The notes under the pieces were generated by a model that did no database searches, had not been told where the DNA came from, and saw nothing but the letters and a program-made list of their open reading frames with translations. This document shows, one piece after another, positions 1 through 64,000 of a stretch of 64,000 nt of DNA; the first letter of the stretch is position 1, and each line of letters starts with the position of its first letter. The DNA comes from Phycisphaerales bacterium. Lineage in GTDB: Bacteria; Planctomycetota; Phycisphaerae; Phycisphaerales; UBA1924. The position numbers and the translations under genes are program-made. The stretch lies in the NCBI GenBank assembly GCA_029260315.1, contig JAJDDM010000096.1, positions 1 through 64,000 on the forward strand, given 5' to 3'.

Positions 1-89
1 AGCGCCGGGCGCCCGCCGAGCGGGCTCACGGGCGGATCGGGCACCCGCTCGGCCAGCCAATCCAACTGCTCGTCCGTGAGTGTCAGCAT
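1..89 (-). CDS. Transposase N-terminus, IS5/IS4-like (partial, runs off window)
   Basis: Reverse-strand translation MLTLTDEQLDWLAERVPDPPVSPLGGRPA resembles the N-terminus of IS5-family transposases; followed by AT-rich non-coding DNA. Confidence 0.6.
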   Translation of the reverse strand, partial: MLTLTDEQLDWLAERVPDPPVSPLGGRPA

Positions 90-557
90 GGTGACTTATT
101 ATATTGACAACTCAAGGAATGGTTTAGGGATAGGCCCTAGATTCTTGGAGAGACAGAGATTGTCCCGGACGGACAATCGTAATAATTCCAAGGCCTATCA
201 AGCTGAAGAAGAAAACCCGCAGACCGGATTGCAATGACGTTCGACGGCAAGATGCTCTGCATTGTTTTGAGTTGGCCGCATCGGACGGTACTTGTGTATC
301 TGGCGTTGAAGCACGAAAGGTCGAGAAATTTTTTTTGCAAATGGAGACGTCTCGTTAGAGGTTGGGAGCAAGAGCGGATACAGATATCGAGGAGAATCAC
401 AGCTGAAAACTTCAAACCAACACTCAAATCGCGAGCGTCGGACCAATCGCGAACTCATCGCCGATTTCCCGTAGACCGTGATCACAATGTTCTCGGTGAA
501 GCGTTTGCCACTGACGCGGAGTTTCGGAAGTTTATGGGTGAGCAAAAGTAGCAAATT

Positions 558-2207
558 ATGCCTAATACACCATTTGTCCTCGTCATCCGCGACGGCTGGG
601 GGCGCAATCCCCATCCCGAGCACGACGCCTTCAACGCGATCAGGCTCGCGGACACCCCCGTCGCCGACGCCCTCGAACGCGAGTGGCCCACGACGCTCAT
701 CAAGACCTCCGGCCTCGACGTCGGCCTGCCCGAGGGCACGATGGGCAACTCCGAGGTCGGCCATCAGAACATCGGCGCGGGGCGCATCGTCGATCAGGAG
801 TCCGTTCGCATCACCAAGGCCTGCCGCAGCGGCGAACTGAAGCACAACGAGCCGCTCAACACCGCCATCAGCGCCGCGAAAGACTCCGCAAACGCTGTCC
901 ACCTCATGGGCATCTGCTCCGACGCCGGCGTCCACGGCCTGCTCGAGCACCTCTTCGCCCTGCTCGAGCTCATCGAGCACCACCACCACTTCGATCCCAA
1001 CAAGGTCTTCATTCATCTCTTCACCGATGGGCGCGACACCGGGCCCTTCACCGGCAAGGAATACGCCGAGCAGGTTGAACGATATTGCCGCGAAGTGGTC
1101 GGCTCGGGACGCGTCGCCAGCGTCGTCGGGCGCTACTGGGCGATGGACCGCGACAACCGCTGGGAGCGCGTCGAGCGGGCGTATCGACTGCTCACCGAGG
1201 GAAACTTCGACCCCAGCGTCGGGCACTTTGCGTCGGCCGCCGACGCGATCCAGAACTACTACGACAACCCCGACCCCGGGCTCCTCGGCGATGAGTTTAT
1301 TGCGCCACGAACGATCGCCACTTCCGCGAGCAATCCGGGCGATCCCAGCGAGAGCCGGATCAAAGATGGCGACGCCGTCATCTTCTACAACTACCGCGGC
1401 GACCGCCCCCGCGAGCTGTGTTCCGCCTTCCTGCTGCCGGAGTTTCAGGACAGTGACGAGATCAAGCCCAGCCCCGACACCGGCACGCGAGGCTTCGATC
1501 GCGGCCCCAGGCTCGACCTGCGCTTCGTCCTCATGACCGCGTATTCCGGACGCCTCGCGGAACTCGCGCCGGTCGCCTTCCAAAGGCCGCAAAAAATGTC
1601 CGATATCGCGGGCGAATACCTCGCACGCATTGGCCTCACCCAGTTCCGCTGCGCCGAGACCGAAAAGTTCCCGCACGTCACGTTCTTCTTCAACGACTAC
1701 CGCGATGCGCCCTTCGACGGCGAACGGCGCGAGATCATCCAGAGCCCCAAGGTCGCGACCTACGACCTCCAACCCCAGATGAGCGCCCGCGGCGTGTGCG
1801 ACGCCGTGCTAAAACGCCTTGCCGCGGACGATTGCGAGTCGTTCCTCGTCGTCAACTTCGCCAACGCCGACATGCTCGGCCACACCGGCAGCCTCGACGC
1901 CGCGATCCATGCCTGCCAGACCGTCGACGCCTGCGTCGGCGAGATCGTCGAGGCGACACTCGCCCGCGGCGGCTCGCTGATCATCACCGCCGACCACGGC
2001 AACGCCGAGCAGATGTTCGACCCCGCCACCGGCAGCCCGCACACCGCCCACACGACCTACGACGTGCCGCTCATCGTCGTGGGCGAGTCGTTCAGGGGGC
2101 GTCCCTTGCGCGACGGCGGACGCCTCGCCGACATCCTCCCCACCGTCCTGGCCATGATGGATCTTGAGAGGCCAGAGGCCATGACCGGCACAAGCCTGCT
2201 CGACTGA
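558..2207 (+). CDS. gpmI: 2,3-bisphosphoglycerate-independent phosphoglycerate mutase
   Basis: LVIRDGWGRNP, GTMGNSEVGHQNIGAGRIV, TDGRDT, ITADHGNAEQM motifs; full length 549 aa. Confidence 0.96.
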   Translation: MPNTPFVLVIRDGWGRNPHPEHDAFNAIRLADTPVADALEREWPTTLIKTSGLDVGLPEGTMGNSEVGHQNIGAGRIVDQESVRITKACRSGELKHNEPLNTAISAAKDSANAVHLMGICSDAGVHGLLEHLFALLELIEHHHHFDPNKVFIHLFTDGRDTGPFTGKEYAEQVERYCREVVGSGRVASVVGRYWAMDRDNRWERVERAYRLLTEGNFDPSVGHFASAADAIQNYYDNPDPGLLGDEFIAPRTIATSASNPGDPSESRIKDGDAVIFYNYRGDRPRELCSAFLLPEFQDSDEIKPSPDTGTRGFDRGPRLDLRFVLMTAYSGRLAELAPVAFQRPQKMSDIAGEYLARIGLTQFRCAETEKFPHVTFFFNDYRDAPFDGERREIIQSPKVATYDLQPQMSARGVCDAVLKRLAADDCESFLVVNFANADMLGHTGSLDAAIHACQTVDACVGEIVEATLARGGSLIITADHGNAEQMFDPATGSPHTAHTTYDVPLIVVGESFRGRPLRDGGRLADILPTVLAMMDLERPEAMTGTSLLD

Positions 2208-2223
2208 TCTGGACCAAGCCAGG

Positions 2224-2436
2224 TCAGTCCGGCTCGATCTCTTCCAGATCGTCTGGGTCGTCCTCGAACGGCAGCTCGAGCAGCCCATCGAGGCGACTCT
2301 CCAGGCGGGCCAGTCGACTCGCGAACTCCTCGATCCGCGAGAGCAGCACCCGCGTCTGCTCGCTCAACTGCTCGACGTCGCGTTCCAGGAACATCTGCTG
2401 CTCCTCGATCTTCGTCTGGTCCGCTCGCTCGCTCAT
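2224..2436 (-). CDS. Small acidic coiled-coil protein (SlyX-like)
   Basis: 70-aa reading from MSERADQTKIEEQQMFLERDVEQLSEQ; heptad-like Leu/Arg pattern and acidic tail. Confidence 0.55.
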   Translation of the reverse strand: MSERADQTKIEEQQMFLERDVEQLSEQTRVLLSRIEEFASRLARLESRLDGLLELPFEDDPDDLEEIEPD

Positions 2437-2462
2437 GGCATGGGCACGATACCCTGCCTGCC

Positions 2463-3158
2463 ATGAGCAAGGACCTGAGTATGGCCCAAAGTCGCCGCCT
2501 TCGGCTCCTCGATTTCGCGGCCCAACTGGGCTTTGTCGCATTTTCCGCCCACGGGCAGGTGCTCGACTGGTCGGCTCGCGTCGCGAGCTTTCAGCAGCCC
2601 GCGGATCCCGACGTAGCCGCCGATTCCGCGCAGCCGGACCTCGACGGAGCGGGCGATCCGGCCCTCGCCGACACCCCGATCGACTTCGGCCTCGCCGGCG
2701 GCGCCTGGCTCACCTTCGGCGCGGGCGTCGCTTCCAACCTCGTCGATGCCGAGGACGCCTACGGCTTCGTCCAGTACAGCAAGTTCATCGCAGACGACTT
2801 CGAGTGGGCCGTCGAGCTCGGCGGGTGGGCCCTCGACGAGCCGGGCGAATACGACCCCGGCGTCAGCGTCAGCTCCATCTTCCGCTGGCACTTCTACCGC
2901 GATGAGACCTGGACAACCTTCGCCGACGCCGGCGTGGGCGTCCTGCTCGCCGGCGACAAGGTCCCCGAGGGCGGCACCAACTTCAACTTCCTCCCCCGCG
3001 TCGGCGTCGGCGCAACCTACCGCCTGGGCGAATCCAACGCCCGCCTCATCGGCGGCGTCCGCTGGCACCATATTTCCAACGCCCGCATCCTGGGCAACGA
3101 CTCCAACCCCGGGCGCGACGGCGCCATGCTCTACTTGGGCGTCTCCATCCCGTTCTGA
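2463..3158 (+). CDS. Acyloxyacyl hydrolase / lipid A 3-O-deacylase (PagL-like) outer-membrane protein
   Basis: C-terminal GGVRWHHISNARILGNDSNPGRDGAMLYLGVSIPF matches the PagL-type His-Ser motif and terminal aromatic beta-barrel residue. Confidence 0.75.
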   Translation: MSKDLSMAQSRRLRLLDFAAQLGFVAFSAHGQVLDWSARVASFQQPADPDVAADSAQPDLDGAGDPALADTPIDFGLAGGAWLTFGAGVASNLVDAEDAYGFVQYSKFIADDFEWAVELGGWALDEPGEYDPGVSVSSIFRWHFYRDETWTTFADAGVGVLLAGDKVPEGGTNFNFLPRVGVGATYRLGESNARLIGGVRWHHISNARILGNDSNPGRDGAMLYLGVSIPF

Positions 3159-3166
3159 GCCGAACG

Positions 3167-3205
3167 GTGCCGTGGCCTGAGGAGGCTCTGCGACGAAGGC
3201 CACGT
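3167..3205 (+). repeat. Interspersed palindromic repeat, form B
   Basis: GTGCCGTGGCCTGAGGAGGCTCTGCGACGAAGGCCACG; same family as copies near 9.7, 29.2 and 31.3 kb. Confidence 0.85.
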
Positions 3206-3209
3206 CGGG

Positions 3210-3248
3210 TGCCGTGGTCTGAGCGAGTCTTCGAGCGAAGGCCACGCG
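3210..3248 (+). repeat. Interspersed palindromic repeat, form A
   Basis: GTGCCGTGGTCTGAGCGAGTCTTCGAGCGAAGGCCACGC. Confidence 0.85.
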
Positions 3249-3311
3249 AAAGCGCAGATCGCTCCACAACATCTACGCGTCGCGCAACGCACTCTACACG
3301 CTCCCATAACC

Positions 3312-4838
3312 CTACCCATCCTCCATCGCCGCCTTCATCCGCCCCAGCACGAACGACCACGCGTTGTCAAAGTACGAGTAGGTCTCATCCCACTCCGCAC
3401 CCTCGCCGAAACCCAAGTGCGTCAGGAGGATGCGCGTCTGCGTCTCGCTCAGAGCCTCGAACTCGACGACCACCCACGTCCGCAGCATCCGCGTCTTCGC
3501 CAGGCTCGGCGGGGCGTTCCACGAAAAACTCAGCATCCGATCCGGGATGTAGCTCAGCACCTGGCACCCGTTGCTGCCCAGCACGCCGTCGAACAGCCAC
3601 TCGTACCGCCCCCCGATCGCCAGCTCAATATTCGCCCTCGCATCAGAGCTGCCCAACCCGTACACACCCTTCCAACCCTCGGCACTCGCCCACGCGCCGA
3701 ACGTCGCCGAGACGGGCGCATCGATGACGACCTCCTTCTTGAACGATCGCAGTTCCGATCCCTCGCCCACGAACAATGCCGCGTCGATCGGATAGCTCAT
3801 GGCTTGGCCTCCCACACGCCGCCATCGCGCCTCAATGAGCGCGCCCTCACCCGCCCCATCCCCGCCGTCCATCTCTACGCGCCAGTCAAACCCCGCATCA
3901 TCAACGTCCATCGTGCGAACGATCGCGACAGGCGAGCCATCCCGTTCGGTCCGCGCAACGACGCGCGTCCCTCCCTCGCCCGGCGTTGCACGGATCTTCG
4001 CGCGTTGGACCTCACCCCGATAGGAAAACGTGACCTCCTCGAGACCGTTATCGGTCGGCACCACGAACCCGCGATACCGCTCGTACGGCTCGCCATCGCC
4101 GTCCTTGGCGAGTGTGATCGAGTGCAGGAACCCGCCGCGCTCGCCCGCCTCGACATGCAGCAGGGCCCACAACGCCTCGCCGCTCTTCCAACGAGTGCGG
4201 ACCTCCCACGTCCCGATCAGGTCCTCGACCGGCGCGAGCCGCTGATCCAAACCCTCGCCCTCGAGCCGGGGGATCGCCGACGCGGGCGCGCGGACCCATT
4301 CCGCGTCCATGGCAAGCCGCGGCTCGCTCGCCCCCTCGCTCACCCAGACCTTCCAAGAGTACGAGTCGCCGGCGGGCACGCCGATCTCTTCCTTGATCGC
4401 CATCTCCCCCATCGACCACTCGGTCCGCAGGTGCTCGGCGCTCTCATCGAGGCGCAGGGCATTCTCGCGCGTCGAGCCGTCGTACACGAACTCGTGGGAA
4501 ACAAACGCCTCGCGTTCGCGGTCATAGCGCAGCATCGCGTGGTACCGCTGATACCAAGGCCCCCCGCCGTCGCGGACCCAGGTCTTCATCTCGACGAACT
4601 GCCCGTCGAGCACGGCCTTGTTGACCGAGACCCCTTCCAGCGTCGGCCCCCCCTGCCACTTCGCGTCGATCCGCCAGACGCCCAAGAACGGCTCAAACGC
4701 CCGTAGCCCGCCCTGGAGTTCCTGTCCGCTGGCCCGATGACCCAGCGAGAGCAGAAACCCGCCGATTGCTGCCCAGATCCACTGCCGAGAGCCCATGTGC
4801 ATGCCTCCAGAGATTCCGCGATCCCCTTGAACGATCAT
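3312..4838 (-). CDS. Secreted DUF1579-like repeats plus C-terminal SRPBCC/AHSA1 domain protein
   Basis: Signal-like N-terminus; two related segments (FEPFLGVWRIDAKW, VEDLIGTWEVRTRW); C-terminus KEVVIDAPVSATFGAWAS...GGRYEWLF typical of Aha1-like SRPBCC. Confidence 0.65.
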   Translation of the reverse strand: MIVQGDRGISGGMHMGSRQWIWAAIGGFLLSLGHRASGQELQGGLRAFEPFLGVWRIDAKWQGGPTLEGVSVNKAVLDGQFVEMKTWVRDGGGPWYQRYHAMLRYDREREAFVSHEFVYDGSTRENALRLDESAEHLRTEWSMGEMAIKEEIGVPAGDSYSWKVWVSEGASEPRLAMDAEWVRAPASAIPRLEGEGLDQRLAPVEDLIGTWEVRTRWKSGEALWALLHVEAGERGGFLHSITLAKDGDGEPYERYRGFVVPTDNGLEEVTFSYRGEVQRAKIRATPGEGGTRVVARTERDGSPVAIVRTMDVDDAGFDWRVEMDGGDGAGEGALIEARWRRVGGQAMSYPIDAALFVGEGSELRSFKKEVVIDAPVSATFGAWASAEGWKGVYGLGSSDARANIELAIGGRYEWLFDGVLGSNGCQVLSYIPDRMLSFSWNAPPSLAKTRMLRTWVVVEFEALSETQTRILLTHLGFGEGAEWDETYSYFDNAWSFVLGRMKAAMEDG

Positions 4839-4885
4839 TCAACCGCCACAGCCTACCGGAGTTGAATGATCAGTCAAGCGGGTTG

Positions 4886-5377
4886 TCAGAGATTCTTGAC
4901 TGCGTCCAGAACCTCGTCGGCGTGCCCCGGGACCTTGACCTTGTCCCATCGCCTGGCCACCTTGCCATCCGCGCCGATCAGATAGGTCGTCCGCTCGATC
5001 CCCATGTACCGCCTGCCGTACATGGACTTCTCGACCCAGACCCCGTACTTCTTCGCGACAACCGGATCTGGCTTGCCGTCCTCGCCCACACGATCGTCGG
5101 CGAGCAGCGGATACTCCAGACCCTCCTTGTCCGCGAACTTCTTCTTGCTCTTGGTGCCCAGAATCGAGATCGCGAGCACCACGGCCTTGCTTCGCTTGAA
5201 CCGCGGCATCAGCTCCTGGAACTGGCACGCCTCATCCGTACACCCGCTGGTCATGTCCTTGGGATAGAAGAACAAGACAACGGGATTGCCCGCATAATCC
5301 GAGAGCTTGTGCGTCTTGCCGTCCTGGTCCTGGAGCCTGAACGCGGGTGACTTCTTGCCGACGTCGATGAGCGTCAT
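4886..5377 (-). CDS. bcp: Thioredoxin-dependent peroxiredoxin (BCP family)
   Basis: VGKKSPAFRLQDQDGK...FFYPKDMTSGCTDEACQF peroxiredoxin active-site motif. Confidence 0.9.
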   Translation of the reverse strand: MTLIDVGKKSPAFRLQDQDGKTHKLSDYAGNPVVLFFYPKDMTSGCTDEACQFQELMPRFKRSKAVVLAISILGTKSKKKFADKEGLEYPLLADDRVGEDGKPDPVVAKKYGVWVEKSMYGRRYMGIERTTYLIGADGKVARRWDKVKVPGHADEVLDAVKNL

Positions 5378-5452
5378 GGGGTCTCCTGTTGCGGAAAACC
5401 CGATGGTACGGCGATCAAACGGCACGCTCGCTCTCAACCCGCCAGCCCAAGC

Positions 5453-5962
5453 TCAACCGCCCAGCCAGCGCACGAGAAACATCAGCCAGAGCCCCGCGAT
5501 CACCAGCGACATCGCTGCGAGCAGCAGGATCTGGCGTCCGCTGCGTTCGCGGCTGGGCGCGCGGATCAGGCTCAGGCGGCGTTCGACGTTGTAGCCGATC
5601 CCCTCGCCGGTACGGGCCCCGTCCTGCACGATGGCGATGATCAGATTGCTGTCGAAGTCGCGCAGGCCGAGCATCTGGCCCTCGCGCAGCAGGCGTCGGC
5701 GTTTCTCGGGGCTCAGCATCGCCTGACGCCCGCCCTCGATCGCCTGCCCGACACGGATAGCCAGCACCCAGCGTGCGTCGCTCGCGGCTAGCCTCGTCGC
5801 CGAGCGATTCTCGTGAGCGACCTCGCCCCCGATATTCTCAGGGCCCGCCGCGACAAGCGAACCATCGCCCTGCACGAGGCGAAGTGTCGGCGGCATGGCT
5901 TGGTGGCGGCCCATCGCAACGAATGTACCGCCTGTGACGGTCGCGGCAAGCGAGCCGAGCAA
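5453..5962 (-). CDS. Hypothetical protein with C-terminal transmembrane helix
   Basis: C-terminal ILLLAAMSLVIAGLWLMFLVRWLGG; no recognised domain. Confidence 0.5.
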   Translation of the reverse strand: MLGSLAATVTGGTFVAMGRHQAMPPTLRLVQGDGSLVAAGPENIGGEVAHENRSATRLAASDARWVLAIRVGQAIEGGRQAMLSPEKRRRLLREGQMLGLRDFDSNLIIAIVQDGARTGEGIGYNVERRLSLIRAPSRERSGRQILLLAAMSLVIAGLWLMFLVRWLGG

Positions 5963-6017
5963 TCAAACCCGCCAAGCTCGCTCGGGCGCGACCGATAGAC
6001 TCGCCGGCGGAGGTCTT

Positions 6018-6539
6018 ATGGCAGGCAGTCCGAATAACAAAGGCAAGGGCCTGCGCGTCGTCGCCGAGCTGTCCCATGTGCGGACGCGCCTGGAGATGCG
6101 CGAGGTTCACGAGCGTTTGAACACCGCCGCCCGCCGCGGCAAGCTCGCCGGCTACGAGAAAACCGGCCAGAACCGCTTCCTCCTCGACGCCTTCGGCACG
6201 CCGTTCGACCTCGACCTCAACGCGCAGGGCCACCGCACCAAGGACATCACCACGATCCGCTTCACGACGCGGATGCGCCGCAAGCTGCCGATCGTCTTTG
6301 CGATCGTCCTGCTGCTCACGATCGAGCCCGGGCGCTACTTCACCGACCAGCTCATCCCCGGCTCGTGGGGCTGGATCGACACGATGTACTGGTACTACCC
6401 GCTGACGATCCTGCCCCTGCCGTTCCTGTGGCCGAAGCTGCTGCACAAGAGCCGCGAGTCGGGGCGCAAGCACGCCCGGGAGCAGATCGAGAAGGTCGCC
6501 AGGCTCTGCGACGGACGGGTCGAGAAGTCCGATTCCTGA
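6018..6539 (+). CDS. Hypothetical membrane protein
   Basis: ORF from ATG at 6018 with hydrophobic LPIVFAIVLLLTI and YYPLTILPLPFLW segments. Confidence 0.5.
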   Translation: MAGSPNNKGKGLRVVAELSHVRTRLEMREVHERLNTAARRGKLAGYEKTGQNRFLLDAFGTPFDLDLNAQGHRTKDITTIRFTTRMRRKLPIVFAIVLLLTIEPGRYFTDQLIPGSWGWIDTMYWYYPLTILPLPFLWPKLLHKSRESGRKHAREQIEKVARLCDGRVEKSDS

Positions 6540-6632
6540 GTAAGCCATGCTCCGAGCAACCGCGGCGTGAATGAAAGAAAACCGCCCGCGACAGGTGCCG
6601 CAAGCGGTTGAGCCTTGCGAGTTTTGCCGGCC

Positions 6633-8408
6633 CTAGTCCTTCTTCTCGACGTCCTTGCCCTCAATCACGTCGGTGAGCGACGCCGGGTCGTGCGAGTCGA
6701 GATCGAGCTCGCCGCTCTTGAGCCGTGAGATGTACGAGCGGTACGCCCCCATCGCGGTGGCGCCGAAGATCAGCATGATCGGGATGTTCGCCCAGAGCAT
6801 GACGCCGGTGCCGAGCGCGGTAAAGGCGTCGAGCTGCGCGTCGGTCCTGATAAACCCCGCCGCGGCGACCACGATCATCAGGCAATAGATGATCTTGTAC
6901 CCGAAGACCGCCTTGTCGCCGAACAGATAGACGATTCCCTGCTCGCCGTAGTAGCTCCACGAGATCATCGTCGAGAGCGCGAACAGCCACGCGGCGATCG
7001 TCACAAGCCACTTGCCGAGCCCGGGGATCGCCCGATCGAACGCGTGGGCCGTCATTGAAGCCCCGGCGTACTGCCCATACAGCCCCGTCTCGTGCCCCTC
7101 GGCGGGCGTCACCGGCACATCGGATTCGATCGAGCCCCATTCGATCAGCAGGGCGTCGCCCTCCCCGGCCTTCACCTCGCCGTCGATCTTGTGCAACGTC
7201 AATCCTGTGTCGTTGTTCTTCGCGCCGGCAACAACGACGAACACGTCGTCACCAACACGCCAATCGCTGTTGCCCGCGGTGGTGCGTGCGTCGGCGGTCC
7301 GGCTCGGAACCTCCGTGCCAGCCACGGTCCACTTCTTCGCGTCCGTGGCGTCCTGCACGATCTGGAAGTTCGCCGGATAGAACGCCTCGGGCTCGCGGTT
7401 ATGTGTGCCCGTCGAGAGAATGACCAGGGCCGTGATCGTGCATACCACGATCGTGTCGATGAACGGCTCGAGGCCGGCGACCACGCCCTCGCGGACCGGC
7501 TCGTCGGTCTTCGCCGCCGAGTGGGCGATCGGGCTCGAACCCTGGCCCGCCTCCGAACTGAACAACGCCCGCTTCATGCCCCAGAGCAGGGCATACCCCG
7601 CGGTGCCGCCCAGGAACGCCCCCTCGGCCTTGCTCGGGCTGAACGCCTCGACCACGATCAGCTTCAACAGCTCGGGGATCTGCCCAACGTTCATCACCAG
7701 CACGACCAACGCGGCGGAGAGATATAGGAAGCACATCGCCGGGACGACCCGCCCCGCAAACGCCCCGATCCGCTTGATACCACCGATGATGACCATCGCA
7801 ACGAGAATCGCCAGCACGATGCCCACGGCGATCGAGGGCACGCCAAAGTACTTCGCGGTCACGTCGGCGACGTTCCATGACTGGAACATGTTGCCGCCGG
7901 TGATAGTCGACACGAGAAGGGTTACGACAAACGTCCCGCCGATGATCTTGCCGACCCCGCCGAGGCCCATCTTCTTGAAACCCTTGTCCGCGACGAACAT
8001 CGGCCCGCCGTGTGGGTTGTCTGGGTCGTCGGTGTTCCGGAAGAGCATCGAGAGGGTGACTTCGGTGGTCTTGATGGCCATGCCGAAGATGCCGACCATC
8101 CACATCCAGAAGACCGCGCCCGGCCCGCCCAGGCTCACGGCGAGCGCCACGCCCCCGATGTTGCCCAAGCCGACAGTCGCCGACAGCGCGGCGCTCAGCG
8201 CCTGGAAGTGATTGATGGCTCCCGGATCGTTCGGGTCGTCGTACTTGCCCCGGATGACCTGCGTGCCGTGGGTGAGGGCACGGTACTGGCAGAACCCGCT
8301 CCAGATGGTGAAGAGGATGCCGACGCCCAGCACGATGTAGAGCACGATGTTGTGCCAGATGACGCCGTTGACGCCCTCGAGGAAGTGCATGAAATCAACC
8401 ATGGTCAA
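6633..8408 (-). CDS. Alanine/sodium:cation symporter (AGCS) family transporter
   Basis: GGPGAVFWMWMVGIFGMAIKTTEVTLSMLFR, GSSPIAHSAAKTDEPVREG, TMISWSYYGEQ are AGCS hallmarks. Confidence 0.93.
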   Translation of the reverse strand: MTMVDFMHFLEGVNGVIWHNIVLYIVLGVGILFTIWSGFCQYRALTHGTQVIRGKYDDPNDPGAINHFQALSAALSATVGLGNIGGVALAVSLGGPGAVFWMWMVGIFGMAIKTTEVTLSMLFRNTDDPDNPHGGPMFVADKGFKKMGLGGVGKIIGGTFVVTLLVSTITGGNMFQSWNVADVTAKYFGVPSIAVGIVLAILVAMVIIGGIKRIGAFAGRVVPAMCFLYLSAALVVLVMNVGQIPELLKLIVVEAFSPSKAEGAFLGGTAGYALLWGMKRALFSSEAGQGSSPIAHSAAKTDEPVREGVVAGLEPFIDTIVVCTITALVILSTGTHNREPEAFYPANFQIVQDATDAKKWTVAGTEVPSRTADARTTAGNSDWRVGDDVFVVVAGAKNNDTGLTLHKIDGEVKAGEGDALLIEWGSIESDVPVTPAEGHETGLYGQYAGASMTAHAFDRAIPGLGKWLVTIAAWLFALSTMISWSYYGEQGIVYLFGDKAVFGYKIIYCLMIVVAAAGFIRTDAQLDAFTALGTGVMLWANIPIMLIFGATAMGAYRSYISRLKSGELDLDSHDPASLTDVIEGKDVEKKD

Positions 8409-8528
8409 AGATTCTCCGCTTGTGCGCCCGTTGGCGAGCCGCCGCCCCTGGCGGTATACCCGCTCCCGGCGGGGCGGTTAGCGTATCGCAAAGCCGCTGC
8501 TTGTGCCACGCGAGAGGGTGCCGCTGTC

Positions 8529-9242
8529 GTGTTCGGGGTTTGGTCCATCCCGGAGATCACCCAAGCGATCGCCCGATCGCTCGAGGCCCACGCCCTCGCA
8601 CTCGATGCCGAGCGTGCCGTGCGAGGGCTTGATGCGCTCAGCGAGGTCGAGTTCCACCCCATCATCGCACGCGGTCTTGAATCCCTGGATCTATCCGTCT
8701 GGCGGGAGTGGCCCTACCCGAGCTTCGTCGGGACCGCCCGTCAGCCACTGCCGCGCGACCGCGAGCGGTGCGATCTGGTGCTCGCTCCTGCGGGGATCGA
8801 GCCGCCCGCCGACCCGATCGCCCAAGCGGCCTCGCGCCGAGCCGCGGCGGGCTCGCTCTTCGAGGGCCAGCTCCTCGCGGATCTCCACGCAAGCGACGCC
8901 CCCGAGCCCGAGGACCTCTTTTGGCTCGAGATCAAGATCGTCGGCCAGCACGTCGTCGTTGACGGCGCGGAACGCGCCAACGCCCAGTACTCCTCCGAAC
9001 TCGTCCAGGCCGGGCGCGATCTTGAGAAGCTCGCAAGCGACCCGCGCATCGCGCTCGGCGGGCTCGCCCTCATCCATTTCACCGCCGACAAGCGGACCGC
9101 CGAGCACGATCAGGGCGAGGTCCTGAACCGCTGGCTCGATCGCGGCTGGCCCGTGCGAAACCCCGAATCCGCCGGCTTTGCCCTCACCGATCGCATTGCC
9201 AATCAATGGTGCAGCGTCATGCTCACGCCGGTGCGGCCCTGA
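8529..9242 (+). CDS. Hypothetical conserved protein (238 codons, GTG start)
   Basis: In-frame part of the long ORF 8010..9242 lying outside the antisense AGCS gene: MFGVWSIPEITQAIARSLEAHALALDAER... Confidence 0.55.
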   Translation: MFGVWSIPEITQAIARSLEAHALALDAERAVRGLDALSEVEFHPIIARGLESLDLSVWREWPYPSFVGTARQPLPRDRERCDLVLAPAGIEPPADPIAQAASRRAAAGSLFEGQLLADLHASDAPEPEDLFWLEIKIVGQHVVVDGAERANAQYSSELVQAGRDLEKLASDPRIALGGLALIHFTADKRTAEHDQGEVLNRWLDRGWPVRNPESAGFALTDRIANQWCSVMLTPVRP

Positions 9243-9245
9243 CCG

Positions 9246-9284
9246 GTGCCGTGGTCTAAGCGAGTCTTCGAGCGCAGGCCACGC
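9246..9284 (+). repeat. Interspersed palindromic repeat, form A (degenerate)
   Basis: GTGCCGTGGTCTAAGCGAGTCTTCGAGCGCAGGCCACGC, beginning 3 nt after the stop codon of 8529..9242. Confidence 0.85.
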
Positions 9285-9358
9285 AATCGGAGGCCCTGGC
9301 GCGAGCGGGCTTTGCGTCAACTGGCGGAGAACTCGAACAGATGCGGATGACCGAGCGA

Positions 9359-9446
9359 CGTGCCACCAGCCGTGGCTTTGCACGGCTGGTGCTTCTGGGA
9401 AAGCGCCATAAAACACCAACCGCTCAAAGCAGCGGTTGGTGGCACG
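9359..9446. repeat. Nested inverted repeat / cruciform-capable element
   Basis: Outer arms CGTGCCACC...GGTGGCACG enclose hairpins CCAGCCGTGGCTTTGCACGGCTGG and CCAACCGCTCAAAGCAGCGGTTGG. Confidence 0.75.
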
Positions 9447-9671
9447 ACGCGAGACACGCGCACAAGCATCCCGCCGCAATGCACTTGTGACAAACGACGC
9501 GAATGGCTCGCGAGCCTGGGCTCGTTGGATGTATATTCCTCGCGCTCCGTCAGAATCGCGATCCCCCTCCCTACGCGAGCAGAAGCCCTCGCACTCGTTG
9601 AGTTCGACGCCGAACAAGCCCAGGCTCGCGCCATGGCCTCTTATAGAAACATCGCGCACTTGCACGTCCGA

Positions 9672-9709
9672 CGTGGCGTTCGTCGCAGAGCCTCCTCACA
9701 CCACGGCAC
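9672..9709 (-). repeat. Interspersed palindromic repeat, form B (inverted)
   Basis: CGTGGCGTTCGTCGCAGAGCCTCCTCACACCACGGCAC, reverse complement of form B. Confidence 0.8.
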
Positions 9710-9755
9710 CAATCTCATCCAATGCCTGAGACAACCCTAATTATCGCCGACGCGA

Positions 9756-10937
9756 TCATCTATTCCCAAGCATCCGCTCGATCGCGTCCGCCGCGGCCCG
9801 CCCGGCGCTCAGCCCCTCGAACGGCTCGCACACCGCCGCCAACGCACGCTGCTGCCTCACATACAGAGCCTCATCGAGGAGCAACGCCTCCCCGGCATCG
9901 ACGATCGCCGTCGAGTCGCCGAAGTGCGGCACGAACTCCGGCACGATCTCGCGCCCCGCGATCAGATTCGGCAACGTCAGGAACTCGGCCTCGATCAGCC
10001 ATCGCCCAAGCAGCGAGTACATGATCGGATTGGCGCGATAGAAGATGACCATCGGTCGCTGGAGTCGCGCCACCTGAAGCGTCACCGTGCCGCTGGCGAC
10101 CAGGCAGACCTGGCTCCAGTGGATCGCGGCGTCGGTCTTGTCGGCGACAACTTCGAGCCCCGCGGGCCAGCCCGCGCCGCTGGAAGCGTGATCGCGCAGC
10201 CACGCCGCGGCCCGCTCATCCGCCGCCGCCATCAATCCCACAAGCCCCTCGTGCTGCTCGCGCAACCGCTCGAAGGCCTCGATCAGCAGCGGCGCGTTCT
10301 GGCTCAGCTCCCCCGGCCTCGACCCCGGCAGCAGGCACACCCGCGGCTCGCCCTGCGCGAACTCCGACGCCGTCGCCGCCAGCGCGTCCAGATCCCGCGG
10401 CGTATCAAACAGCGGATGCCCGATAAACTCCGCGGCCACATCGCGCTTCTTGAACCACTCTTCCTCAAAGGGCAACAAGCAGAGCACCAGGCTCGTATCG
10501 CGGCGGAGCTTGCGGATCCGCCAGCTCCCCCACGCCCAGAGCTGCGGCGCGACCAGATGCACGACGGTCGTCCCCTGGGCCTTGAGCGCCTTGCAGATCG
10601 GGAAGTTTGCCGCGGGCGAATCCACCGGGACATGCAGGGCCGGACGATGCTCGCGGGCCCAGGCCTCGATCCGCTTATTCATCTTCTTGTGCTCGCGGAT
10701 CTTCTTGAGCCCGGGCATGCCGATGAGCGCATCGTCGCCGGTCGATTCGACGATGGTTGCTCCCGCGTCGCGCATCCGCGGACCGCCCCAGGCGTGGATG
10801 GCCATCTCCGGGTGGCGTCGGCGGAGTTCGCGGATGACCACGCTGGCGTGCAGATCGCCGCTGGGCTCGAACGCCGTGAACAACACCCCCCGCCGATCTT
10901 CCGCGTCGCGTCCCTGCACGGGCGAGTCAAGCCGCAC
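9756..10937 (-). CDS. lpxB: Lipid-A-disaccharide synthase
   Basis: LFTAFEPSGDLHASVVIREL, LLPGSRPGE, ALYVRQQR; LpxB-length protein. Confidence 0.9.
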   Translation of the reverse strand: MRLDSPVQGRDAEDRRGVLFTAFEPSGDLHASVVIRELRRRHPEMAIHAWGGPRMRDAGATIVESTGDDALIGMPGLKKIREHKKMNKRIEAWAREHRPALHVPVDSPAANFPICKALKAQGTTVVHLVAPQLWAWGSWRIRKLRRDTSLVLCLLPFEEEWFKKRDVAAEFIGHPLFDTPRDLDALAATASEFAQGEPRVCLLPGSRPGELSQNAPLLIEAFERLREQHEGLVGLMAAADERAAAWLRDHASSGAGWPAGLEVVADKTDAAIHWSQVCLVASGTVTLQVARLQRPMVIFYRANPIMYSLLGRWLIEAEFLTLPNLIAGREIVPEFVPHFGDSTAIVDAGEALLLDEALYVRQQRALAAVCEPFEGLSAGRAAADAIERMLGNR

Positions 10938-10975
10938 GCCGGGGCGATGTCAACGCGACCGGCGACCAGCGAGGG

Positions 10976-11623
10976 CTAAAACCCCGCCGACCCGATCCAC
11001 GCCGAGGCCTTCTGATCCAGCGCCGACGCGATCGCCAGCATGGACTCCAGGCTGGGCAGGTGGGCGGCCCGCTCGATCGAGCTGAGCTGGCTCACGCTCA
11101 CGCCCGAGGCTTCCGAGAGTTCTTTGAGCGTCCAGCCGCGCTCGGTCCGCGCCAGCCGGATCAGCCGACCCAGCTCCATCCGCAGGCGATCCTGCGGGCG
11201 GGCCCCGAGGCCGAAGCGCTCCGCCGCCTGTCGCAGCGTCGCCCGCAGTTCCTCCAGCGAAAACGGCTTGGCAAGGTAATCGAATGTGTCCTGCTTGAAG
11301 GTCTGGCGCATCGAGTCCAGCGAGGGGTAGCCGGTGATCACCACGACGACGAGCTTCTCCCAGCGCTCGCGGACGGCCGCCAGCACGTCCTCCCCGCCGA
11401 CTCGCCCCATCTTCATGTCCAGCAGCAGGATGTCGGGGAGCTGCTCCTCGAACCGCTTGTAGACGCGCTCGGGCTTGGCGAACACCTCGACCTCGTGCCC
11501 GTCCGCCGCCAGCGTCGTCTCGATGAACTCCAGGAAGTCCGCGTCGTCGTCGAGCACCGCGATCCGCATCGGCGGCACGGTCCCAGGGTCGACGCTCGGT
11601 GTATCGCCATCGGGAGTGCTCAA
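10976..11623 (-). CDS. Response regulator with C-terminal XRE-type helix-turn-helix
   Basis: Receiver domain (VLDDDADF, LLLDMKMG, KPFS) followed by RLARTERGWTLKELSEASGVSVSQLSSIERA (Cro/CI HTH). Confidence 0.85.
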   Translation of the reverse strand: MSTPDGDTPSVDPGTVPPMRIAVLDDDADFLEFIETTLAADGHEVEVFAKPERVYKRFEEQLPDILLLDMKMGRVGGEDVLAAVRERWEKLVVVVITGYPSLDSMRQTFKQDTFDYLAKPFSLEELRATLRQAAERFGLGARPQDRLRMELGRLIRLARTERGWTLKELSEASGVSVSQLSSIERAAHLPSLESMLAIASALDQKASAWIGSAGF

Positions 11624-11625
11624 GG

Positions 11626-13218
11626 CTACCCTTCCTTGGTCTCGTGGAGCCCCTGGCCGGCGAGACCGTGCTCGCCCGAGGCCTCGCCATTGGTCGGCTC
11701 GGCGACCCGCGGCATCAGCACCTCGAAGATAGCCCCAACTCCCTCCGGACGGTTGCGGGCCAGCAAAACCCCTCCATGCTCTCTCACAATCCCCTCGGCG
11801 ACCGCCAGCCCCAGGCCGGTCCCCCGCGCGTCCAGGCGCGTACTCACAAACGGGTCGAATAGTGTCGGCAGCACTTCGGGGTCGATCCCGGGCCCGTTGT
11901 CGAAGATCCCGATCGAGACCCAGGTCTCCTCCTCGCGGACCTGCTCCTCGCCGCGGATGACGATCTCGCCGGCTCGCTCGGGATCGCCCCGCTCGCTGAT
12001 GGCGTCTACCGCGTTGCGGACGAGATTGACCAGCACCTGGACCATCCGGTCGGCGTCACATTCCAGCGTGAGCTCCTCGGAAACCTCGTGCACGATCCGG
12101 ATATTGCGGGCGTCGCGATCTAGCCGGACCAGCGTGATCGCCTCCTGGGCGATCTCTAGCACGCGGGTGGCGCGGGTCGAGGGCGGGCGGACGCGCGCGA
12201 AATCCAGCAGCCCCTCGCTGAGTCCTTCCAGCCGCAGCACGACCCGCCGCAGCAGCGCCGCCTGGTCCTCGGGAAGGCCCTCGGCGGGGGCGCTCGCGAG
12301 CCTCTCGGCGAGCCCCTTGAGGACGGTCAGAGGCGTGTTCATTTCGTGGGCGAGGCCCGCGGACATGATCGCCAAGCTCCGCAAACGGTCGGTGTCCTGG
12401 AGGTTCTCTCGAGCCCGCTCAATGAGCTGGTTCTTGCGAGCAAGATCCGCGGCGACGAACTCCAAACGCTCAAGCGTCTGGGCCAGCTCGTGCTCATGGC
12501 GGCGCAGCTTGGCGATTGTCGCGTTGCGAGACCGCATGATCTCGCCCAGCTCGTCGGCGGGGATCGAGGACTCGGGGATCAACTCGCCCAGGGCGTCGCC
12601 CTCCTGGACCGCCGCGTCGGCTCTGAGAATCCGCCGGATAGGGGCGTAGACATGGCGTGGCAGGACCAGCACCTCCAGCGAGAGCGCGACCAGGCCGTAG
12701 ACGCCCAGCAGCGCCAGGACGAGCACCGCGTACAGCCGCCCCACCGCCTGGCGCGCATCGGCACTGCGCACCGTCGCCTGCACCAGTTGCCCATCCCGAA
12801 AGGCGGCGACCGCGGTGCCTTCGTCGTTGTGCGCCACGAGCGTGTCCTCCGGCGCGTTCGCGTAGATCTTCTCCAGCTGCGAGGCCGTCAACCCCAGGCT
12901 CTCGGCATCGCCCCGCTCGACACGCGTCTCGGGGCTCGACAGGCGGGGCGCATCGGCACCTGACGCCGTGTCGGAGAGCGCCTGGCGGGCAATATCCAAC
13001 TCGGCCCGCAGCACGATCTGGCGCACCATGGGGCGCAACCCGATCACCAGCACGACCGCGAGCGAGAGGCTGAAGATCGTGTGCAGGAAAATCAGCTTCT
13101 TGCGGACCCGCATCCCCGCCAGGAGCCCTCGGCTGCGATCGGCGGCTCGGGTCGTGCGGTCGGCGTCGCCGGGGGACGGCAGGGTCTGGCTTTGCGAGCT
13201 TTGGGAGGCGTCGAACAC
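11626..13218 (-). CDS. Sensor histidine kinase (membrane, HAMP-like linker)
   Basis: H-box AGLAHEMNTPLTVL, N-box NLVRNAVDAI, DNGPGID, GTGLGLAVAEGIV. Confidence 0.9.
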   Translation of the reverse strand: MFDASQSSQSQTLPSPGDADRTTRAADRSRGLLAGMRVRKKLIFLHTIFSLSLAVVLVIGLRPMVRQIVLRAELDIARQALSDTASGADAPRLSSPETRVERGDAESLGLTASQLEKIYANAPEDTLVAHNDEGTAVAAFRDGQLVQATVRSADARQAVGRLYAVLVLALLGVYGLVALSLEVLVLPRHVYAPIRRILRADAAVQEGDALGELIPESSIPADELGEIMRSRNATIAKLRRHEHELAQTLERLEFVAADLARKNQLIERARENLQDTDRLRSLAIMSAGLAHEMNTPLTVLKGLAERLASAPAEGLPEDQAALLRRVVLRLEGLSEGLLDFARVRPPSTRATRVLEIAQEAITLVRLDRDARNIRIVHEVSEELTLECDADRMVQVLVNLVRNAVDAISERGDPERAGEIVIRGEEQVREEETWVSIGIFDNGPGIDPEVLPTLFDPFVSTRLDARGTGLGLAVAEGIVREHGGVLLARNRPEGVGAIFEVLMPRVAEPTNGEASGEHGLAGQGLHETKEG

Positions 13219-13238
13219 GGGGACTCTAGACTCATCCG

Positions 13239-14591
13239 ATGAGCCCGAGCCCCACGCGACCGCCCGTCCGATCCGCCAGCGGGCGAGCCCGCGCGCTGGA
13301 GCGGCTCGCTCAGGTCTTCGAGCAGTTTCCCGCCTTGCACCCTTGCGAAGAAGACGAGGCGGGGTTGGACCATCGCGAGGCCGCGCTGGCCCACGCCATC
13401 GTGGACCACGCCATCAGACGATGGCTGACCCTGCGCCACCTGCTCCAGGGCTCGCTCCGCCAGCCGTTCGACGGGCTGGAGCCGATGGTTGGAGCTGCCT
13501 TGGTCGGCGGAGCGACCCAGATCTTCCTGCTCGATCGCGTGCCGGCGAGGGCCGCGATCAATGAGAGCGTTGGATGGGTCAAAGCGAGGCGGGGCAAGGG
13601 GGCCGGGGGGCTGGTCAACGCCGTGCTCCGCAGGATGAGCGAACTGGCGAGCGAGGAGTTTCTGGAGTCGGTCGATCCGCTGGACCCGCCGAGGGATGCC
13701 CTGTGTCTGAGCGACGGCAGGGCGCGAAAGTTGACCCGCGAGGCATTCGGTGCCAAGCCCTGGGCCCGCCTGTCGCAGCAGCACAGCGTGCCGATGGGCT
13801 TGATCGAGCGATGGCGGAAGTCGATGGGCGATGAACGGGCGCGCGAGCAGATCGCGCACGTCGCCAGCCGAGCCCCGATCGTGCTCAATCTGGAGCACGC
13901 CCGCGAGGGGTTCACCCACGAGGCGCTCGAGGAGCACGCCCACGAGCACCACGCCGTGTTCGCCGGCGGCGCGAACGCACTCCGCCAGGCCCTGGATGGA
14001 CGCAAGGACGTGTGGGCCCAGGACGCGGCGTCGGCAGAGCCCGTGCGCCTCGCGAACGATCTCCTTCCCTCGTGCGTGCTCGACCTCTGTGCCGGCAGGG
14101 GCACCAAGTCACGCCAGATGGCGCTGACCTGGCCCCAGGCACGCATCGTCGCGACGGACCGGAACGCCGCCCGCTTCGAGGAGCTTTCGCGCGTGGCCGG
14201 CGGCTATCCCAACATCAAGCCCGAGCCGTTCGAGAGCATCGGCGGGACGTTCGACGTGGTCCTGCTGGACGTGCCGTGCACGAATACCGGCGTGCTCGCC
14301 CGCCGACGCGAGGCCCGGTACCGGTTTTCCGACGAGGGCCTGGGCGAACTGGTCGCGATCCAGCGCCAGATCCTCCGCAGAGGGTGGGATCTCATCCCCC
14401 CCGGCGGGCACCTGCTGTATGCGACATGCAGCAACGAGCCCGAGGAGGGGGAGGAGCAGACAGCCTGGGCGGTCTCGGCACTCGGGGCGGTCCTAGTCCG
14501 CAAGCGGCGATGTTGGCCCAACGGGCTCGCCAATGACCCTGCGGGCGCCTATCGCGATGGCTCCTATGCGGCACTGCTCCAGCGGGCGTGA
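13239..14591 (+). CDS. rsmB: 16S rRNA (cytosine-5) methyltransferase RsmB/NOL1-like with NusB-type N-terminus
   Basis: NusB-like N-terminus; LDLCAGRGTKSRQMAL, LLDVPCTNTGVLARRREARYRF, LLYATCSNEPEE. Confidence 0.85.
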   Translation: MSPSPTRPPVRSASGRARALERLAQVFEQFPALHPCEEDEAGLDHREAALAHAIVDHAIRRWLTLRHLLQGSLRQPFDGLEPMVGAALVGGATQIFLLDRVPARAAINESVGWVKARRGKGAGGLVNAVLRRMSELASEEFLESVDPLDPPRDALCLSDGRARKLTREAFGAKPWARLSQQHSVPMGLIERWRKSMGDERAREQIAHVASRAPIVLNLEHAREGFTHEALEEHAHEHHAVFAGGANALRQALDGRKDVWAQDAASAEPVRLANDLLPSCVLDLCAGRGTKSRQMALTWPQARIVATDRNAARFEELSRVAGGYPNIKPEPFESIGGTFDVVLLDVPCTNTGVLARRREARYRFSDEGLGELVAIQRQILRRGWDLIPPGGHLLYATCSNEPEEGEEQTAWAVSALGAVLVRKRRCWPNGLANDPAGAYRDGSYAALLQRA

Positions 14592-14665
14592 AAGACCCAC
14601 CGAGGCTCGGTGCGGGGCTACACTCCCTGCCCATCCCGCCTTTGCGGGCAGCACGAGGGACTTGC

Positions 14666-15127
14666 ATGAATCTCCTGGACATTCTCACGCCCGAGTGCAT
14701 TCGCGCGCCGCTGCGCAGCGTGGACAAAAAGGGGGTCATCGACGAGCTGGTCGATCTGCTCAGCGAGCAGTCCCGGGTGCCCGATGCCGAGGTGCTCAAG
14801 GAGGCCGTCTGGGCCCGCGAGCAGACCCGCACGACGGGGATCGGGCAGGGGCTGGCGATCCCGCACGGCAAAGCGCCGGGGATGAAAGAGCTTGCGATGG
14901 CGATCGGCAAGCCCGCCGAGCCGCTGGACTTCGAGTCGATCGACGGCGAGCCGGTGAAGCTGGTGGTGCTGCTGGCGAGCCCGCCGGATCGGACCAGCGA
15001 CCACATCCACGCCCTGGCGCGTGTCAGCCGCCTGATCTCGATGGAGTCGTTCCGTAACAAGATCTACGAAGCGACGACCAGCGAGGAGATTTATGAGCTG
15101 CTGGCCGGCCAGGAAAAGGGCGGATGA
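14666..15127 (+). CDS. PTS IIA-like (PtsN/fructose-type EIIA) protein
   Basis: GIGQGLAIPHGKAPGM contains the EIIA phospho-His motif; ~153 aa. Confidence 0.85.
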   Translation: MNLLDILTPECIRAPLRSVDKKGVIDELVDLLSEQSRVPDAEVLKEAVWAREQTRTTGIGQGLAIPHGKAPGMKELAMAIGKPAEPLDFESIDGEPVKLVVLLASPPDRTSDHIHALARVSRLISMESFRNKIYEATTSEEIYELLAGQEKGG

Positions 15128-16041
15128 GTTCGTTCCGGGCCGACGTGAGCGAAGACTCCACACATCCGGATGCCGGACTCTCGCCCGAGGCGATCGCGCC
15201 ATTGGCGTTGATAGAGTCGGCGCTCGCGGCGGTGCTCGATGAACGCACGTTCGAGGGCGATCTGGGCCATGCGATCCGGCACGCGCTGCTGGGCGGAGGC
15301 AAGCGAGTCCGACCGCTGTTGTGCTGGCACGCATGCGTCGCGGCGGGCGGGACCGGCGAAGAGTCGCTTCCGGCTTGCGTTGCGGTTGAGATGGTGCATG
15401 CGTTCAGTCTCGTCCACGATGATTTGCCGGCGTTGGATAACGACGATCTGCGGCGCGGCAAGCCCACTGTCCACGTCGCCTTCGGCGAGGCGAGCGCCAT
15501 TCTCGCCGGCGATGCGCTGCTCAGCCTCTCGCACGAGATCCTCAGCGAGAGCTCGCTGCCAAGCGAGCGCCGGGCGGCGTGCGCGGGCGTGCTCGCCCGC
15601 GCGACACGCGCGATGATCAACGGCCAGATGCTGGATATGCAGGGAGGCGACACTCCGCCGGCGATCGAGGACGTTCGGCGAGTGCATGAGGATAAAACCG
15701 GGGCGTTTATCAGTGCCGCGTGCGAGATGGGCGCCGTCTGCGCCGGAGCCTCGTCCGAGACGGTCGGAACCTTGCGCGCGTTCGGCCTGGTGCTGGGCCT
15801 GCTCTTTCAGGCGACCGATGATCTGATCGACGTCGAGCAGTCGAGCGAACACGCCGGCAAACGCACGGGTAAGGACCGCGGCGCGAGGAAGTGGACCCTG
15901 CCGAGGGTGCTGGGCGTCGATGGAGCGAGGGCCGAGGTGTGGCGTCTGGCGGGGGAGTGCTCGGCGGCGCTGGCGGTGATGGACGAGCGGGCGGAGGTGC
16001 TGCGAGAGTTTTCGGCGGTGATCGCCCGGCGGACCCGATAA
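15124..16041 (+). CDS. ispA: Polyprenyl synthetase (farnesyl/geranylgeranyl diphosphate synthase)
   Basis: GGGKRVRPLL, LVHDDLPALDNDDLRRGKPT, FQATDDLIDVE Asp-rich motifs. Confidence 0.88.
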   Translation: MSSFRADVSEDSTHPDAGLSPEAIAPLALIESALAAVLDERTFEGDLGHAIRHALLGGGKRVRPLLCWHACVAAGGTGEESLPACVAVEMVHAFSLVHDDLPALDNDDLRRGKPTVHVAFGEASAILAGDALLSLSHEILSESSLPSERRAACAGVLARATRAMINGQMLDMQGGDTPPAIEDVRRVHEDKTGAFISAACEMGAVCAGASSETVGTLRAFGLVLGLLFQATDDLIDVEQSSEHAGKRTGKDRGARKWTLPRVLGVDGARAEVWRLAGECSAALAVMDERAEVLREFSAVIARRTR

Positions 16042-16168
16042 CGCCTCAGTCGCGCCGATGACACGCCGGAGGGGGTTCTCCCAAGAGGATCTCGATGACA
16101 AGCCGCGATCGCCCGCCCGGAGACTGGGCGATTGGGATTCGTTCGTTCTCTCTCATAGAGTTCCATGT

Positions 16169-18151
16169 ATGGCCATGCTTCCAGAGATTCACTCCCCCGC
16201 GGACCTGCGAAAGCTGCCCGTGGAAGCCCTGCCCGAGGTCGCGTCGGATATCCGGCGGGCGATCATCGAGCAGGTCTCCCGCTCGGGGGGACACCTTGCG
16301 CCGAATCTGGGCGTGGTCGAGCTGACGATCGCGCTGCACTATGTCTTCGATTTCTCGCACGATCGCCTGCTGTTCGACGTCGGGCATCAGTGCTATCCCC
16401 ACAAGCTGCTGACCGGGCGTCAGGGGCTTCTGGCCCAGTTGCGGACACGAGAGGGGATGAGCGGGTTTCCCGCGCCGAGTGAGTCCGACTACGACCTGTT
16501 CAGCGTCGGGCACGCGGGGACGGCGATCTCGACTGGCGTGGGCATGGCCCGGGCCGACACGCTCAGCGGCGAGGCCTTTGATACGAAGCAGAATCCGGAT
16601 GGGCGACGCGTCGTGGCGCTGATCGGCGACGCGTCGATCGCCAACGGCGTCGCGATGGAGGGCCTGAACAACGCCGGGACGCTCAAGCGGCAGATGCTCG
16701 TCGTGCTGAACGACAACGGGATGAGCATCTCCAAGCCGCAGGGCGCGCTGGCGCAGTACTTCGACCGCCTGCGGATGAGCCACCTGTACGGCGACTTCAA
16801 GAAGAGCGCCCGCAAGATCCTTCGCCACATGCCCGGCGGCGGGCTGGTCGAGGAGGCGTACCACAAGTTCGGCGAGGCGACCAAGGCGATGGTCGCGGAA
16901 AACTCGTGGTTCGAGCACTTCGGGCTCGTGACCGTCGGCCCGATCGACGGGCACAACATCCCGTCGTTGATCGAGTTCCTGGGTGAGGCCCGCGAGTTTG
17001 ACCGCCCGATGGTGCTGCACGTCAAGACGATCAAGGGCAAGGGCTTGGAGTTTGCCGAGGCCGACGCGACGAGGTTCCACTCGCCCGCGGCGTTCAGCTA
17101 CGAGCGTGAGGGCGTTGCGATCGGGGGCAAGGACGCGAAGACCGCGTGCCGAGTCGAGGTCAGGAACGCGGGGCGGAGCTTTACGGCCGCGTTCGGCGAC
17201 GCCCTGGTCGAGTTGATGGATCGCGACGAGAAGGTCGTGACTTGCACGGCGGCGATGCCGGACGGGACGGGCGTGGTCAAGGCCTTGGAACGCTTCGGCG
17301 ATCGGGCGTGGGACGCGGGGATCTGCGAGAGCCACGCGATGGACATGATGGCGGGCCTGGCCCACGGCGGGTTCAAGCCCTACTTCGCGGTGTATTCGAC
17401 GTTCTTCCAGCGGGCGTTCGACCAGGCGTTCCAGGAGGTCGCGTTGCAGGGGCTCGGCGTTCGCCTATGCCTCGATCGCGCGGGGCTGGTCGGGGGCGAC
17501 GGCGCCGTCCACCAGGGGTTCTGCGACGTGGCGCTGCTGCGGACGCTGCCCAGGGCGGTTGCCATGGCGGCGATCGACGAGGTTTCGCTCTGCGCGGCGC
17601 TGGAGTTCATGCGGGGGCTCGATGATCGGATCTCGGCGGTGCGTTATCCGCGCGACAGCGTGGACCTGCGGTTCGCCGAGGATCTGTGCCCCGCGTTCGA
17701 GCTGGGCAAGGCGCGATTTCTGTCCGAGGGTGTTGACCAGCGCGAGATTGATGTTGCGGTCCTCGGTTTCGGTCCCTGCGCGCTCGCGGCGCTCGACGCG
17801 TCCGCGACACTCGGATCCGACGCCCGCGTGGGAGTCTGGGACGCGCGATTCGCCAAGCCCGTGGACGAAGAGCTGATCGCGCGGCTGGTCTCGCGGGGCG
17901 TCCCGATCGTGACGGTCGAGGAGCACGCTCCGGCGGGCGGGTTCGGCGACGCCGTGATCGACGCGGTGCATCGCGCACACGACGGCGCGTTCTCGATCAC
18001 CAAGCTGGCGATGCCCGACGACTGGGTGCATCAAGACTCTCGCTCGCGCCAGCTCCGCGAGGCGGGGCTCGACAGCGAGGGGATCTCCCGTGCCATCCGC
18101 GGCGTGCTGGCGCCCGACCCGCTGGCAGCGCGTCGGGCGGGCGAGGACTGA
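16169..18151 (+). CDS. dxs: 1-deoxy-D-xylulose-5-phosphate synthase
   Basis: GGHLAPNLGVVELTIALHYVFD, FDVGHQCYPHKLLTGR, GDASIANGVAMEGLNNAG. Confidence 0.95.
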   Translation: MAMLPEIHSPADLRKLPVEALPEVASDIRRAIIEQVSRSGGHLAPNLGVVELTIALHYVFDFSHDRLLFDVGHQCYPHKLLTGRQGLLAQLRTREGMSGFPAPSESDYDLFSVGHAGTAISTGVGMARADTLSGEAFDTKQNPDGRRVVALIGDASIANGVAMEGLNNAGTLKRQMLVVLNDNGMSISKPQGALAQYFDRLRMSHLYGDFKKSARKILRHMPGGGLVEEAYHKFGEATKAMVAENSWFEHFGLVTVGPIDGHNIPSLIEFLGEAREFDRPMVLHVKTIKGKGLEFAEADATRFHSPAAFSYEREGVAIGGKDAKTACRVEVRNAGRSFTAAFGDALVELMDRDEKVVTCTAAMPDGTGVVKALERFGDRAWDAGICESHAMDMMAGLAHGGFKPYFAVYSTFFQRAFDQAFQEVALQGLGVRLCLDRAGLVGGDGAVHQGFCDVALLRTLPRAVAMAAIDEVSLCAALEFMRGLDDRISAVRYPRDSVDLRFAEDLCPAFELGKARFLSEGVDQREIDVAVLGFGPCALAALDASATLGSDARVGVWDARFAKPVDEELIARLVSRGVPIVTVEEHAPAGGFGDAVIDAVHRAHDGAFSITKLAMPDDWVHQDSRSRQLREAGLDSEGISRAIRGVLAPDPLAARRAGED

Positions 18152-19041
18152 TGGAGCGCACGATGGGCCGCACGATCGCGCTGTTTGTCAACCGACACAA
18201 GCCCGATGCGTGTGCCGCCGAGGGACAGGTTGCCAGCCTGATCGAGGCGCACGGCACGCTCGCGTTCAGCGACGACGTGAGCAACGCCGACCGATTGCGC
18301 GCCGCGGGCGAGATCGATCTGGTCGTATCGCTGGGCGGCGACGGGACGATTCTGTCGCTGGTCGATGCGGCGTCGCCGCTCGGGCTGCCGCTGCTTGGGG
18401 TCAATCTCGGCAAGCTCGGATTCCTCGCCGAGTATGACCTCGATGGGTTGAGCTCGCACGGCGAACGCCTTTTCGGCGCCGGCGAGTTGGAGATCCGCGA
18501 GTTGGACCGCTTGCAGGCTCAGGTCTTCGGGCGCGACGAAGATCAGGCGCGATTCGTGGGCGAGGCGCTCAATGACGTCGTGATGACCGCGGGCCCGCCC
18601 TATCGCATGATCTCGATCGGGCTGCGGGTCGATGGCGAGAACGGGCCGGAGGTCTCCGGCGACGGGATGATCGTCTCGACGCCGACGGGCAGCACGGCGT
18701 ACACGCTGTCGGCGGGCGGGCCGATCCTGACCCCGGGCGTGCGGGGCATGGTCATCACGCCGATCGCGGCCCACAGCCTGAGCTTCCGCCCGATCGTGGT
18801 GGACGCGAGCAGCACGGTCGAGATGCGTCTGGATCGGGTGAACGCCGAGGACGGGCACGGGACGACGCTGCTGCTGGACGGTCGCCCGGAGGCCCGCCTG
18901 GAAGAGGGCGAGCGGGTGGTGATCGGGCGGGGCGGATCGGCCCGGTTTGTGACCAACCCGTCGCGGAGCTACTGGGAGACGCTGGTCGGCAAGCTGCGCT
19001 GGGCCCAGGCGCCGGTATTTCGTTCCGTCGGCGGGGCATAA
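18151..19041 (+). CDS. nadK: NAD(+)/NADH kinase
   Basis: SLGGDGTILSLVDAA, GVNLGKLGFLAEY, PTGSTAYTLSAGGPI. Confidence 0.93.
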   Translation: MERTMGRTIALFVNRHKPDACAAEGQVASLIEAHGTLAFSDDVSNADRLRAAGEIDLVVSLGGDGTILSLVDAASPLGLPLLGVNLGKLGFLAEYDLDGLSSHGERLFGAGELEIRELDRLQAQVFGRDEDQARFVGEALNDVVMTAGPPYRMISIGLRVDGENGPEVSGDGMIVSTPTGSTAYTLSAGGPILTPGVRGMVITPIAAHSLSFRPIVVDASSTVEMRLDRVNAEDGHGTTLLLDGRPEARLEEGERVVIGRGGSARFVTNPSRSYWETLVGKLRWAQAPVFRSVGGA

Positions 19042-19103
19042 GTGCGATCGCTCGTGAGTTGACATCATCGGCGAGTGGCGGCGGGCGGAAAGGAAAGCCT
19101 CCG

Positions 19104-19982
19104 ATGGTGACGGCGATCGAACCAAAGACGCAGGAGCAGACGGCTTCGCTGCAATGCATGGAGGTCTGGGGCGGCAACGAGGCGGTGGACGACGCGATCT
19201 CGGTGCCGGGCATCGACGCGATCGTGCACTCGCGCCCCCACGCGGGCAGTGGGCGGGGAGGCGACATTTATTATGTCTCGGTCTGCGGGGCGGGCGAGAT
19301 CAGCCGCTTCTTGGTCGCCGACGTTTCGGGGCACGGCGAGAGCGTGGGCGATCTGGCGAGCAAGCTCCGCCGGCTCATGCGTAAGTACATCGGCAGCGCG
19401 AATCCGTCCCGCTTGGCGATGCGACTCAACAATGAGTTTGGAGAGCTCTCGCAGGACGGTAAGTTCGCAACGGCGCTGGTGATGACGTACTTCGCGCCGA
19501 GCGATTATCTGATCGTCACCAACGCCGGCCATCCGAGGCCGCTTTGGTATCAGGTGTCGAGCGGGACCTGGAGCGTGATCCACGCGGGCGACGAGCGGAT
19601 CGCGGCGTCCGGCAGCGAGAGCGTGGGCGTGCGGAACCTGCCGCTGGGGATCATCGGGGGCACGGAGTATGAGCAGCTCGCGGTGCCGCTGCGCGAGGGC
19701 GATATCGTGGTGGCGTATACCGACTCGCTCGTAGAAGCATCCAACGACACGGGCGATCAGTTGGGAGAACAAGGCCTGCTGCGGCTCGTGCGCGGGCTCG
19801 GGACGCCCGACGCGGAGACCATCGGGCATCGGGTCGAGCAGGCGGTCGCCGGGTATCGCGAGGCCGGCGAGGCGGATGACGACCTGACGGTGCTCGTGCT
19901 CTCGCACAACGCGGCGTCGCCGGAGAAGCAGGGGCTCGCGGAGAAAATCCGGGTGCTTGGTCGGATGGTGGGCCTTGGGTAG
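19104..19982 (+). CDS. PP2C/SpoIIE-type serine phosphatase
   Basis: RGGDIYYVSVCGAGEISRFLVADVSGHGESVGDLA, TNAGHPRPLWY, VAYTDSLVEA. Confidence 0.85.
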   Translation: MVTAIEPKTQEQTASLQCMEVWGGNEAVDDAISVPGIDAIVHSRPHAGSGRGGDIYYVSVCGAGEISRFLVADVSGHGESVGDLASKLRRLMRKYIGSANPSRLAMRLNNEFGELSQDGKFATALVMTYFAPSDYLIVTNAGHPRPLWYQVSSGTWSVIHAGDERIAASGSESVGVRNLPLGIIGGTEYEQLAVPLREGDIVVAYTDSLVEASNDTGDQLGEQGLLRLVRGLGTPDAETIGHRVEQAVAGYREAGEADDDLTVLVLSHNAASPEKQGLAEKIRVLGRMVGLG

Positions 19983-20033
19983 GGTCGTCGGAGAGTGAAC
20001 GATCGAAATATGGCGAGCGCACGATTGAGGGAA

Positions 20034-21584
20034 TCACCCGAGCCAATCGTCCTCGAGCGTGACGCCCGGCGGCAGCGCCGCCGCGTCGGACCGCTCGATG
20101 AGCCCGGCGACCGGGTACGCGCAGTAATCGAGGCTGAACGACCCGGCGGGGCGGTGGTTGCCGCTGTGTCCGAGGCCGCCGAAGGGCAGCTTGCTGCTGG
20201 CGCCGGCGGTGCCGGTGTTCACGTTGACGCACCCGGCCCGGGCCTCGTGGAAGAACCGCGCGATGGCGGCCTCGTCCTGGGTGAAGATACTGGCGGCCAG
20301 GCCGAAGCGGGTCGCGTTGGCCTGGGAAATCGCGTCGTCGAGATTCGAGACTCGGCTGACGCGTAAGAGCGGACCGAAGACCTCGATATCGCAGCCGGCG
20401 TCGCCAGACTCGATCGCCTCGGCGCTGTCATCGAAGCGATCGACCTCGACGACGCTCGGCGTGATGTAGAACCCACCGTGCTCGTCCTCGATCGCGCGTC
20501 CCTGAAGCAGGACCCGCCCGCCGGCGTTGGTGAAGACGTGCTGCGAGGCGAGGACGGCGTCGCGAGCCTCGCCGGAGATGATCGGGCCGATGAACACGGG
20601 ATGGTCCGCCTTGGGCGGGCCGATGACGACGTTGCTCGCGGCCTTGAGGATCGCGGGAAGCAGCTTGTCTGCGATCGCCTCGTGCAGGACGAGCCGTCGG
20701 GTGCAGGTGCAGCGCTGGCCGGTGGTCACGAACGCGGCACGGACCGCCTCGATGACCGCCTGGCGCGGGTCGGCGTCGGGCAGGACGACCATCGGGTTGT
20801 TGCCGCCCATTTCCAGGGCGACGATGCGCCCCGGATGGTCGAGGTTCCCCTCGAGGATCCTGCGCCCGACGGGCCAGGAGCCGGTGAAGAGGATGCCGTC
20901 GATGTCGGCGTGGGTCGTGAGCTTCTGTGCGACGCTTGCCGCGCCATGGACGAGATTGACCACGCCGGCAGGCGCTCCGGCATCGCGCAGCGCCTGGTCA
21001 TAGAACGAGGCGATGAGCTGTCCGACCGCCGGGGCCTTGTCGCTGGGCTTGAGCACGACGGTGTTGCCCATCGCAAGGGCCGGGACGATGTGGCCGTTGG
21101 CGAGGTGGGCGGGGAAGTTGTATGGTCCGATGACCGCCATGACGCCGTGCGGGCGGAACCAGCAGCGTCCCTGGCGGGTGTCGCCGGCGTCGAAGGAGAA
21201 GCCGCCGACGCGCGAGAGCCCGGCGTTGGGCGAGTCGTCGAGGGTGATATCGACCTTCGCCGCCAACGCCCCGGCCTCGCCCTTGGAATCCCAGAGGGCC
21301 TTGCCGGTCTCGTCGGCGATGAGGCTCGCCATCTCGTCTGCGCGGTCCTTGCAGATCTGCTCGAATCGCCGGAGGACCGCGGCCCGCTGCTCGAAGGGCG
21401 TCGCGCTCCACGCCGGCAGCGCGGCGCGGGCAGCGCCGACGGCCTCGTCCACATCGCCCACGCGCGGCGTGCCCGACCAGAGCGGGGCCTCGCGCGGGCG
21501 GGCGGGGTTGATCGACTGGATCTCGTCGCCCGGGATGGGACGCCACGCGCCGGCGATGAGGTTGGCGGGCTCTTGCATGGTCAC
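20034..21584 (-). CDS. astD: Succinylglutamate-semialdehyde dehydrogenase (aldehyde dehydrogenase)
   Basis: GPYNFPAHLANGHIVPAL, LEMGGNNPMVV, TTGQRCTCTRRL; adjacent to astA with 4-bp overlap. Confidence 0.88.
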   Translation of the reverse strand: MTMQEPANLIAGAWRPIPGDEIQSINPARPREAPLWSGTPRVGDVDEAVGAARAALPAWSATPFEQRAAVLRRFEQICKDRADEMASLIADETGKALWDSKGEAGALAAKVDITLDDSPNAGLSRVGGFSFDAGDTRQGRCWFRPHGVMAVIGPYNFPAHLANGHIVPALAMGNTVVLKPSDKAPAVGQLIASFYDQALRDAGAPAGVVNLVHGAASVAQKLTTHADIDGILFTGSWPVGRRILEGNLDHPGRIVALEMGGNNPMVVLPDADPRQAVIEAVRAAFVTTGQRCTCTRRLVLHEAIADKLLPAILKAASNVVIGPPKADHPVFIGPIISGEARDAVLASQHVFTNAGGRVLLQGRAIEDEHGGFYITPSVVEVDRFDDSAEAIESGDAGCDIEVFGPLLRVSRVSNLDDAISQANATRFGLAASIFTQDEAAIARFFHEARAGCVNVNTGTAGASSKLPFGGLGHSGNHRPAGSFSLDYCAYPVAGLIERSDAAALPPGVTLEDDWLG

Positions 21585-22753
21585 GACTTGGCCTTTGATG
21601 TCTTTGGCTTCTTCTTCGTGCGCGCGGGTGTGCGTTCGCGGCGCGGCGCGGGCGACTCGTCCGGGGCAGCGCCATCGACGGGGGTCACGCCGACGCGCAT
21701 CGCGGGCTCTGCCTTGAGGCCCTCGATCGTTGCGTCGGGCAGAAGCAGCCCGCCGGCGTCGTTGACGGCGAACTTGCTCTGGAGAGCCCGGAACTCGCCG
21801 TCGGTGTTGAGCGTGCTGACGATGGCGGGGCGTTTGCAGCGGCTCGCCGCGGCGCGCCCGGCGAGGTCCATCCAGCGCGTGTCGCGCACAAGCGGGATCT
21901 CGTCGGTCACGGCTTCGAGGTGCGGCCCGCCGTCGAACGGGTCGACGAAGTCCTGGTACGCGAAGCCGAGTTTTTCCAGCATCTTGCGGGCCGGGACGGT
22001 CTCGGGGTTGACCTGCCCGATGCCGGCGCGGGCCGTCGCGGGCAGCAGCGAGAGGTAGATGTCCTCCTTCGGTAGCAGGCTCGTGATGAACTCGCGCGAG
22101 TATTGGCAGAAGCGATCGGCCTCGTCGTAGCTGAGCGGGATGAACCGCCTGCCGACGGCTTCCCAGAAGAGGTTCTGCCCGTCGGGCGTGATCGGGGCCA
22201 TCATCTCCGCAAGCACGCGGTCGGCGAAAACCTTGCGGTGCAGGGCGATGAAGTGGAAACGCACAGTACTCAGAAAGAGTCCCAGCTTGGCCTTGTGGCG
22301 GCGGAGCGAGGGCTGGAGGATGAGCCCGCCGATCTCGGTGGGCGATGTCGTGTCCTCGTGATAGCGGGCGACGATCTGGGTCGTGCCGGTCTGGAGGCTT
22401 GAAGAAAAATACTCGCGGCGTTCGAGCTTGAAGGCGATGTTCGGGTTGTCCTTGCCGCCCATCTCTGCCAGGAGCTGGCTCGTGCCGAGGCAGTTGCCGG
22501 TCTCGGTGTCCTCGAGGACGAACATGAACAGATCGACGCCTGCCGCGGCGGCGGCGAGGCCCATGCCCGAGGACGACTGCACCCCGATCTCGCGCTTCCT
22601 GTTCGTTGCGGTGCGGATGAAGCAGTTGCGGCTGTGGACGATCTTCTGGGTGATGATGTCCTTGTCCGGCGGCAGATTGATGAAATGGACCATCCGACCC
22701 AGCTTGAGCAGGGTCGAGGCGTCGTCCAGCATGGCTCGGCGGATCAAGAACAT
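21581..22753 (-). CDS. astA: Arginine N-succinyltransferase
   Basis: N-terminal MFLIRRAMLDDASTLLKLGRMVHFINLPPDKD, ARAGIGQVNPETVPARKMLEKLGF, FDGGPHLEA. Confidence 0.88.
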   Translation of the reverse strand: MFLIRRAMLDDASTLLKLGRMVHFINLPPDKDIITQKIVHSRNCFIRTATNRKREIGVQSSSGMGLAAAAAGVDLFMFVLEDTETGNCLGTSQLLAEMGGKDNPNIAFKLERREYFSSSLQTGTTQIVARYHEDTTSPTEIGGLILQPSLRRHKAKLGLFLSTVRFHFIALHRKVFADRVLAEMMAPITPDGQNLFWEAVGRRFIPLSYDEADRFCQYSREFITSLLPKEDIYLSLLPATARAGIGQVNPETVPARKMLEKLGFAYQDFVDPFDGGPHLEAVTDEIPLVRDTRWMDLAGRAAASRCKRPAIVSTLNTDGEFRALQSKFAVNDAGGLLLPDATIEGLKAEPAMRVGVTPVDGAAPDESPAPRRERTPARTKKKPKTSKAKS

Positions 22754-22786
22754 GTCGCGGTCCGTGCGGTGCTGCCTTCCTGCCCG

Positions 22787-22864
22787 ACCGGCTGGAAGCC
22801 GGTGCTACCTGAATACCGGCTGGAACCCGGTGCTACCCATTCACCGGCTGAACGCCGGTGTTAC
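22787..22864. repeat. Three tandem ~28-bp-period hairpin repeats
   Basis: ACCGGCTGGAAGCCGGTGCTACC, ACCGGCTGGAACCCGGTGCTACC, ACCGGCTGAACGCCGGTGTTAC in the astA/aminotransferase gap. Confidence 0.85.
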
Positions 22865-24333
22865 GCGCTCGCCTTGGCGAACGCTCGCTCCACGACCTCG
22901 AAGACGCGCGGCCAATCTTCGTCGCGCATCACGCCGAGGGGCGGGAGCATCCGCATGTGGTACGGGCCGTGCCCGCAATAGAACAGGATCACGCCCTCGT
23001 CGTAGCAGGCCTTGCACGCCTTGATGGTCGTGGCCTTGTCGCCGGAGAACGGGGTCATGCGCATCATGCCGCCGTCGCCGCCGACGATGTCGCGGGCGTT
23101 GGTCGCGCCGCGGATCTCGGGGATCGGCGGGAACCACTCGGGGTGCTTGGCCGCGAGGCTGCGCACCTGCTCGGCGAAGAGCTTGTGGTGGCGGGCGTGC
23201 AGGCCGTCGGCACCGTAGCGACCGGGCTCGTCCAGGCGTTCGAGGATTCTCCGTCCGACGCGGAAGCTGACGGTCTCGCCCGAGAACGTGCCGCTGAGCA
23301 GGCCGGGCGAGGGGTTGTACTTCTCGGTAAAGAGCGTGGCGCTGGCCTGGGTCATCTTGGCGACGGTGAGCACGTCGATGAACTCGCCGAGCTCGAGGCG
23401 CTCGTAAGCGAACATCGAGGTGGTCCTGCCGAAGGTCTGGATCTCGTCGTCCCAGACCGCGATGCCGTTGGCCTTGCAGCACTCCATGAGGGCCTTGTGG
23501 TATTCGCGCGGCGCGAGGTTGAACCCGCCCTCGCCCTGGATCAGCTCGAAGCAGAACACCGCGTGCTGGCTCGGGTAGCGTTCGATGAGTTGTTCGAGAT
23601 GCATGACCGCCATGTCGATGAACTGGGTCTGCCCCATGCGCTCGGCGGCGACTTCATCGTAGAACGGCATGTAATCAACGCCGACGGTCAGCGGGACGCC
23701 CTGGCGATACGCGGCCTCGTCGCCGAGTTGCGCCATCGCGGTGGTGCGGCCCATGAAGCAGTCCTTGAAGACGATGACTCGGCTGGCCGGGCGGTGCTTC
23801 TGGTAGCAGATCTTCAGGGCGTTCTCGTTCGCGAGCGCCCCGCCGGTGGTGAGGAAGCAGTGCTTGAGCGAGCTGTTGCGCCCGGCGAGCTCGAGCAGCT
23901 TGTCGGCGAAGCGGTACGCGTCGTCGTTGGATTGCAGGTTGCCCTGCTTGACTACGTCGTCGAGGCCGCCGATGAGCGATTCTTCGATCAGCTCCGGGTC
24001 GGAGTGCCCGAAGAAGTTGACGCCGATGCCGCCGATCATGTCCCACTTGACCGATCCGTCGGCGAGCTCGACCAGCGCGCCGTTGCCGAGCCCCGAGCCG
24101 ATGTAGGGGTAGTACAGGCCCCGCCCGCGGATATCGCCCACGCGAGCCATGAAGGCGTTGTAGCCCTCGCTGAGCCCCTCGCGCGGCCCGCGGATTTCGG
24201 TGATCTCGGCCGAGGCGGTGCGGACCTCGCCGACGATCGACTCGATGGCCTGGCGAACAGTGGCGTTGTCTCGCAGTGCTGCGCCGAGTGTTTGGGCTGT
24301 CTGGGTCGCGGGTGTCATGGATCCTCCGTGCAT
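22861..24333 (-). CDS. Class III PLP aminotransferase (candidate succinylornithine transaminase)
   Basis: Aminotransferase class III pattern: VFCFELIQGEGGFNLAPREYHKALMECCKANGIAVWDDEIQTFGRT, LTVAKMTQASA; located in the ast cluster. Confidence 0.8.
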   Translation of the reverse strand: MHGGSMTPATQTAQTLGAALRDNATVRQAIESIVGEVRTASAEITEIRGPREGLSEGYNAFMARVGDIRGRGLYYPYIGSGLGNGALVELADGSVKWDMIGGIGVNFFGHSDPELIEESLIGGLDDVVKQGNLQSNDDAYRFADKLLELAGRNSSLKHCFLTTGGALANENALKICYQKHRPASRVIVFKDCFMGRTTAMAQLGDEAAYRQGVPLTVGVDYMPFYDEVAAERMGQTQFIDMAVMHLEQLIERYPSQHAVFCFELIQGEGGFNLAPREYHKALMECCKANGIAVWDDEIQTFGRTTSMFAYERLELGEFIDVLTVAKMTQASATLFTEKYNPSPGLLSGTFSGETVSFRVGRRILERLDEPGRYGADGLHARHHKLFAEQVRSLAAKHPEWFPPIPEIRGATNARDIVGGDGGMMRMTPFSGDKATTIKACKACYDEGVILFYCGHGPYHMRMLPPLGVMRDEDWPRVFEVVERAFAKASA

Positions 24334-24372
24334 CTGGAATCGTAGGGCCGAGTTGGAACGCCCCCTCGGTCG

Positions 24373-25587
24373 TTACCCCTCCCACTGCTCGCTGAGACGG
24401 GCGATCAGCAGGGCGAGGAGCTGGCATCGCTCGACGAGGCTCGTGAGGTCGATCCATTCCTCGGGCGTGTGCAGGCCCCCGCCGCGGACGCCGAGGGTGT
24501 CGATGGTCGTGAGCCCCGCGTCCTGGAGGACGTTGCCGTCGCAGACCCCGCCGGTGCTGGCGAATGGCAGCTTCTGGCCCAGATCTTCTGCCGCGCCGCG
24601 GGCCGCGAGCGCCAGACGCTCGGTCGCGGGCATCAGCAGCTTGGCCGGGCGATTGAACGAGCGGCGCACGATCGTGCGCGGCATGGCGTTCTCGGGCGTT
24701 TGCAGAGCATCGAGCATCCGGGCGATCTCATCGGCCGCGTCGGGGGTGGGAAACCGCACATTGCCCCAGGCTCGTGCCCGATCGGGCACGGCGTTGGTCG
24801 CGCCGCCGCCCTGGAGCGGTCCGATACTCAGGATGCGACCCTCGGCGGGCGCGGCGATCTCGGCGGCTCTGAGAATCTCGGCGGCCAAGGCGTTCACGGC
24901 GGAGACGCCCTTTTCGAACTCCCGCCCGACATGGGCCGAGCGTCCCAGGGTCTCGATCATGAACTGGCCCGAGCCCATGCGCTCGATCGCGAGCGAGCCG
25001 TCGGCGAGGGCCGGTTCAAGGGCCAGGCCTACATCGTGCGTTTTTGCCTCGGCACGCAGGGCTCGTTCGGAGTGGTAGGTGCCGGTCTCCTCGTGGGCGT
25101 TCATGGTAAACGTCCAGGCGCAGTCGATGCCGGCTTCTTCCAGGGCTTCGAGGGCGGCGACGGCGATGACCAGGCCGCCCTTCATGTCGACGCAGCCGGG
25201 GCCGGTGGCGGTCTTGGCGTCGGGCGCGATCGTGAGTTGGTTGAACGGGCTCTTGGGATCGTGGACCGTGTCGAGGTGCCCGGCGATGAGGATCTTCTTG
25301 CCGGGTCGGTCGGTGCGTCGGCAGACGCCGGTGGGCGGGATCGGACCGTCGGCGTTTTCCACGCCGAAGAGCCAGTCGGGCTTGGGGTCGCCGGGGATCT
25401 CGTCGTATCGAGCGCCGAGGGTCGTCAGTCGTTCGCGGAAACGCTCGCGGGTCTCGGTGATCGTGTCGGTCGAGCCGGGGCCGGTGGGCGTGTCGACGTG
25501 CAGGCGGAGGTCTTCGAGGAGGGCGTCGTGGCGCTCGGCGATCAGCGCGCACAGGCGTTGCGCTTGCTTAGAGAGGGGCATGGGCAA
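24373..25587 (-). CDS. M20-family metallopeptidase/deacylase
   Basis: ILIAGHLDTVHDPKSPF, GPGCVDMKGGLVIAVAALEAL, NAHEETGTYHSE. Confidence 0.82.
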   Translation of the reverse strand: MPMPLSKQAQRLCALIAERHDALLEDLRLHVDTPTGPGSTDTITETRERFRERLTTLGARYDEIPGDPKPDWLFGVENADGPIPPTGVCRRTDRPGKKILIAGHLDTVHDPKSPFNQLTIAPDAKTATGPGCVDMKGGLVIAVAALEALEEAGIDCAWTFTMNAHEETGTYHSERALRAEAKTHDVGLALEPALADGSLAIERMGSGQFMIETLGRSAHVGREFEKGVSAVNALAAEILRAAEIAAPAEGRILSIGPLQGGGATNAVPDRARAWGNVRFPTPDAADEIARMLDALQTPENAMPRTIVRRSFNRPAKLLMPATERLALAARGAAEDLGQKLPFASTGGVCDGNVLQDAGLTTIDTLGVRGGGLHTPEEWIDLTSLVERCQLLALLIARLSEQWEG

Positions 25588-25702
25588 TCATATGGCCCGC
25601 CTGATCCCCGACCGCAGGTGCCAATGGTGCGCGCGGACAGGCGGGCGGCTCCGGAGAGTCGCCCGCCCGGGAAGAGCCCTTCGCGAGGGGCACGAGCCCG
25701 AT

Positions 25703-28159
25703 TCAGCACCCGGCCGCGAACAGGTCCAGATAGGCGAAAAAGTCGTCCGCGTCTGTATCACCGTCGCCGTCGAGGTCCGCCGCGGGATCGCCCGCTGCGA
25801 AGATGTCGAGATATGCGAAGAAGTCGTCTGCATCAACGTCTTCGTCGCCATCGAGATCCGCCGGGCAACCGCCATCGCCGGCAGCGAACAGCCACCGGAC
25901 ACCCCCGCCGGACCGAGTGGTGAGGGTCGGGACGGCGGCGGCGAGGTCGTCCACACCGTCGCCGTTGAAGTCTCCGATAGTGAAATCCAGTGGTGTGTCG
26001 CCGACCCCGAAACGCACCTCGGTGTGGAAGGTCCCGTCACCGGCGCCCTTGAGGAATGAGAGGTCATTGGATGCGCCGTTGAGAATCGTAAGATCGAGCA
26101 CGCCGTCACCGTCGTAGTCGCCGATCTCGACTTTCTGGCTCGTTCCGAGGCCGGGCGACCAACTCGTGAGATAGTTCACCATCTCGCGGAAGGTCCCGTC
26201 GCCATTGCCGAGCAGGACGCCCGCGCCGGGGCGAAAGTCCGTGTTATCCACGACGCATGAGACGATGTCGAGGTGCCCATCGCCGTTCAGGTCATTCACG
26301 TCGAGGTCGATGCCGAGGCCGCCGATCTCGAAATACTCATATGAAAGATCGCCGTTGCCGATGCCGACGCTCAGGGGATTGGTGCCCAAGGCGAGATCGG
26401 GGATCCCGTCCTCGTTGAAATCGCCGAACGCGACCGCCGTGGGCCACGGCTGGGGCAGCACGACCGGGGGAAGCAGGTTGAACGTGCCGTCGCCCAGATT
26501 CTCGGCAATGAACAGTCGCCTGGCCGAGAGCGGCACGTTCTGACAGCCGAGCCACTCGGTGACAACGATGTCGAGGTCACCGTCGAGATCGAGATCGTGG
26601 GCATCAATATCTTCGCTGCCGCAGGTGTCGATCTCCCAGGCCTGCACGGGTCCGAACGATCCCGTGCCGTCGTTGGTCGCTACAAAGAAGTGGTACGGCG
26701 GGGTCTCATCGCGCGGGATCCAGAGTAGATCGAGGAATGTGTCGCCGTCGAGATCGTGCAGGGCGAGCTCCTGCGAGCCCCGGTTCGACCCGGGATCGAA
26801 GCTGTCGGCGTCCTGGTAGGTCCCGTCGCCGAGATTGACAAAGACGTTGATCTGGTTGCCCCCCGAGACCACGTCGAGGTCACCGTCGTTGTCGATATCG
26901 CCCGAGGCGATCGAGATGTTGTCCAGTCCGAACCCGGCGCGCTTGTCATAGGGAAACGCGAACGATCCGATCCCGTCGTTCTCGTGGATGGAGACGGCGT
27001 TGGACAACTCGCTGGTGATCACTACGTCGCCGTCGCCGTCGCCATCGATGTCCGCGATGTCCACCGCGTGCGGATACCTGCCACTCAAACGCTCCCTCGC
27101 CGAACCAAACGCTCCGCGCCCGTCGCCGGGCAGGATGTACCACTCGTTGTCCAACGGAGAGACCCCGACGAGATCGAGGTTGCCATCTCCTGTCAGTTCG
27201 CCAAACGCGAGCTGGCTTGCGCCCGACACGAAATCGCCGAATGGATAGACAGCCGCCGCGTCGAAGCCTTTTCCGTTGTTGAGCAGGATGGCTGCCCCGC
27301 GTGCGCCGTCGGTGACGATCGCTGTCCCGACAACACCGAGGTCCAAATCTCCGTCGTTGTCGATGTCCGCGGCCCGCACATGCGCGAAGATATTGTCGCC
27401 GATCGTGGGCAGCGAGAGGCTCGTCCGGTCGAAACTCCCGTCCTGGTTCTCGAAGAGTTCGACGGTGCCCTCCTCGGTTGCGACCGCGATATCCGGGAGT
27501 GGTGAGCCGATGAGCTGGGCGATGATGATTCCGCTCGGGCCAGGGGGCGTGTTCAGCGTGGGGCCATCGACGAAGGTGCCGTCGCCGCTATTCATCCGGA
27601 TCGAGACGCTCTCCCCCCGGCCGATGAGTCCGAAGTCGGCGCTGGCGAAATCGATATCGCCATCGCCGTCGAGATCCGCCGCGGCGAGGCCGGTCGCGCC
27701 GTCGCTCGGGTGGACAGTGACACCTTCACGGGGCGCAAAGGTGCCGTCGCCGTTATTCCGCAGCAGAGCGACGGTGTCGCCGAAGTTGTTCGTCCCGTCC
27801 TCGCTCACGAGGATGTCGACATCCCCGTCGCCATCGAAGTCCGCCGAGATGATCGCCTCTGAGTTGTCGGCGATCGGGTAGAGCACCGGCGGAGCGAACA
27901 GCCCATCGCCGAGATTCAGCAGCACGCTCACGCGATAAATCGTGGCGCTGCCCCGGTTCGCAACCGCGATATCGAGATCGCCGTCGCCGTCGAAGTCCGC
28001 CAGTGTCTGGTCGGTGGGGAACCAGGGTTGGGTACTCTCAGATGTGCCGGTGAAGAACGCGCGCCAGTTCGTATCGAACACGAACGGCTGATCTGCCAAC
28101 ACCTGAGCGACGCTGCCAGACAGCAGTGTGATGCACACAATCGGGGAAACTCGAAACAT
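25703..28159 (-). CDS. Secreted FG-GAP/VCBS beta-propeller protein with C-terminal dockerin-like duplicated Ca-binding tail
   Basis: Many DxDGDGDxD / FG-GAP repeats; C-terminus CPADLDGDEDVDADDFFAYLDIFAAGDPAADLDGDGDTDADDFFAYLDLFAAGC. Confidence 0.88.
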   Translation of the reverse strand: MFRVSPIVCITLLSGSVAQVLADQPFVFDTNWRAFFTGTSESTQPWFPTDQTLADFDGDGDLDIAVANRGSATIYRVSVLLNLGDGLFAPPVLYPIADNSEAIISADFDGDGDVDILVSEDGTNNFGDTVALLRNNGDGTFAPREGVTVHPSDGATGLAAADLDGDGDIDFASADFGLIGRGESVSIRMNSGDGTFVDGPTLNTPPGPSGIIIAQLIGSPLPDIAVATEEGTVELFENQDGSFDRTSLSLPTIGDNIFAHVRAADIDNDGDLDLGVVGTAIVTDGARGAAILLNNGKGFDAAAVYPFGDFVSGASQLAFGELTGDGNLDLVGVSPLDNEWYILPGDGRGAFGSARERLSGRYPHAVDIADIDGDGDGDVVITSELSNAVSIHENDGIGSFAFPYDKRAGFGLDNISIASGDIDNDGDLDVVSGGNQINVFVNLGDGTYQDADSFDPGSNRGSQELALHDLDGDTFLDLLWIPRDETPPYHFFVATNDGTGSFGPVQAWEIDTCGSEDIDAHDLDLDGDLDIVVTEWLGCQNVPLSARRLFIAENLGDGTFNLLPPVVLPQPWPTAVAFGDFNEDGIPDLALGTNPLSVGIGNGDLSYEYFEIGGLGIDLDVNDLNGDGHLDIVSCVVDNTDFRPGAGVLLGNGDGTFREMVNYLTSWSPGLGTSQKVEIGDYDGDGVLDLTILNGASNDLSFLKGAGDGTFHTEVRFGVGDTPLDFTIGDFNGDGVDDLAAAVPTLTTRSGGGVRWLFAAGDGGCPADLDGDEDVDADDFFAYLDIFAAGDPAADLDGDGDTDADDFFAYLDLFAAGC

Positions 28160-28556
28160 GTGATCTCCATTACTTATTCCTCAGTCATGCCCGTGATTCC
28201 GACATTGTCTGTCGGAGCCACGAGCCCCTACTATCTCGCAGGATACTGATACGAAGGGCCGATTGAGTGCGCTGAACTTTCAGCTTGCTGCTCATTTCGC
28301 GGGCCAATACTGGCCACGCCCGGCTTGCATTGGCCAGCACTTGATCCACAAAAGCACTGAGAGATGCGTTCATGCCTGATTGCGCTGCGACTCGATTCAG
28401 TGGTCTGCGTGACGTTTTGCGAACAAGAACCGTGAAGGCGTCCGATGCTCTCCGATTGATGCTGTAGGGATCGAATCAACCGACGCGCACGACTTCTCGC
28501 GGCCCTCTGACGTCGTGCTTCAACTGGGCATCACTTGCGCGCAATGACATCCGTCG

Positions 28557-29054
28557 TCATACGCGCCCGAGCCCCATCGCCCGCCGCCAGGCGCTGAGCT
28601 GGCCGAGGTGCGTCGCGGTGTGCTTCAAGAAGAACTGTGGGGGTAGGTGCGCGATCGTGGGGAATCTGGTCTGCCAGCGCTCGAAGGGCGTCTGTCGTGC
28701 GAGCACGTCGTCCGATGCGTGCAGGAAAGCCTCCGCCGCGTCGTCGTAGCTGGAGGTGAAGTGCTCGAGCAGCGCGAGGCGCGGCTGGTAAACAGAAGGA
28801 TCGGAGTCCGGCTCGCTCTTTATGCCGAAGGGGTAATCGACGGGATCCTCGGCGAGCTCATCGCGCAGGATCGCGCCGAGCATCGGGCCGTAGGCGCCGA
28901 GGTGGCTCAGAATCCAGGCGGGGTGGTTGAGCGTGACAATGGGGATCGGCTGGGCGGTCATCTGCTCGTCGGTCAACGGCTCGACCATGCGGCGGGTGTA
29001 GTCGCGCAGCTCGTGCCATTGGCCGATGATGATCTGGCGGTCGGATCTGTTCAT
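28557..29054 (-). CDS. DinB-like superfamily protein
   Basis: MNRSDRQIIIGQWHELRDYTRRMVEPLTDEQM...HPAWILSHLGAYGPML...HTATHLGQLSAWRRAMGL; His pattern of DinB/YfiT fold. Confidence 0.75.
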   Translation of the reverse strand: MNRSDRQIIIGQWHELRDYTRRMVEPLTDEQMTAQPIPIVTLNHPAWILSHLGAYGPMLGAILRDELAEDPVDYPFGIKSEPDSDPSVYQPRLALLEHFTSSYDDAAEAFLHASDDVLARQTPFERWQTRFPTIAHLPPQFFLKHTATHLGQLSAWRRAMGLGRV

Positions 29055-29083
29055 GGGGGAGGGTATTCGGGCGGCGGATGTGG

Positions 29084-29122
29084 GTGCCGTGGTGTGAGCG
29101 AGTCTTCGAGCGAAGGCCACGC
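29084..29122 (+). repeat. Interspersed palindromic repeat, form A
   Basis: GTGCCGTGGTGTGAGCGAGTCTTCGAGCGAAGGCCACGC. Confidence 0.88.
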
Positions 29123-29162
29123 CGAACGCCGGCAGAGATCGAGAGCAGGGTCGCTTCCGATC

Positions 29163-29201
29163 GCGTGGCCTTCGTCGCAGAGCCTCCTCAGACCACGGCA
29201 C
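29163..29201 (-). repeat. Interspersed palindromic repeat, form B (inverted partner of 29084..29122)
   Basis: GCGTGGCCTTCGTCGCAGAGCCTCCTCAGACCACGGCAC. Confidence 0.88.
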
Positions 29202-30633
29202 CGCTCGCTGTCATGAGCGACATGAGCCTGGTCATATCCGGCACCTGGTCGATCCGCATGATGTGCTCGCCGATCTCGTTGCAGCGGGCCTCGCCGACGA
29301 CGTCTGCGCCGAGGGCGCGGAACTTGACGCCGATCTCCTCGGGGGTCATGGGATCGCGCGGATCGCCCTTGGGGACATCGACGCGGGCCGCGTGGGTCGA
29401 GCCGTCCTTGAGCGTCAGCGTGACCCGGCTGGGCTGGAACTTGGGGAACAGCTCCTCGAACTCCTCGTTGGGCACCACCTTGACCATGTCCATGATCGGG
29501 ATGAGCCCCTGGTCGTCGATGCGGGCCTGCTCGAACTGCTTGGGCGTGACCATGCCGTCGGCCAGCCCCACGGCCATGCAGTAGGGAAGGGAGTGGTCGG
29601 CGGTCTCCTTGCCCGTCGGGCGATACTTGTGCGGGTCGCCCAGGATGTCCGCCGCGCGGGCGATGACCTCGACCTTGATCTCCGTGACATCCTCGGCGTT
29701 GATGCCGTTTTCCTTGACGCACTTCATCATGGCGGTGAGCGGCGCGTGGCTGAGGGCCTCGATGGGGAAGGACTTCATGCCGCAGTCGAGGATGCGGTAG
29801 TGGTCGCTCTGGGTCTTGGGTAAGTCCGCGATGAGGGCCTCGGCGTCGAACGAGCAGGGCTCGCCGGCGTGCTGGCTGTGTCCGAAGACGTGGAAGAGGC
29901 CTTCTTTGCCGTCGAAGATGTGCTCGGGGCCGGAGTAGCCTCGCTGTGCGAGCATGGCGCTCTCGACGGCCATCCGCGCGGCCCAGGGATCGACGGTGTT
30001 CTTCATGTTGGTGAGCTTGCCGGCGGTGACTGCGCCGAGGCAGCACGTTCGGCTGGCGCAGATGCCGACGGCCTGGACCGTCTGCTCGGGCGTGAGCTTC
30101 AGCATTCTCGCCGCGGCGAACGGGGCGGCGAAGGCGCTGAGCGTCGCGTGGTGCCAGCCGTACTCGCGGACGCCCGGGCGGCCGATCTCGCAGAGGCGCA
30201 TCTCGACCTCGTAGGCGATGATGGTGCCGACGATGAGTTCCTTGCCGGAGAGCCCGTTTAGTTCGCACAGGGCGAGCGGGGCGCAGATGAGGTCGCTGGG
30301 GTGGCAGGGATCGGCCTTCCAGTAGATGTCGTTGTAGTCCATCGCCCGCATCATGTGGGCGTTGAGGAATGCCGCGTCAACGGGGTTGGTCTTCATGCCC
30401 GAGACGAACGTCGCGCAGGGGCCGGAGGACTCGCCCGCCATCTGGCGGTGGTGCTCGAGCAGGATGCGTGCGTCTTCCTGCTGGCTGCCGCCGAGCGCGC
30501 AGCCGAGGCTGTCATACCAGAAGAGCTTGGCCCGCTCGACGGCGTCGGCGGACAGATCCTCGAATCGAAGCCCGCATGCCCAACGTGCGAGGTCGTAGGA
30601 GATGAAGTCGCTGGTCTTGTATGTGCCGCCCAT
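29188..30633 (-). CDS. MmgE/PrpD family protein (2-methylcitrate dehydratase-like)
   Basis: MGGTYKTSDFISYDLARWACGL...AKLFWYDSLGCALGG...YGWHHATLSAFAAPFAAARML; PrpD-like. Confidence 0.88.
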   Translation of the reverse strand: MGGTYKTSDFISYDLARWACGLRFEDLSADAVERAKLFWYDSLGCALGGSQQEDARILLEHHRQMAGESSGPCATFVSGMKTNPVDAAFLNAHMMRAMDYNDIYWKADPCHPSDLICAPLALCELNGLSGKELIVGTIIAYEVEMRLCEIGRPGVREYGWHHATLSAFAAPFAAARMLKLTPEQTVQAVGICASRTCCLGAVTAGKLTNMKNTVDPWAARMAVESAMLAQRGYSGPEHIFDGKEGLFHVFGHSQHAGEPCSFDAEALIADLPKTQSDHYRILDCGMKSFPIEALSHAPLTAMMKCVKENGINAEDVTEIKVEVIARAADILGDPHKYRPTGKETADHSLPYCMAVGLADGMVTPKQFEQARIDDQGLIPIMDMVKVVPNEEFEELFPKFQPSRVTLTLKDGSTHAARVDVPKGDPRDPMTPEEIGVKFRALGADVVGEARCNEIGEHIMRIDQVPDMTRLMSLMTASGAVV

Positions 30634-30799
30634 GGGTCTCCCTCGATCTTGCGGTTTGCTGCCAACTGGCAATGGCGTTGGGCCAATCTATAGGTCGGTT
30701 GGATCGCTCGGGAGGGCTCGCGGGCGTAGCATGGCCTTCACTTCGTATTTGGCCGGGGCGGGGCCGGGAGGAATGCGTTGCGGGCTTGGAACCGCCCCC

Positions 30800-31186
30800 T
30801 GATCGCGGCTGTGCTATCGACCCCCGGGGTCGGCTCCGTCGCGCGGGCAGATCGAGCGGCCCAGCTCGTCGATCGCGCGGCTCCGCTTCCTCACGCTCTC
30901 GGGCGACTACAGCCAGAACGACATCAGCCTGCGCGACGGCAGCTTCAGCGTGCGAATCGTCAGCGGGCGGATCGGCGTGCAGCTCTCGCCGAATGTCACC
31001 TGGAACACGATCGTCCAGTGGGACAACCAGTCCGACGAGGCGGGGTTGAACACGCGCCTGCGCTGGGAGTTCCGCCCGGGCAACGAGATGTTTATTGTCT
31101 ACAACGCTGGCTTCGACACCAAGGACGCGTATCGCACGACGACGAGCGAGGCGACGGTCAAGCTCGGGTGGACGCTGCGGTTCTGA
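30800..31186 (+). pseudogene. 3' remnant of an outer-membrane beta-barrel (DUF5916-like) protein
   Basis: Frame reads ...QIERPSSSIARLRFLTLSGDYSQNDISLRDGSFSVRIVSGRIGVQLSPNVTWNTIVQWDNQSDEAGLNTRLRWEFRPGNEMFIVYNAGFD...VKLGWTLRF; no plausible start, upstream stop at ~30798. Confidence 0.6.
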
Positions 31187-31219
31187 CGCGGCGTCGGTCG
31201 GCTCGGAGTCACCTCGCGG

Positions 31220-31258
31220 GTGCCGTGGTCTGAGCGAGTCTTCGAGCGAGGGCCACGC
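31220..31258 (+). repeat. Interspersed palindromic repeat, form A
   Basis: GTGCCGTGGTCTGAGCGAGTCTTCGAGCGAGGGCCACGC. Confidence 0.88.
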
Positions 31259-31287
31259 GGAGACTGCTCAGAGACCACGAACTGATC

Positions 31288-31326
31288 GCGTGGCCTTCGT
31301 CGCAAAGCCTCCTCAGACCACGGCAT
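31288..31326 (-). repeat. Interspersed palindromic repeat, form B (inverted partner of 31220..31258)
   Basis: GCGTGGCCTTCGTCGCAAAGCCTCCTCAGACCACGGCAT. Confidence 0.87.
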
Positions 31327-31331
31327 CCGGG

Positions 31332-32789
31332 TCAATCCTCAACCTTCTTACGCAGCAACTCGACAGCCTCCCACGCCGGCTCGGACCACGGTGCGATGCG
31401 CGTGATCTCGACGAGCATCTCGCAGGCCCGCGGCAGCCTCGCCGCGGAGCCCTGGCTGAACCGCTCCTCGTATTGCGCCAGCAGCTCGCGGGCCTTGGCG
31501 ATGGACTCGTCGCGGGCGATCTGCCACGGCTCATCGACCCAGGCCATCGCGTCGTAAAAACGCGGCGCCGTGGGCATCGTGTGGCCCATGTCCTCGTACT
31601 CAAAGAACCGGATATCGAAGCCGTCGTTCTCGAGTTGCGTCGAGCGGATCCGCATCTCCTCGTAGTTGAAGTCGATCGGCCCGGTCATGGGCGCGATCCG
31701 GCGCGTCTTGAGCGTGTGGAGCTGCCAGCCCGACGGGCGCCCGGAGCCCGCGGCCATGTCCTTGCCATCGACCGTGATCTGGCGGTAGTGGTTGAGCCCG
31801 ACGATCGGCACCGCGCCCGCGAAGACGTCGGGAAAGCCCAGCCAGAGCATCGAGCTGGCGCGTCCGCCGCCGGACATGCCGGTGAGATAGATCCGCGACT
31901 CGTCGACGTGGAACCGCTCGCAGGCGGTGGCGACGCCGTCGAAGCCGAGCTGCATGCGGTCGGCGACGAATCGGTCGTTGGGCGCGTTGCGAGCGCCGAC
32001 GATGATAAGGTTCAGCTCGTCCGTCGCGGCGTGCAGTTGTGTGGGCGGCTCGCCGATATCGGTCGGATCGATCCAGACGAGCAGGCCCGCGGGGTTGCGC
32101 GGGTCGTAGCCCTTGGGCAAGCGGCAGGTCAGGATCTCGCGATCGAGCTCGCGGAACGAGCCGCGCACGCGGACGCGCATCCCAGGGAACATCCGCTTGC
32201 CGAGCAGCGGGCTTGTCATGTGGAACCAGCCGGTCGTGAGCGGGTGGGCGAGCTCGAAGATCTCGCCCGTTTCATGGGGCAACGCGGCGTTCTCGATCGG
32301 GCCGAGGTAGTGGCCCGTGGTGCTGATGATCCCGTCGAACGCCGAGCGATCGAGCCAGACCGCGGTGCCCATGCCGCCCTCGCTGAGCTCCCTCGCGGCG
32401 GCCCGCCCGTTGGGCGCGTGCAGGATTTCGACATCCTTCGAGGCGTCTCTCGCGATCAGGCGAACGATGAGGCGCCGTTCGCTGTCGAGCAGATCCGGAT
32501 CGGTCGAGCGGGCCGCGCCTATGACGGTGCCCGGAAGCCGCCGGATCGCATCGCGATCAAGCACGCCCGCGGCACCGGCAAGGCGGGCGAGCATCGGGCT
32601 CTCGAGCGTGAACGAGTCAATCGCATCATCATTCTCAAGGCCGAGTGTCGAACTCGGATCGGTGAGCAGGATGGCCCGCTCGGGCACCCGCCGCCCGACA
32701 CGCCAGATGTCCTGCGGCGCATGTTCGCGGGTGAACCCGCCGAGCCAGCTGCAGAGGATCGCGATGATCGCCACATGTGCCCGGGCCAT
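31332..32789 (-). CDS. Alpha/beta hydrolase (PHB depolymerase/esterase-like), secreted
   Basis: N-terminal signal-like; FHVDESRIYLTGMSGGGRASSMLWLGFPDVFAGAVPIVGLNHYR nucleophile elbow GMSGGG. Confidence 0.7.
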   Translation of the reverse strand: MARAHVAIIAILCSWLGGFTREHAPQDIWRVGRRVPERAILLTDPSSTLGLENDDAIDSFTLESPMLARLAGAAGVLDRDAIRRLPGTVIGAARSTDPDLLDSERRLIVRLIARDASKDVEILHAPNGRAAARELSEGGMGTAVWLDRSAFDGIISTTGHYLGPIENAALPHETGEIFELAHPLTTGWFHMTSPLLGKRMFPGMRVRVRGSFRELDREILTCRLPKGYDPRNPAGLLVWIDPTDIGEPPTQLHAATDELNLIIVGARNAPNDRFVADRMQLGFDGVATACERFHVDESRIYLTGMSGGGRASSMLWLGFPDVFAGAVPIVGLNHYRQITVDGKDMAAGSGRPSGWQLHTLKTRRIAPMTGPIDFNYEEMRIRSTQLENDGFDIRFFEYEDMGHTMPTAPRFYDAMAWVDEPWQIARDESIAKARELLAQYEERFSQGSAARLPRACEMLVEITRIAPWSEPAWEAVELLRKKVED

Positions 32790-32855
32790 GCCTCTTCCAT
32801 ACGCGCCGCACGGCGGCGGGATGCACCAACCCCCATCGCGAGTGGATTTCAGCGT

Positions 32856-33668
32856 CTATCTGCTGCCGTCCGGATCCCCCTCGCCACCCGGCTCGGGTTC
32901 GGTCGGCGGCGCGAACCTCTGCCACGCCGGGTCCGCGACGAAGGTCATCATGTGCTGCCACGGCAGGCCGTCGAACTGTTCTTGGAGCCGAAACCCGTTG
33001 GCTGTCAGCTCCCTGCGGATCTGGTCCTTGGACATCTTGTGCAGCGGCTTGATCGGGACCTTCGGGTCCTCTTCGCGGAACTCCAGGAGGACGAGCCGCC
33101 CGCCGGGCTTGAGCGATCGGCGGAGGGCCGCGAGCATCTGCTCGGGATGGCTGAACTCGTGGTAGACATCGACGAGCAGCGCCAGATCGACCGACGCGGG
33201 TTCGAGGCCGGGGGCGACCAGGGTGCCGAGCACGGGGCGGATGTTCGTCGCGCCCGCCTCCTTGGCCCGGTCCTCGAGCAAGTCGAGCATCTCTTGCTGG
33301 ATGTCGACGCCGATGACGACGCCGCTGTTACCGACCATCTCGGCGAGTTGGAGCGTGTAGAAGCCGTTGCCGCAGCCGACGTCGCAGACGGTCGTGCCCG
33401 GCTCGACGCGCAGTCGCTCGAGCATCAGCCTGGTGTCTTCTTCCCGCTCGCGAGACTCGCGGATGAGCCAGGGCGCACCGGCGTAGTGCATCGTCCGGAC
33501 GATCCGCCGGCCCATGTAGACCTCGGGTCCGGGCGGGATCGGCGTCGCGGCGGCGGGCGCATCCTCCTTCGGTGCGGCCCCCTCGTTGTCTTGTGCGCAC
33601 GCGCAAGACGACGCGAGCAGCAGCACAATCGACCAGGGAATCACGAACCATCGCATCGAGGCGGGCAT
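32856..33668 (-). CDS. SAM-dependent methyltransferase with N-terminal signal peptide
   Basis: WSIVLLLASSCACAQ signal-like; VCDVGCGNGFYTLQLAEMVGNSGVVIGVDIQ motif I. Confidence 0.82.
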   Translation of the reverse strand: MPASMRWFVIPWSIVLLLASSCACAQDNEGAAPKEDAPAAATPIPPGPEVYMGRRIVRTMHYAGAPWLIRESREREEDTRLMLERLRVEPGTTVCDVGCGNGFYTLQLAEMVGNSGVVIGVDIQQEMLDLLEDRAKEAGATNIRPVLGTLVAPGLEPASVDLALLVDVYHEFSHPEQMLAALRRSLKPGGRLVLLEFREEDPKVPIKPLHKMSKDQIRRELTANGFRLQEQFDGLPWQHMMTFVADPAWQRFAPPTEPEPGGEGDPDGSR

Positions 33669-33705
33669 GGCGCGTCCTCCATGGGTCGCGGCGGCTGCCG
33701 ATCAA

Positions 33706-33779
33706 TCAGGGCGAGAGGACTCGAACCTCCGACCTCGTGGCCCCAAACCACGCGCTCTACCAAGCTGAGCTACGCCCTG
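33706..33779 (-). tRNA. tRNA-Pro (anticodon TGG)
   Basis: Reverse strand CAGGGCGTAGCTCAGCTTGGTAGAGCGCGTGGTTTGGGGCCACGAGGTCGGAGGTTCGAGTCCTCTCGCCCTGA folds as a cloverleaf; loop TTTGGGG. Confidence 0.95.
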
Positions 33780-33829
33780 GACGAGAGCATCGTATCGGCA
33801 TGACGCGGGCGATTCGACCGGCAATCCCG

Positions 33830-33863
33830 CCAAAGAAGATCGCGGGCCCGAGGGCCCGCGATC
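33830..33863 (-). terminator. Terminator-like hairpin downstream of the T2SS/T4P operon
   Basis: Perfect 12-bp stem GATCGCGGGCCC/GGGCCCGCGATC, followed on the minus strand by TTCTTT. Confidence 0.7.
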
Positions 33864-33892
33864 GAGGACTCTACGAAGATTCCGCCCTTCGC

Positions 33893-36800
33893 TTAGAGCG
33901 GAACCTCCTTGAACAGCAGGATCTCGGGCTTGTCGCCCTTGGCCTTCACGTTCGAGCGATCCACCACCATCACAAACCGGCGCTGGATCGTCGGCAGCAT
34001 CGGATCGTCCGCGGCCAGCCCCCGCACGTCCGACTCCTGGTACCCGTGCAGCAGGAACCACACGGCGTACAGATCGCTGCGGACGCTCGCGGTGTTGATC
34101 ACGCTGTTGATGATCGCCAGGCGCTCGTCGAATTCGTCGTCGATGCGATCGTCCTCGGCGATTGTGTTCGCCGGCAGGTCGTCGCCGTAATCCGGCGGGC
34201 GGAGCACGAACGAGTTGCCGACCACGGGCCGCTCATCGCCCGGATCGAAGAGCACCGGCGATTGCAGCGTGAGCTCCACGCGCCCATCCGCGAAAAAACG
34301 CGAGCTGTCCACGTTGTACGTCCTGCCCGCGTTTGTGCCCGCACCGTAGAACGTGATCGTGCTCCCGTTGTAGTCGACGCCCGGCGCGAAGCCGCCGCTG
34401 GCGATGAGCAACGCGGCATCGGTGTCAGGATCAAAGACCGACACGGTCCCCTGGATCGCGCGATGGAGCACGAACACGTCGCCCTCGCTCGGCGTGGGCT
34501 GCGGCCCGGGCGGGAAGATATAACGGATCTCCCGGGCCGTACGCCGCTGCGGATCGTTGCCGGTGTAGTCCGAGACGTGGAAGCTCCGCCCGAGCAGGTC
34601 CGGATCGTCGGTCGCGATGAACGTGAGCGTCCAGTTGAGGTACCCGGCAGTCGGATCGTCCGGCTGCCCGTCGCCGTCGCGATCCTCCAGATGGTCGCGA
34701 TCATCGAGACCGAGGTCGCCGAGGATGACGCCCGGCCCACTGACCTCGCGGACCGATCCGACGTGCCGCCCGTAGCGGACGGTCTCGACGCCCTCGACCG
34801 CCTCGAACGTCTCGCCGTCGAAGCCCAGGCGATCGATGTTGTGGTTGCGGATGGCGTTGAAGATGGGCGTCGGGCGCCCGTTCCCGTTTGCCAGACCCAG
34901 GCTGTGCATGAGCGCCAGCTCGCCGACCGACCGCATGCCGCGCTGCTCGGGAAGGCCGCTCACGAGGGTGACGTTCTGCCTGGGCGTGTCCTGTGTGTTG
35001 AACTCGTCGGCGTCGGGCTCGGCGAAGTCGATCATCAGCCCGGTGAACGGGATGACCCCGCCGGGGTCGCGGAAGTGCAGCGCGATCTTGTCGCGATAGG
35101 CCTGCACGGTGCTCGCGATATCGCTGGAGCGATCGTGGTTGAGCTCCTCGCCCCACCAGTCGATCCGCGAGGGGCTGAGCATCGGCAGCGCCCGCAGGAC
35201 GGTGCGCGTGGCGGTGTTAAGATTCACCGCGCCCGCGACCGTGCCGTCCAGCGCGTTGGGCCCGACCGCCGGGTCGCCGAAGAGCGTGCGGACACGCTCG
35301 AGCAGCACGATCGCCGGGGGCAGACGCATGCCGAAGGCGATGTCGCCCTTGGTCGGATCAAACCGGTCGATCACGGTTCCCGGATCGGCGTCGATGAATG
35401 GGACAAAGTCGTCGAGCACGATGTGGCCCTTGTCCAACGGCGATCGCCCGATGAGCGGGTCGCTCGGATCGCGGACCGGCCGCCTGCTGCCCGGAGCGCC
35501 GAACTCATTCGTCGCGCCGCTGGTGGCGAGGTCGGCCTGCTTGTCGATCGCGCCGACCCCGGCGTAGATATCGTCGTCGAACGCGCCGTTGCCATCCTCG
35601 TCCGTGCGGTTGTCGAAGCCGAGCACCCGCGCGAGCATCTCGCTCAGGGTGGTCCACTGCGGGTTGGCGCCGCCGTTGGCCAGGTCCGGGTCGTAGACCG
35701 CGCCAACGCCGACGGGCAGCAGGAAATCGCCGGGGCGCAGCGAATCGCGGTCGATATTCTGTGCGAGTTCGAGGGCGAGATCCTCGACGCTGAGGCCGCC
35801 GAGGAATGCGAGGTTTCTCCCGCCGTTGGCAAGATCACGCCCGGTGTCGTCCTTCTCGAGGATGGGCAGACCCGTGGTCGTGGCGCGGTAGAGGTCGCTC
35901 TGATCGACCGACGCGCACCCGGGCGGGACGCCCTCGTCAAGGAAGTCGTAGTCATTGCCGAGCACGCGCACGAGCGTCTCGAAGCCCGTTCGGCAGAGCT
36001 GGCCGGTGCTCTGATCGAAACGCCGGACGAACGCGAGAGGCTTGCGGACGTTGCCGACCTGATAGTCTCCCTCGGGATCGTAGAGGTGCTGGTCGAGGTT
36101 GCTGCGGTCATCGACGTCGGGGAATCCTTGCCAGCCGCGCCGGCGACCGTTGATCCCCTGGTCGGCGCCCTCGAAATCCACCGTGTTCCAGTCGACGCCC
36201 TGCGTTCCGCCCCAGTTCCGCCAGCGGTGCTTCGCCTCCAGTGCGTACCACGGCACCCGCAGCGGCATCGCCTCGCCATTGGGCGCCTCGTCCTGCGGCC
36301 TGCTCACCGTTGCGTACGAGACCAACGCCAGTCCATCGAAGGTCTCCATGGAGTTGACGTCGCCCGAGTCCTCACCATTCCATGTAAAGGCATTATCGAT
36401 CTCCTCGAAGTCCGGCGAGAACGGGTCGTTGAGCCGCCGATCGAGGACGGCGAACCATGGGTTGGCGCTCCCGCCCCCTCCCATGCCGCCCCCGCCGCCG
36501 GTTCTCTGGTCGACGTCGATGTGCATGCGATCGACGAGCAGATCGTTCTCGAGGAGATTGGTGGCGTCGCCGGAGCCGCCAAACTCATCGACGGGCTTGA
36601 GCAACGTATCCGGCCGCGACTGGCTGATCGCGATGGAGTTCTGCCGCATCACGCGCCACAGGCGCAGCTCATACGGGATCTCATCGCCGAGGATCTGGCC
36701 CTCGGGCGCTCGCATCAACTCCTCGAAGCGCAGCATGGTCGAGTCGTCGGTCCCCTCGATCTGCGCGCCCGGATACCGGGCCTTGGGGAAGGGCGCGAAC

Positions 36801-39800
36801 GTCATATCGAAGCCCTGGGGGATCGGATCGAGGATCACCACGTTCGATCTGTCCTCGCCGAGCCGCGCGTCGTCGTTGCCGGGCGCGGGGTCCGGCGCGC
36901 CGAACTGCGTCTCCAGGATGGCCCCGATCTGCGTGATGTCCTTCCTCGTCGCGTCATAAGAGCCCTGTAGCCGGTGCTCGAGGCGATCCTCGATGAACCA
37001 CAGCGGCTGGCTCGGGATGACAAACACCTTGGACTCGCCCGGGCGGATCACGATCCCCGGGTTGGACCACAGCTCGTTGGCCTGGCGCCCGCTGTCGCCC
37101 GGCCCGCCCCCGATGCGGCTGTCCGGGTCGCCCAGGCACTCCTGGCGTGAATAGTCGTAGCAATCCAGGGGCACGCCCGCGAGCGGGAAGTGATTGCCGT
37201 TGAGCTCGAGATAGTACAGCCCGTCGCGGTCATCCGGATCGCGCGGATCGCCGACGTACCGCCCGATCTTGACCGGCTCGTCGAACGGGTTGGTTAGTTG
37301 GACCGCGATCACCCAGAACAGGAAGTCGGGGTTGCGGCTGCGGGTCGAGAAGTTGATCGTGACAACGTTGTCCACGGACGGTGGATTGGCGTTGATGTCA
37401 TCGATGTCGTCATCGCCGGCATCGAGATTGGGGTTGCCGCTCCTCACGGTCGGCGGCGTGTCGTGGTACGCGAACATCGTCGAGACCTCGGTGATGAACG
37501 GCTGTGCCTCGATGCCGAACACGTTGACCGCCGCAGCCTCGGGCTGCTCGTTCGTCCGCCCGGCGCTGTTGGCCAGTCGCGCTTCGGGATCGGCAGGTGA
37601 GTTCTCTCCGCCGCGGTCGCCGTCGCCGTTGCGATCGCGGTTGAGATCGAGCTTCATGCCCACGATCCGCCGACCCGCGTCCTCGGCATCCGGCGCACTC
37701 GCCCAAAAAGCCCAGGCGTTGCTCCGCTGATCCGGCTGACGCTCCTCGTCGAGGTCCAGCCTGTCGAACTCCTGCTCATCGATCAGCAGCGTCGCCGCCG
37801 TCGGGATGTCGTCGGCGTCCATCGCGTCGATCAGGTTCAGCGCCATGTGCGCGCTGGTCCGCAGCGCGAACTCCGCGCCGCGATATCCGTAATGCAGCGT
37901 GCTCGCGCCGAGCGAACTCGCCCCGCCGCCGATGCCGCCCGTCGGCCAGGAACCGATAACACCCGAATACGGCAGCAGCGCATCGGCGTACAGCTCGAAC
38001 ACCGCCTTGGGGTTGTCCAGCAGCGGCACGAACACCAGCCCGTTCTGATCGAAGTACCCGGCGCTGCCGCTACCCCAGCTCGCTCGCTCGAGGATGGTCA
38101 TGTCGTTGATGTGCGTGCGCAGCTCGCTGCCGGCGGGCACGAATACCCCGCGCTGGTCGTTATTGAACGCAAAGCGTTGCAAGTCAGTCGCCTGCTCCTC
38201 GGTCAGGTGGCGCAGGCTCAGCGGATCGTCCGCGGGGATGAATGGCTCATTCACCGGGATCCATGGCCGCCCAACAATCGACGACTGCATCGGTCGCGCC
38301 CACGACGCCGTCGTGATCCGCCGGCGGGCATCGACCGCGGCCAGCAGCATCGCGTCGGCGTCGGTGATGCCGTCGGGCGAGCCATTGACGCCGCCCCCGC
38401 CGCCGATCCCGCCGCCGCTAGAGAGCGTGTCGAACGCGTCGTGGTCGCCCCGCTCGACGAGCAGCGACCGATTCAGACGAAGCGGATCGAGATTCAGCGT
38501 GAAGAAGTTCTCGAAGCTGCCGTTGTCGCCGTCATAGCGGCCACCAACAGCGGCCTCCAGATCGCTTGTCACCGCCGGGTCGTTCACGCCGTTGTAGGTC
38601 AGCAGCTCCGCCAGCGCGTCCAGCCCGAACGCGCCCGTCGTGATCAGCCGGCTGTTGCCCCGCCCGAGCGGGTCGGCATACGACGCCCCCACCCCGCCCG
38701 CGCTCCGCACCGCGAACTCGTGGGTCCGCCCGAGCGGCGAGTGACGCCACGCGATCGGCGAACTCGGAATGAGCCGCTCGCGACCGTCCTGATTCAGCCT
38801 CAGAACATCAAGCCCAAAGTCCGTGTTCACATACCGATACAGAAGATCGGGCTGATTGCCGGGATCGAGCTCAATCACCACGTCCTCCGGCGGCACCACC
38901 CCCAACAGCAACGCCGCCTGCATCGTGTCGTAACCTGCCTGTCCCACATGCTGGAGCAGGAACGATCCCGTCTGCGTGTTTGTCGGGTCGTACGCCGCGT
39001 AGTTCTCCGGCGAATCCACGTCGATCCCCCCGCTCTCCAGCCTCGGCGGCTCCAGCCCGCTGTACGCCCAGACCGTGTCCGCCCAGGCGTCCTCGAGGCT
39101 CAGGATCCGCGCGAGATGGATATCCGCCGGCGTGAAGCCCGCGGGCTCGGACCTGGTCGGCGGGGCCGCGCCGCTCTTGGCGACATTCACGTTCACCCGC
39201 CCGGAGAGATCCTCGGCGTGGGCCGCGACGAAGTAGCGGAACCTGCCGTCGTGCTCGAGGATCGGGATCGGATTGGCCGGGTCGGTCGCGTCGATCAGCT
39301 CGATCCAGCGGGAATCGACCATGCCGTCGCCGTCGGCGTCGGCGTACTGATAGAACAGGAACTCCGGCTCGCTCCAGCCACGATCCACGTCCGACATCGC
39401 GCGAAACGCCCCGCGCTGATTCACAAACCAGTGGTCCGGACGATTGAAGTCCGCTTCGGTCTGGTTATCCCAAAGCAACTGTTGATCGCCAGCGGTGTAG
39501 GGCTCGAAGATGTCGCCGAAGAGCGTCAGGTTGGAGCTGATGCTGCCGGCGACATCGCCGGTCGCCGACGGCGCATCGAACCTTGAAACTCGCTGGTTAC
39601 CAACAACGGGCGCGAGATTCCAGATATTCACCGCCCGCCCGTCGGGCGCGAAGTTCGACATCTGCAGGATATCGCGGTTGTAATACCACGCGAGCTGCGC
39701 CTCGGTCTGATTCACGTTCGGATGCACCGGCGGATCCGGCAGGTTGCCGTCGTCACGCTCGTTAGGCGGCAGGTGCTGATCCAGGTTGACCGCCTCTGGA

Positions 39801-40435
39801 CTGGCCAGGAACGGATCCGAACCGACGCGCCGATCGAAATCGATCGCGCCGCGGATCGCGCTCACAACGCCCGCACCCAGGATGGACACGTCATCGATCA
39901 GCAGCGGGTGCGTGCCGCTGGGGCGAAATCGCAAAAACTCGGTCCGCAGGTCATCCGGCGTCGCCCCGCCCAGATCGTCCACGAACGGATCCGGATTCGG
40001 GCTGTTCGACTCGTTCAGCAGCGGGTTGGAGCGATAGATCGGATCGCTGTAGGTGGCGTCCCACGCCTCGCGCCGCAGCGCCGTCGTCGGAAAGCCGTTC
40101 GCCATGCTCTCATAGCTCGGCGTCAGCGCGAGCGCGTCCTCCCCGATCACGCCCGCGAGATACTCGGCGACCTGCCTGGGCACGTCGCGGCTCTCGCTCT
40201 GGGTCTTGATCGCCCGCGCGGTCTGTCGATCGCCCTTGCCGATGCCGACGTACACCACCGCGAGCACCGTCATCAGCGCGAGCGTGCCGAGCACCAGGAT
40301 GAGCACCGAGCCGCGACTGCCGACGGCCCGCGAGCCGATGGTCGTGCCCGCGAGGGCGCGGGTCAGCCTGCCGCGCGAGATCGCTCTCGCCGAGAGCCTC
40401 GCGAGGCGGGACAGTGATTTCTGGACGGACCGCAT
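33893..40435 (-). CDS. Giant (2180 aa) GspK-like general secretion pathway / pilin-like protein
   Basis: N-terminal SRGSVLILVLGTLALMTVLAVVYVGIG prepilin-like helix; VAGAVNLNTATRTVLRALPML resembles the GspK helix-hairpin-helix segment; located last in the pilin operon. Confidence 0.75.
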   Translation of the reverse strand: MRSVQKSLSRLARLSARAISRGRLTRALAGTTIGSRAVGSRGSVLILVLGTLALMTVLAVVYVGIGKGDRQTARAIKTQSESRDVPRQVAEYLAGVIGEDALALTPSYESMANGFPTTALRREAWDATYSDPIYRSNPLLNESNSPNPDPFVDDLGGATPDDLRTEFLRFRPSGTHPLLIDDVSILGAGVVSAIRGAIDFDRRVGSDPFLASPEAVNLDQHLPPNERDDGNLPDPPVHPNVNQTEAQLAWYYNRDILQMSNFAPDGRAVNIWNLAPVVGNQRVSRFDAPSATGDVAGSISSNLTLFGDIFEPYTAGDQQLLWDNQTEADFNRPDHWFVNQRGAFRAMSDVDRGWSEPEFLFYQYADADGDGMVDSRWIELIDATDPANPIPILEHDGRFRYFVAAHAEDLSGRVNVNVAKSGAAPPTRSEPAGFTPADIHLARILSLEDAWADTVWAYSGLEPPRLESGGIDVDSPENYAAYDPTNTQTGSFLLQHVGQAGYDTMQAALLLGVVPPEDVVIELDPGNQPDLLYRYVNTDFGLDVLRLNQDGRERLIPSSPIAWRHSPLGRTHEFAVRSAGGVGASYADPLGRGNSRLITTGAFGLDALAELLTYNGVNDPAVTSDLEAAVGGRYDGDNGSFENFFTLNLDPLRLNRSLLVERGDHDAFDTLSSGGGIGGGGGVNGSPDGITDADAMLLAAVDARRRITTASWARPMQSSIVGRPWIPVNEPFIPADDPLSLRHLTEEQATDLQRFAFNNDQRGVFVPAGSELRTHINDMTILERASWGSGSAGYFDQNGLVFVPLLDNPKAVFELYADALLPYSGVIGSWPTGGIGGGASSLGASTLHYGYRGAEFALRTSAHMALNLIDAMDADDIPTAATLLIDEQEFDRLDLDEERQPDQRSNAWAFWASAPDAEDAGRRIVGMKLDLNRDRNGDGDRGGENSPADPEARLANSAGRTNEQPEAAAVNVFGIEAQPFITEVSTMFAYHDTPPTVRSGNPNLDAGDDDIDDINANPPSVDNVVTINFSTRSRNPDFLFWVIAVQLTNPFDEPVKIGRYVGDPRDPDDRDGLYYLELNGNHFPLAGVPLDCYDYSRQECLGDPDSRIGGGPGDSGRQANELWSNPGIVIRPGESKVFVIPSQPLWFIEDRLEHRLQGSYDATRKDITQIGAILETQFGAPDPAPGNDDARLGEDRSNVVILDPIPQGFDMTFAPFPKARYPGAQIEGTDDSTMLRFEELMRAPEGQILGDEIPYELRLWRVMRQNSIAISQSRPDTLLKPVDEFGGSGDATNLLENDLLVDRMHIDVDQRTGGGGGMGGGGSANPWFAVLDRRLNDPFSPDFEEIDNAFTWNGEDSGDVNSMETFDGLALVSYATVSRPQDEAPNGEAMPLRVPWYALEAKHRWRNWGGTQGVDWNTVDFEGADQGINGRRRGWQGFPDVDDRSNLDQHLYDPEGDYQVGNVRKPLAFVRRFDQSTGQLCRTGFETLVRVLGNDYDFLDEGVPPGCASVDQSDLYRATTTGLPILEKDDTGRDLANGGRNLAFLGGLSVEDLALELAQNIDRDSLRPGDFLLPVGVGAVYDPDLANGGANPQWTTLSEMLARVLGFDNRTDEDGNGAFDDDIYAGVGAIDKQADLATSGATNEFGAPGSRRPVRDPSDPLIGRSPLDKGHIVLDDFVPFIDADPGTVIDRFDPTKGDIAFGMRLPPAIVLLERVRTLFGDPAVGPNALDGTVAGAVNLNTATRTVLRALPMLSPSRIDWWGEELNHDRSSDIASTVQAYRDKIALHFRDPGGVIPFTGLMIDFAEPDADEFNTQDTPRQNVTLVSGLPEQRGMRSVGELALMHSLGLANGNGRPTPIFNAIRNHNIDRLGFDGETFEAVEGVETVRYGRHVGSVREVSGPGVILGDLGLDDRDHLEDRDGDGQPDDPTAGYLNWTLTFIATDDPDLLGRSFHVSDYTGNDPQRRTAREIRYIFPPGPQPTPSEGDVFVLHRAIQGTVSVFDPDTDAALLIASGGFAPGVDYNGSTITFYGAGTNAGRTYNVDSSRFFADGRVELTLQSPVLFDPGDERPVVGNSFVLRPPDYGDDLPANTIAEDDRIDDEFDERLAIINSVINTASVRSDLYAVWFLLHGYQESDVRGLAADDPMLPTIQRRFVMVVDRSNVKAKGDKPEILLFKEVPL

Positions 40436-40483
40436 GTGTCAGCCTCCTATGGAGGATGGAGCGCTCTCATCTGAGCGCGGGAT

Positions 40484-41482
40484 TCAGTTCTTGGATTCCA
40501 GCTCGATCACGAACTGGAAGGATTGCTCAATCGTCGGATCAGACTCATCGACCAGCGAGACGGTGATGCGCAGCATCGTCGGCCACGCCCAGGGCACAGA
40601 GGCCACCTGCGTCTCGCTCGCGTTCGGATCGGGGCGATAGGTCGGATCGTCCCAGCCGAAGTAGGAATACAGCGGGTTCAGGCGCGCCTCATCGGGAAAG
40701 TTTGCCGGCCGCGGCCCGTGGATCAGCGCATCGGAGACCTGGTGCGCCGATGGGTTCGATCGCTCGATCCGCACCCCCGTCAGCCGATCGAACGCCAGGG
40801 CCGGGCTATCAACCGGCGTGAAGTCCCCGTCGTCGTTCAGATCCGTTCGGCGGTACTCGTTGAACACCACGTCGTCGGCGAGTTCGTCGCCGTCAAGATC
40901 GATCGGCGTGTGCCCGCCGTACCAGATCAACTCGCCGTTGCGCGGGTCATCCGGATCGTTCGGCGGCTCGGTCAGGTACGTCTGCCCGAACGTCCACTCG
41001 ACCTGGAACTCCCCGACGCGCACCGCCAGGTTGCTCGCCGACAGCATCAACTGCTCGTTCAGCCGATCCGCCACCTCGAGATCCAGATTGAACTCGTTCG
41101 GATCCAGCACTCGCATCAGCTCCGGCGGCGTGGGCTCGACGTGCATCCGGATCGAGTACAGATCGCTCAGCTCGTCGATGTCGTCGCCCTGGCGCTGGCC
41201 CTGAGTCGCCGTCCCGCCGTCGGTCGGCAGGCCGTTGCGCATCCACGCGTGGATCCCGTTGAACAGCAGGTTCGCCGCGGCGCTGCTCGGGTTGCCCTCG
41301 ATCGTGGGAGCGTGCAGGAACGGCGTATAGCCCTTGGTTGGATAACCAGTCGGGGGCCGCAGATCATCCTCGGTCTCCAGCAAAAACGGCGGAACGGGCT
41401 CGATCACCACGCCCCGCCGGGCGTCGAGCGGCCGCGTCTCAGGAAACGCCGGCGGCAGGTAGTCGGGGCCGAGATCCGCACC
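40484..41482 (-). pseudogene. C-terminal part of a GspJ-like pilin, in frame with 41483..42448 after a TAG stop
   Basis: Frame stays open after the TAG: GADLGPDYLPPAFPETRPLDARRGVVIEPVPPFLLETEDDLRPPTGYPTKG...; no ATG at the junction. Confidence 0.6.
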
Positions 41483-42448
41483 CTAGTGCATCGTCATCAA
41501 CCGCTGGCGGATCTCTCGCAGGTCCGTCGTCGCGATGTCGAACATGTTCGACTGCTGCACCAGGAATCGCCCGCGGTCATACTCGCTCTGCTCGCGGAGC
41601 ATGTCCGTCGTGTCCGTCCCCTGCCCGAGGGCGTAGTTCACATGGCGGAAAATGCCCGAGAGCGCCGGCTGGAACGCGATCTGGCGGTCGCCGTCGCGCA
41701 GCAGTTCCATGTTCCTGCCGTTGCTTGTGTTGTCGAACGGCTCGAGAAACTCCGTCGGCAACGCCTGCTCGGCGCTGCGCGGCTGCGCCAGCACCGTCTG
41801 GTGACGCATCAGGATCCAGTCCTGCGCAAACTCGTTCGGCCCGTCGGGCTCGCCCAGCAGGCCGATGCTCACCTGGAGGCTCGTGCCCCCGAACCCGGGG
41901 CCGCCGCCGCCACCGCCCAGGCCCATCGCGTACTCGGGCACGAACAGTGTGTCGCCCGCCGCGAAGTGCGCGATCGCCCCGTGCCCGTAGTACACCCGCG
42001 CGACGTTGCCCTCGGCGACGAACCCCGGCGCCAGCGGCGCACGAGCCGTCGCGAAATCGCCCGTCCGGAAGAACATGATCTCATCGACGCGGCGCAGACG
42101 CGGGTTCGGATCGTCCGGGAACGCCGGCACACGCCAGGGCAAAAACGTCCCGCCCGGCCTCGGCCCATCGTCGGCGACCGCGTGCCGGATCACCATGTAC
42201 CCCTCGCGGCTGATATTCCGGAAGTCCTCGCGCAGACGCTGCTCGATCAGCGCGCCGGTTCGCGAGAACTCGCTCATCCGCCGGCCCGCCTCGATCGTCC
42301 CCCCCGCCGACGCGAACAGCGAGCTGATCGCCAGCACCAGCAGCAGGCCCGCCGCGATCGCCACCATGAGCTCCAGCAGCGTGAAGCCCAGTCGGCGATG
42401 CGGCGTGCGGATTCTCGTGCGACGCGGTTGTCGACGCGGTTGTCTCAT
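41483..42448 (-). CDS. GspJ-like prepilin-type protein (ends at in-frame TAG)
   Basis: RRLGFTLLELMVAIAAGLLLVLAISSLFASAGG class III signal sequence; J-type position. Confidence 0.82.
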   Translation of the reverse strand: MRQPRRQPRRTRIRTPHRRLGFTLLELMVAIAAGLLLVLAISSLFASAGGTIEAGRRMSEFSRTGALIEQRLREDFRNISREGYMVIRHAVADDGPRPGGTFLPWRVPAFPDDPNPRLRRVDEIMFFRTGDFATARAPLAPGFVAEGNVARVYYGHGAIAHFAAGDTLFVPEYAMGLGGGGGGPGFGGTSLQVSIGLLGEPDGPNEFAQDWILMRHQTVLAQPRSAEQALPTEFLEPFDNTSNGRNMELLRDGDRQIAFQPALSGIFRHVNYALGQGTDTTDMLREQSEYDRGRFLVQQSNMFDIATTDLREIRQRLMTMH

Positions 42449-43740
42449 GGCTGCACCCTGAACACGTCCACAGCGACCGGGATCTGCGGCGTCGCGATGA
42501 ACGCCTGCCCCTCCAGGTCCGTGCGGTTGGGATATCGAAAATCGCTCGGTGCGCCCACGTTACTCGGCGCGGGCGGCTCGATCCGCACCACCGTCACGCC
42601 CAACTGCTCGGTCAGATCCTCGTCGACGCCCCGCACCGTGTACACGTTGCCGAACCGATCGACGAGCCGCTGGCCAAGCTGCGACGCCAGACGCAGGCGA
42701 TTGAGATCGTCGGGCGCCCCACCGCCGCCGGCCTCCAGCGGTAAACGGTCGCGAGGAATCACGAGATTGTCGCTATCCCCCGGCCCGCCGCTGCGACGCT
42801 GGCCCGGATAGCGTGTCCCCGCCGCCACGCCCACGCCGAACGCCACCGCATACTCGCCCACGACATTGCCCCCGCTCAGCGTCCGCCCGTCCTGACGCGG
42901 CTGGCTCGAGTCCGGGTTCATCGACACCGGCACGACACGCTGGGTCTCGATGATCTGCCCCCTGTCGTCGCCGGTGAGTTCAAAGGCGTTCATCGTCAGG
43001 TAATCGCTCAGCCGCAGACGCGGCCCGAACCGCACCCGAGAGACCTCCTCGTCGCGCCGCGTGAGCTGCACGCGGATGCCCGGGTCAACCCGCCGGACGA
43101 AGACCACCACCTCAATCGGATCCTGCTTCGTGGGAATCGCAATCCCCCTCGTCCGATCGAGCCGCCCGCTCGGCACACGCCGGGCGACGAAGTCCCACAC
43201 ATACTGCGGCTCGCTGTTGCTCGTATACGGCGCCGGCACCAGACGCTGCTCGATCCCGATCCGCACGTTGAGCTGCTCCAGGAGTTCCGGACTCACGATC
43301 ACGATCTCGCCGGCGTCCCGATCCGTGCCGTCTGCCACCGGGTCCAGTACAATCCACCGCTCATCAATGTCCGAATCGCCGGGATCCGCCAGCGGCAGGA
43401 TCCACTCGCCCATCGGCGACCACGTCCGATTTGGCTCGAACACCTGATCGGCGTTGTCCGCGACGCGCTGCTGCAAGCCATACCACCCGCGCAACTGTCG
43501 CACACTCGGAAACGCCGGGTTCGCCGGATTGTTCAGCCGCTCGTTGCCCAAGAGCACCGCCCGCGCCGACTCCAGCGCGTTCAGCCCCTGGATCTGGTCG
43601 CTCGCGATCCGCTGCTGGGGGATACCCACGCTGAACACCGCCGCCAGCCCCAAGACGCCCAGCGACAGCACCAGCACCGCGATCAGCACCTCGATCAGCG
43701 TGAAGCCGGCTCGCAATATTCGCATCGGCTCTTTCATCAT
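42445..43740 (-). CDS. Prepilin-type (GspI/PilV-like) protein
   Basis: RAGFTLIEVLIAVLVLSLGVLGLAAVF. Confidence 0.85.
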   Translation of the reverse strand: MMKEPMRILRAGFTLIEVLIAVLVLSLGVLGLAAVFSVGIPQQRIASDQIQGLNALESARAVLLGNERLNNPANPAFPSVRQLRGWYGLQQRVADNADQVFEPNRTWSPMGEWILPLADPGDSDIDERWIVLDPVADGTDRDAGEIVIVSPELLEQLNVRIGIEQRLVPAPYTSNSEPQYVWDFVARRVPSGRLDRTRGIAIPTKQDPIEVVVFVRRVDPGIRVQLTRRDEEVSRVRFGPRLRLSDYLTMNAFELTGDDRGQIIETQRVVPVSMNPDSSQPRQDGRTLSGGNVVGEYAVAFGVGVAAGTRYPGQRRSGGPGDSDNLVIPRDRLPLEAGGGGAPDDLNRLRLASQLGQRLVDRFGNVYTVRGVDEDLTEQLGVTVVRIEPPAPSNVGAPSDFRYPNRTDLEGQAFIATPQIPVAVDVFRVQP

Positions 43741-44828
43741 GACGCCTCCGCGATGCCCATCCGCCGGGCAGTCCCCGAATACCGATCGATCGAGAATATC
43801 TCCGCCACCCGCGGCAGCAAACGATTCACCTCTTCCACCAGGCGCGGGTCGATCTCCGGGGTCATCTCGCCCCCCTGCGCCGGCGAGCGATACAACGACC
43901 GCGTCCCCCGATCGATCCCCGTAAACGCCCCCACACGCTCGGCCCGCAGCTCTCGCACCAGCTCGCGCAGGTCGTACAGCGCGACCTCACGCACCGGACG
44001 GACCAGCACGGTGTCGGTCGAGATATCACCGATGAGCTTCTGGCGATCCGCCGAGTTGAAGCCCCCGCCATCGGGCACATTCAGGAGCTGTCGGATCATC
44101 CGCTTGTGGTCGCTCTTGCGATCGGGGCGGAACGCCGCGATGTCAAACGGATCGTTCGAACGCTCCAGCGTCACGCTCGGCGCGTACACCAGCGCCTCGC
44201 GCTCGCTCAGATCGAGCTCGCCGGTCCGCGCCTGGAACCGCACGAGAAACGTCTGGCGCTTCGCCCCCTGCTCGTACTCATCGACATCGTCAATGAAGAA
44301 CCCCGTCTCGGGGAACACCCAGTTGACCTGACGGCGCGCGTAGCGCGTCGTCGAATACCACCCGCCGAGCACGCGGTCGTCTGTCGCATTCTCGTCGATC
44401 TGGTTCGCCCGCACCAGCCCGTTCACATGGAAGAACGGCGGCAGCGTCTGCACCTCGTACGTCGGGTCCGCGACGAACACGTCTCGCGTCATCCGCCGCC
44501 GGTCGATACCCACCCCCGCCAGCGCCCCGGCCTCGGTGCAGACGACGATCGAGACCTTGCCGCCGGGCTCGAAGAAGAACACCGCCGCGGAGTCCTGCCC
44601 ATCGATCGACTGCAACGCCGCGTCGCGCGCCTGCACCAGAGCGCTCCGGAGCGCCCCGTCGGCCAGCGACGCCCGGCTCGAGGCCAGCATCCCGTTGAAC
44701 GCCGGCACCGAGATCGCCACCAGCACCACGATGATCGCCATCACGCCCAACAGCTCGATCAGCGTGAACCCAGCACTCTGCGAGCCGCTGACCCGCCGAC
44801 GTTTCCATTGCGCAGTGAGTCGTCTCAT
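43737..44828 (-). CDS. Prepilin-type (GspH-like) protein
   Basis: SAGFTLIELLGVMAIIVVLVAISVPAFNGML. Confidence 0.85.
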   Translation of the reverse strand: MRRLTAQWKRRRVSGSQSAGFTLIELLGVMAIIVVLVAISVPAFNGMLASSRASLADGALRSALVQARDAALQSIDGQDSAAVFFFEPGGKVSIVVCTEAGALAGVGIDRRRMTRDVFVADPTYEVQTLPPFFHVNGLVRANQIDENATDDRVLGGWYSTTRYARRQVNWVFPETGFFIDDVDEYEQGAKRQTFLVRFQARTGELDLSEREALVYAPSVTLERSNDPFDIAAFRPDRKSDHKRMIRQLLNVPDGGGFNSADRQKLIGDISTDTVLVRPVREVALYDLRELVRELRAERVGAFTGIDRGTRSLYRSPAQGGEMTPEIDPRLVEEVNRLLPRVAEIFSIDRYSGTARRMGIAEAS

Positions 44829-45901
44829 CGCCCGACCTCCACCGCGTTGTCGCTCATCGCCCTCTTGCGCAGCTCCGCGACGGCGGTCGCGCTGTTCGGA
44901 TCGCTCAACGTCGTCCCCAGCGCCGCCTCCAGCACCCGCACCGGCTCGGTCCCGAACACCCCGTCTCGCCCAGACCCGATGATCGCGTAGCTCCCGGCGC
45001 GATACTCGCTGACCTCGCTGGACGCGTCCGGATCCGCCCATGTCGCCGGATCCTGCAGCAGCTTGGGCACGTTCATGAACTCGCCGAGTTCCGCCGACGC
45101 GTCCAGCGGCTCCAGGTTCTCCCACCGGTAATAACGAAACGCCCGGTCCCGGATCCCCAGCAGCGCGACGCTCGACGGGTCGCCATCGAGATTCGAACCC
45201 GGCGCACCATCGTGCTCCTCGAACTCCAGCGGATCGACGTACTGCCGCTTCAGCAGCGACGCGCTCTGCGGCGTAAAGAATGCCTCGTGCTTGCGCCCCC
45301 GCGGATCGAACCGACCGTCGCGCGACGGCGTCACGAACCCCTGCCCCGCGACCCCGTCGATCACCGCGTCGTTGTCCTCGTGCCGCGCCCCGCACTCGCC
45401 CATCAGATAGAACGGCAGCGAGAACTTGCTGTACCGCTTGTCGCTGAACGAGCTGTCGGCGCCCGAGTACCCGTTCACCGGCCCGACGATGTTTGTGTCC
45501 ACCGCCCCCGCGCCGGTCCGCGCGACCATGAACGCCCGCGAGCGGACCGCCACCTGCTGGAAGCCATTTCGGCGCGGGTCGTCGATGATCGGCCCGCCAT
45601 CGGCCGTCCCCAGCGGCTCGCCGTCGTTCACCAGCGGCGGCAGGAACCCGAACTCGTTCTTGAACTGCTCGACCGACGAGCGCAGGCCGCTGGCCATGAA
45701 CTGCTCGGACGTGTTCTTGCTCTGGCGCAGGGCCGTCCGCACCCCCACCGTCACCAGGCTGATGAGCACCGCGATCACCACCAGCGAGACCATGATCTCG
45801 ATGATCGTGAACCCGCGCGCCGCCCGCGCCCCCGGGCAGACCGACCGAGTTGTCTCGCGAGTCTCGCGCATGTCGCGTGCTCCCCGTCCCGAAATCGCCA
45901 T
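44825..45901 (-). CDS. Prepilin-type (GspG-like) protein
   Basis: ARGFTIIEIMVSLVVIAVLISLVTVGVRTALRQSK; 4-bp overlap with the next gene. Confidence 0.85.
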   Translation of the reverse strand: MAISGRGARDMRETRETTRSVCPGARAARGFTIIEIMVSLVVIAVLISLVTVGVRTALRQSKNTSEQFMASGLRSSVEQFKNEFGFLPPLVNDGEPLGTADGGPIIDDPRRNGFQQVAVRSRAFMVARTGAGAVDTNIVGPVNGYSGADSSFSDKRYSKFSLPFYLMGECGARHEDNDAVIDGVAGQGFVTPSRDGRFDPRGRKHEAFFTPQSASLLKRQYVDPLEFEEHDGAPGSNLDGDPSSVALLGIRDRAFRYYRWENLEPLDASAELGEFMNVPKLLQDPATWADPDASSEVSEYRAGSYAIIGSGRDGVFGTEPVRVLEAALGTTLSDPNSATAVAELRKRAMSDNAVEVGR

Positions 45902-47199
45902 CAGACGCCGCCGCCCTGGAGGCTCTCGATCATCTTCACCAGCGGCAGGAACATCGCGACGACGATCGTGCCGATCATCCCGCCCAGCACCACGACCATC
46001 AGCGGCTCGATCAGTCGCGTCAAAGACTGCACCGCGACGTCGACCTCCTCGTCGTAGTTGTCGGCGATCTTCATCAACATGATGTCCATCTCGCCGGTCT
46101 CCTCGCCCACGTCGATCATGTTGACCACGATCGCGTCGCACGTCTTGCTCTCACGCAGGGGTCCCGCGAAGCTCTCGCCCTCGCGGATCGAATCGTGCAC
46201 CCGGCGCAGCGCCTTCTCGTAGACGTAGTTGCCGCTGGTCTCGCCCGTGATCGTGATCGCCTCCAGAATCGGCACGCCCGCGCTGATCAGCGTGCCCAGC
46301 GTCCGCGTGAACCGCGCGATCGAACTCTTCTTCACCAGCGGCCCGAAGATCGGCAGGTTCACGATCATCATGTCCGTCGCCGCCTTGCCGGGCCCGGCCT
46401 TGCGGATCAGCTTCCAGAAAATGATCGCCAGCACCGGGCTCGCCAGGATCACGATCCACCCCGGCACCTGCTGGGTCGGGTTCGTCCCCGCGACCCATCG
46501 GCTGGTTGTGATCAGCCAGCGCGTCAGCCCCGGCAGCGTCACGCCGAACTCCTCGAAGATCTTCTCGAACTTCGGGATGATGAACACCATGATCGCCGTC
46601 AGGATCGCCAGCGCGATCACGATAACGACGACCGGGTAGACCATCGCGCCCTTGATCCGGCGCTTCAGACGCTGGCTCTTCTCCATGAAGTCCGCGAGGC
46701 GCTGGAGGATGATGTCCAACACGCCGCCGATCTCGCCGGCGTTGACCATCTTCACATACAGCAGATTGAACGCCTTGGGGTTCTTGCTCATCGCCTCGGA
46801 CAAGCTCGACCCGCCCTCGACCTCCTCGCACACGCTGAGCAGGCTGTTCTTCAGAACGCCGGGCTTGGCCTGCTGCTCGAGGATCTGCAGCGACCGCAGC
46901 AGCGGCAGGCCCGCGTCCTGGAGCGTCGAGAGCTGGCGTGTGAACGTCGTCAACTGCTTGGCGTTCACCTTGCCGATCGAAAACCCGCCGCCCTTCTTCT
47001 TCTTCTTCGAAGACGACGAGGCCCCGATGCCGCCTTCCTTCCCGGCGCCGGACTTCTTGACCTTCTGCTCGCGCACCTCGGTCGGATAGAGCCCCTGGCT
47101 CTTGATCCGCGCGACCGCCTCCTGGTGGTCGCCGGCGTCGATCGTGCCCTTCTGACTCTTGCCCGAGGCGTTCAGCGCCTCGTATGTGAATGTCGCCAT
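45901..47199 (-). CDS. gspF: Type II secretion/type IV pilus inner-membrane protein GspF/PilC
   Basis: FTRQLSTLQDAGLPLLRSLQILEQQ, LLYVKMVNAGEIGG, FTRTLGTLISAGVPILEA. Confidence 0.93.
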   Translation of the reverse strand: MATFTYEALNASGKSQKGTIDAGDHQEAVARIKSQGLYPTEVREQKVKKSGAGKEGGIGASSSSKKKKKGGGFSIGKVNAKQLTTFTRQLSTLQDAGLPLLRSLQILEQQAKPGVLKNSLLSVCEEVEGGSSLSEAMSKNPKAFNLLYVKMVNAGEIGGVLDIILQRLADFMEKSQRLKRRIKGAMVYPVVVIVIALAILTAIMVFIIPKFEKIFEEFGVTLPGLTRWLITTSRWVAGTNPTQQVPGWIVILASPVLAIIFWKLIRKAGPGKAATDMMIVNLPIFGPLVKKSSIARFTRTLGTLISAGVPILEAITITGETSGNYVYEKALRRVHDSIREGESFAGPLRESKTCDAIVVNMIDVGEETGEMDIMLMKIADNYDEEVDVAVQSLTRLIEPLMVVVLGGMIGTIVVAMFLPLVKMIESLQGGGV

Positions 47200-47226
47200 C
47201 AGCGTCTCTCCACGGGGATCCCCGCA

Positions 47227-48966
47227 CTATTCCTCGACGATCGTCTCACGGACGACCTCGTCGATCGTGGTCAGTCCCTCGTAAATCGCAAGCAAGCCGT
47301 TCTCGCGCAGCGTCCGCATCCCCCGCCGCACCGCGTGCTCGCGCAGCACCGCCGTGCTCGCCTCGTTCATCACCATCTCGCGCAGCGTGTCGTCCATCAT
47401 CATGATCTCGAACAACGCCATCCGCCCCTTGTACCCCGAGTTGTGGCAGTTGTCACAGCCCCGCCCGCGGAAGAACGTCCTGCCCCGGACATCCTCCAGG
47501 CGAAGGTTGAGCTCCATCAGCTCCTCCTCCGTCGGCGAATACTCCTCCTTGCAGCGGGTGCAAATCGTCCGCACCAGGCGCTGGGCCACGATGCCCTCGA
47601 TCGTCGCCGTCAGCAGGAACGGCTCCATGCCGAGGTCCACCAGACGAATGATCGAGCTCGGCGCGTCGTTCGTGTGCAGCGTGCTCAGCACGAGGTGGCC
47701 CGTCAGTGACGCCTGCACCGCGATCTGCGCCGTCTCCAGGTCACGGATCTCGCCCACCAGGATCACGTCCGGATCCTGACGCAGGAAGCTGCGAAGCAGC
47801 CGCGCGAACGTCAGCTTTACGTCCTCGTTCACCTGGCACTGGCACAGCCCGTCGATGTCGTATTCGACCGGGTCCTCCGCCGTGAGGATCTTGGTCTCGA
47901 TGTCGTTCAACTCCGCCAGCGCCGCGTACAGCGTCGTCGTCTTGCCAGAGCCCGTGGGGCCGGTCACCACAGCGATCCCATTGGGCTGGTGGATCAGACC
48001 CCGGAACGTCTCCAGATCGTCCTCGCGGAACCCGATCCGGTCGAGATTCAGCTCGACGTTGCTCCGGTCGAGCACACGCATCACCACGCTCTCGCCGAAC
48101 AGCGTCGGCAGCACCGCCACACGCAGGTCCACCGGATTCCCGCCCACCGTCAGCTCGATGCGCCCGTCCTGCGGCAACCGGCGCTCGGCGATATCCAGAT
48201 TCGCCATGACCTTCACGCGGCTGGTGATCGCCGGGCCCAGGTGCTTCGGCGGCGGCACCATCTCGTACAGCACACCATCGATGCGATACCGCATCTTGAA
48301 CTCGTCCTCGAACGGCTCGAAGTGCACGTCGCTGGCCTTGTCCTTGATCGCCTGCAGCAGCACCAGGTTCAGCAGCTTGATGACTTGGTTGTCCTCCGCG
48401 GCTTCCTTCAGCTCGTCCAGGTCGATCGACTGTCCGCGATTCTGCAGCGACGAAAATTTCTCGTTGTCCGCCAAGTCACCCATCATGTCCGCGACAGATT
48501 CGGTTTTCGAGTAGTGCTTGCTGATCAGCGCGTCCACCGCGTCGGCATCCGCCACCGCCGCCGTCACGTTGAACCCCATCAGCAGCCGCAGGTCGTCCAC
48601 CGCCCGGAAGTTGTCCGGGCTCTTCATCGCGATCTTCAGCTTCCGTCCCGCCTCGTCGTAGTCGATCGGCACGACCTGATACGCCTGCACGCTCTCAGCC
48701 GGCAACGCCCCGATCACGCTCTCGGGCAGATCGACCTGGCTCAGATCTAGATACTCCATCCCAGCCTGCCCCGCCAGGGCCGCCGAGACATCCCGGTCCT
48801 CGCAGTGCCCCAACTCGACCAGAAGCTGCCCCAAGGGGGCCTTTCGCGTCTTCTGGACCGCCAGGGCCTCGTGTACCTGCTCGCGGGTCACCACGCCCAT
48901 CTTCGTGAGCACGCGCCCGATCTTGCGACCCTTCAGTTCCGCCGGCGTGATGGTTGTCATTGCCAT
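47227..48966 (-). CDS. Type II secretion/T4P assembly ATPase GspE/PilB
   Basis: GPTGSGKTTTLYAALAELN, EDPVEYDIDGLCQCQVN, tetra-Cys CTRCKEE...GCDNCHNSGYKGR. Confidence 0.93.
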   Translation of the reverse strand: MAMTTITPAELKGRKIGRVLTKMGVVTREQVHEALAVQKTRKAPLGQLLVELGHCEDRDVSAALAGQAGMEYLDLSQVDLPESVIGALPAESVQAYQVVPIDYDEAGRKLKIAMKSPDNFRAVDDLRLLMGFNVTAAVADADAVDALISKHYSKTESVADMMGDLADNEKFSSLQNRGQSIDLDELKEAAEDNQVIKLLNLVLLQAIKDKASDVHFEPFEDEFKMRYRIDGVLYEMVPPPKHLGPAITSRVKVMANLDIAERRLPQDGRIELTVGGNPVDLRVAVLPTLFGESVVMRVLDRSNVELNLDRIGFREDDLETFRGLIHQPNGIAVVTGPTGSGKTTTLYAALAELNDIETKILTAEDPVEYDIDGLCQCQVNEDVKLTFARLLRSFLRQDPDVILVGEIRDLETAQIAVQASLTGHLVLSTLHTNDAPSSIIRLVDLGMEPFLLTATIEGIVAQRLVRTICTRCKEEYSPTEEELMELNLRLEDVRGRTFFRGRGCDNCHNSGYKGRMALFEIMMMDDTLREMVMNEASTAVLREHAVRRGMRTLRENGLLAIYEGLTTIDEVVRETIVEE

Positions 48967-49184
48967 TCTGTCAGATCCCTTGCCACTCAGACACCAAGCC
49001 AGCGGGCCCCCGCCCGGGATGGATCCTCCGCGTCGATCCATCGCCGAGGCGAGTCACCCACAGGCATCTTCGCATCGCACCTCGATTGGTTCTCGTTCGG
49101 AGCGGGTTTTATTCGGCCGTGAGATGATACGACATCTGGATGTTCACGCAAATGTCGCCCGCCCGCCCTCAGCTCGCATACGCA

Positions 49185-50306
49185 TTATTCCTCGGTTTCG
49201 TCGGACTCATCCAGCTCTGTCCGCCCAACTGTCCGACCGATCCGATGGACTTTGTCGCGAAGATCGCCGGGATTCTTGCCCTTGTCGACCATTTCCTCGG
49301 CGGCGATCTTGCCCTCGGAATAGAGCTGCCACAGGTGGTCGTCCAGAAGCTGCATCCCGAACTTCTTGCCGGTCTGGATCATCGAATCGATACGGAAGGA
49401 CTTGTTGTCGCGGATCAGGTTGCTGATGGCGGGGGTCACGAGCAGGAACTCGTACGCCGCGACCATGCCCGGCTGGTCCACCCGGCTCAGCAGCGCCTGG
49501 CTCAACACGGCGATCAGGGCCGTCGAGAGCTGAACACGGATCTGGTTCTGCTGCTGGACCGGGAAGGCGTCGACCAGGCGATCGATGGTCTTGGCGGCAC
49601 CGGTGGTGTGCAGGGTGCCGAAGACAAGGTGGCCCGTCTCGGCGGCCCGGACCGCCGCCTCGATCGTCTCGAGGTCACGCATCTCGCCCACGAGGATGTT
49701 GTCGGGATCCTGACGCAGGGCTCGGCGGAGGGCCTCGGCGAAGTTGGGCACGTCATTGCCAACCTCACGCTGATTGACGATCGACATCTTGTGATAGTGG
49801 TAGTACTCAATCGGATCCTCCATCGTGATGATGTGATGATCCATGTTGGTGTTGATGTAGTCGATCATCGTCGCCAGCGACGTCGTCTTGCCCGAGCCGG
49901 TCGGGCCGGTCACCAGGAAGAGACCACGCGGGCGGCGGACCAACTCCTTCACAATCGTCGGCAGGCCGATCTGCTCGAACGTCAGGATCTTGTTGGGAAT
50001 CTGGCGGAGACAGATCGCCAGATCGCCTCGCTGGCGGAAGACCGAGACGCGGAATCGGGCGGCGTCGCCATAGGCGAAGCCGAAGTCGGTCCCGCCCTCT
50101 TCCTGGAGCTCCTGCTGGTTCCGCTCGGGCGTGATGGACTTCATCAGGCCGACCATGTCATCGGATTCGATGGTCTTGGTCTGGAGGTTGCGCAGGTGTC
50201 CGTGCAGGCGGATCGTGGGCTGACGCCCGACGGTCAGGTGCAGGTCGCTTGAACCGGTCTTGACCACCGTGTCGAGCAGACGGTCGATCTGCATCGTGGA
50301 CATCAA
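49185..50306 (-). CDS. pilT: Twitching motility ATPase PilT-like
   Basis: GSSDLHLTVGRQPTIRLHG, GPTGSGKTTSLATMIDYIN, EDPIEYYHYHKMSIVNQREVG. Confidence 0.93.
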   Translation of the reverse strand: MMSTMQIDRLLDTVVKTGSSDLHLTVGRQPTIRLHGHLRNLQTKTIESDDMVGLMKSITPERNQQELQEEGGTDFGFAYGDAARFRVSVFRQRGDLAICLRQIPNKILTFEQIGLPTIVKELVRRPRGLFLVTGPTGSGKTTSLATMIDYINTNMDHHIITMEDPIEYYHYHKMSIVNQREVGNDVPNFAEALRRALRQDPDNILVGEMRDLETIEAAVRAAETGHLVFGTLHTTGAAKTIDRLVDAFPVQQQNQIRVQLSTALIAVLSQALLSRVDQPGMVAAYEFLLVTPAISNLIRDNKSFRIDSMIQTGKKFGMQLLDDHLWQLYSEGKIAAEEMVDKGKNPGDLRDKVHRIGRTVGRTELDESDETEE

Positions 50307-50352
50307 TCATTCTCCAACTGGACCCACGATCGCGGGCCGGAACTGCTTTCTC

Positions 50353-52083
50353 TCAGCCCGCCTCGGCGAGCGCGTCCTCCGCCTGCGCCACACGCGCGAC
50401 TTCCTCGGGCGTCGTTCGCCCTGCGAGGATCTTCATCCGTCCGTCGTCCACGAGCTGCTTCATGCCGGCCGAGATCGCGGCGGCCCGGATCTTGCCCGAC
50501 GGCGCCTTGTTGAACGCCAGATCGCGGATCGTCGCGTTCATCTGCATCAGCTCGAAGATCGCCCGCCGACCCTTGTAGCCCACGTTGTTGCACTTCGAGC
50601 ACCCGACGGCCTTGTAGACCTTGCCGATGGCCTGCTCCCTCGGCAGATTCACCAGGTGCAGGTGCTTGGGATCGGGCTGCTCGTCGAGCACCTTGCAGCT
50701 ATCACACAGGATGCGGACGAGCCGCTGGGCAAGGACCGCCTGGATCGAACTCGCGACCAGGAACGGTTTAATTCCCATGTCGATCAGTCGCGTGATCGCG
50801 CTCGGCGCGTCGTTGGTGTGCAGCGTGCTGAACACAAGGTGCCCGGTCAGCGCCGCCTGGATCGCGATCTCGGCGACCTCCTTATCGCGGATCTCACCGA
50901 CGAGAATCACGTTCGGCGCCTGACGCAGCATCGATCGCAGGATCGCCGTGAAGCTCAGCCCGATCGACTCGCGCACCTGGCACTGGTTGATGCCCTCGAA
51001 GTTGTACTCCACCGGATCCTCGGCGGTGATGATCTTGCGATCCGGACGGTTCAGGACGTCCAGCGCCGAGTACAGCGTCGTCGTCTTGCCCGAGCCCGTG
51101 GGCCCGGTCACCAGAAAGATGCCGTTCGGCCTGCGGATGATCCGGTTGAAGGTGTTGAGGTCTTCCTGCTCGAGACCCAGATTATTCAGACCCACGCGGG
51201 CGGATTCGGGTCGCAGGATACGCAGCACCACGCTCTCGCCGTGGTACGCCGGGCACGCCGAGACGCGGAAGTCGATCTGCCCCTCGCCGAACGGGATCTT
51301 GATGCGCCCGTCCTGGGGCACGCGCCGCTCGGCGATGTTCATGCTGCTCATCAGCTTGGTGCGGCTGAGGATCGCGTTCTGCATCCGCTTGGGCAGGTTG
51401 TCGCGCTCCATGCACACGCCGTCGATCCGATAGCGCAGCCGCACCCGATCGGCCATGGGCTCGATGTGGATGTCGCTGGCGCGCATGGTGCATGCCTCGT
51501 TCAGGATGCGGTCCACCAGTTTCACGACCGGCGCGTCCTCGCGCGCCACGTCGATCGAGCGGTCCATCGAACGGTCCACCGAGCGGTCGATTGTCCGGTC
51601 GATCGAGTCGGTCATCAGCGACTCGTCGGCGCCGACCATCCGCGGCTGGCTCTTCAGCCCGCCCTCGATGAAATCGCGGATCTGGGTCTTGGAAGCCAGC
51701 TTCGGCTCGACCTCGACGCTCAGACGGAACCGGAGCATGTCCATCAGCTCCAGGTCCATCGGGTCGTGCATGATCAGCTTCAGCTTGCCGTTGGTCTTCT
51801 CCATCGGCAACACGCCGTGCTTGCGGATCAGCTCCTCGGGCACCAGCGTCATGTCGACCTTGTCGGACATACCCGGAGCGGTCAGGTCGAGGAACTCCAT
51901 CCCGAACTGATCGGCCAGAGCCTTGGCGACGTCGGTGTCCTTGGCGAAGCCGGCCTCGACCAGCGCGTCGCCCATGCGCTTGCCGGCGCCCTGGGCGATC
52001 TTGATCGCCTGCTCGGCCTGGCTGGCGTTGATGACGCCCGCCTTGACGAGGATCTCACCGAGTCGTTTGCGCGATCTAGCCAT
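50353..52083 (-). CDS. Second GspE/PilB-like assembly ATPase
   Basis: GPTGSGKTTTLYSALDVLN, EDPVEYNFEGINQCQV, CDSCK...GCSKCNNVGYKGR. Confidence 0.93.
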   Translation of the reverse strand: MARSRKRLGEILVKAGVINASQAEQAIKIAQGAGKRMGDALVEAGFAKDTDVAKALADQFGMEFLDLTAPGMSDKVDMTLVPEELIRKHGVLPMEKTNGKLKLIMHDPMDLELMDMLRFRLSVEVEPKLASKTQIRDFIEGGLKSQPRMVGADESLMTDSIDRTIDRSVDRSMDRSIDVAREDAPVVKLVDRILNEACTMRASDIHIEPMADRVRLRYRIDGVCMERDNLPKRMQNAILSRTKLMSSMNIAERRVPQDGRIKIPFGEGQIDFRVSACPAYHGESVVLRILRPESARVGLNNLGLEQEDLNTFNRIIRRPNGIFLVTGPTGSGKTTTLYSALDVLNRPDRKIITAEDPVEYNFEGINQCQVRESIGLSFTAILRSMLRQAPNVILVGEIRDKEVAEIAIQAALTGHLVFSTLHTNDAPSAITRLIDMGIKPFLVASSIQAVLAQRLVRILCDSCKVLDEQPDPKHLHLVNLPREQAIGKVYKAVGCSKCNNVGYKGRRAIFELMQMNATIRDLAFNKAPSGKIRAAAISAGMKQLVDDGRMKILAGRTTPEEVARVAQAEDALAEAG

Positions 52084-52241
52084 GCGTGTCTCTGCTCACG
52101 AGCGTGAAAGAAGCCATGCTGAGGGCCCGATGGTACGCGCCCGAGGACCGAATCCAAAGCCCGCCGAAGCCGCTGGGGGCGGATCGCCGGATTTGGGGCG
52201 GGGGCGACGATCGCCGCGAGTCGGCCGGACTCCTCTCTACG

Positions 52242-52922
52242 ATGATCTCAACTGTGCCCCACACCAACGACAAACACCTGCTCATCACCGCCGGGCCGAC
52301 GCAGGAGCCGATCGACGAGGTCCGATTCGTCTCCAACCGCTCGTCGGGGCGTCTGGGCGTCGAGATTGCCCACGCCGCCGATGAACTCGGCTGGTCGGTG
52401 ACCCTCCTGCTGGGGCCCGGTGCGATGCAGCCAGCAGATACGCGGATCCGTGTGATTCGGTTCCGAACGGCCGCCGACCTCGAGGGCCTGCTCGACGCGC
52501 AGTTCCCAGTTTGCCTGGCGCTGGTGATGGCCGCGGCGGTCGCCGATTTTCGCCCGAAGAACCCCACGCCCGGAGCCAAGATCCGCCGACGAGACCAATC
52601 GCTCACCATCGAGCTTGAGCCGGTGCCGGATCTGCTGGCGCGGTGCGCAGGCAACCGCAAGCCTGATCAGGTTCTGGTCGGGTTCGCGCTGGAGCCGGGC
52701 GATCGCCTGAGCGAGTCGGCCCAGGACAAACTCCGGCGCAAGGGCGTCGACGCGATCGTCGCAAACCCGCTGGAGACGATGGACTCCGGCGCCATCGAGG
52801 CAACACTCCTGTCCGCCTCTGGCGAGGGAGTCCGGTCTGAGCACTGGCCTCGGAGTTCCAAGGGCGAGTTCGCAACGCGTCTTATGAAACGAATCGAGAA
52901 GTGGATCGAGGAGCGGGCATGA
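52242..52922 (+). CDS. Phosphopantothenate-cysteine ligase (CoaB domain only)
   Basis: LLITAGPTQEPIDEVRFVSNRSSGRLGVEIAHAA, MAAAVADFRP. Confidence 0.88.
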   Translation: MISTVPHTNDKHLLITAGPTQEPIDEVRFVSNRSSGRLGVEIAHAADELGWSVTLLLGPGAMQPADTRIRVIRFRTAADLEGLLDAQFPVCLALVMAAAVADFRPKNPTPGAKIRRRDQSLTIELEPVPDLLARCAGNRKPDQVLVGFALEPGDRLSESAQDKLRRKGVDAIVANPLETMDSGAIEATLLSASGEGVRSEHWPRSSKGEFATRLMKRIEKWIEERA

Positions 52923-54592
52923 CCAGATTCGAGCGCCCCTCTCGAGGCGGCCCGCGCGGGCGTCGCCCCCCGCCGCCGGTCGATCGCACGCCGCCGAAGG
53001 TGATCCACGAGGACGACGCGATCCTGGTGGTGGATAAGCCCCCGGGTTGGCTCGTGGTGCGTTCGCCGAAGTCCGAGGCGCGCACGCTGACCGACTGGGT
53101 GCTGGCGCGCGCCCGGCGGGAGGCGACCGGACGGTCGAGCCCGAAGCTCAAGGTCGTGAACGAGCTGGACGCCGCGGCGTCGGGCCTGGTGGTCTTCGCC
53201 AAATCGCCCGAAGCGTTCGACGCGCTGAAGAGACAGTTTCGCACCAAACGCCCCCACCGCCTGGCGCTGGCAGTCGTGCGCGGACACCCCAAGCTCGAAA
53301 GCGACGAGGGCTGCTCGCTCAAAGGAACGATCCGGCGGGCACTGGCCCGCCCGCAATCCCGCCCCCGCCGGGGCAGGGCCGTCGACAAGCCCGCGGTCAC
53401 GCACTATCGGCTCATCCGCGCCTGGCCCGAGGGCGCGGCCCTCCGCCTGCGCCTGGAAACCTCCTTCCCGGGTCAGGTCGAGGACCACCTTCGCTCCATC
53501 GGCTGCGAGATCGGCCGCAAGCGCGAGCCGGGGCAGCCCGCGCGGATCGCGCTGCACCTGAGCGAGCTCGGCTTCTTGCATCCCCAGTCCGGGATGATGG
53601 TGCGGTACAGCTCCGCTGCGCCCCTGGATGTCGCCGAGGCGTTCGGCGAGCGTGCGCCGGCGCGATCGACCACTGTGCCGCGCCAGTCGCCGACGGCCGA
53701 CGATCGCGAGACCGGGCCCCCCATCACCAAGGTGGTGGATCAGAGCGGTGCCGCGCCTTCGCCCAAGCCGCCCGGTGCCGAGCAGGGCTGGGACCATGTC
53801 GCCGAGTGGTACGACACGCTGATCGCCGAGCGTCGCAGTGACCATTTCGACGAACTCATCGTTCCGGGGGTGGTCCGCCTGTTATCGCCGACGCCCGGCG
53901 AGCAGATCCTCGATGTCGCGTGCGGACAGGGCGAAGTCTGTCGAGCGCTTGCGCGAACCGGCGCGAATCTCACGGGCGTGGACGCCTCGCCCGCGCTGCT
54001 TGCGTCGGCGCGGGACCGATCGGACGCCGGGATCCGCTTTCTCGAGGGCGACGCTCGCACACTGGGTACATTGGGGCTCGAGCCGTTCGACGCGGCGAGC
54101 TGCGTCATGGCGCTGATGAATATCGACCCGATCGAGCCGGTCTTCGGCTCGCTGGCCCAGGTGATTCGCCCCGGGGGGCGGGTCGTCGTCGTGGTGCTGC
54201 ACCCGGCGTTTCGACCGGCGGGGCACTCGTCCTGGGCGTGGTCCGAGGATGGCGGCGCGACCGTGCAGGAACGCCGGGTGCGCCGGTATCTGGGCGGGTC
54301 GGTGCATGAGATCGTCATGAATCCGGGGGACCAGAGCGAGGGCGCCGCGCCGGTGACGACCACGACCTTCAATCGCCCCATCGAGCACTACGTCCGGGCA
54401 ATCACCGGTGCGGGTTTCGTCATCGACGCCATGGAGGAGTGGGCGAGCAGGAGGACGAGCGAGCCCGGCCCTCGGGCCGAGGCCGAGAACGCCGCACGCC
54501 GGGAGATCCCGATGTTCCTAGCCATCCGCGCGATTCGGGCGAGCAGCAACCCGGCTCCAGAACCCCGCCCGGTCTCTCCGCAGGGGAACTGA
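52919..54592 (+). CDS. RluA-type pseudouridine synthase fused to a SAM-dependent methyltransferase
   Basis: HEDDAILVVDKPPGWLV...VNELDAAASGLVVFAKS (RluA) followed by WDHVAEWYDTLIAE...ILDVACGQGEVCRALA (MTase), one uninterrupted ORF. Confidence 0.82.
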   Translation: MTRFERPSRGGPRGRRPPPPVDRTPPKVIHEDDAILVVDKPPGWLVVRSPKSEARTLTDWVLARARREATGRSSPKLKVVNELDAAASGLVVFAKSPEAFDALKRQFRTKRPHRLALAVVRGHPKLESDEGCSLKGTIRRALARPQSRPRRGRAVDKPAVTHYRLIRAWPEGAALRLRLETSFPGQVEDHLRSIGCEIGRKREPGQPARIALHLSELGFLHPQSGMMVRYSSAAPLDVAEAFGERAPARSTTVPRQSPTADDRETGPPITKVVDQSGAAPSPKPPGAEQGWDHVAEWYDTLIAERRSDHFDELIVPGVVRLLSPTPGEQILDVACGQGEVCRALARTGANLTGVDASPALLASARDRSDAGIRFLEGDARTLGTLGLEPFDAASCVMALMNIDPIEPVFGSLAQVIRPGGRVVVVVLHPAFRPAGHSSWAWSEDGGATVQERRVRRYLGGSVHEIVMNPGDQSEGAAPVTTTTFNRPIEHYVRAITGAGFVIDAMEEWASRRTSEPGPRAEAENAARREIPMFLAIRAIRASSNPAPEPRPVSPQGN

Positions 54593-54868
54593 GCAAAAAC
54601 ACACGGACAGGTATTTTCACCAGCGATCCGCGTCAAGAGATAAAAAACTCATCTTTTCGATCGAGTTACCAGACGCCCATACCGCCGATCGGCCATGTTC
54701 ATGGCGATGCCTCTGGGAGCTGGCGCGAGATATTCGCAAGATCATAACTGTTTTTCCCCAATTTCGCTCTTCATACGAGCTCCATTTCTTGTACTCTGCA
54801 TGCGATTATCTTGTTTTGCGTGCCGATGCCGCCAGCGGAACTGGCGGATAGGTGCGGCGATCGGGGGC

Positions 54869-57800
54869 ATGCTTATGGGACGGCGCTGGGGGTCGTTGCG
54901 GGTGGCGGCAGCCGCGGTCGCGGGGACCGGCACGATCGCGCTCGCACAGGCGAGAAGCTCGGACCCCATCCTGCTGGCGATGCAGAGTTTGGAGTCCGCC
55001 CGCGATGCGAAGTGCCACTCAACGGCGTGCCGGCTCGAGGACTTTGTCTTCGGAACCCCGCTGAGCGTCGCTGCCCGCGAGGCCAAGGTGGACCTGCAAC
55101 GGGCGTTCATCCTGCGAGCATGGGAGCGCGCATCGGAGACGGCCCAGGCCCAGGGTGCGGCGGCGATCAGCGGGGCACTTGCCCGGGCCGCCATGGACGC
55201 AGGCTTCCAGTTCGAGCGTCGCGCGGACAAGACGATCGTGGTCCGCGCCGCCTCCGGGGAGGAGCTGACGATCCCCGCGATTCGCCACGATCAGTACGCC
55301 AGCGTCGCCTACTCGCTGCGCGCGATCCTCAGCGTCCAGCAGGACATGCTGTTCGGCGGCGCGAGGTTCACCCCGCTCTCCGCCGAGGCGGTTGACGCGT
55401 TCAAGGAGGCCTGCGACGCCGCGACGATGGCGACGTTGCAGATCGCCGATCGCGAGTCACGGGCGGCCAACGAGCGTGAGGTTTCCCAGGAGGTCTTGCA
55501 CGGCGTGTGGATGCGCGTCGTCGGCCAGGCGGCAAGCGATGAGGACGGGACGCTCGCCATGGCGGGCGGCGATCGCGCGCAGGCCAATGCGGTGCTCGTC
55601 GGGCTCATTCGCGAGAAACTCGCCTCTTACAAGGCGTACAACGAGATCGATCAGGGGGAATCCGGCCCGCTGCTTCTGACCAACGCCCAGGCCTACTACG
55701 CCCGCTACCCCCTGCCCAGGCCCGAGGGCGAGCGTCTCAGGCTCTTGCAAGCCTATGGGCTTGTCATGGATAGCTTCATCCGCGGGCTCATCAGCCACGG
55801 CGAGCGACTCGCCGCGGGCGAGGGGCGCGGGGTCATCCGAGCCGCCGACGCCGAGAGTGCGGTGCGGCACCTGTTGCCCGCGCGGGTCGATGAGTTCGAG
55901 GACGTCCATTTCTTCCCGCGCCTGGGCGACGAAGGTGGAGTTACGCTGGAGTCCTACGACTGCGACTCATTGCGCGACCTCGGGCTGCACTGGATCTTCC
56001 TGATGCGGTCGTACCGAGACCCGGCGAACGCGCCCATGCCGCTCGATCCCTTTGCCGCGGAGATCATCACCGAGGCGATCTCCGGCTACGGCGTGCTCGT
56101 ATTCCGCGTCGCGGGGGAGATTGCGCGCGAGCGCGGCGCAAGCCCGACGCTCCAGATCGAAGACCTGGCCGAAGCGGAACGGCGGATCCGGGCGCTCGTG
56201 CTGGCGCATCAGCAGGCCCCGGCCGAGGCTCAGCGTGCCACGACTCTCGCGTCGGTCAAAGACAGCGTGCCGGCACCGTCGAGCGCCGCGTACTTCAGCG
56301 AGGTGACCGATCGATCCGGCGTTCGCTTCAACCACCGCAGCGCCCCCTGGCTGGGCGAGTTTCGACGCACGCGCACGAGCAGCCCACCGACGTTCTCCGG
56401 CGGGGGCATCGCCGGCGAAGACGTCGACGGCGACGGACGGCTCGACCTGCTGCTGGTCGGCGGGAGAGGCAACCGCCTGTTTCTCGGCGACGGCGAGGGC
56501 GGCTTCGTGGACGCCACCGAGCGGGCCGGGATCGACTGGCGTCGCCCGGACCGAAGCCCCGGGGAGGCCCGCCAGCCGATCATCGCGGATTTCGACAACG
56601 ACGGGGTCCAGGATATCGTCATCACCTACGCCAACGACGCGCACCGCCTCTACCGGGGAATGGGCGGCGGCCTGTTCGAGGACATGACAGAGTCGGCGGG
56701 TCTCGGCGGCGAGGGAATGATCGGCGGCGCCGCCACCGCCTTCGATTACGACCGCGACGGGCTGCTCGATCTCTATATCGGGTACTTCGGCGACTACCTC
56801 GCCGGCGAGGTTCCGCTGCAGGATCGCGACAGCCGCAACGGCCTGCCCAACGTGCTGCTGCGCAACACCGGAAACCTGCGCTTCGAGGACGTGACCGAGC
56901 AATCCGGCACCGGCGATACCGGCTGGGTCCAGGCCCTGTCGCACCTGGACTTCGACAACGACGGCGATCAGGACCTCTTCATCGCCAACGACTTCGGACG
57001 CAACGTGGTCCTGGAGAATCTCTCAGACGGCTCGTTCCGCAACGCCTCGCCCGATCTCGGCCTCGACAAAGCGCACCACTCGATGAACGTCGGCGTGGGC
57101 AACCTCAACGACGACGAATATCCCGAGGTGTACGTCTCCAATATCACCACGATGGTCAAGGACAACAAGTACGTCCTGCCCGCCCCCGGCAAGCCCCTTA
57201 ACTTCCGGCACGACAGCATGGCCACCATGCTCGTCAAGGAATCCAGCATCCTCTACATGTCCCGGGAAGAGGGCGGACGCATCGTCGGATACGATGCGTC
57301 CACCAACGTCGAGCGGGGAGAGTCCTCGACCGGCTGGGCCTGGGACGCCGAGTTCCTGGACTTCGACCTCGACGGCGACGACGACCTGTACGTCCTCAAC
57401 GGCGCCAACGAGTACTTCCACTGGTACACCAGCTATCACGACGAGCGCAGCGGCTGGCACCAGCTCGACCACGACCGCGAGGCCAACGTCTTCTTTGTCA
57501 ACGACGCCGGCATGCTCCGCAACCGGTCCTCGGCCAGCGGCGCGGACTTCTTCGGCAACTCCCGCAGCGGCGTGTACCTCGATATCGACCAGGACGGCGA
57601 CCTCGACATCGTCGTCAACAACTTCCACGCCCCGGCGACCGTGCTCCGCAACGACCTGGACGCGCCGGATCGTCGCTGGCTCAAGATCCGCCTGATCGGC
57701 GACCCCAGCGCCGGCTGCAATCGCGACGCGATCGGCGCTCGCGTGCTCGTGACGACCGACGCCGGCGTCCGCGCTCATCGCTACGTCCTGGGAGGATCGG

Positions 57801-57949
57801 GGTTCCTCTCCATGGAGCCCCGCCTGCTCCATGTCGGCCTCGGCGAGGAATCCTCGGGCGACGTGACCATCCACTGGCCCAACGGCGAGGTCCAGATCCT
57901 GGAAGACGTGTCGGCGGGGCAGGTGCTCACGGTTCGACAGGGGGGCTGA
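54869..57949 (+). CDS. CRTAC1-type FG-GAP/VCBS protein with C-terminal ASPIC/UnbV domain
   Basis: DVDGDGRLDLLLVGGRGNRLFL, FDYDRDGLLDLYIGYFG, C-terminal GARVLVTTDAG...HVGLGEESSGDVTIHWPNGEVQILEDV. Confidence 0.88.
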   Translation: MLMGRRWGSLRVAAAAVAGTGTIALAQARSSDPILLAMQSLESARDAKCHSTACRLEDFVFGTPLSVAAREAKVDLQRAFILRAWERASETAQAQGAAAISGALARAAMDAGFQFERRADKTIVVRAASGEELTIPAIRHDQYASVAYSLRAILSVQQDMLFGGARFTPLSAEAVDAFKEACDAATMATLQIADRESRAANEREVSQEVLHGVWMRVVGQAASDEDGTLAMAGGDRAQANAVLVGLIREKLASYKAYNEIDQGESGPLLLTNAQAYYARYPLPRPEGERLRLLQAYGLVMDSFIRGLISHGERLAAGEGRGVIRAADAESAVRHLLPARVDEFEDVHFFPRLGDEGGVTLESYDCDSLRDLGLHWIFLMRSYRDPANAPMPLDPFAAEIITEAISGYGVLVFRVAGEIARERGASPTLQIEDLAEAERRIRALVLAHQQAPAEAQRATTLASVKDSVPAPSSAAYFSEVTDRSGVRFNHRSAPWLGEFRRTRTSSPPTFSGGGIAGEDVDGDGRLDLLLVGGRGNRLFLGDGEGGFVDATERAGIDWRRPDRSPGEARQPIIADFDNDGVQDIVITYANDAHRLYRGMGGGLFEDMTESAGLGGEGMIGGAATAFDYDRDGLLDLYIGYFGDYLAGEVPLQDRDSRNGLPNVLLRNTGNLRFEDVTEQSGTGDTGWVQALSHLDFDNDGDQDLFIANDFGRNVVLENLSDGSFRNASPDLGLDKAHHSMNVGVGNLNDDEYPEVYVSNITTMVKDNKYVLPAPGKPLNFRHDSMATMLVKESSILYMSREEGGRIVGYDASTNVERGESSTGWAWDAEFLDFDLDGDDDLYVLNGANEYFHWYTSYHDERSGWHQLDHDREANVFFVNDAGMLRNRSSASGADFFGNSRSGVYLDIDQDGDLDIVVNNFHAPATVLRNDLDAPDRRWLKIRLIGDPSAGCNRDAIGARVLVTTDAGVRAHRYVLGGSGFLSMEPRLLHVGLGEESSGDVTIHWPNGEVQILEDVSAGQVLTVRQGG

Positions 57950-58051
57950 CGCGGGCGTGGCGGGCGTCGGCGGAACGATTGCGACGCCGAGTAGGCTGGC
58001 GGTTCCACGCACACAGCCCCTTCGCAAAAACGGGACTATCATGGTCCATTC

Positions 58052-58123
58052 GCGGGCGTAGCTCAATGGTAGAGCGTCAGCCTTCCAAGCTGAATGTTGA
58101 CGGTTCGAGTCCGTTCGCCCGCT
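58052..58123 (+). tRNA. tRNA-Gly (anticodon TCC)
   Basis: GCGGGCGTAGCTCAATGGTAGAGCGTCAGCCTTCCAAGCTGAATGTTGACGGTTCGAGTCCGTTCGCCCGCT cloverleaf; loop CTTCCAA. Confidence 0.96.
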
Positions 58124-58126
58124 TTC

Positions 58127-58153
58127 GTAAGTGGCTTTATAGAAGCCGCTTAC
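58127..58153. terminator. Hairpin immediately 3' of tRNA-Gly
   Basis: GTAAGTGGCTT-tatag-AAGCCGCTTAC (11-bp stem with one wobble); no clear U-tract. Confidence 0.5.
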
Positions 58154-58169
58154 CCGATTCAACGATTCT

Positions 58170-58237
58170 CTGCACTACATCGACGAGGTCGATTTATAGT
58201 CCTATGTAGTGCAGGATCGACCGTTTATGTAGTGCAG
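58170..58237. repeat. Three copies of CTGCACTACAT (one inverted relative to two direct)
   Basis: 58170-58180 CTGCACTACAT; 58204-58214 and 58227-58237 ATGTAGTGCAG. Confidence 0.9.
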
Positions 58238-58243
58238 AGGCCC

Positions 58244-61039
58244 TCAGAAGCCGTACTTCGCTTTTCGCAGTTGGAACGCTTTCTCTCCGCCCTCCATGAC
58301 GTGCTTTATCTCGTCGCGGATCTGCTCGACATCAATCGCACCATGGCATTTGATCCGGCCGCCCGAATGGTCACCAGCCCGGCGGTAATCGCAACAGATC
58401 ACCAGGTCAGCGTCACCGTTCACAACGATGTTCGCGTTGTGGCTTGAGACGATAATCTGACGCTTGGCTTTGGCGGACCAAATCTGCTCGACGATGTCGA
58501 GGATGACCTGATTGTCAAGGTCGTCTTCTGGTTGATCAATAATGAGCGGCGGCCCATCTTGGTTCAAGAGTACCTTGAGCAACGCTGTCGCCTGCTGTCC
58601 AGCCGAAGCAGAAGCGAATGGGATGTAGTCGTTCTCGCGGCGTTGATATTCGAACACCGGCACATCGGACGGTGAGGTCAGAAGCAACTCCAAGCACGCT
58701 GCGGGAGTCAGTTTTCGCGCGATTCGTTCTAGATCATTTTGCGTTGCACCAGCCTTGACCAACCTAGGACACCCGGGGACAGAGATGTCGTCGTCCTCAT
58801 CAGCTTCAATGGCCGCAAGCGATTCCAGCTCTTCGACAAGCTGCAACCACTCATCAAGTGGATCCTGGGCGTCAGTCACTGCCGAGCACAGTGCCTCATA
58901 TGTCGCCGAACGCACTCGGGTCCCAGAGAGCTCTTTGGTCAGCCGTTCGCTGATCTGCGATGCATCGGAAGCAACTGCCAGAGTAGCACGGATGCGTTCG
59001 GCGGAGAGTTGCGTGAGACGATCGCACTGCCCACTCAGGAGCACCGCTCTTGCTGCGTGGAGCTGTTTCCAACGCACTAGGGCAGACTCGTACTCACTTT
59101 CTGCTTTCTCTCGCCCTTGTAGCTCTTCACGCGTGTCCGCAAGCTGCTGACGAATAGACTTGACTTGCTTCTCCACCGATTCGATCAACGTCAACTTCCC
59201 AGTGTTTGCCGTTGATCGCTCCTTGGCTGCTTCGTATCGCTCGTTGTGTTGAGCAATCGCCGCATTCAGCTTTGCACGCGAGTCAACAAAACCGCCTAGT
59301 TCGTCGCTCCCGTCCTGCAGAATGGCTTCGATTGCCCCCAGCCGTTCCGACACCATTCCCTTGATGCGTTCTGCCGCTGCGTGCATGCGAGCTAACTCGT
59401 CGATGAGAGATTCCGACTCATCGTTCTCCATGCGTATGTCCGGTGGATCCTTCAAACTGCTACCGGCTGCTTGTATTCCAGCTCTCATTGACTCCAGATG
59501 ACGAGTCAACTCCGATACATGCCGCTCAACCGTCAACGTGTTTTCGTGCTGCGAGAGCACTTGAGCATCAGCCTCGGACAAGCCCGTAAGCTGTTTCCGA
59601 AGCTCAACTACTTGAAGTGCGAGCGACGATTCCTCAACTTGGAGTCTCTCAAGTCGAGAGGAGAGGTCTCGTTTCAGTCGCACCTTCTCGTGGGATGCCC
59701 GAATTTCGTCCTTCGTGTCTCGAAGCTCACTTCTCTTGGCCGCCAGTTCCGCTTCGATCGGAGCCTTCACCAAACGGATAAGCTCGTCTGTACGGACGCC
59801 GACCGCACTGAGTTGCTTCTGGCTATACGCCTGGATGGGCAGGAGTTTCTCAACGTCAGCGGCAACGCAATCCTCGAAATTTCCATCCGCGATCTTGAGC
59901 TGTAGTGATTCCGTGGTCGCCTTGCGTTGAACAACGTGCTGAATGCCGTTGACCACAAAGGTCACCGTGGCGATCCCATCGACTTTGGCGAGTGTGTTTT
60001 TGACGAGCCCCACTCTCTTCGCCTGGTAGTCGGGCAATTCGGTTGAGTCGGTCATCGGAGGATGATCACATAACGCCCATCTCAAATACTCCAGCACTGA
60101 CGATTTACCCGTGCCACGCCCTCCAATGAGGCATGAGAACTGAGGGTTGAACTCAATGTCAATCGGCCCAAGAAAGGTGCTGTTTGAGACTTCGAGAGAA
60201 GTGATTGCGATGGCAGGTAGCTGCGGCTCAGTCTGGTGGAGGCGTGTTTGCCGAGCGAGGCATGCTTGTCGAAGAGCCTCGGCGGTTGGTTGAGCCCACT
60301 TCACCCACGTTGAATGCGTGCCGAGATTGCGGCGATCGTCGAATCTGTCATCCGACGTTTGAAACAAGCCCAAAGGCTTGAAGCCCCACTCCGTATCCTT
60401 GCCATCAAGGATGCGTCGTTTGCCATCGTCGAGTTGGGTTTCAGATCCATCGAGGTAACCACCAACACATGGCATCTCTTTGTACTTTGGGGCAAACGCC
60501 TTGCGGAGAATTGACGACTGTCCCTTGCCTACGTTCGGCAGGATGATGTAGCGGCCCCGTGCGTACTCCTGAACGTCGAGGATCTCACACATCTTCGAAA
60601 GCGAGTCAATATGTGTCAGCCGCTGCGTTTCTGCATGGCGATCTTCGCCCGCGTCGTTACTAGCAATGCCAAGTGCGGCCATAACGGCAGGAAACATGTT
60701 GCCAGGAAAATTTGCGTCGAGTAAGAGGAGTGCCTGGCAGGGCACCGAGAGAGTCATCTCCATTCCCGGAAAGACCGTCAGTTGCTCCTGCTCTGGATAA
60801 GGGTCGCCTTCGTCGTCACGCTCTTCCTTGGCCGCAACTCGGATCGCTTCTACAAACACCATGTCGTGGTGGTCGGTAATGGCCACAGCATGGAGACGCT
60901 TCTCTCTACACTTTCGTACGAACCGTTCTGCCCACGCCTTGCGGTCTTCGTCCGATACCGGACGATCGCCTGTCCAGTTGATGTCCCGAGGCGTGTGTAC
61001 TTGAAAGTCGCACCGGAAGAAATGTGCTCCTGCATCCAT
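58244..61039 (-). CDS. TrlF-like protein: N-terminal PHP-type domain plus SMC/AAA-like ATPase
   Basis: FRCDFQVHTPRDINW...AVAITDHHDMVF (PHP); Walker A LIGGRGTGKSSVLEYLRW; SASAGQQATALLKVLL; Walker B PPLIIDQPEDDLDN; long coiled coil. Confidence 0.82.
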   Translation of the reverse strand: MDAGAHFFRCDFQVHTPRDINWTGDRPVSDEDRKAWAERFVRKCREKRLHAVAITDHHDMVFVEAIRVAAKEERDDEGDPYPEQEQLTVFPGMEMTLSVPCQALLLLDANFPGNMFPAVMAALGIASNDAGEDRHAETQRLTHIDSLSKMCEILDVQEYARGRYIILPNVGKGQSSILRKAFAPKYKEMPCVGGYLDGSETQLDDGKRRILDGKDTEWGFKPLGLFQTSDDRFDDRRNLGTHSTWVKWAQPTAEALRQACLARQTRLHQTEPQLPAIAITSLEVSNSTFLGPIDIEFNPQFSCLIGGRGTGKSSVLEYLRWALCDHPPMTDSTELPDYQAKRVGLVKNTLAKVDGIATVTFVVNGIQHVVQRKATTESLQLKIADGNFEDCVAADVEKLLPIQAYSQKQLSAVGVRTDELIRLVKAPIEAELAAKRSELRDTKDEIRASHEKVRLKRDLSSRLERLQVEESSLALQVVELRKQLTGLSEADAQVLSQHENTLTVERHVSELTRHLESMRAGIQAAGSSLKDPPDIRMENDESESLIDELARMHAAAERIKGMVSERLGAIEAILQDGSDELGGFVDSRAKLNAAIAQHNERYEAAKERSTANTGKLTLIESVEKQVKSIRQQLADTREELQGREKAESEYESALVRWKQLHAARAVLLSGQCDRLTQLSAERIRATLAVASDASQISERLTKELSGTRVRSATYEALCSAVTDAQDPLDEWLQLVEELESLAAIEADEDDDISVPGCPRLVKAGATQNDLERIARKLTPAACLELLLTSPSDVPVFEYQRRENDYIPFASASAGQQATALLKVLLNQDGPPLIIDQPEDDLDNQVILDIVEQIWSAKAKRQIIVSSHNANIVVNGDADLVICCDYRRAGDHSGGRIKCHGAIDVEQIRDEIKHVMEGGEKAFQLRKAKYGF

Positions 61040-61360
61040 GCGTCAACTCCAACGAACCGCTCATTCGGCTTCTACTTGCCCAGGAACACTACGAGTTTGC
61101 AGTGCAGGGCACATGACTCGTCACATTGGGGCATTCTATCCGACATTGCGGTACGAGATACCGGAAGGAGCAGGCTTGAATCAGAACCCCGTTTGTCGGA
61201 TAACAGATGCAGCGTCGAGCGTTTGCTCGATGCGGGCGTTACTCCGACCTCAAACGTTCGGGATGACGTTGCTACTTGTGGGTAGCCCCACCCGCTAAAC
61301 CAGGTCTAATCAACTTGGCTAAGGGAACGGTTTTACCAACCGTAACGGGGCTATCCCTTC

Positions 61361-61394
61361 GAGCCGGATGCGATGAGAGTCGCTTGTCCGGTTC
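61361..61394 (+). ncRNA. Group II intron domain V
   Basis: GAGCCGGATGCGATGAGAGTCGCTTGTCCGGTTC: 34 nt, GAGCC/GGTTC closing stem with AGC triad, 2-nt bulge region, GNRA (GAGA) tetraloop on a GCGAU/GUCGC stem. Confidence 0.85.
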
Positions 61395-61397
61395 AAC

Positions 61398-61446
61398 GGA
61401 GGCTCTGGAGAGTAGAACTTCGAAAGAAGAGTAATCCTCCAGTTCG
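61398..61446 (+). ncRNA. Probable group II intron domain VI
   Basis: GGAGG CTCT ... AGAG TAA TCCTCC stem-loop 3 nt after domain V with an unpaired A candidate (TAA) near the 3' arm. Confidence 0.55.
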
Positions 61447-61639
61447 ATCCGATGCCCTTCGTGCGGAAGAGGGGCGACGCTGACAGACCTCGGGTTGCTG
61501 GGTGGTACCAGCACGATGAGGCCGACAGTACTGAATGGGTGCGAATCCCTCGGCGGGGTAAGGTGGCTACGGCCATCGTGCAACGTTCGCTGGCGTGTGG
61601 AGCGTGCTCACGGCGACGTGAGTACCCGCAGTCTGACAA

Positions 61640-62330
61640 CTGCGGCGACCTGCTGACTTGAAAAGGCAGGCGGTGAATAGCTCAAGCATGAGAGGCCCGA
61701 AACAAATAGGGCTTGCCAGTAAGACGATTCGGAGACGGGTAGCCGAACAGCGAAAGGCCGGTGTTGGTGGATAGGGCGAGCTTCTGTGTTCGTAGCCTGG
61801 AAAGCGTGTGCCTCGGCACATGGCGACTGCGGCCTGGCGGAAGCCGGGCACGTACAACACTCGGTCCCTCGGGTAATACCGATTAGCGACGTGAACGAAT
61901 CGTTCTGACAGTGCTGTCTAAAGCGGGAAGGAGTCTCGATGCCGCGATTGGTACGCGGAGCCTTGCACGTCAGCAAGGACATATTCGGAACTCTGGGAGT
62001 GTGGCCTCAGTAGAAGAGCGATGCCACGGGCGGAAGCCCAGGGCAAGTGCTGCGATGGACCTGCAAGGCAGTGGGTTCTCGTTTGCCGCTCGGAGTGATT
62101 ACCGAGCGATTGCGACGACGAAAGGGCTGAGGGGAACGTGCTGCGATGCAGCCATCCCACAAGTAGCAACGTGCGACAGGCAACTGAGCCTGCCGCTCCT
62201 GAGACGACTCTAAGGACGGCCAGTGAGCTGTGGAGCGGAAGCTCCCCATCTGACTGGCGGTGGACTGACGACGGACACGCTTCGTACGCCTACGGCTCGA
62301 AGCGTGCACTCTTCTTTGCTGCGACCGCTA
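61640..62330 (+). ncRNA. Group II intron domain I (to II/III)-like sequence, downstream of domain V
   Basis: CCTGC-TGACTTGAAAA-GGCAGG-CGGTGAATAGCTCAAGCATGAGAGG...CTTGCCAGTAAG...GAACAGCGAAAGGCCGGTG resembles the 5' part of bacterial group II introns of the EcI5/class-B type (recalled); many stable hairpins; no convincing ORF. Confidence 0.6.
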
Positions 62331-62738
62331 CGCCAATACACCTTGGCGGGCGGTCTTATTGAATACAGCAGGCCGCCCATTTGCGGCGGGTGCTGTTAGC
62401 AAAGACGAGGTTGTGTCTCGAAGGATTCGACGACACAGACTCAGTCGTTTCGGAAGCGACCACGGAAGGTCGCTCGGTCAGTCGGAATGTGTGCGTGCGT
62501 GGGAACACGTTCTGCCGTGCCGTCACGTTGACGACACGGCAAGAGGTTCATCACGCATCGTGGAAAGGAGGTTCGGTCACAAGCGAAACTCCCTCGCACG
62601 CACCATTCTGGCGAGACCGTTGACGGACGACAGGTCCATGTACGTCTCAGGGTTTGGCTTTCGCAGATTGAGCCTTATCAATCTGCATCCTCGTGGTCCA
62701 TCCAAACGGTTGGACCAGGAGGATTCACGGGGAGGGGT

Positions 62739-63440
62739 ATGGAACCGAAGGCAAGCCGAGGAAACCAGTGGCTGGTGCAGTCACGTGCCGCACTCGTGCG
62801 GTATGTGGCAGCCAACCTGCTCACGCATGGCTACCGGTGGTACGTCACCGGCCAGATTCCAGAGCACAAAGACCCGGCTCTGACTGATGATGCGATTCTT
62901 GACCGCTATGGCCTTCGCATCACAAAGTGGGAGCGAGCCCGCAAGAAACGGGCGGGGTGGGCGAGTGTGCGATACCTCCGAGTAGACCAGTACTTCCTGC
63001 TCATTGCCACCGACGGTCCGCACCCATTCAGAACAGCAGAACAAGCGGTCATCAAAGATGCACGCCGAACCCCGCTCATCGTGGACGGGTACTCGCTCAG
63101 CATCCGCAAGCAAATGCTCGGGACTGGTCGTGGTGTTTGGCGTCCAAGTGTTCGCATCGAACGCAGCACCTACATGCAGCTACGAGCGTACTTTCTTGAA
63201 CACGCCGTGCATCGATCGGAGGATTGGCTGCGACGGGAGCTTCACAACGTCCCGTTCGAGCCATACCAACCAGTCGTCCGCCAACTCCACGCCCTTCTGC
63301 AAGCTCTCAACAAGGCCAGAAAGCGGGCCGGTTACACCGTGATTGGGTACGACGTATTCCGATACCGCATGAGGCCGATCAGGGTCTTTGTTGATGACAC
63401 GGATGTCGTCGTCAAAGCCCCGCACAAGGTGCCACGATGA
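62739..63440 (+). CDS. Uncharacterised basic protein downstream of the structured RNA
   Basis: Strong SD-like GGGGAGGGG 6 nt upstream of ATG; 233-aa ORF VRYLRVDQYFLLIATDG...MQLRAYFLEHAVHRSEDWLRRELHNVPFEPYQPVVRQLHALLQALNKARKRAGY; no RT, maturase or HNH motifs seen. Confidence 0.75.
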   Translation: MEPKASRGNQWLVQSRAALVRYVAANLLTHGYRWYVTGQIPEHKDPALTDDAILDRYGLRITKWERARKKRAGWASVRYLRVDQYFLLIATDGPHPFRTAEQAVIKDARRTPLIVDGYSLSIRKQMLGTGRGVWRPSVRIERSTYMQLRAYFLEHAVHRSEDWLRRELHNVPFEPYQPVVRQLHALLQALNKARKRAGYTVIGYDVFRYRMRPIRVFVDDTDVVVKAPHKVPR

Positions 63441-63574
63441 GTGCGTTCGACCATCTCTTTCGCAGGCACATCGACCGCATGGCTAAACGTCGCGTAGCCG
63501 CACCATCTCTTGTGGCTTGGTGCTGGCGACTCGTGTTGGCCGGATGTCTCGCACGCTTGTTCTGGCCAGCATGA
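63437..63574 (+). CDS. 45-aa small hydrophobic protein, ATGA-coupled to the preceding ORF
   Basis: MSAFDHLFRRHIDRMAKRRVAAPSLVAWCWRLVLAGCLARLFWPA; start overlaps the upstream stop; below the ORF-track cutoff. Confidence 0.55.
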   Translation: MSAFDHLFRRHIDRMAKRRVAAPSLVAWCWRLVLAGCLARLFWPA

Positions 63575-63589
63575 CCGGGTTCGTCTCGT

Positions 63590-64000
63590 TCAGCTCATGG
63601 CCTGCTCTGTGAACTTGTCGTAGTCATTGGCGACCGCAAAGCCGATGTCGGTATCGAGTGCCTTGAAGTGTTCTCGGCCACAGTCAATCTTCGCCTTCTC
63701 CCTGGCACGAAGGTCACCACTGAACAGGCTTCCCTTCGTCTCCACGACGAAGTAGAGCCGCTCCTGGCCGTCAATGTCGATGACAACCGCCCAGTCTGGG
63801 TTGTACGTGCCGAGGGGCGTCTCGATCTTGAACCATGCCGGGAGCTTCGCGTACACCTTCACCTCATCGGCTCGCTCGAAGGCACCTGCAAACGCCTCCT
63901 CAACGTCGGAGTCGTAGACGACGTGCTCATAGACGGACTTGTCACTCTTGAGCATGTTCTGGTTGAGGTAGCCCCGTAGCTCCTCGTTCTGGAAGAGCTC
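63590..64000 (-). CDS. Type III restriction endonuclease (Res) subunit, C-terminal part (runs off window)
   Basis: NEELRGYLNQNMLKSDKSVYEHVVYDSDVEEAFAGAFERADEVKVYAKLPAWFKIETPLGTYNPDWAVVIDIDGQERLYFVVETKGSLFSGDLRAREKAKIDCGREHFKAL: PD-(D/E)XK-type end of type III Res proteins. Confidence 0.82.
   Translation of the reverse strand, partial: ELFQNEELRGYLNQNMLKSDKSVYEHVVYDSDVEEAFAGAFERADEVKVYAKLPAWFKIETPLGTYNPDWAVVIDIDGQERLYFVVETKGSLFSGDLRAREKAKIDCGREHFKALDTDIGFAVANDYDKFTEQAMS

Follow-up and report, generated by a model that had tools for sequence, protein, structure and literature searches.

The window analyzed here, a 64,000-nucleotide stretch at the start of contig JAJDDM010000096.1 of a Phycisphaerales bacterium, carries toward its end a structured RNA and, downstream on the same strand, the gene acpG (Table 1). 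The sequence is chromosomal up to a tRNA gene, past which codon composition and gene content change. The island beyond the tRNA (58124-64000, with the contig running to 70292) holds a TrlF-family ATPase gene (58244-61039, minus strand), the RNA-acpG module, a type III restriction endonuclease gene (63590-66598, minus strand), and further genes; it is possibly a defense island.

Table 1. Coordinates of the RNA domains and genes in the window
Feature	Coordinates	Strand	Basis
tRNA gene at chromosome/island border	58052-58123	+	RF00005, 75.1 bits
P1-like stem	61300-61318	+	Consensus stem with compensatory changes across 39 relatives; located where P1 lies in circularly permuted (CP) group II RNAs (PMC8637638)
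P2-like hairpin, CGGUU-UUACC-AACCG	61328-61342	+	Both-side pair changes in alignment A9; same site as P2, a stem found only in CP group II RNAs
Domain 5 (D5), 34 nt, AGC triad, GAGA loop	61361-61394	+	RF00029 match
Domain 6 (D6), bulged branch-point A at 61447, terminus UUCGAUCCGAU	61395-61453	+	RF00029 match; covarying stem
Linker GCCCUUCGUGCGGAAGAG, the predicted 18-nt excised RNA circle	61454-61471	+	Invariant flanking motifs in 82 elements
Domains 1 to 3 (D1-D3) and start of D4, opening with 5' splice site GGGCGAC	61472-62135	+	69-sequence alignment
EBS1 loop GUGUUC	61786-61791	+	Antiparallel pairing with circle positions -1 to -6
acpG, 233 aa, probable catalytically dead RT/maturase-like fold	62739-63440	+	hhalign; fold and profile matches to RTs

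The RNA was located in Rfam by a match to the group II D5/D6 model RF00029 (61359-61453, plus strand; 46.3 bits, above the gathering score of 40; E = 6e-6 over the window). No second RF00029 match was found in the 4.18-Mb genome, making this the sole D5/D6 that the model recognizes there. The first-pass annotation, made from sequence alone, had thus placed the 34-nt domain V exactly and was right that none follows downstream; the domain VI that it proposed was confirmed by the same match, with its end at 61453 rather than ~61446. It had also named Rfam matches to D1-D4 as a check; D5/D6 was recognized, but no D1-D4 model in Rfam 15 matched the downstream RNA. BLASTN and alignment nonetheless revealed D1-D3 downstream of D5/D6 on the same strand, as had been suggested for domain I, although the start lies at the GGGCGAC of 61472 and not at ~61640. 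The order of domains on the one strand is D5-D6-D1-D2-D3(-D4), with D4 partly resolved, and P1 and P2 stems that covary lie 5' of D5. Alignment of the fetched loci of relatives delimits the conserved RNA unit to ~61290 to ~62135. The order D1 to D6 with an RT open reading frame (ORF) in D4, by which an ordinary mobile group II intron is recognized, is absent from this RNA.

Covariation and splice sites across relatives

When positions 61290-62740 were used as a BLASTN query against 397 genomes of the same class, matches were obtained in 38, many of them with two collinear blocks, D5/D6 followed by part of D1. RNAalifold analysis of 39 relatives gave 39 pairs for P1, P2, D5, and D6, 32 of which carry compensatory changes; the D5 pairs are retained in nearly all of these sequences, most with double changes. 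For D1-D3, 69 sequences yielded 154 pairs, with 132 changed on both sides and 94.5% of cells paired, whereas column-shuffled D1-D3 alignments folded to almost no pairs. Since the structure covaries and the shuffled nulls do not reproduce it, neither a chance arrangement nor a pair of relics can account for the unit. When the entire RNA was used to search plasmid DNA, no match was obtained.

The 3' splice site falls after 61453 and the 5' splice site before the GGGCG at 61472, a gap of 18 nt. The motif GGGCGA(C/T) is conserved in relatives after D6 and a short linker, and the strict pattern UUC(U/G)A(U/C)CCNAU, linker, GGGCGA fits 82 elements; linkers range from 8 to 46 nt (median, 21) among 69 distinct elements. 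Counting back from the 3' splice site, the branch-point A is the 7th nucleotide, a spacing shared with group II introns, and it occupies an invariant column of alignment A9. The circle predicted from these sites replaces the much longer one (~61447-61639) drawn at first pass. A GUGCG at ~61539 was also considered as the 5' splice site and dropped, as it is unconserved, whereas the GGGCG at 61472 is conserved.

To locate EBS1, each alignment column was scored for how well it could pair with the six bases that end the linker (IBS1; GAAGAG in the window), with no location assumed. A single clear place emerged, with 79.5% pairing versus 67.3 ± 1.3% for shuffled partners. At each of the three variable positions, changes track those of the antiparallel partner that was expected (z = 4.3, 5.1, and 4.6), and the remaining three are nearly fixed (GAA/UUC). 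This covariation fixes the position of the 5' splice site. The EBS1-IBS1 of the window copy forms four of six pairs, which is inside the family range, as 24 of the 69 elements form four or fewer; judged by its two mismatches, the window copy may be weak. No clear alignment column emerged for the delta-delta' pairing.

In most relatives, the part of D6 corresponding to window positions 61411-61439 forms an internal loop that is nearly symmetric, both of its strands carrying AGUAAUC; the window D6 is altered on the 5' side of this loop (AGUAGAAC). The bacterium's own genome carries a second, divergent CP group II RNA with acpG on another contig (locus L076, ~690-2850, contig C41). Ordinary group II introns are apparently inserted at the tip of the CP group II D5 in three genomes (L141, ~2341-3050; L106, ~546-640; L146, ~9-140). 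In L141, the 5' half of D5 (GAGCGCGGTACGTCGAGAGG) is followed by GTGCG..CCCTAC and then by CGTTTGCTGCGCTC, and splicing of the insert would restore a D5 of exactly 34 nt; this would be a naturally occurring intron within a ribozyme. The 5' half of D5 was not seen beside the inserted intron in L106 and L146.

The neighboring gene acpG

The first-pass annotation had reported that the region lacks an RT/maturase ORF. The region has no ORF with an RT active site; the next ORF downstream of the RNA, however, encodes a homolog of AcpG that itself appears RT-derived. Pfam and NCBIfam searches with the window AcpG gave no match, RT families included. In hhalign, the planctomycete AcpG profile matched the proteobacterial (pPNAP05-type) AcpG family with a probability of 99.3% (E = 3.6e-20); profile comparison likewise connected the proteobacterial family to the Thermus TTHC007 family (98%, E = 2.9e-13) and the planctomycete proteins to TTHC007 (90%, E = 1.6e-6), the pTT8 gene having been identified as TTHC007 from its length and place rather than from its locus tag. 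The window AcpG thus belongs to the AcpG/TTHC007 family by profile comparison, a kinship visible to profiles and insignificant in BLASTP of the window protein against TTHC007.

By tblastn, relatives of the window AcpG were found on plasmids of a planctomycete, of cyanobacteria, and, weakly, of Proteobacteria; RF00029 D5/D6 lies upstream of acpG in the planctomycete copy and in one cyanobacterial copy. The Sulfuriferula AcpG matches the protein of pPNAP05, the plasmid used in the 2021 study of the class discussed below. A genome-wide scan yielded 71 acpG loci, mainly in Planctomycetota, with a few in MAGs labeled Acidobacteriota, Verrucomicrobia, and others. Of the 47 loci with enough sequence, 43 carry the RNA core on the acpG strand, upstream of the gene, versus 0 of 41 control stretches. 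A search of a phage collection for AcpG and a scan of one set of viral contigs with a proteobacterial AcpG found no match or relative.

The AlphaFold model of the window AcpG (pLDDT, 91.7) had the retron Ec86 RT as its best PDB match in Foldseek (probability, 0.99); the next matches include other retron, group II-like, and Abi RTs as well as palm-fold cyclases, and RdRPs are frequent in the viral list. For an AcpG model from another locus (pLDDT, 94.4), the best match among 350,542 chains was an RT in complex with a group II intron (8h2h_D; probability, 0.85). Foldseek E values were about 3e-3, with TM-scores of 0.31 to 0.38. Against 41 group II RTs, hhalign gave probabilities of 54 to 65% (E = 1.3e-4 to 6e-5), which fell to 12 to 15% once retron and other RTs were mixed in; reversed or shuffled templates reached at most 0.6% and unrelated neighbor families at most 1.9%. 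The alignment with group II RTs is colinear through motif C, RT-7, and the thumb, with YLR-(H/F/Y)(G/E)RFFVLLAT over IRYADDFVV, AGYSIS over FLGFHV, and the thumb helices next. The YxDD motif is absent, its position being occupied by (H/F/Y)(G/E)R(F) in 46 AcpG sequences and by V-D-Q-Y in the window, such that both aspartates are lost.

Each of these lines is weak alone; combined, they make it probable that AcpG is a catalytically dead RT/maturase. RT ancestry is strongly suggested by the predicted fold and the profile alignments, and we infer that the protein acts as a maturase. Compared with group II intron maturases and retron RTs, AcpG is alike in its predicted fold and in its colinear motif C, RT-7, and thumb but differs in lacking YADD, in its shorter N-terminal (fingers) side, and in being encoded outside the ribozyme. 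As a remnant of an intron-encoded maturase, it would have retained the palm and thumb for binding the ribozyme, while its gene would have moved outside the RNA and lost the polymerase residues.

Assignment to the circularly permuted group II class

As described by Roth et al. (2021; PMC8637638), CP group II ribozymes have the order D5-D6-linker-D1-D4, GGGCG/NU splice motifs, P1/P2 stems, linkers of 15 to 86 nt, and AcpG as a frequent neighbor protein. The phyla that appear in their text are Deinococcus-Thermus, Firmicutes, and Proteobacteria, with Planctomycetes and cyanobacteria going unmentioned; our literature search found no other paper on the class. The window RNA resembles these RNAs (T-large RNA included) in its domain order, bulged A, GGGCG 5' splice site, P1/P2, short linker (its 18 nt falling in the 15- to 86-nt range, with a 3' splice site ending in AU), AcpG neighbor, plasmid residence, and lack of an ORF within the RNA. 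Because of the GGGCG site, the bulged branch A, the P1/P2-like stems, the short linker, and the neighboring acpG, we assign it, with a probability of roughly 85%, to the CP group II ribozymes, as part of a so far undescribed planctomycete/cyanobacterial branch in which the RNA and acpG make up a two-gene module, here on a presumably plasmid-derived island. The first-pass proposal, a Breaker-laboratory type of circularly permuted group II RNA with no RT gene inside it, is upheld by the domain order, the reversed GGGCG site, the EBS1-IBS1 covariation, the P1/P2 stems, and the neighboring acpG, each of which is conserved in dozens of relatives. Here, 69 distinct relatives were gathered.

The new branch has distinguishing features. 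Planctomycete D5 has a canonical G-C closing pair and a GAGA-like loop (GAGCC..GGUUC), in contrast to AAGC..GCUA in the 2021 RNAs; the 3' splice site reads UUC(U/G)AUCCNAU rather than UUCGACCCAAU; and the RNA lies upstream of acpG on the same strand, whereas the two are divergent in the 2021 RNAs. In proteobacterial RNAs (E. coli plasmid, pMtBL, Azotobacter, Burkholderia, and Sulfuriferula), D5 has AAGC..GCUA (UAGC..GCUG in Burkholderia), the 3' splice site is UUCGAC(C/U)CAAU, and the RNA is mostly on the strand opposite acpG. Ordinary bacterial group II introns share homologous D5, D6, D1, EBS1-IBS1, and the branch-point A with the window RNA, which differs from them in being permuted, with splice sites reversed and no IEP in D4. 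While AcpG/TTHC007 proteins were described in 2021 without known homology, they are tied here to an RT fold in which the catalytic aspartates are replaced.

The splicing chemistry of the window copy is predicted from that of its relatives, for which Roth et al. demonstrated circle formation in vitro in five species. The branch-point A of D6 would attack the phosphate preceding GGGCG, the site being selected by pairing of IBS1 at the linker end with EBS1. The freed 3' end of the linker would then attack the 3' splice site, yielding an 18-nt RNA circle and a 2'-5' branched RNA that carries D5-D6 and D1-D4.

Two rival readings concern the window copy itself. Bacteria commonly carry group II intron fragments, which favors the alternative raised at first pass, namely, two adjacent and functionless fragments of ordinary group II introns, as does the recognition of D5/D6 alone by Rfam. 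This reading is refuted, with a residual likelihood that is negligible, by the retention of the whole permuted unit, the splice-site spacing, the EBS1-IBS1 covariation, and acpG in 69 distinct relatives, and no ordinary D5 exists elsewhere in the genome. It is unlikely, but not strikingly so, that the RNA is real and the window copy a decaying relic on a genomic island: its EBS1-IBS1 makes four of six pairs, its D6 motif GUAAUC is changed on the 5' side, and the island adjoins a tRNA and is truncated by the contig end. Against decay, every conserved block and an intact 233-aa acpG are present, and an EBS1-IBS1 pairing this short is seen in 24 of the 69 elements.

Plasmid context and possible function

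Among 144 neighbor ORFs of relatives, ParA (16), integrases (11), RPA replication initiators (8), and ParB (5) dominate. These par, rep, and integrase neighbors indicate that plasmids and integrated plasmids repeatedly carry the module, and we infer a plasmid origin for the window island. The gene order T4CP gene, CP RNA, acpG occurs on G. diazotrophicus pGDIPal5I, P. aromaticivorans pBN5, and P. terrae pPT70, the first two of which have annotated VirB-type T4SS genes. Searches of these three plasmids for the relaxase families TrwC, Relaxase, MobA_MobL, TraI_2, Replic_Relax, and Mob_Pre gave no match; TrwC was detected in two other AcpG plasmids, which served as the control. The planctomycete and the Calothrix AcpG plasmids were typed MOBF.

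A group of ten E. coli plasmids, near-identical and about 30 kb in size (NZ_CP045715.1 and nine others), has T4SS genes and no recognized relaxase; in these plasmids, the CP group II RNA and acpG lie near a VirB11-type ATPase gene.

Lariat RNPs cut DNA, and the CP group II ribozyme with its pseudo-maturase AcpG could conceivably stand in, as an RNA-based nickase, for the protein relaxase of conjugative and mobilizable plasmids: the branched RNP, held by AcpG, would nick plasmid DNA via partial reverse splicing and so start conjugative transfer, and the planctomycete islands would be integrated relatives. We consider this role doubtful. It draws on the T4CP gene-CP RNA-acpG order of the three plasmids that gave no relaxase match and on mobility typing, in which 27 of 28 proteobacterial and 20 of 20 Thermus AcpG plasmids were non-mobilizable versus 110 of 639 TrfA (17%) and 401 of 1,030 ParA (39%) control plasmids, although the controls are not matched for size and the AcpG counts include the ten near-identical E. 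coli plasmids. Against it, the K2D and Calothrix plasmids hold both the module and a TrwC relaxase, 4-kb plasmids bear the module without a T4SS, and a search of five plasmids for the ligated circle junction as a target site did no better than shuffled sequence. That the CP RNA is instead a plasmid replication origin or primer appears highly improbable. The par and rep genes are frequent neighbors and the RNA is close to the pPNAP05 origin (PMC8637638), but most plasmids examined have their own Rep genes; OriR of pMtBL maps to 1918-2759 (PMC10033558), whereas the CP RNA core starts near 3126; and the pTT8 RNA is dispensable for replication according to Aoki and Itoh, as cited in PMC8637638. 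The CP RNA was accordingly rejected as a plasmid replicon, given the ordinary Rep genes and a pMtBL origin that lies elsewhere.

The RNA-acpG module bears on several questions. The spliceosome kept an inactive RT, Prp8, and AcpG, if it is a dead RT kept as an RNA-binding partner, would parallel it. An origin of AcpG from a dead maturase would also fill a gap left in 2021, that of an intron-like ribozyme without a maturase. The planctomycete branch carries the CP group II class into new phyla and ties it tightly to one protein, and the evidence on AcpG and the relaxase-free plasmids lifts the finding above one more class member. With relaxase-free plasmids of the conjugative type, the role of CP group II RNAs becomes experimentally approachable.
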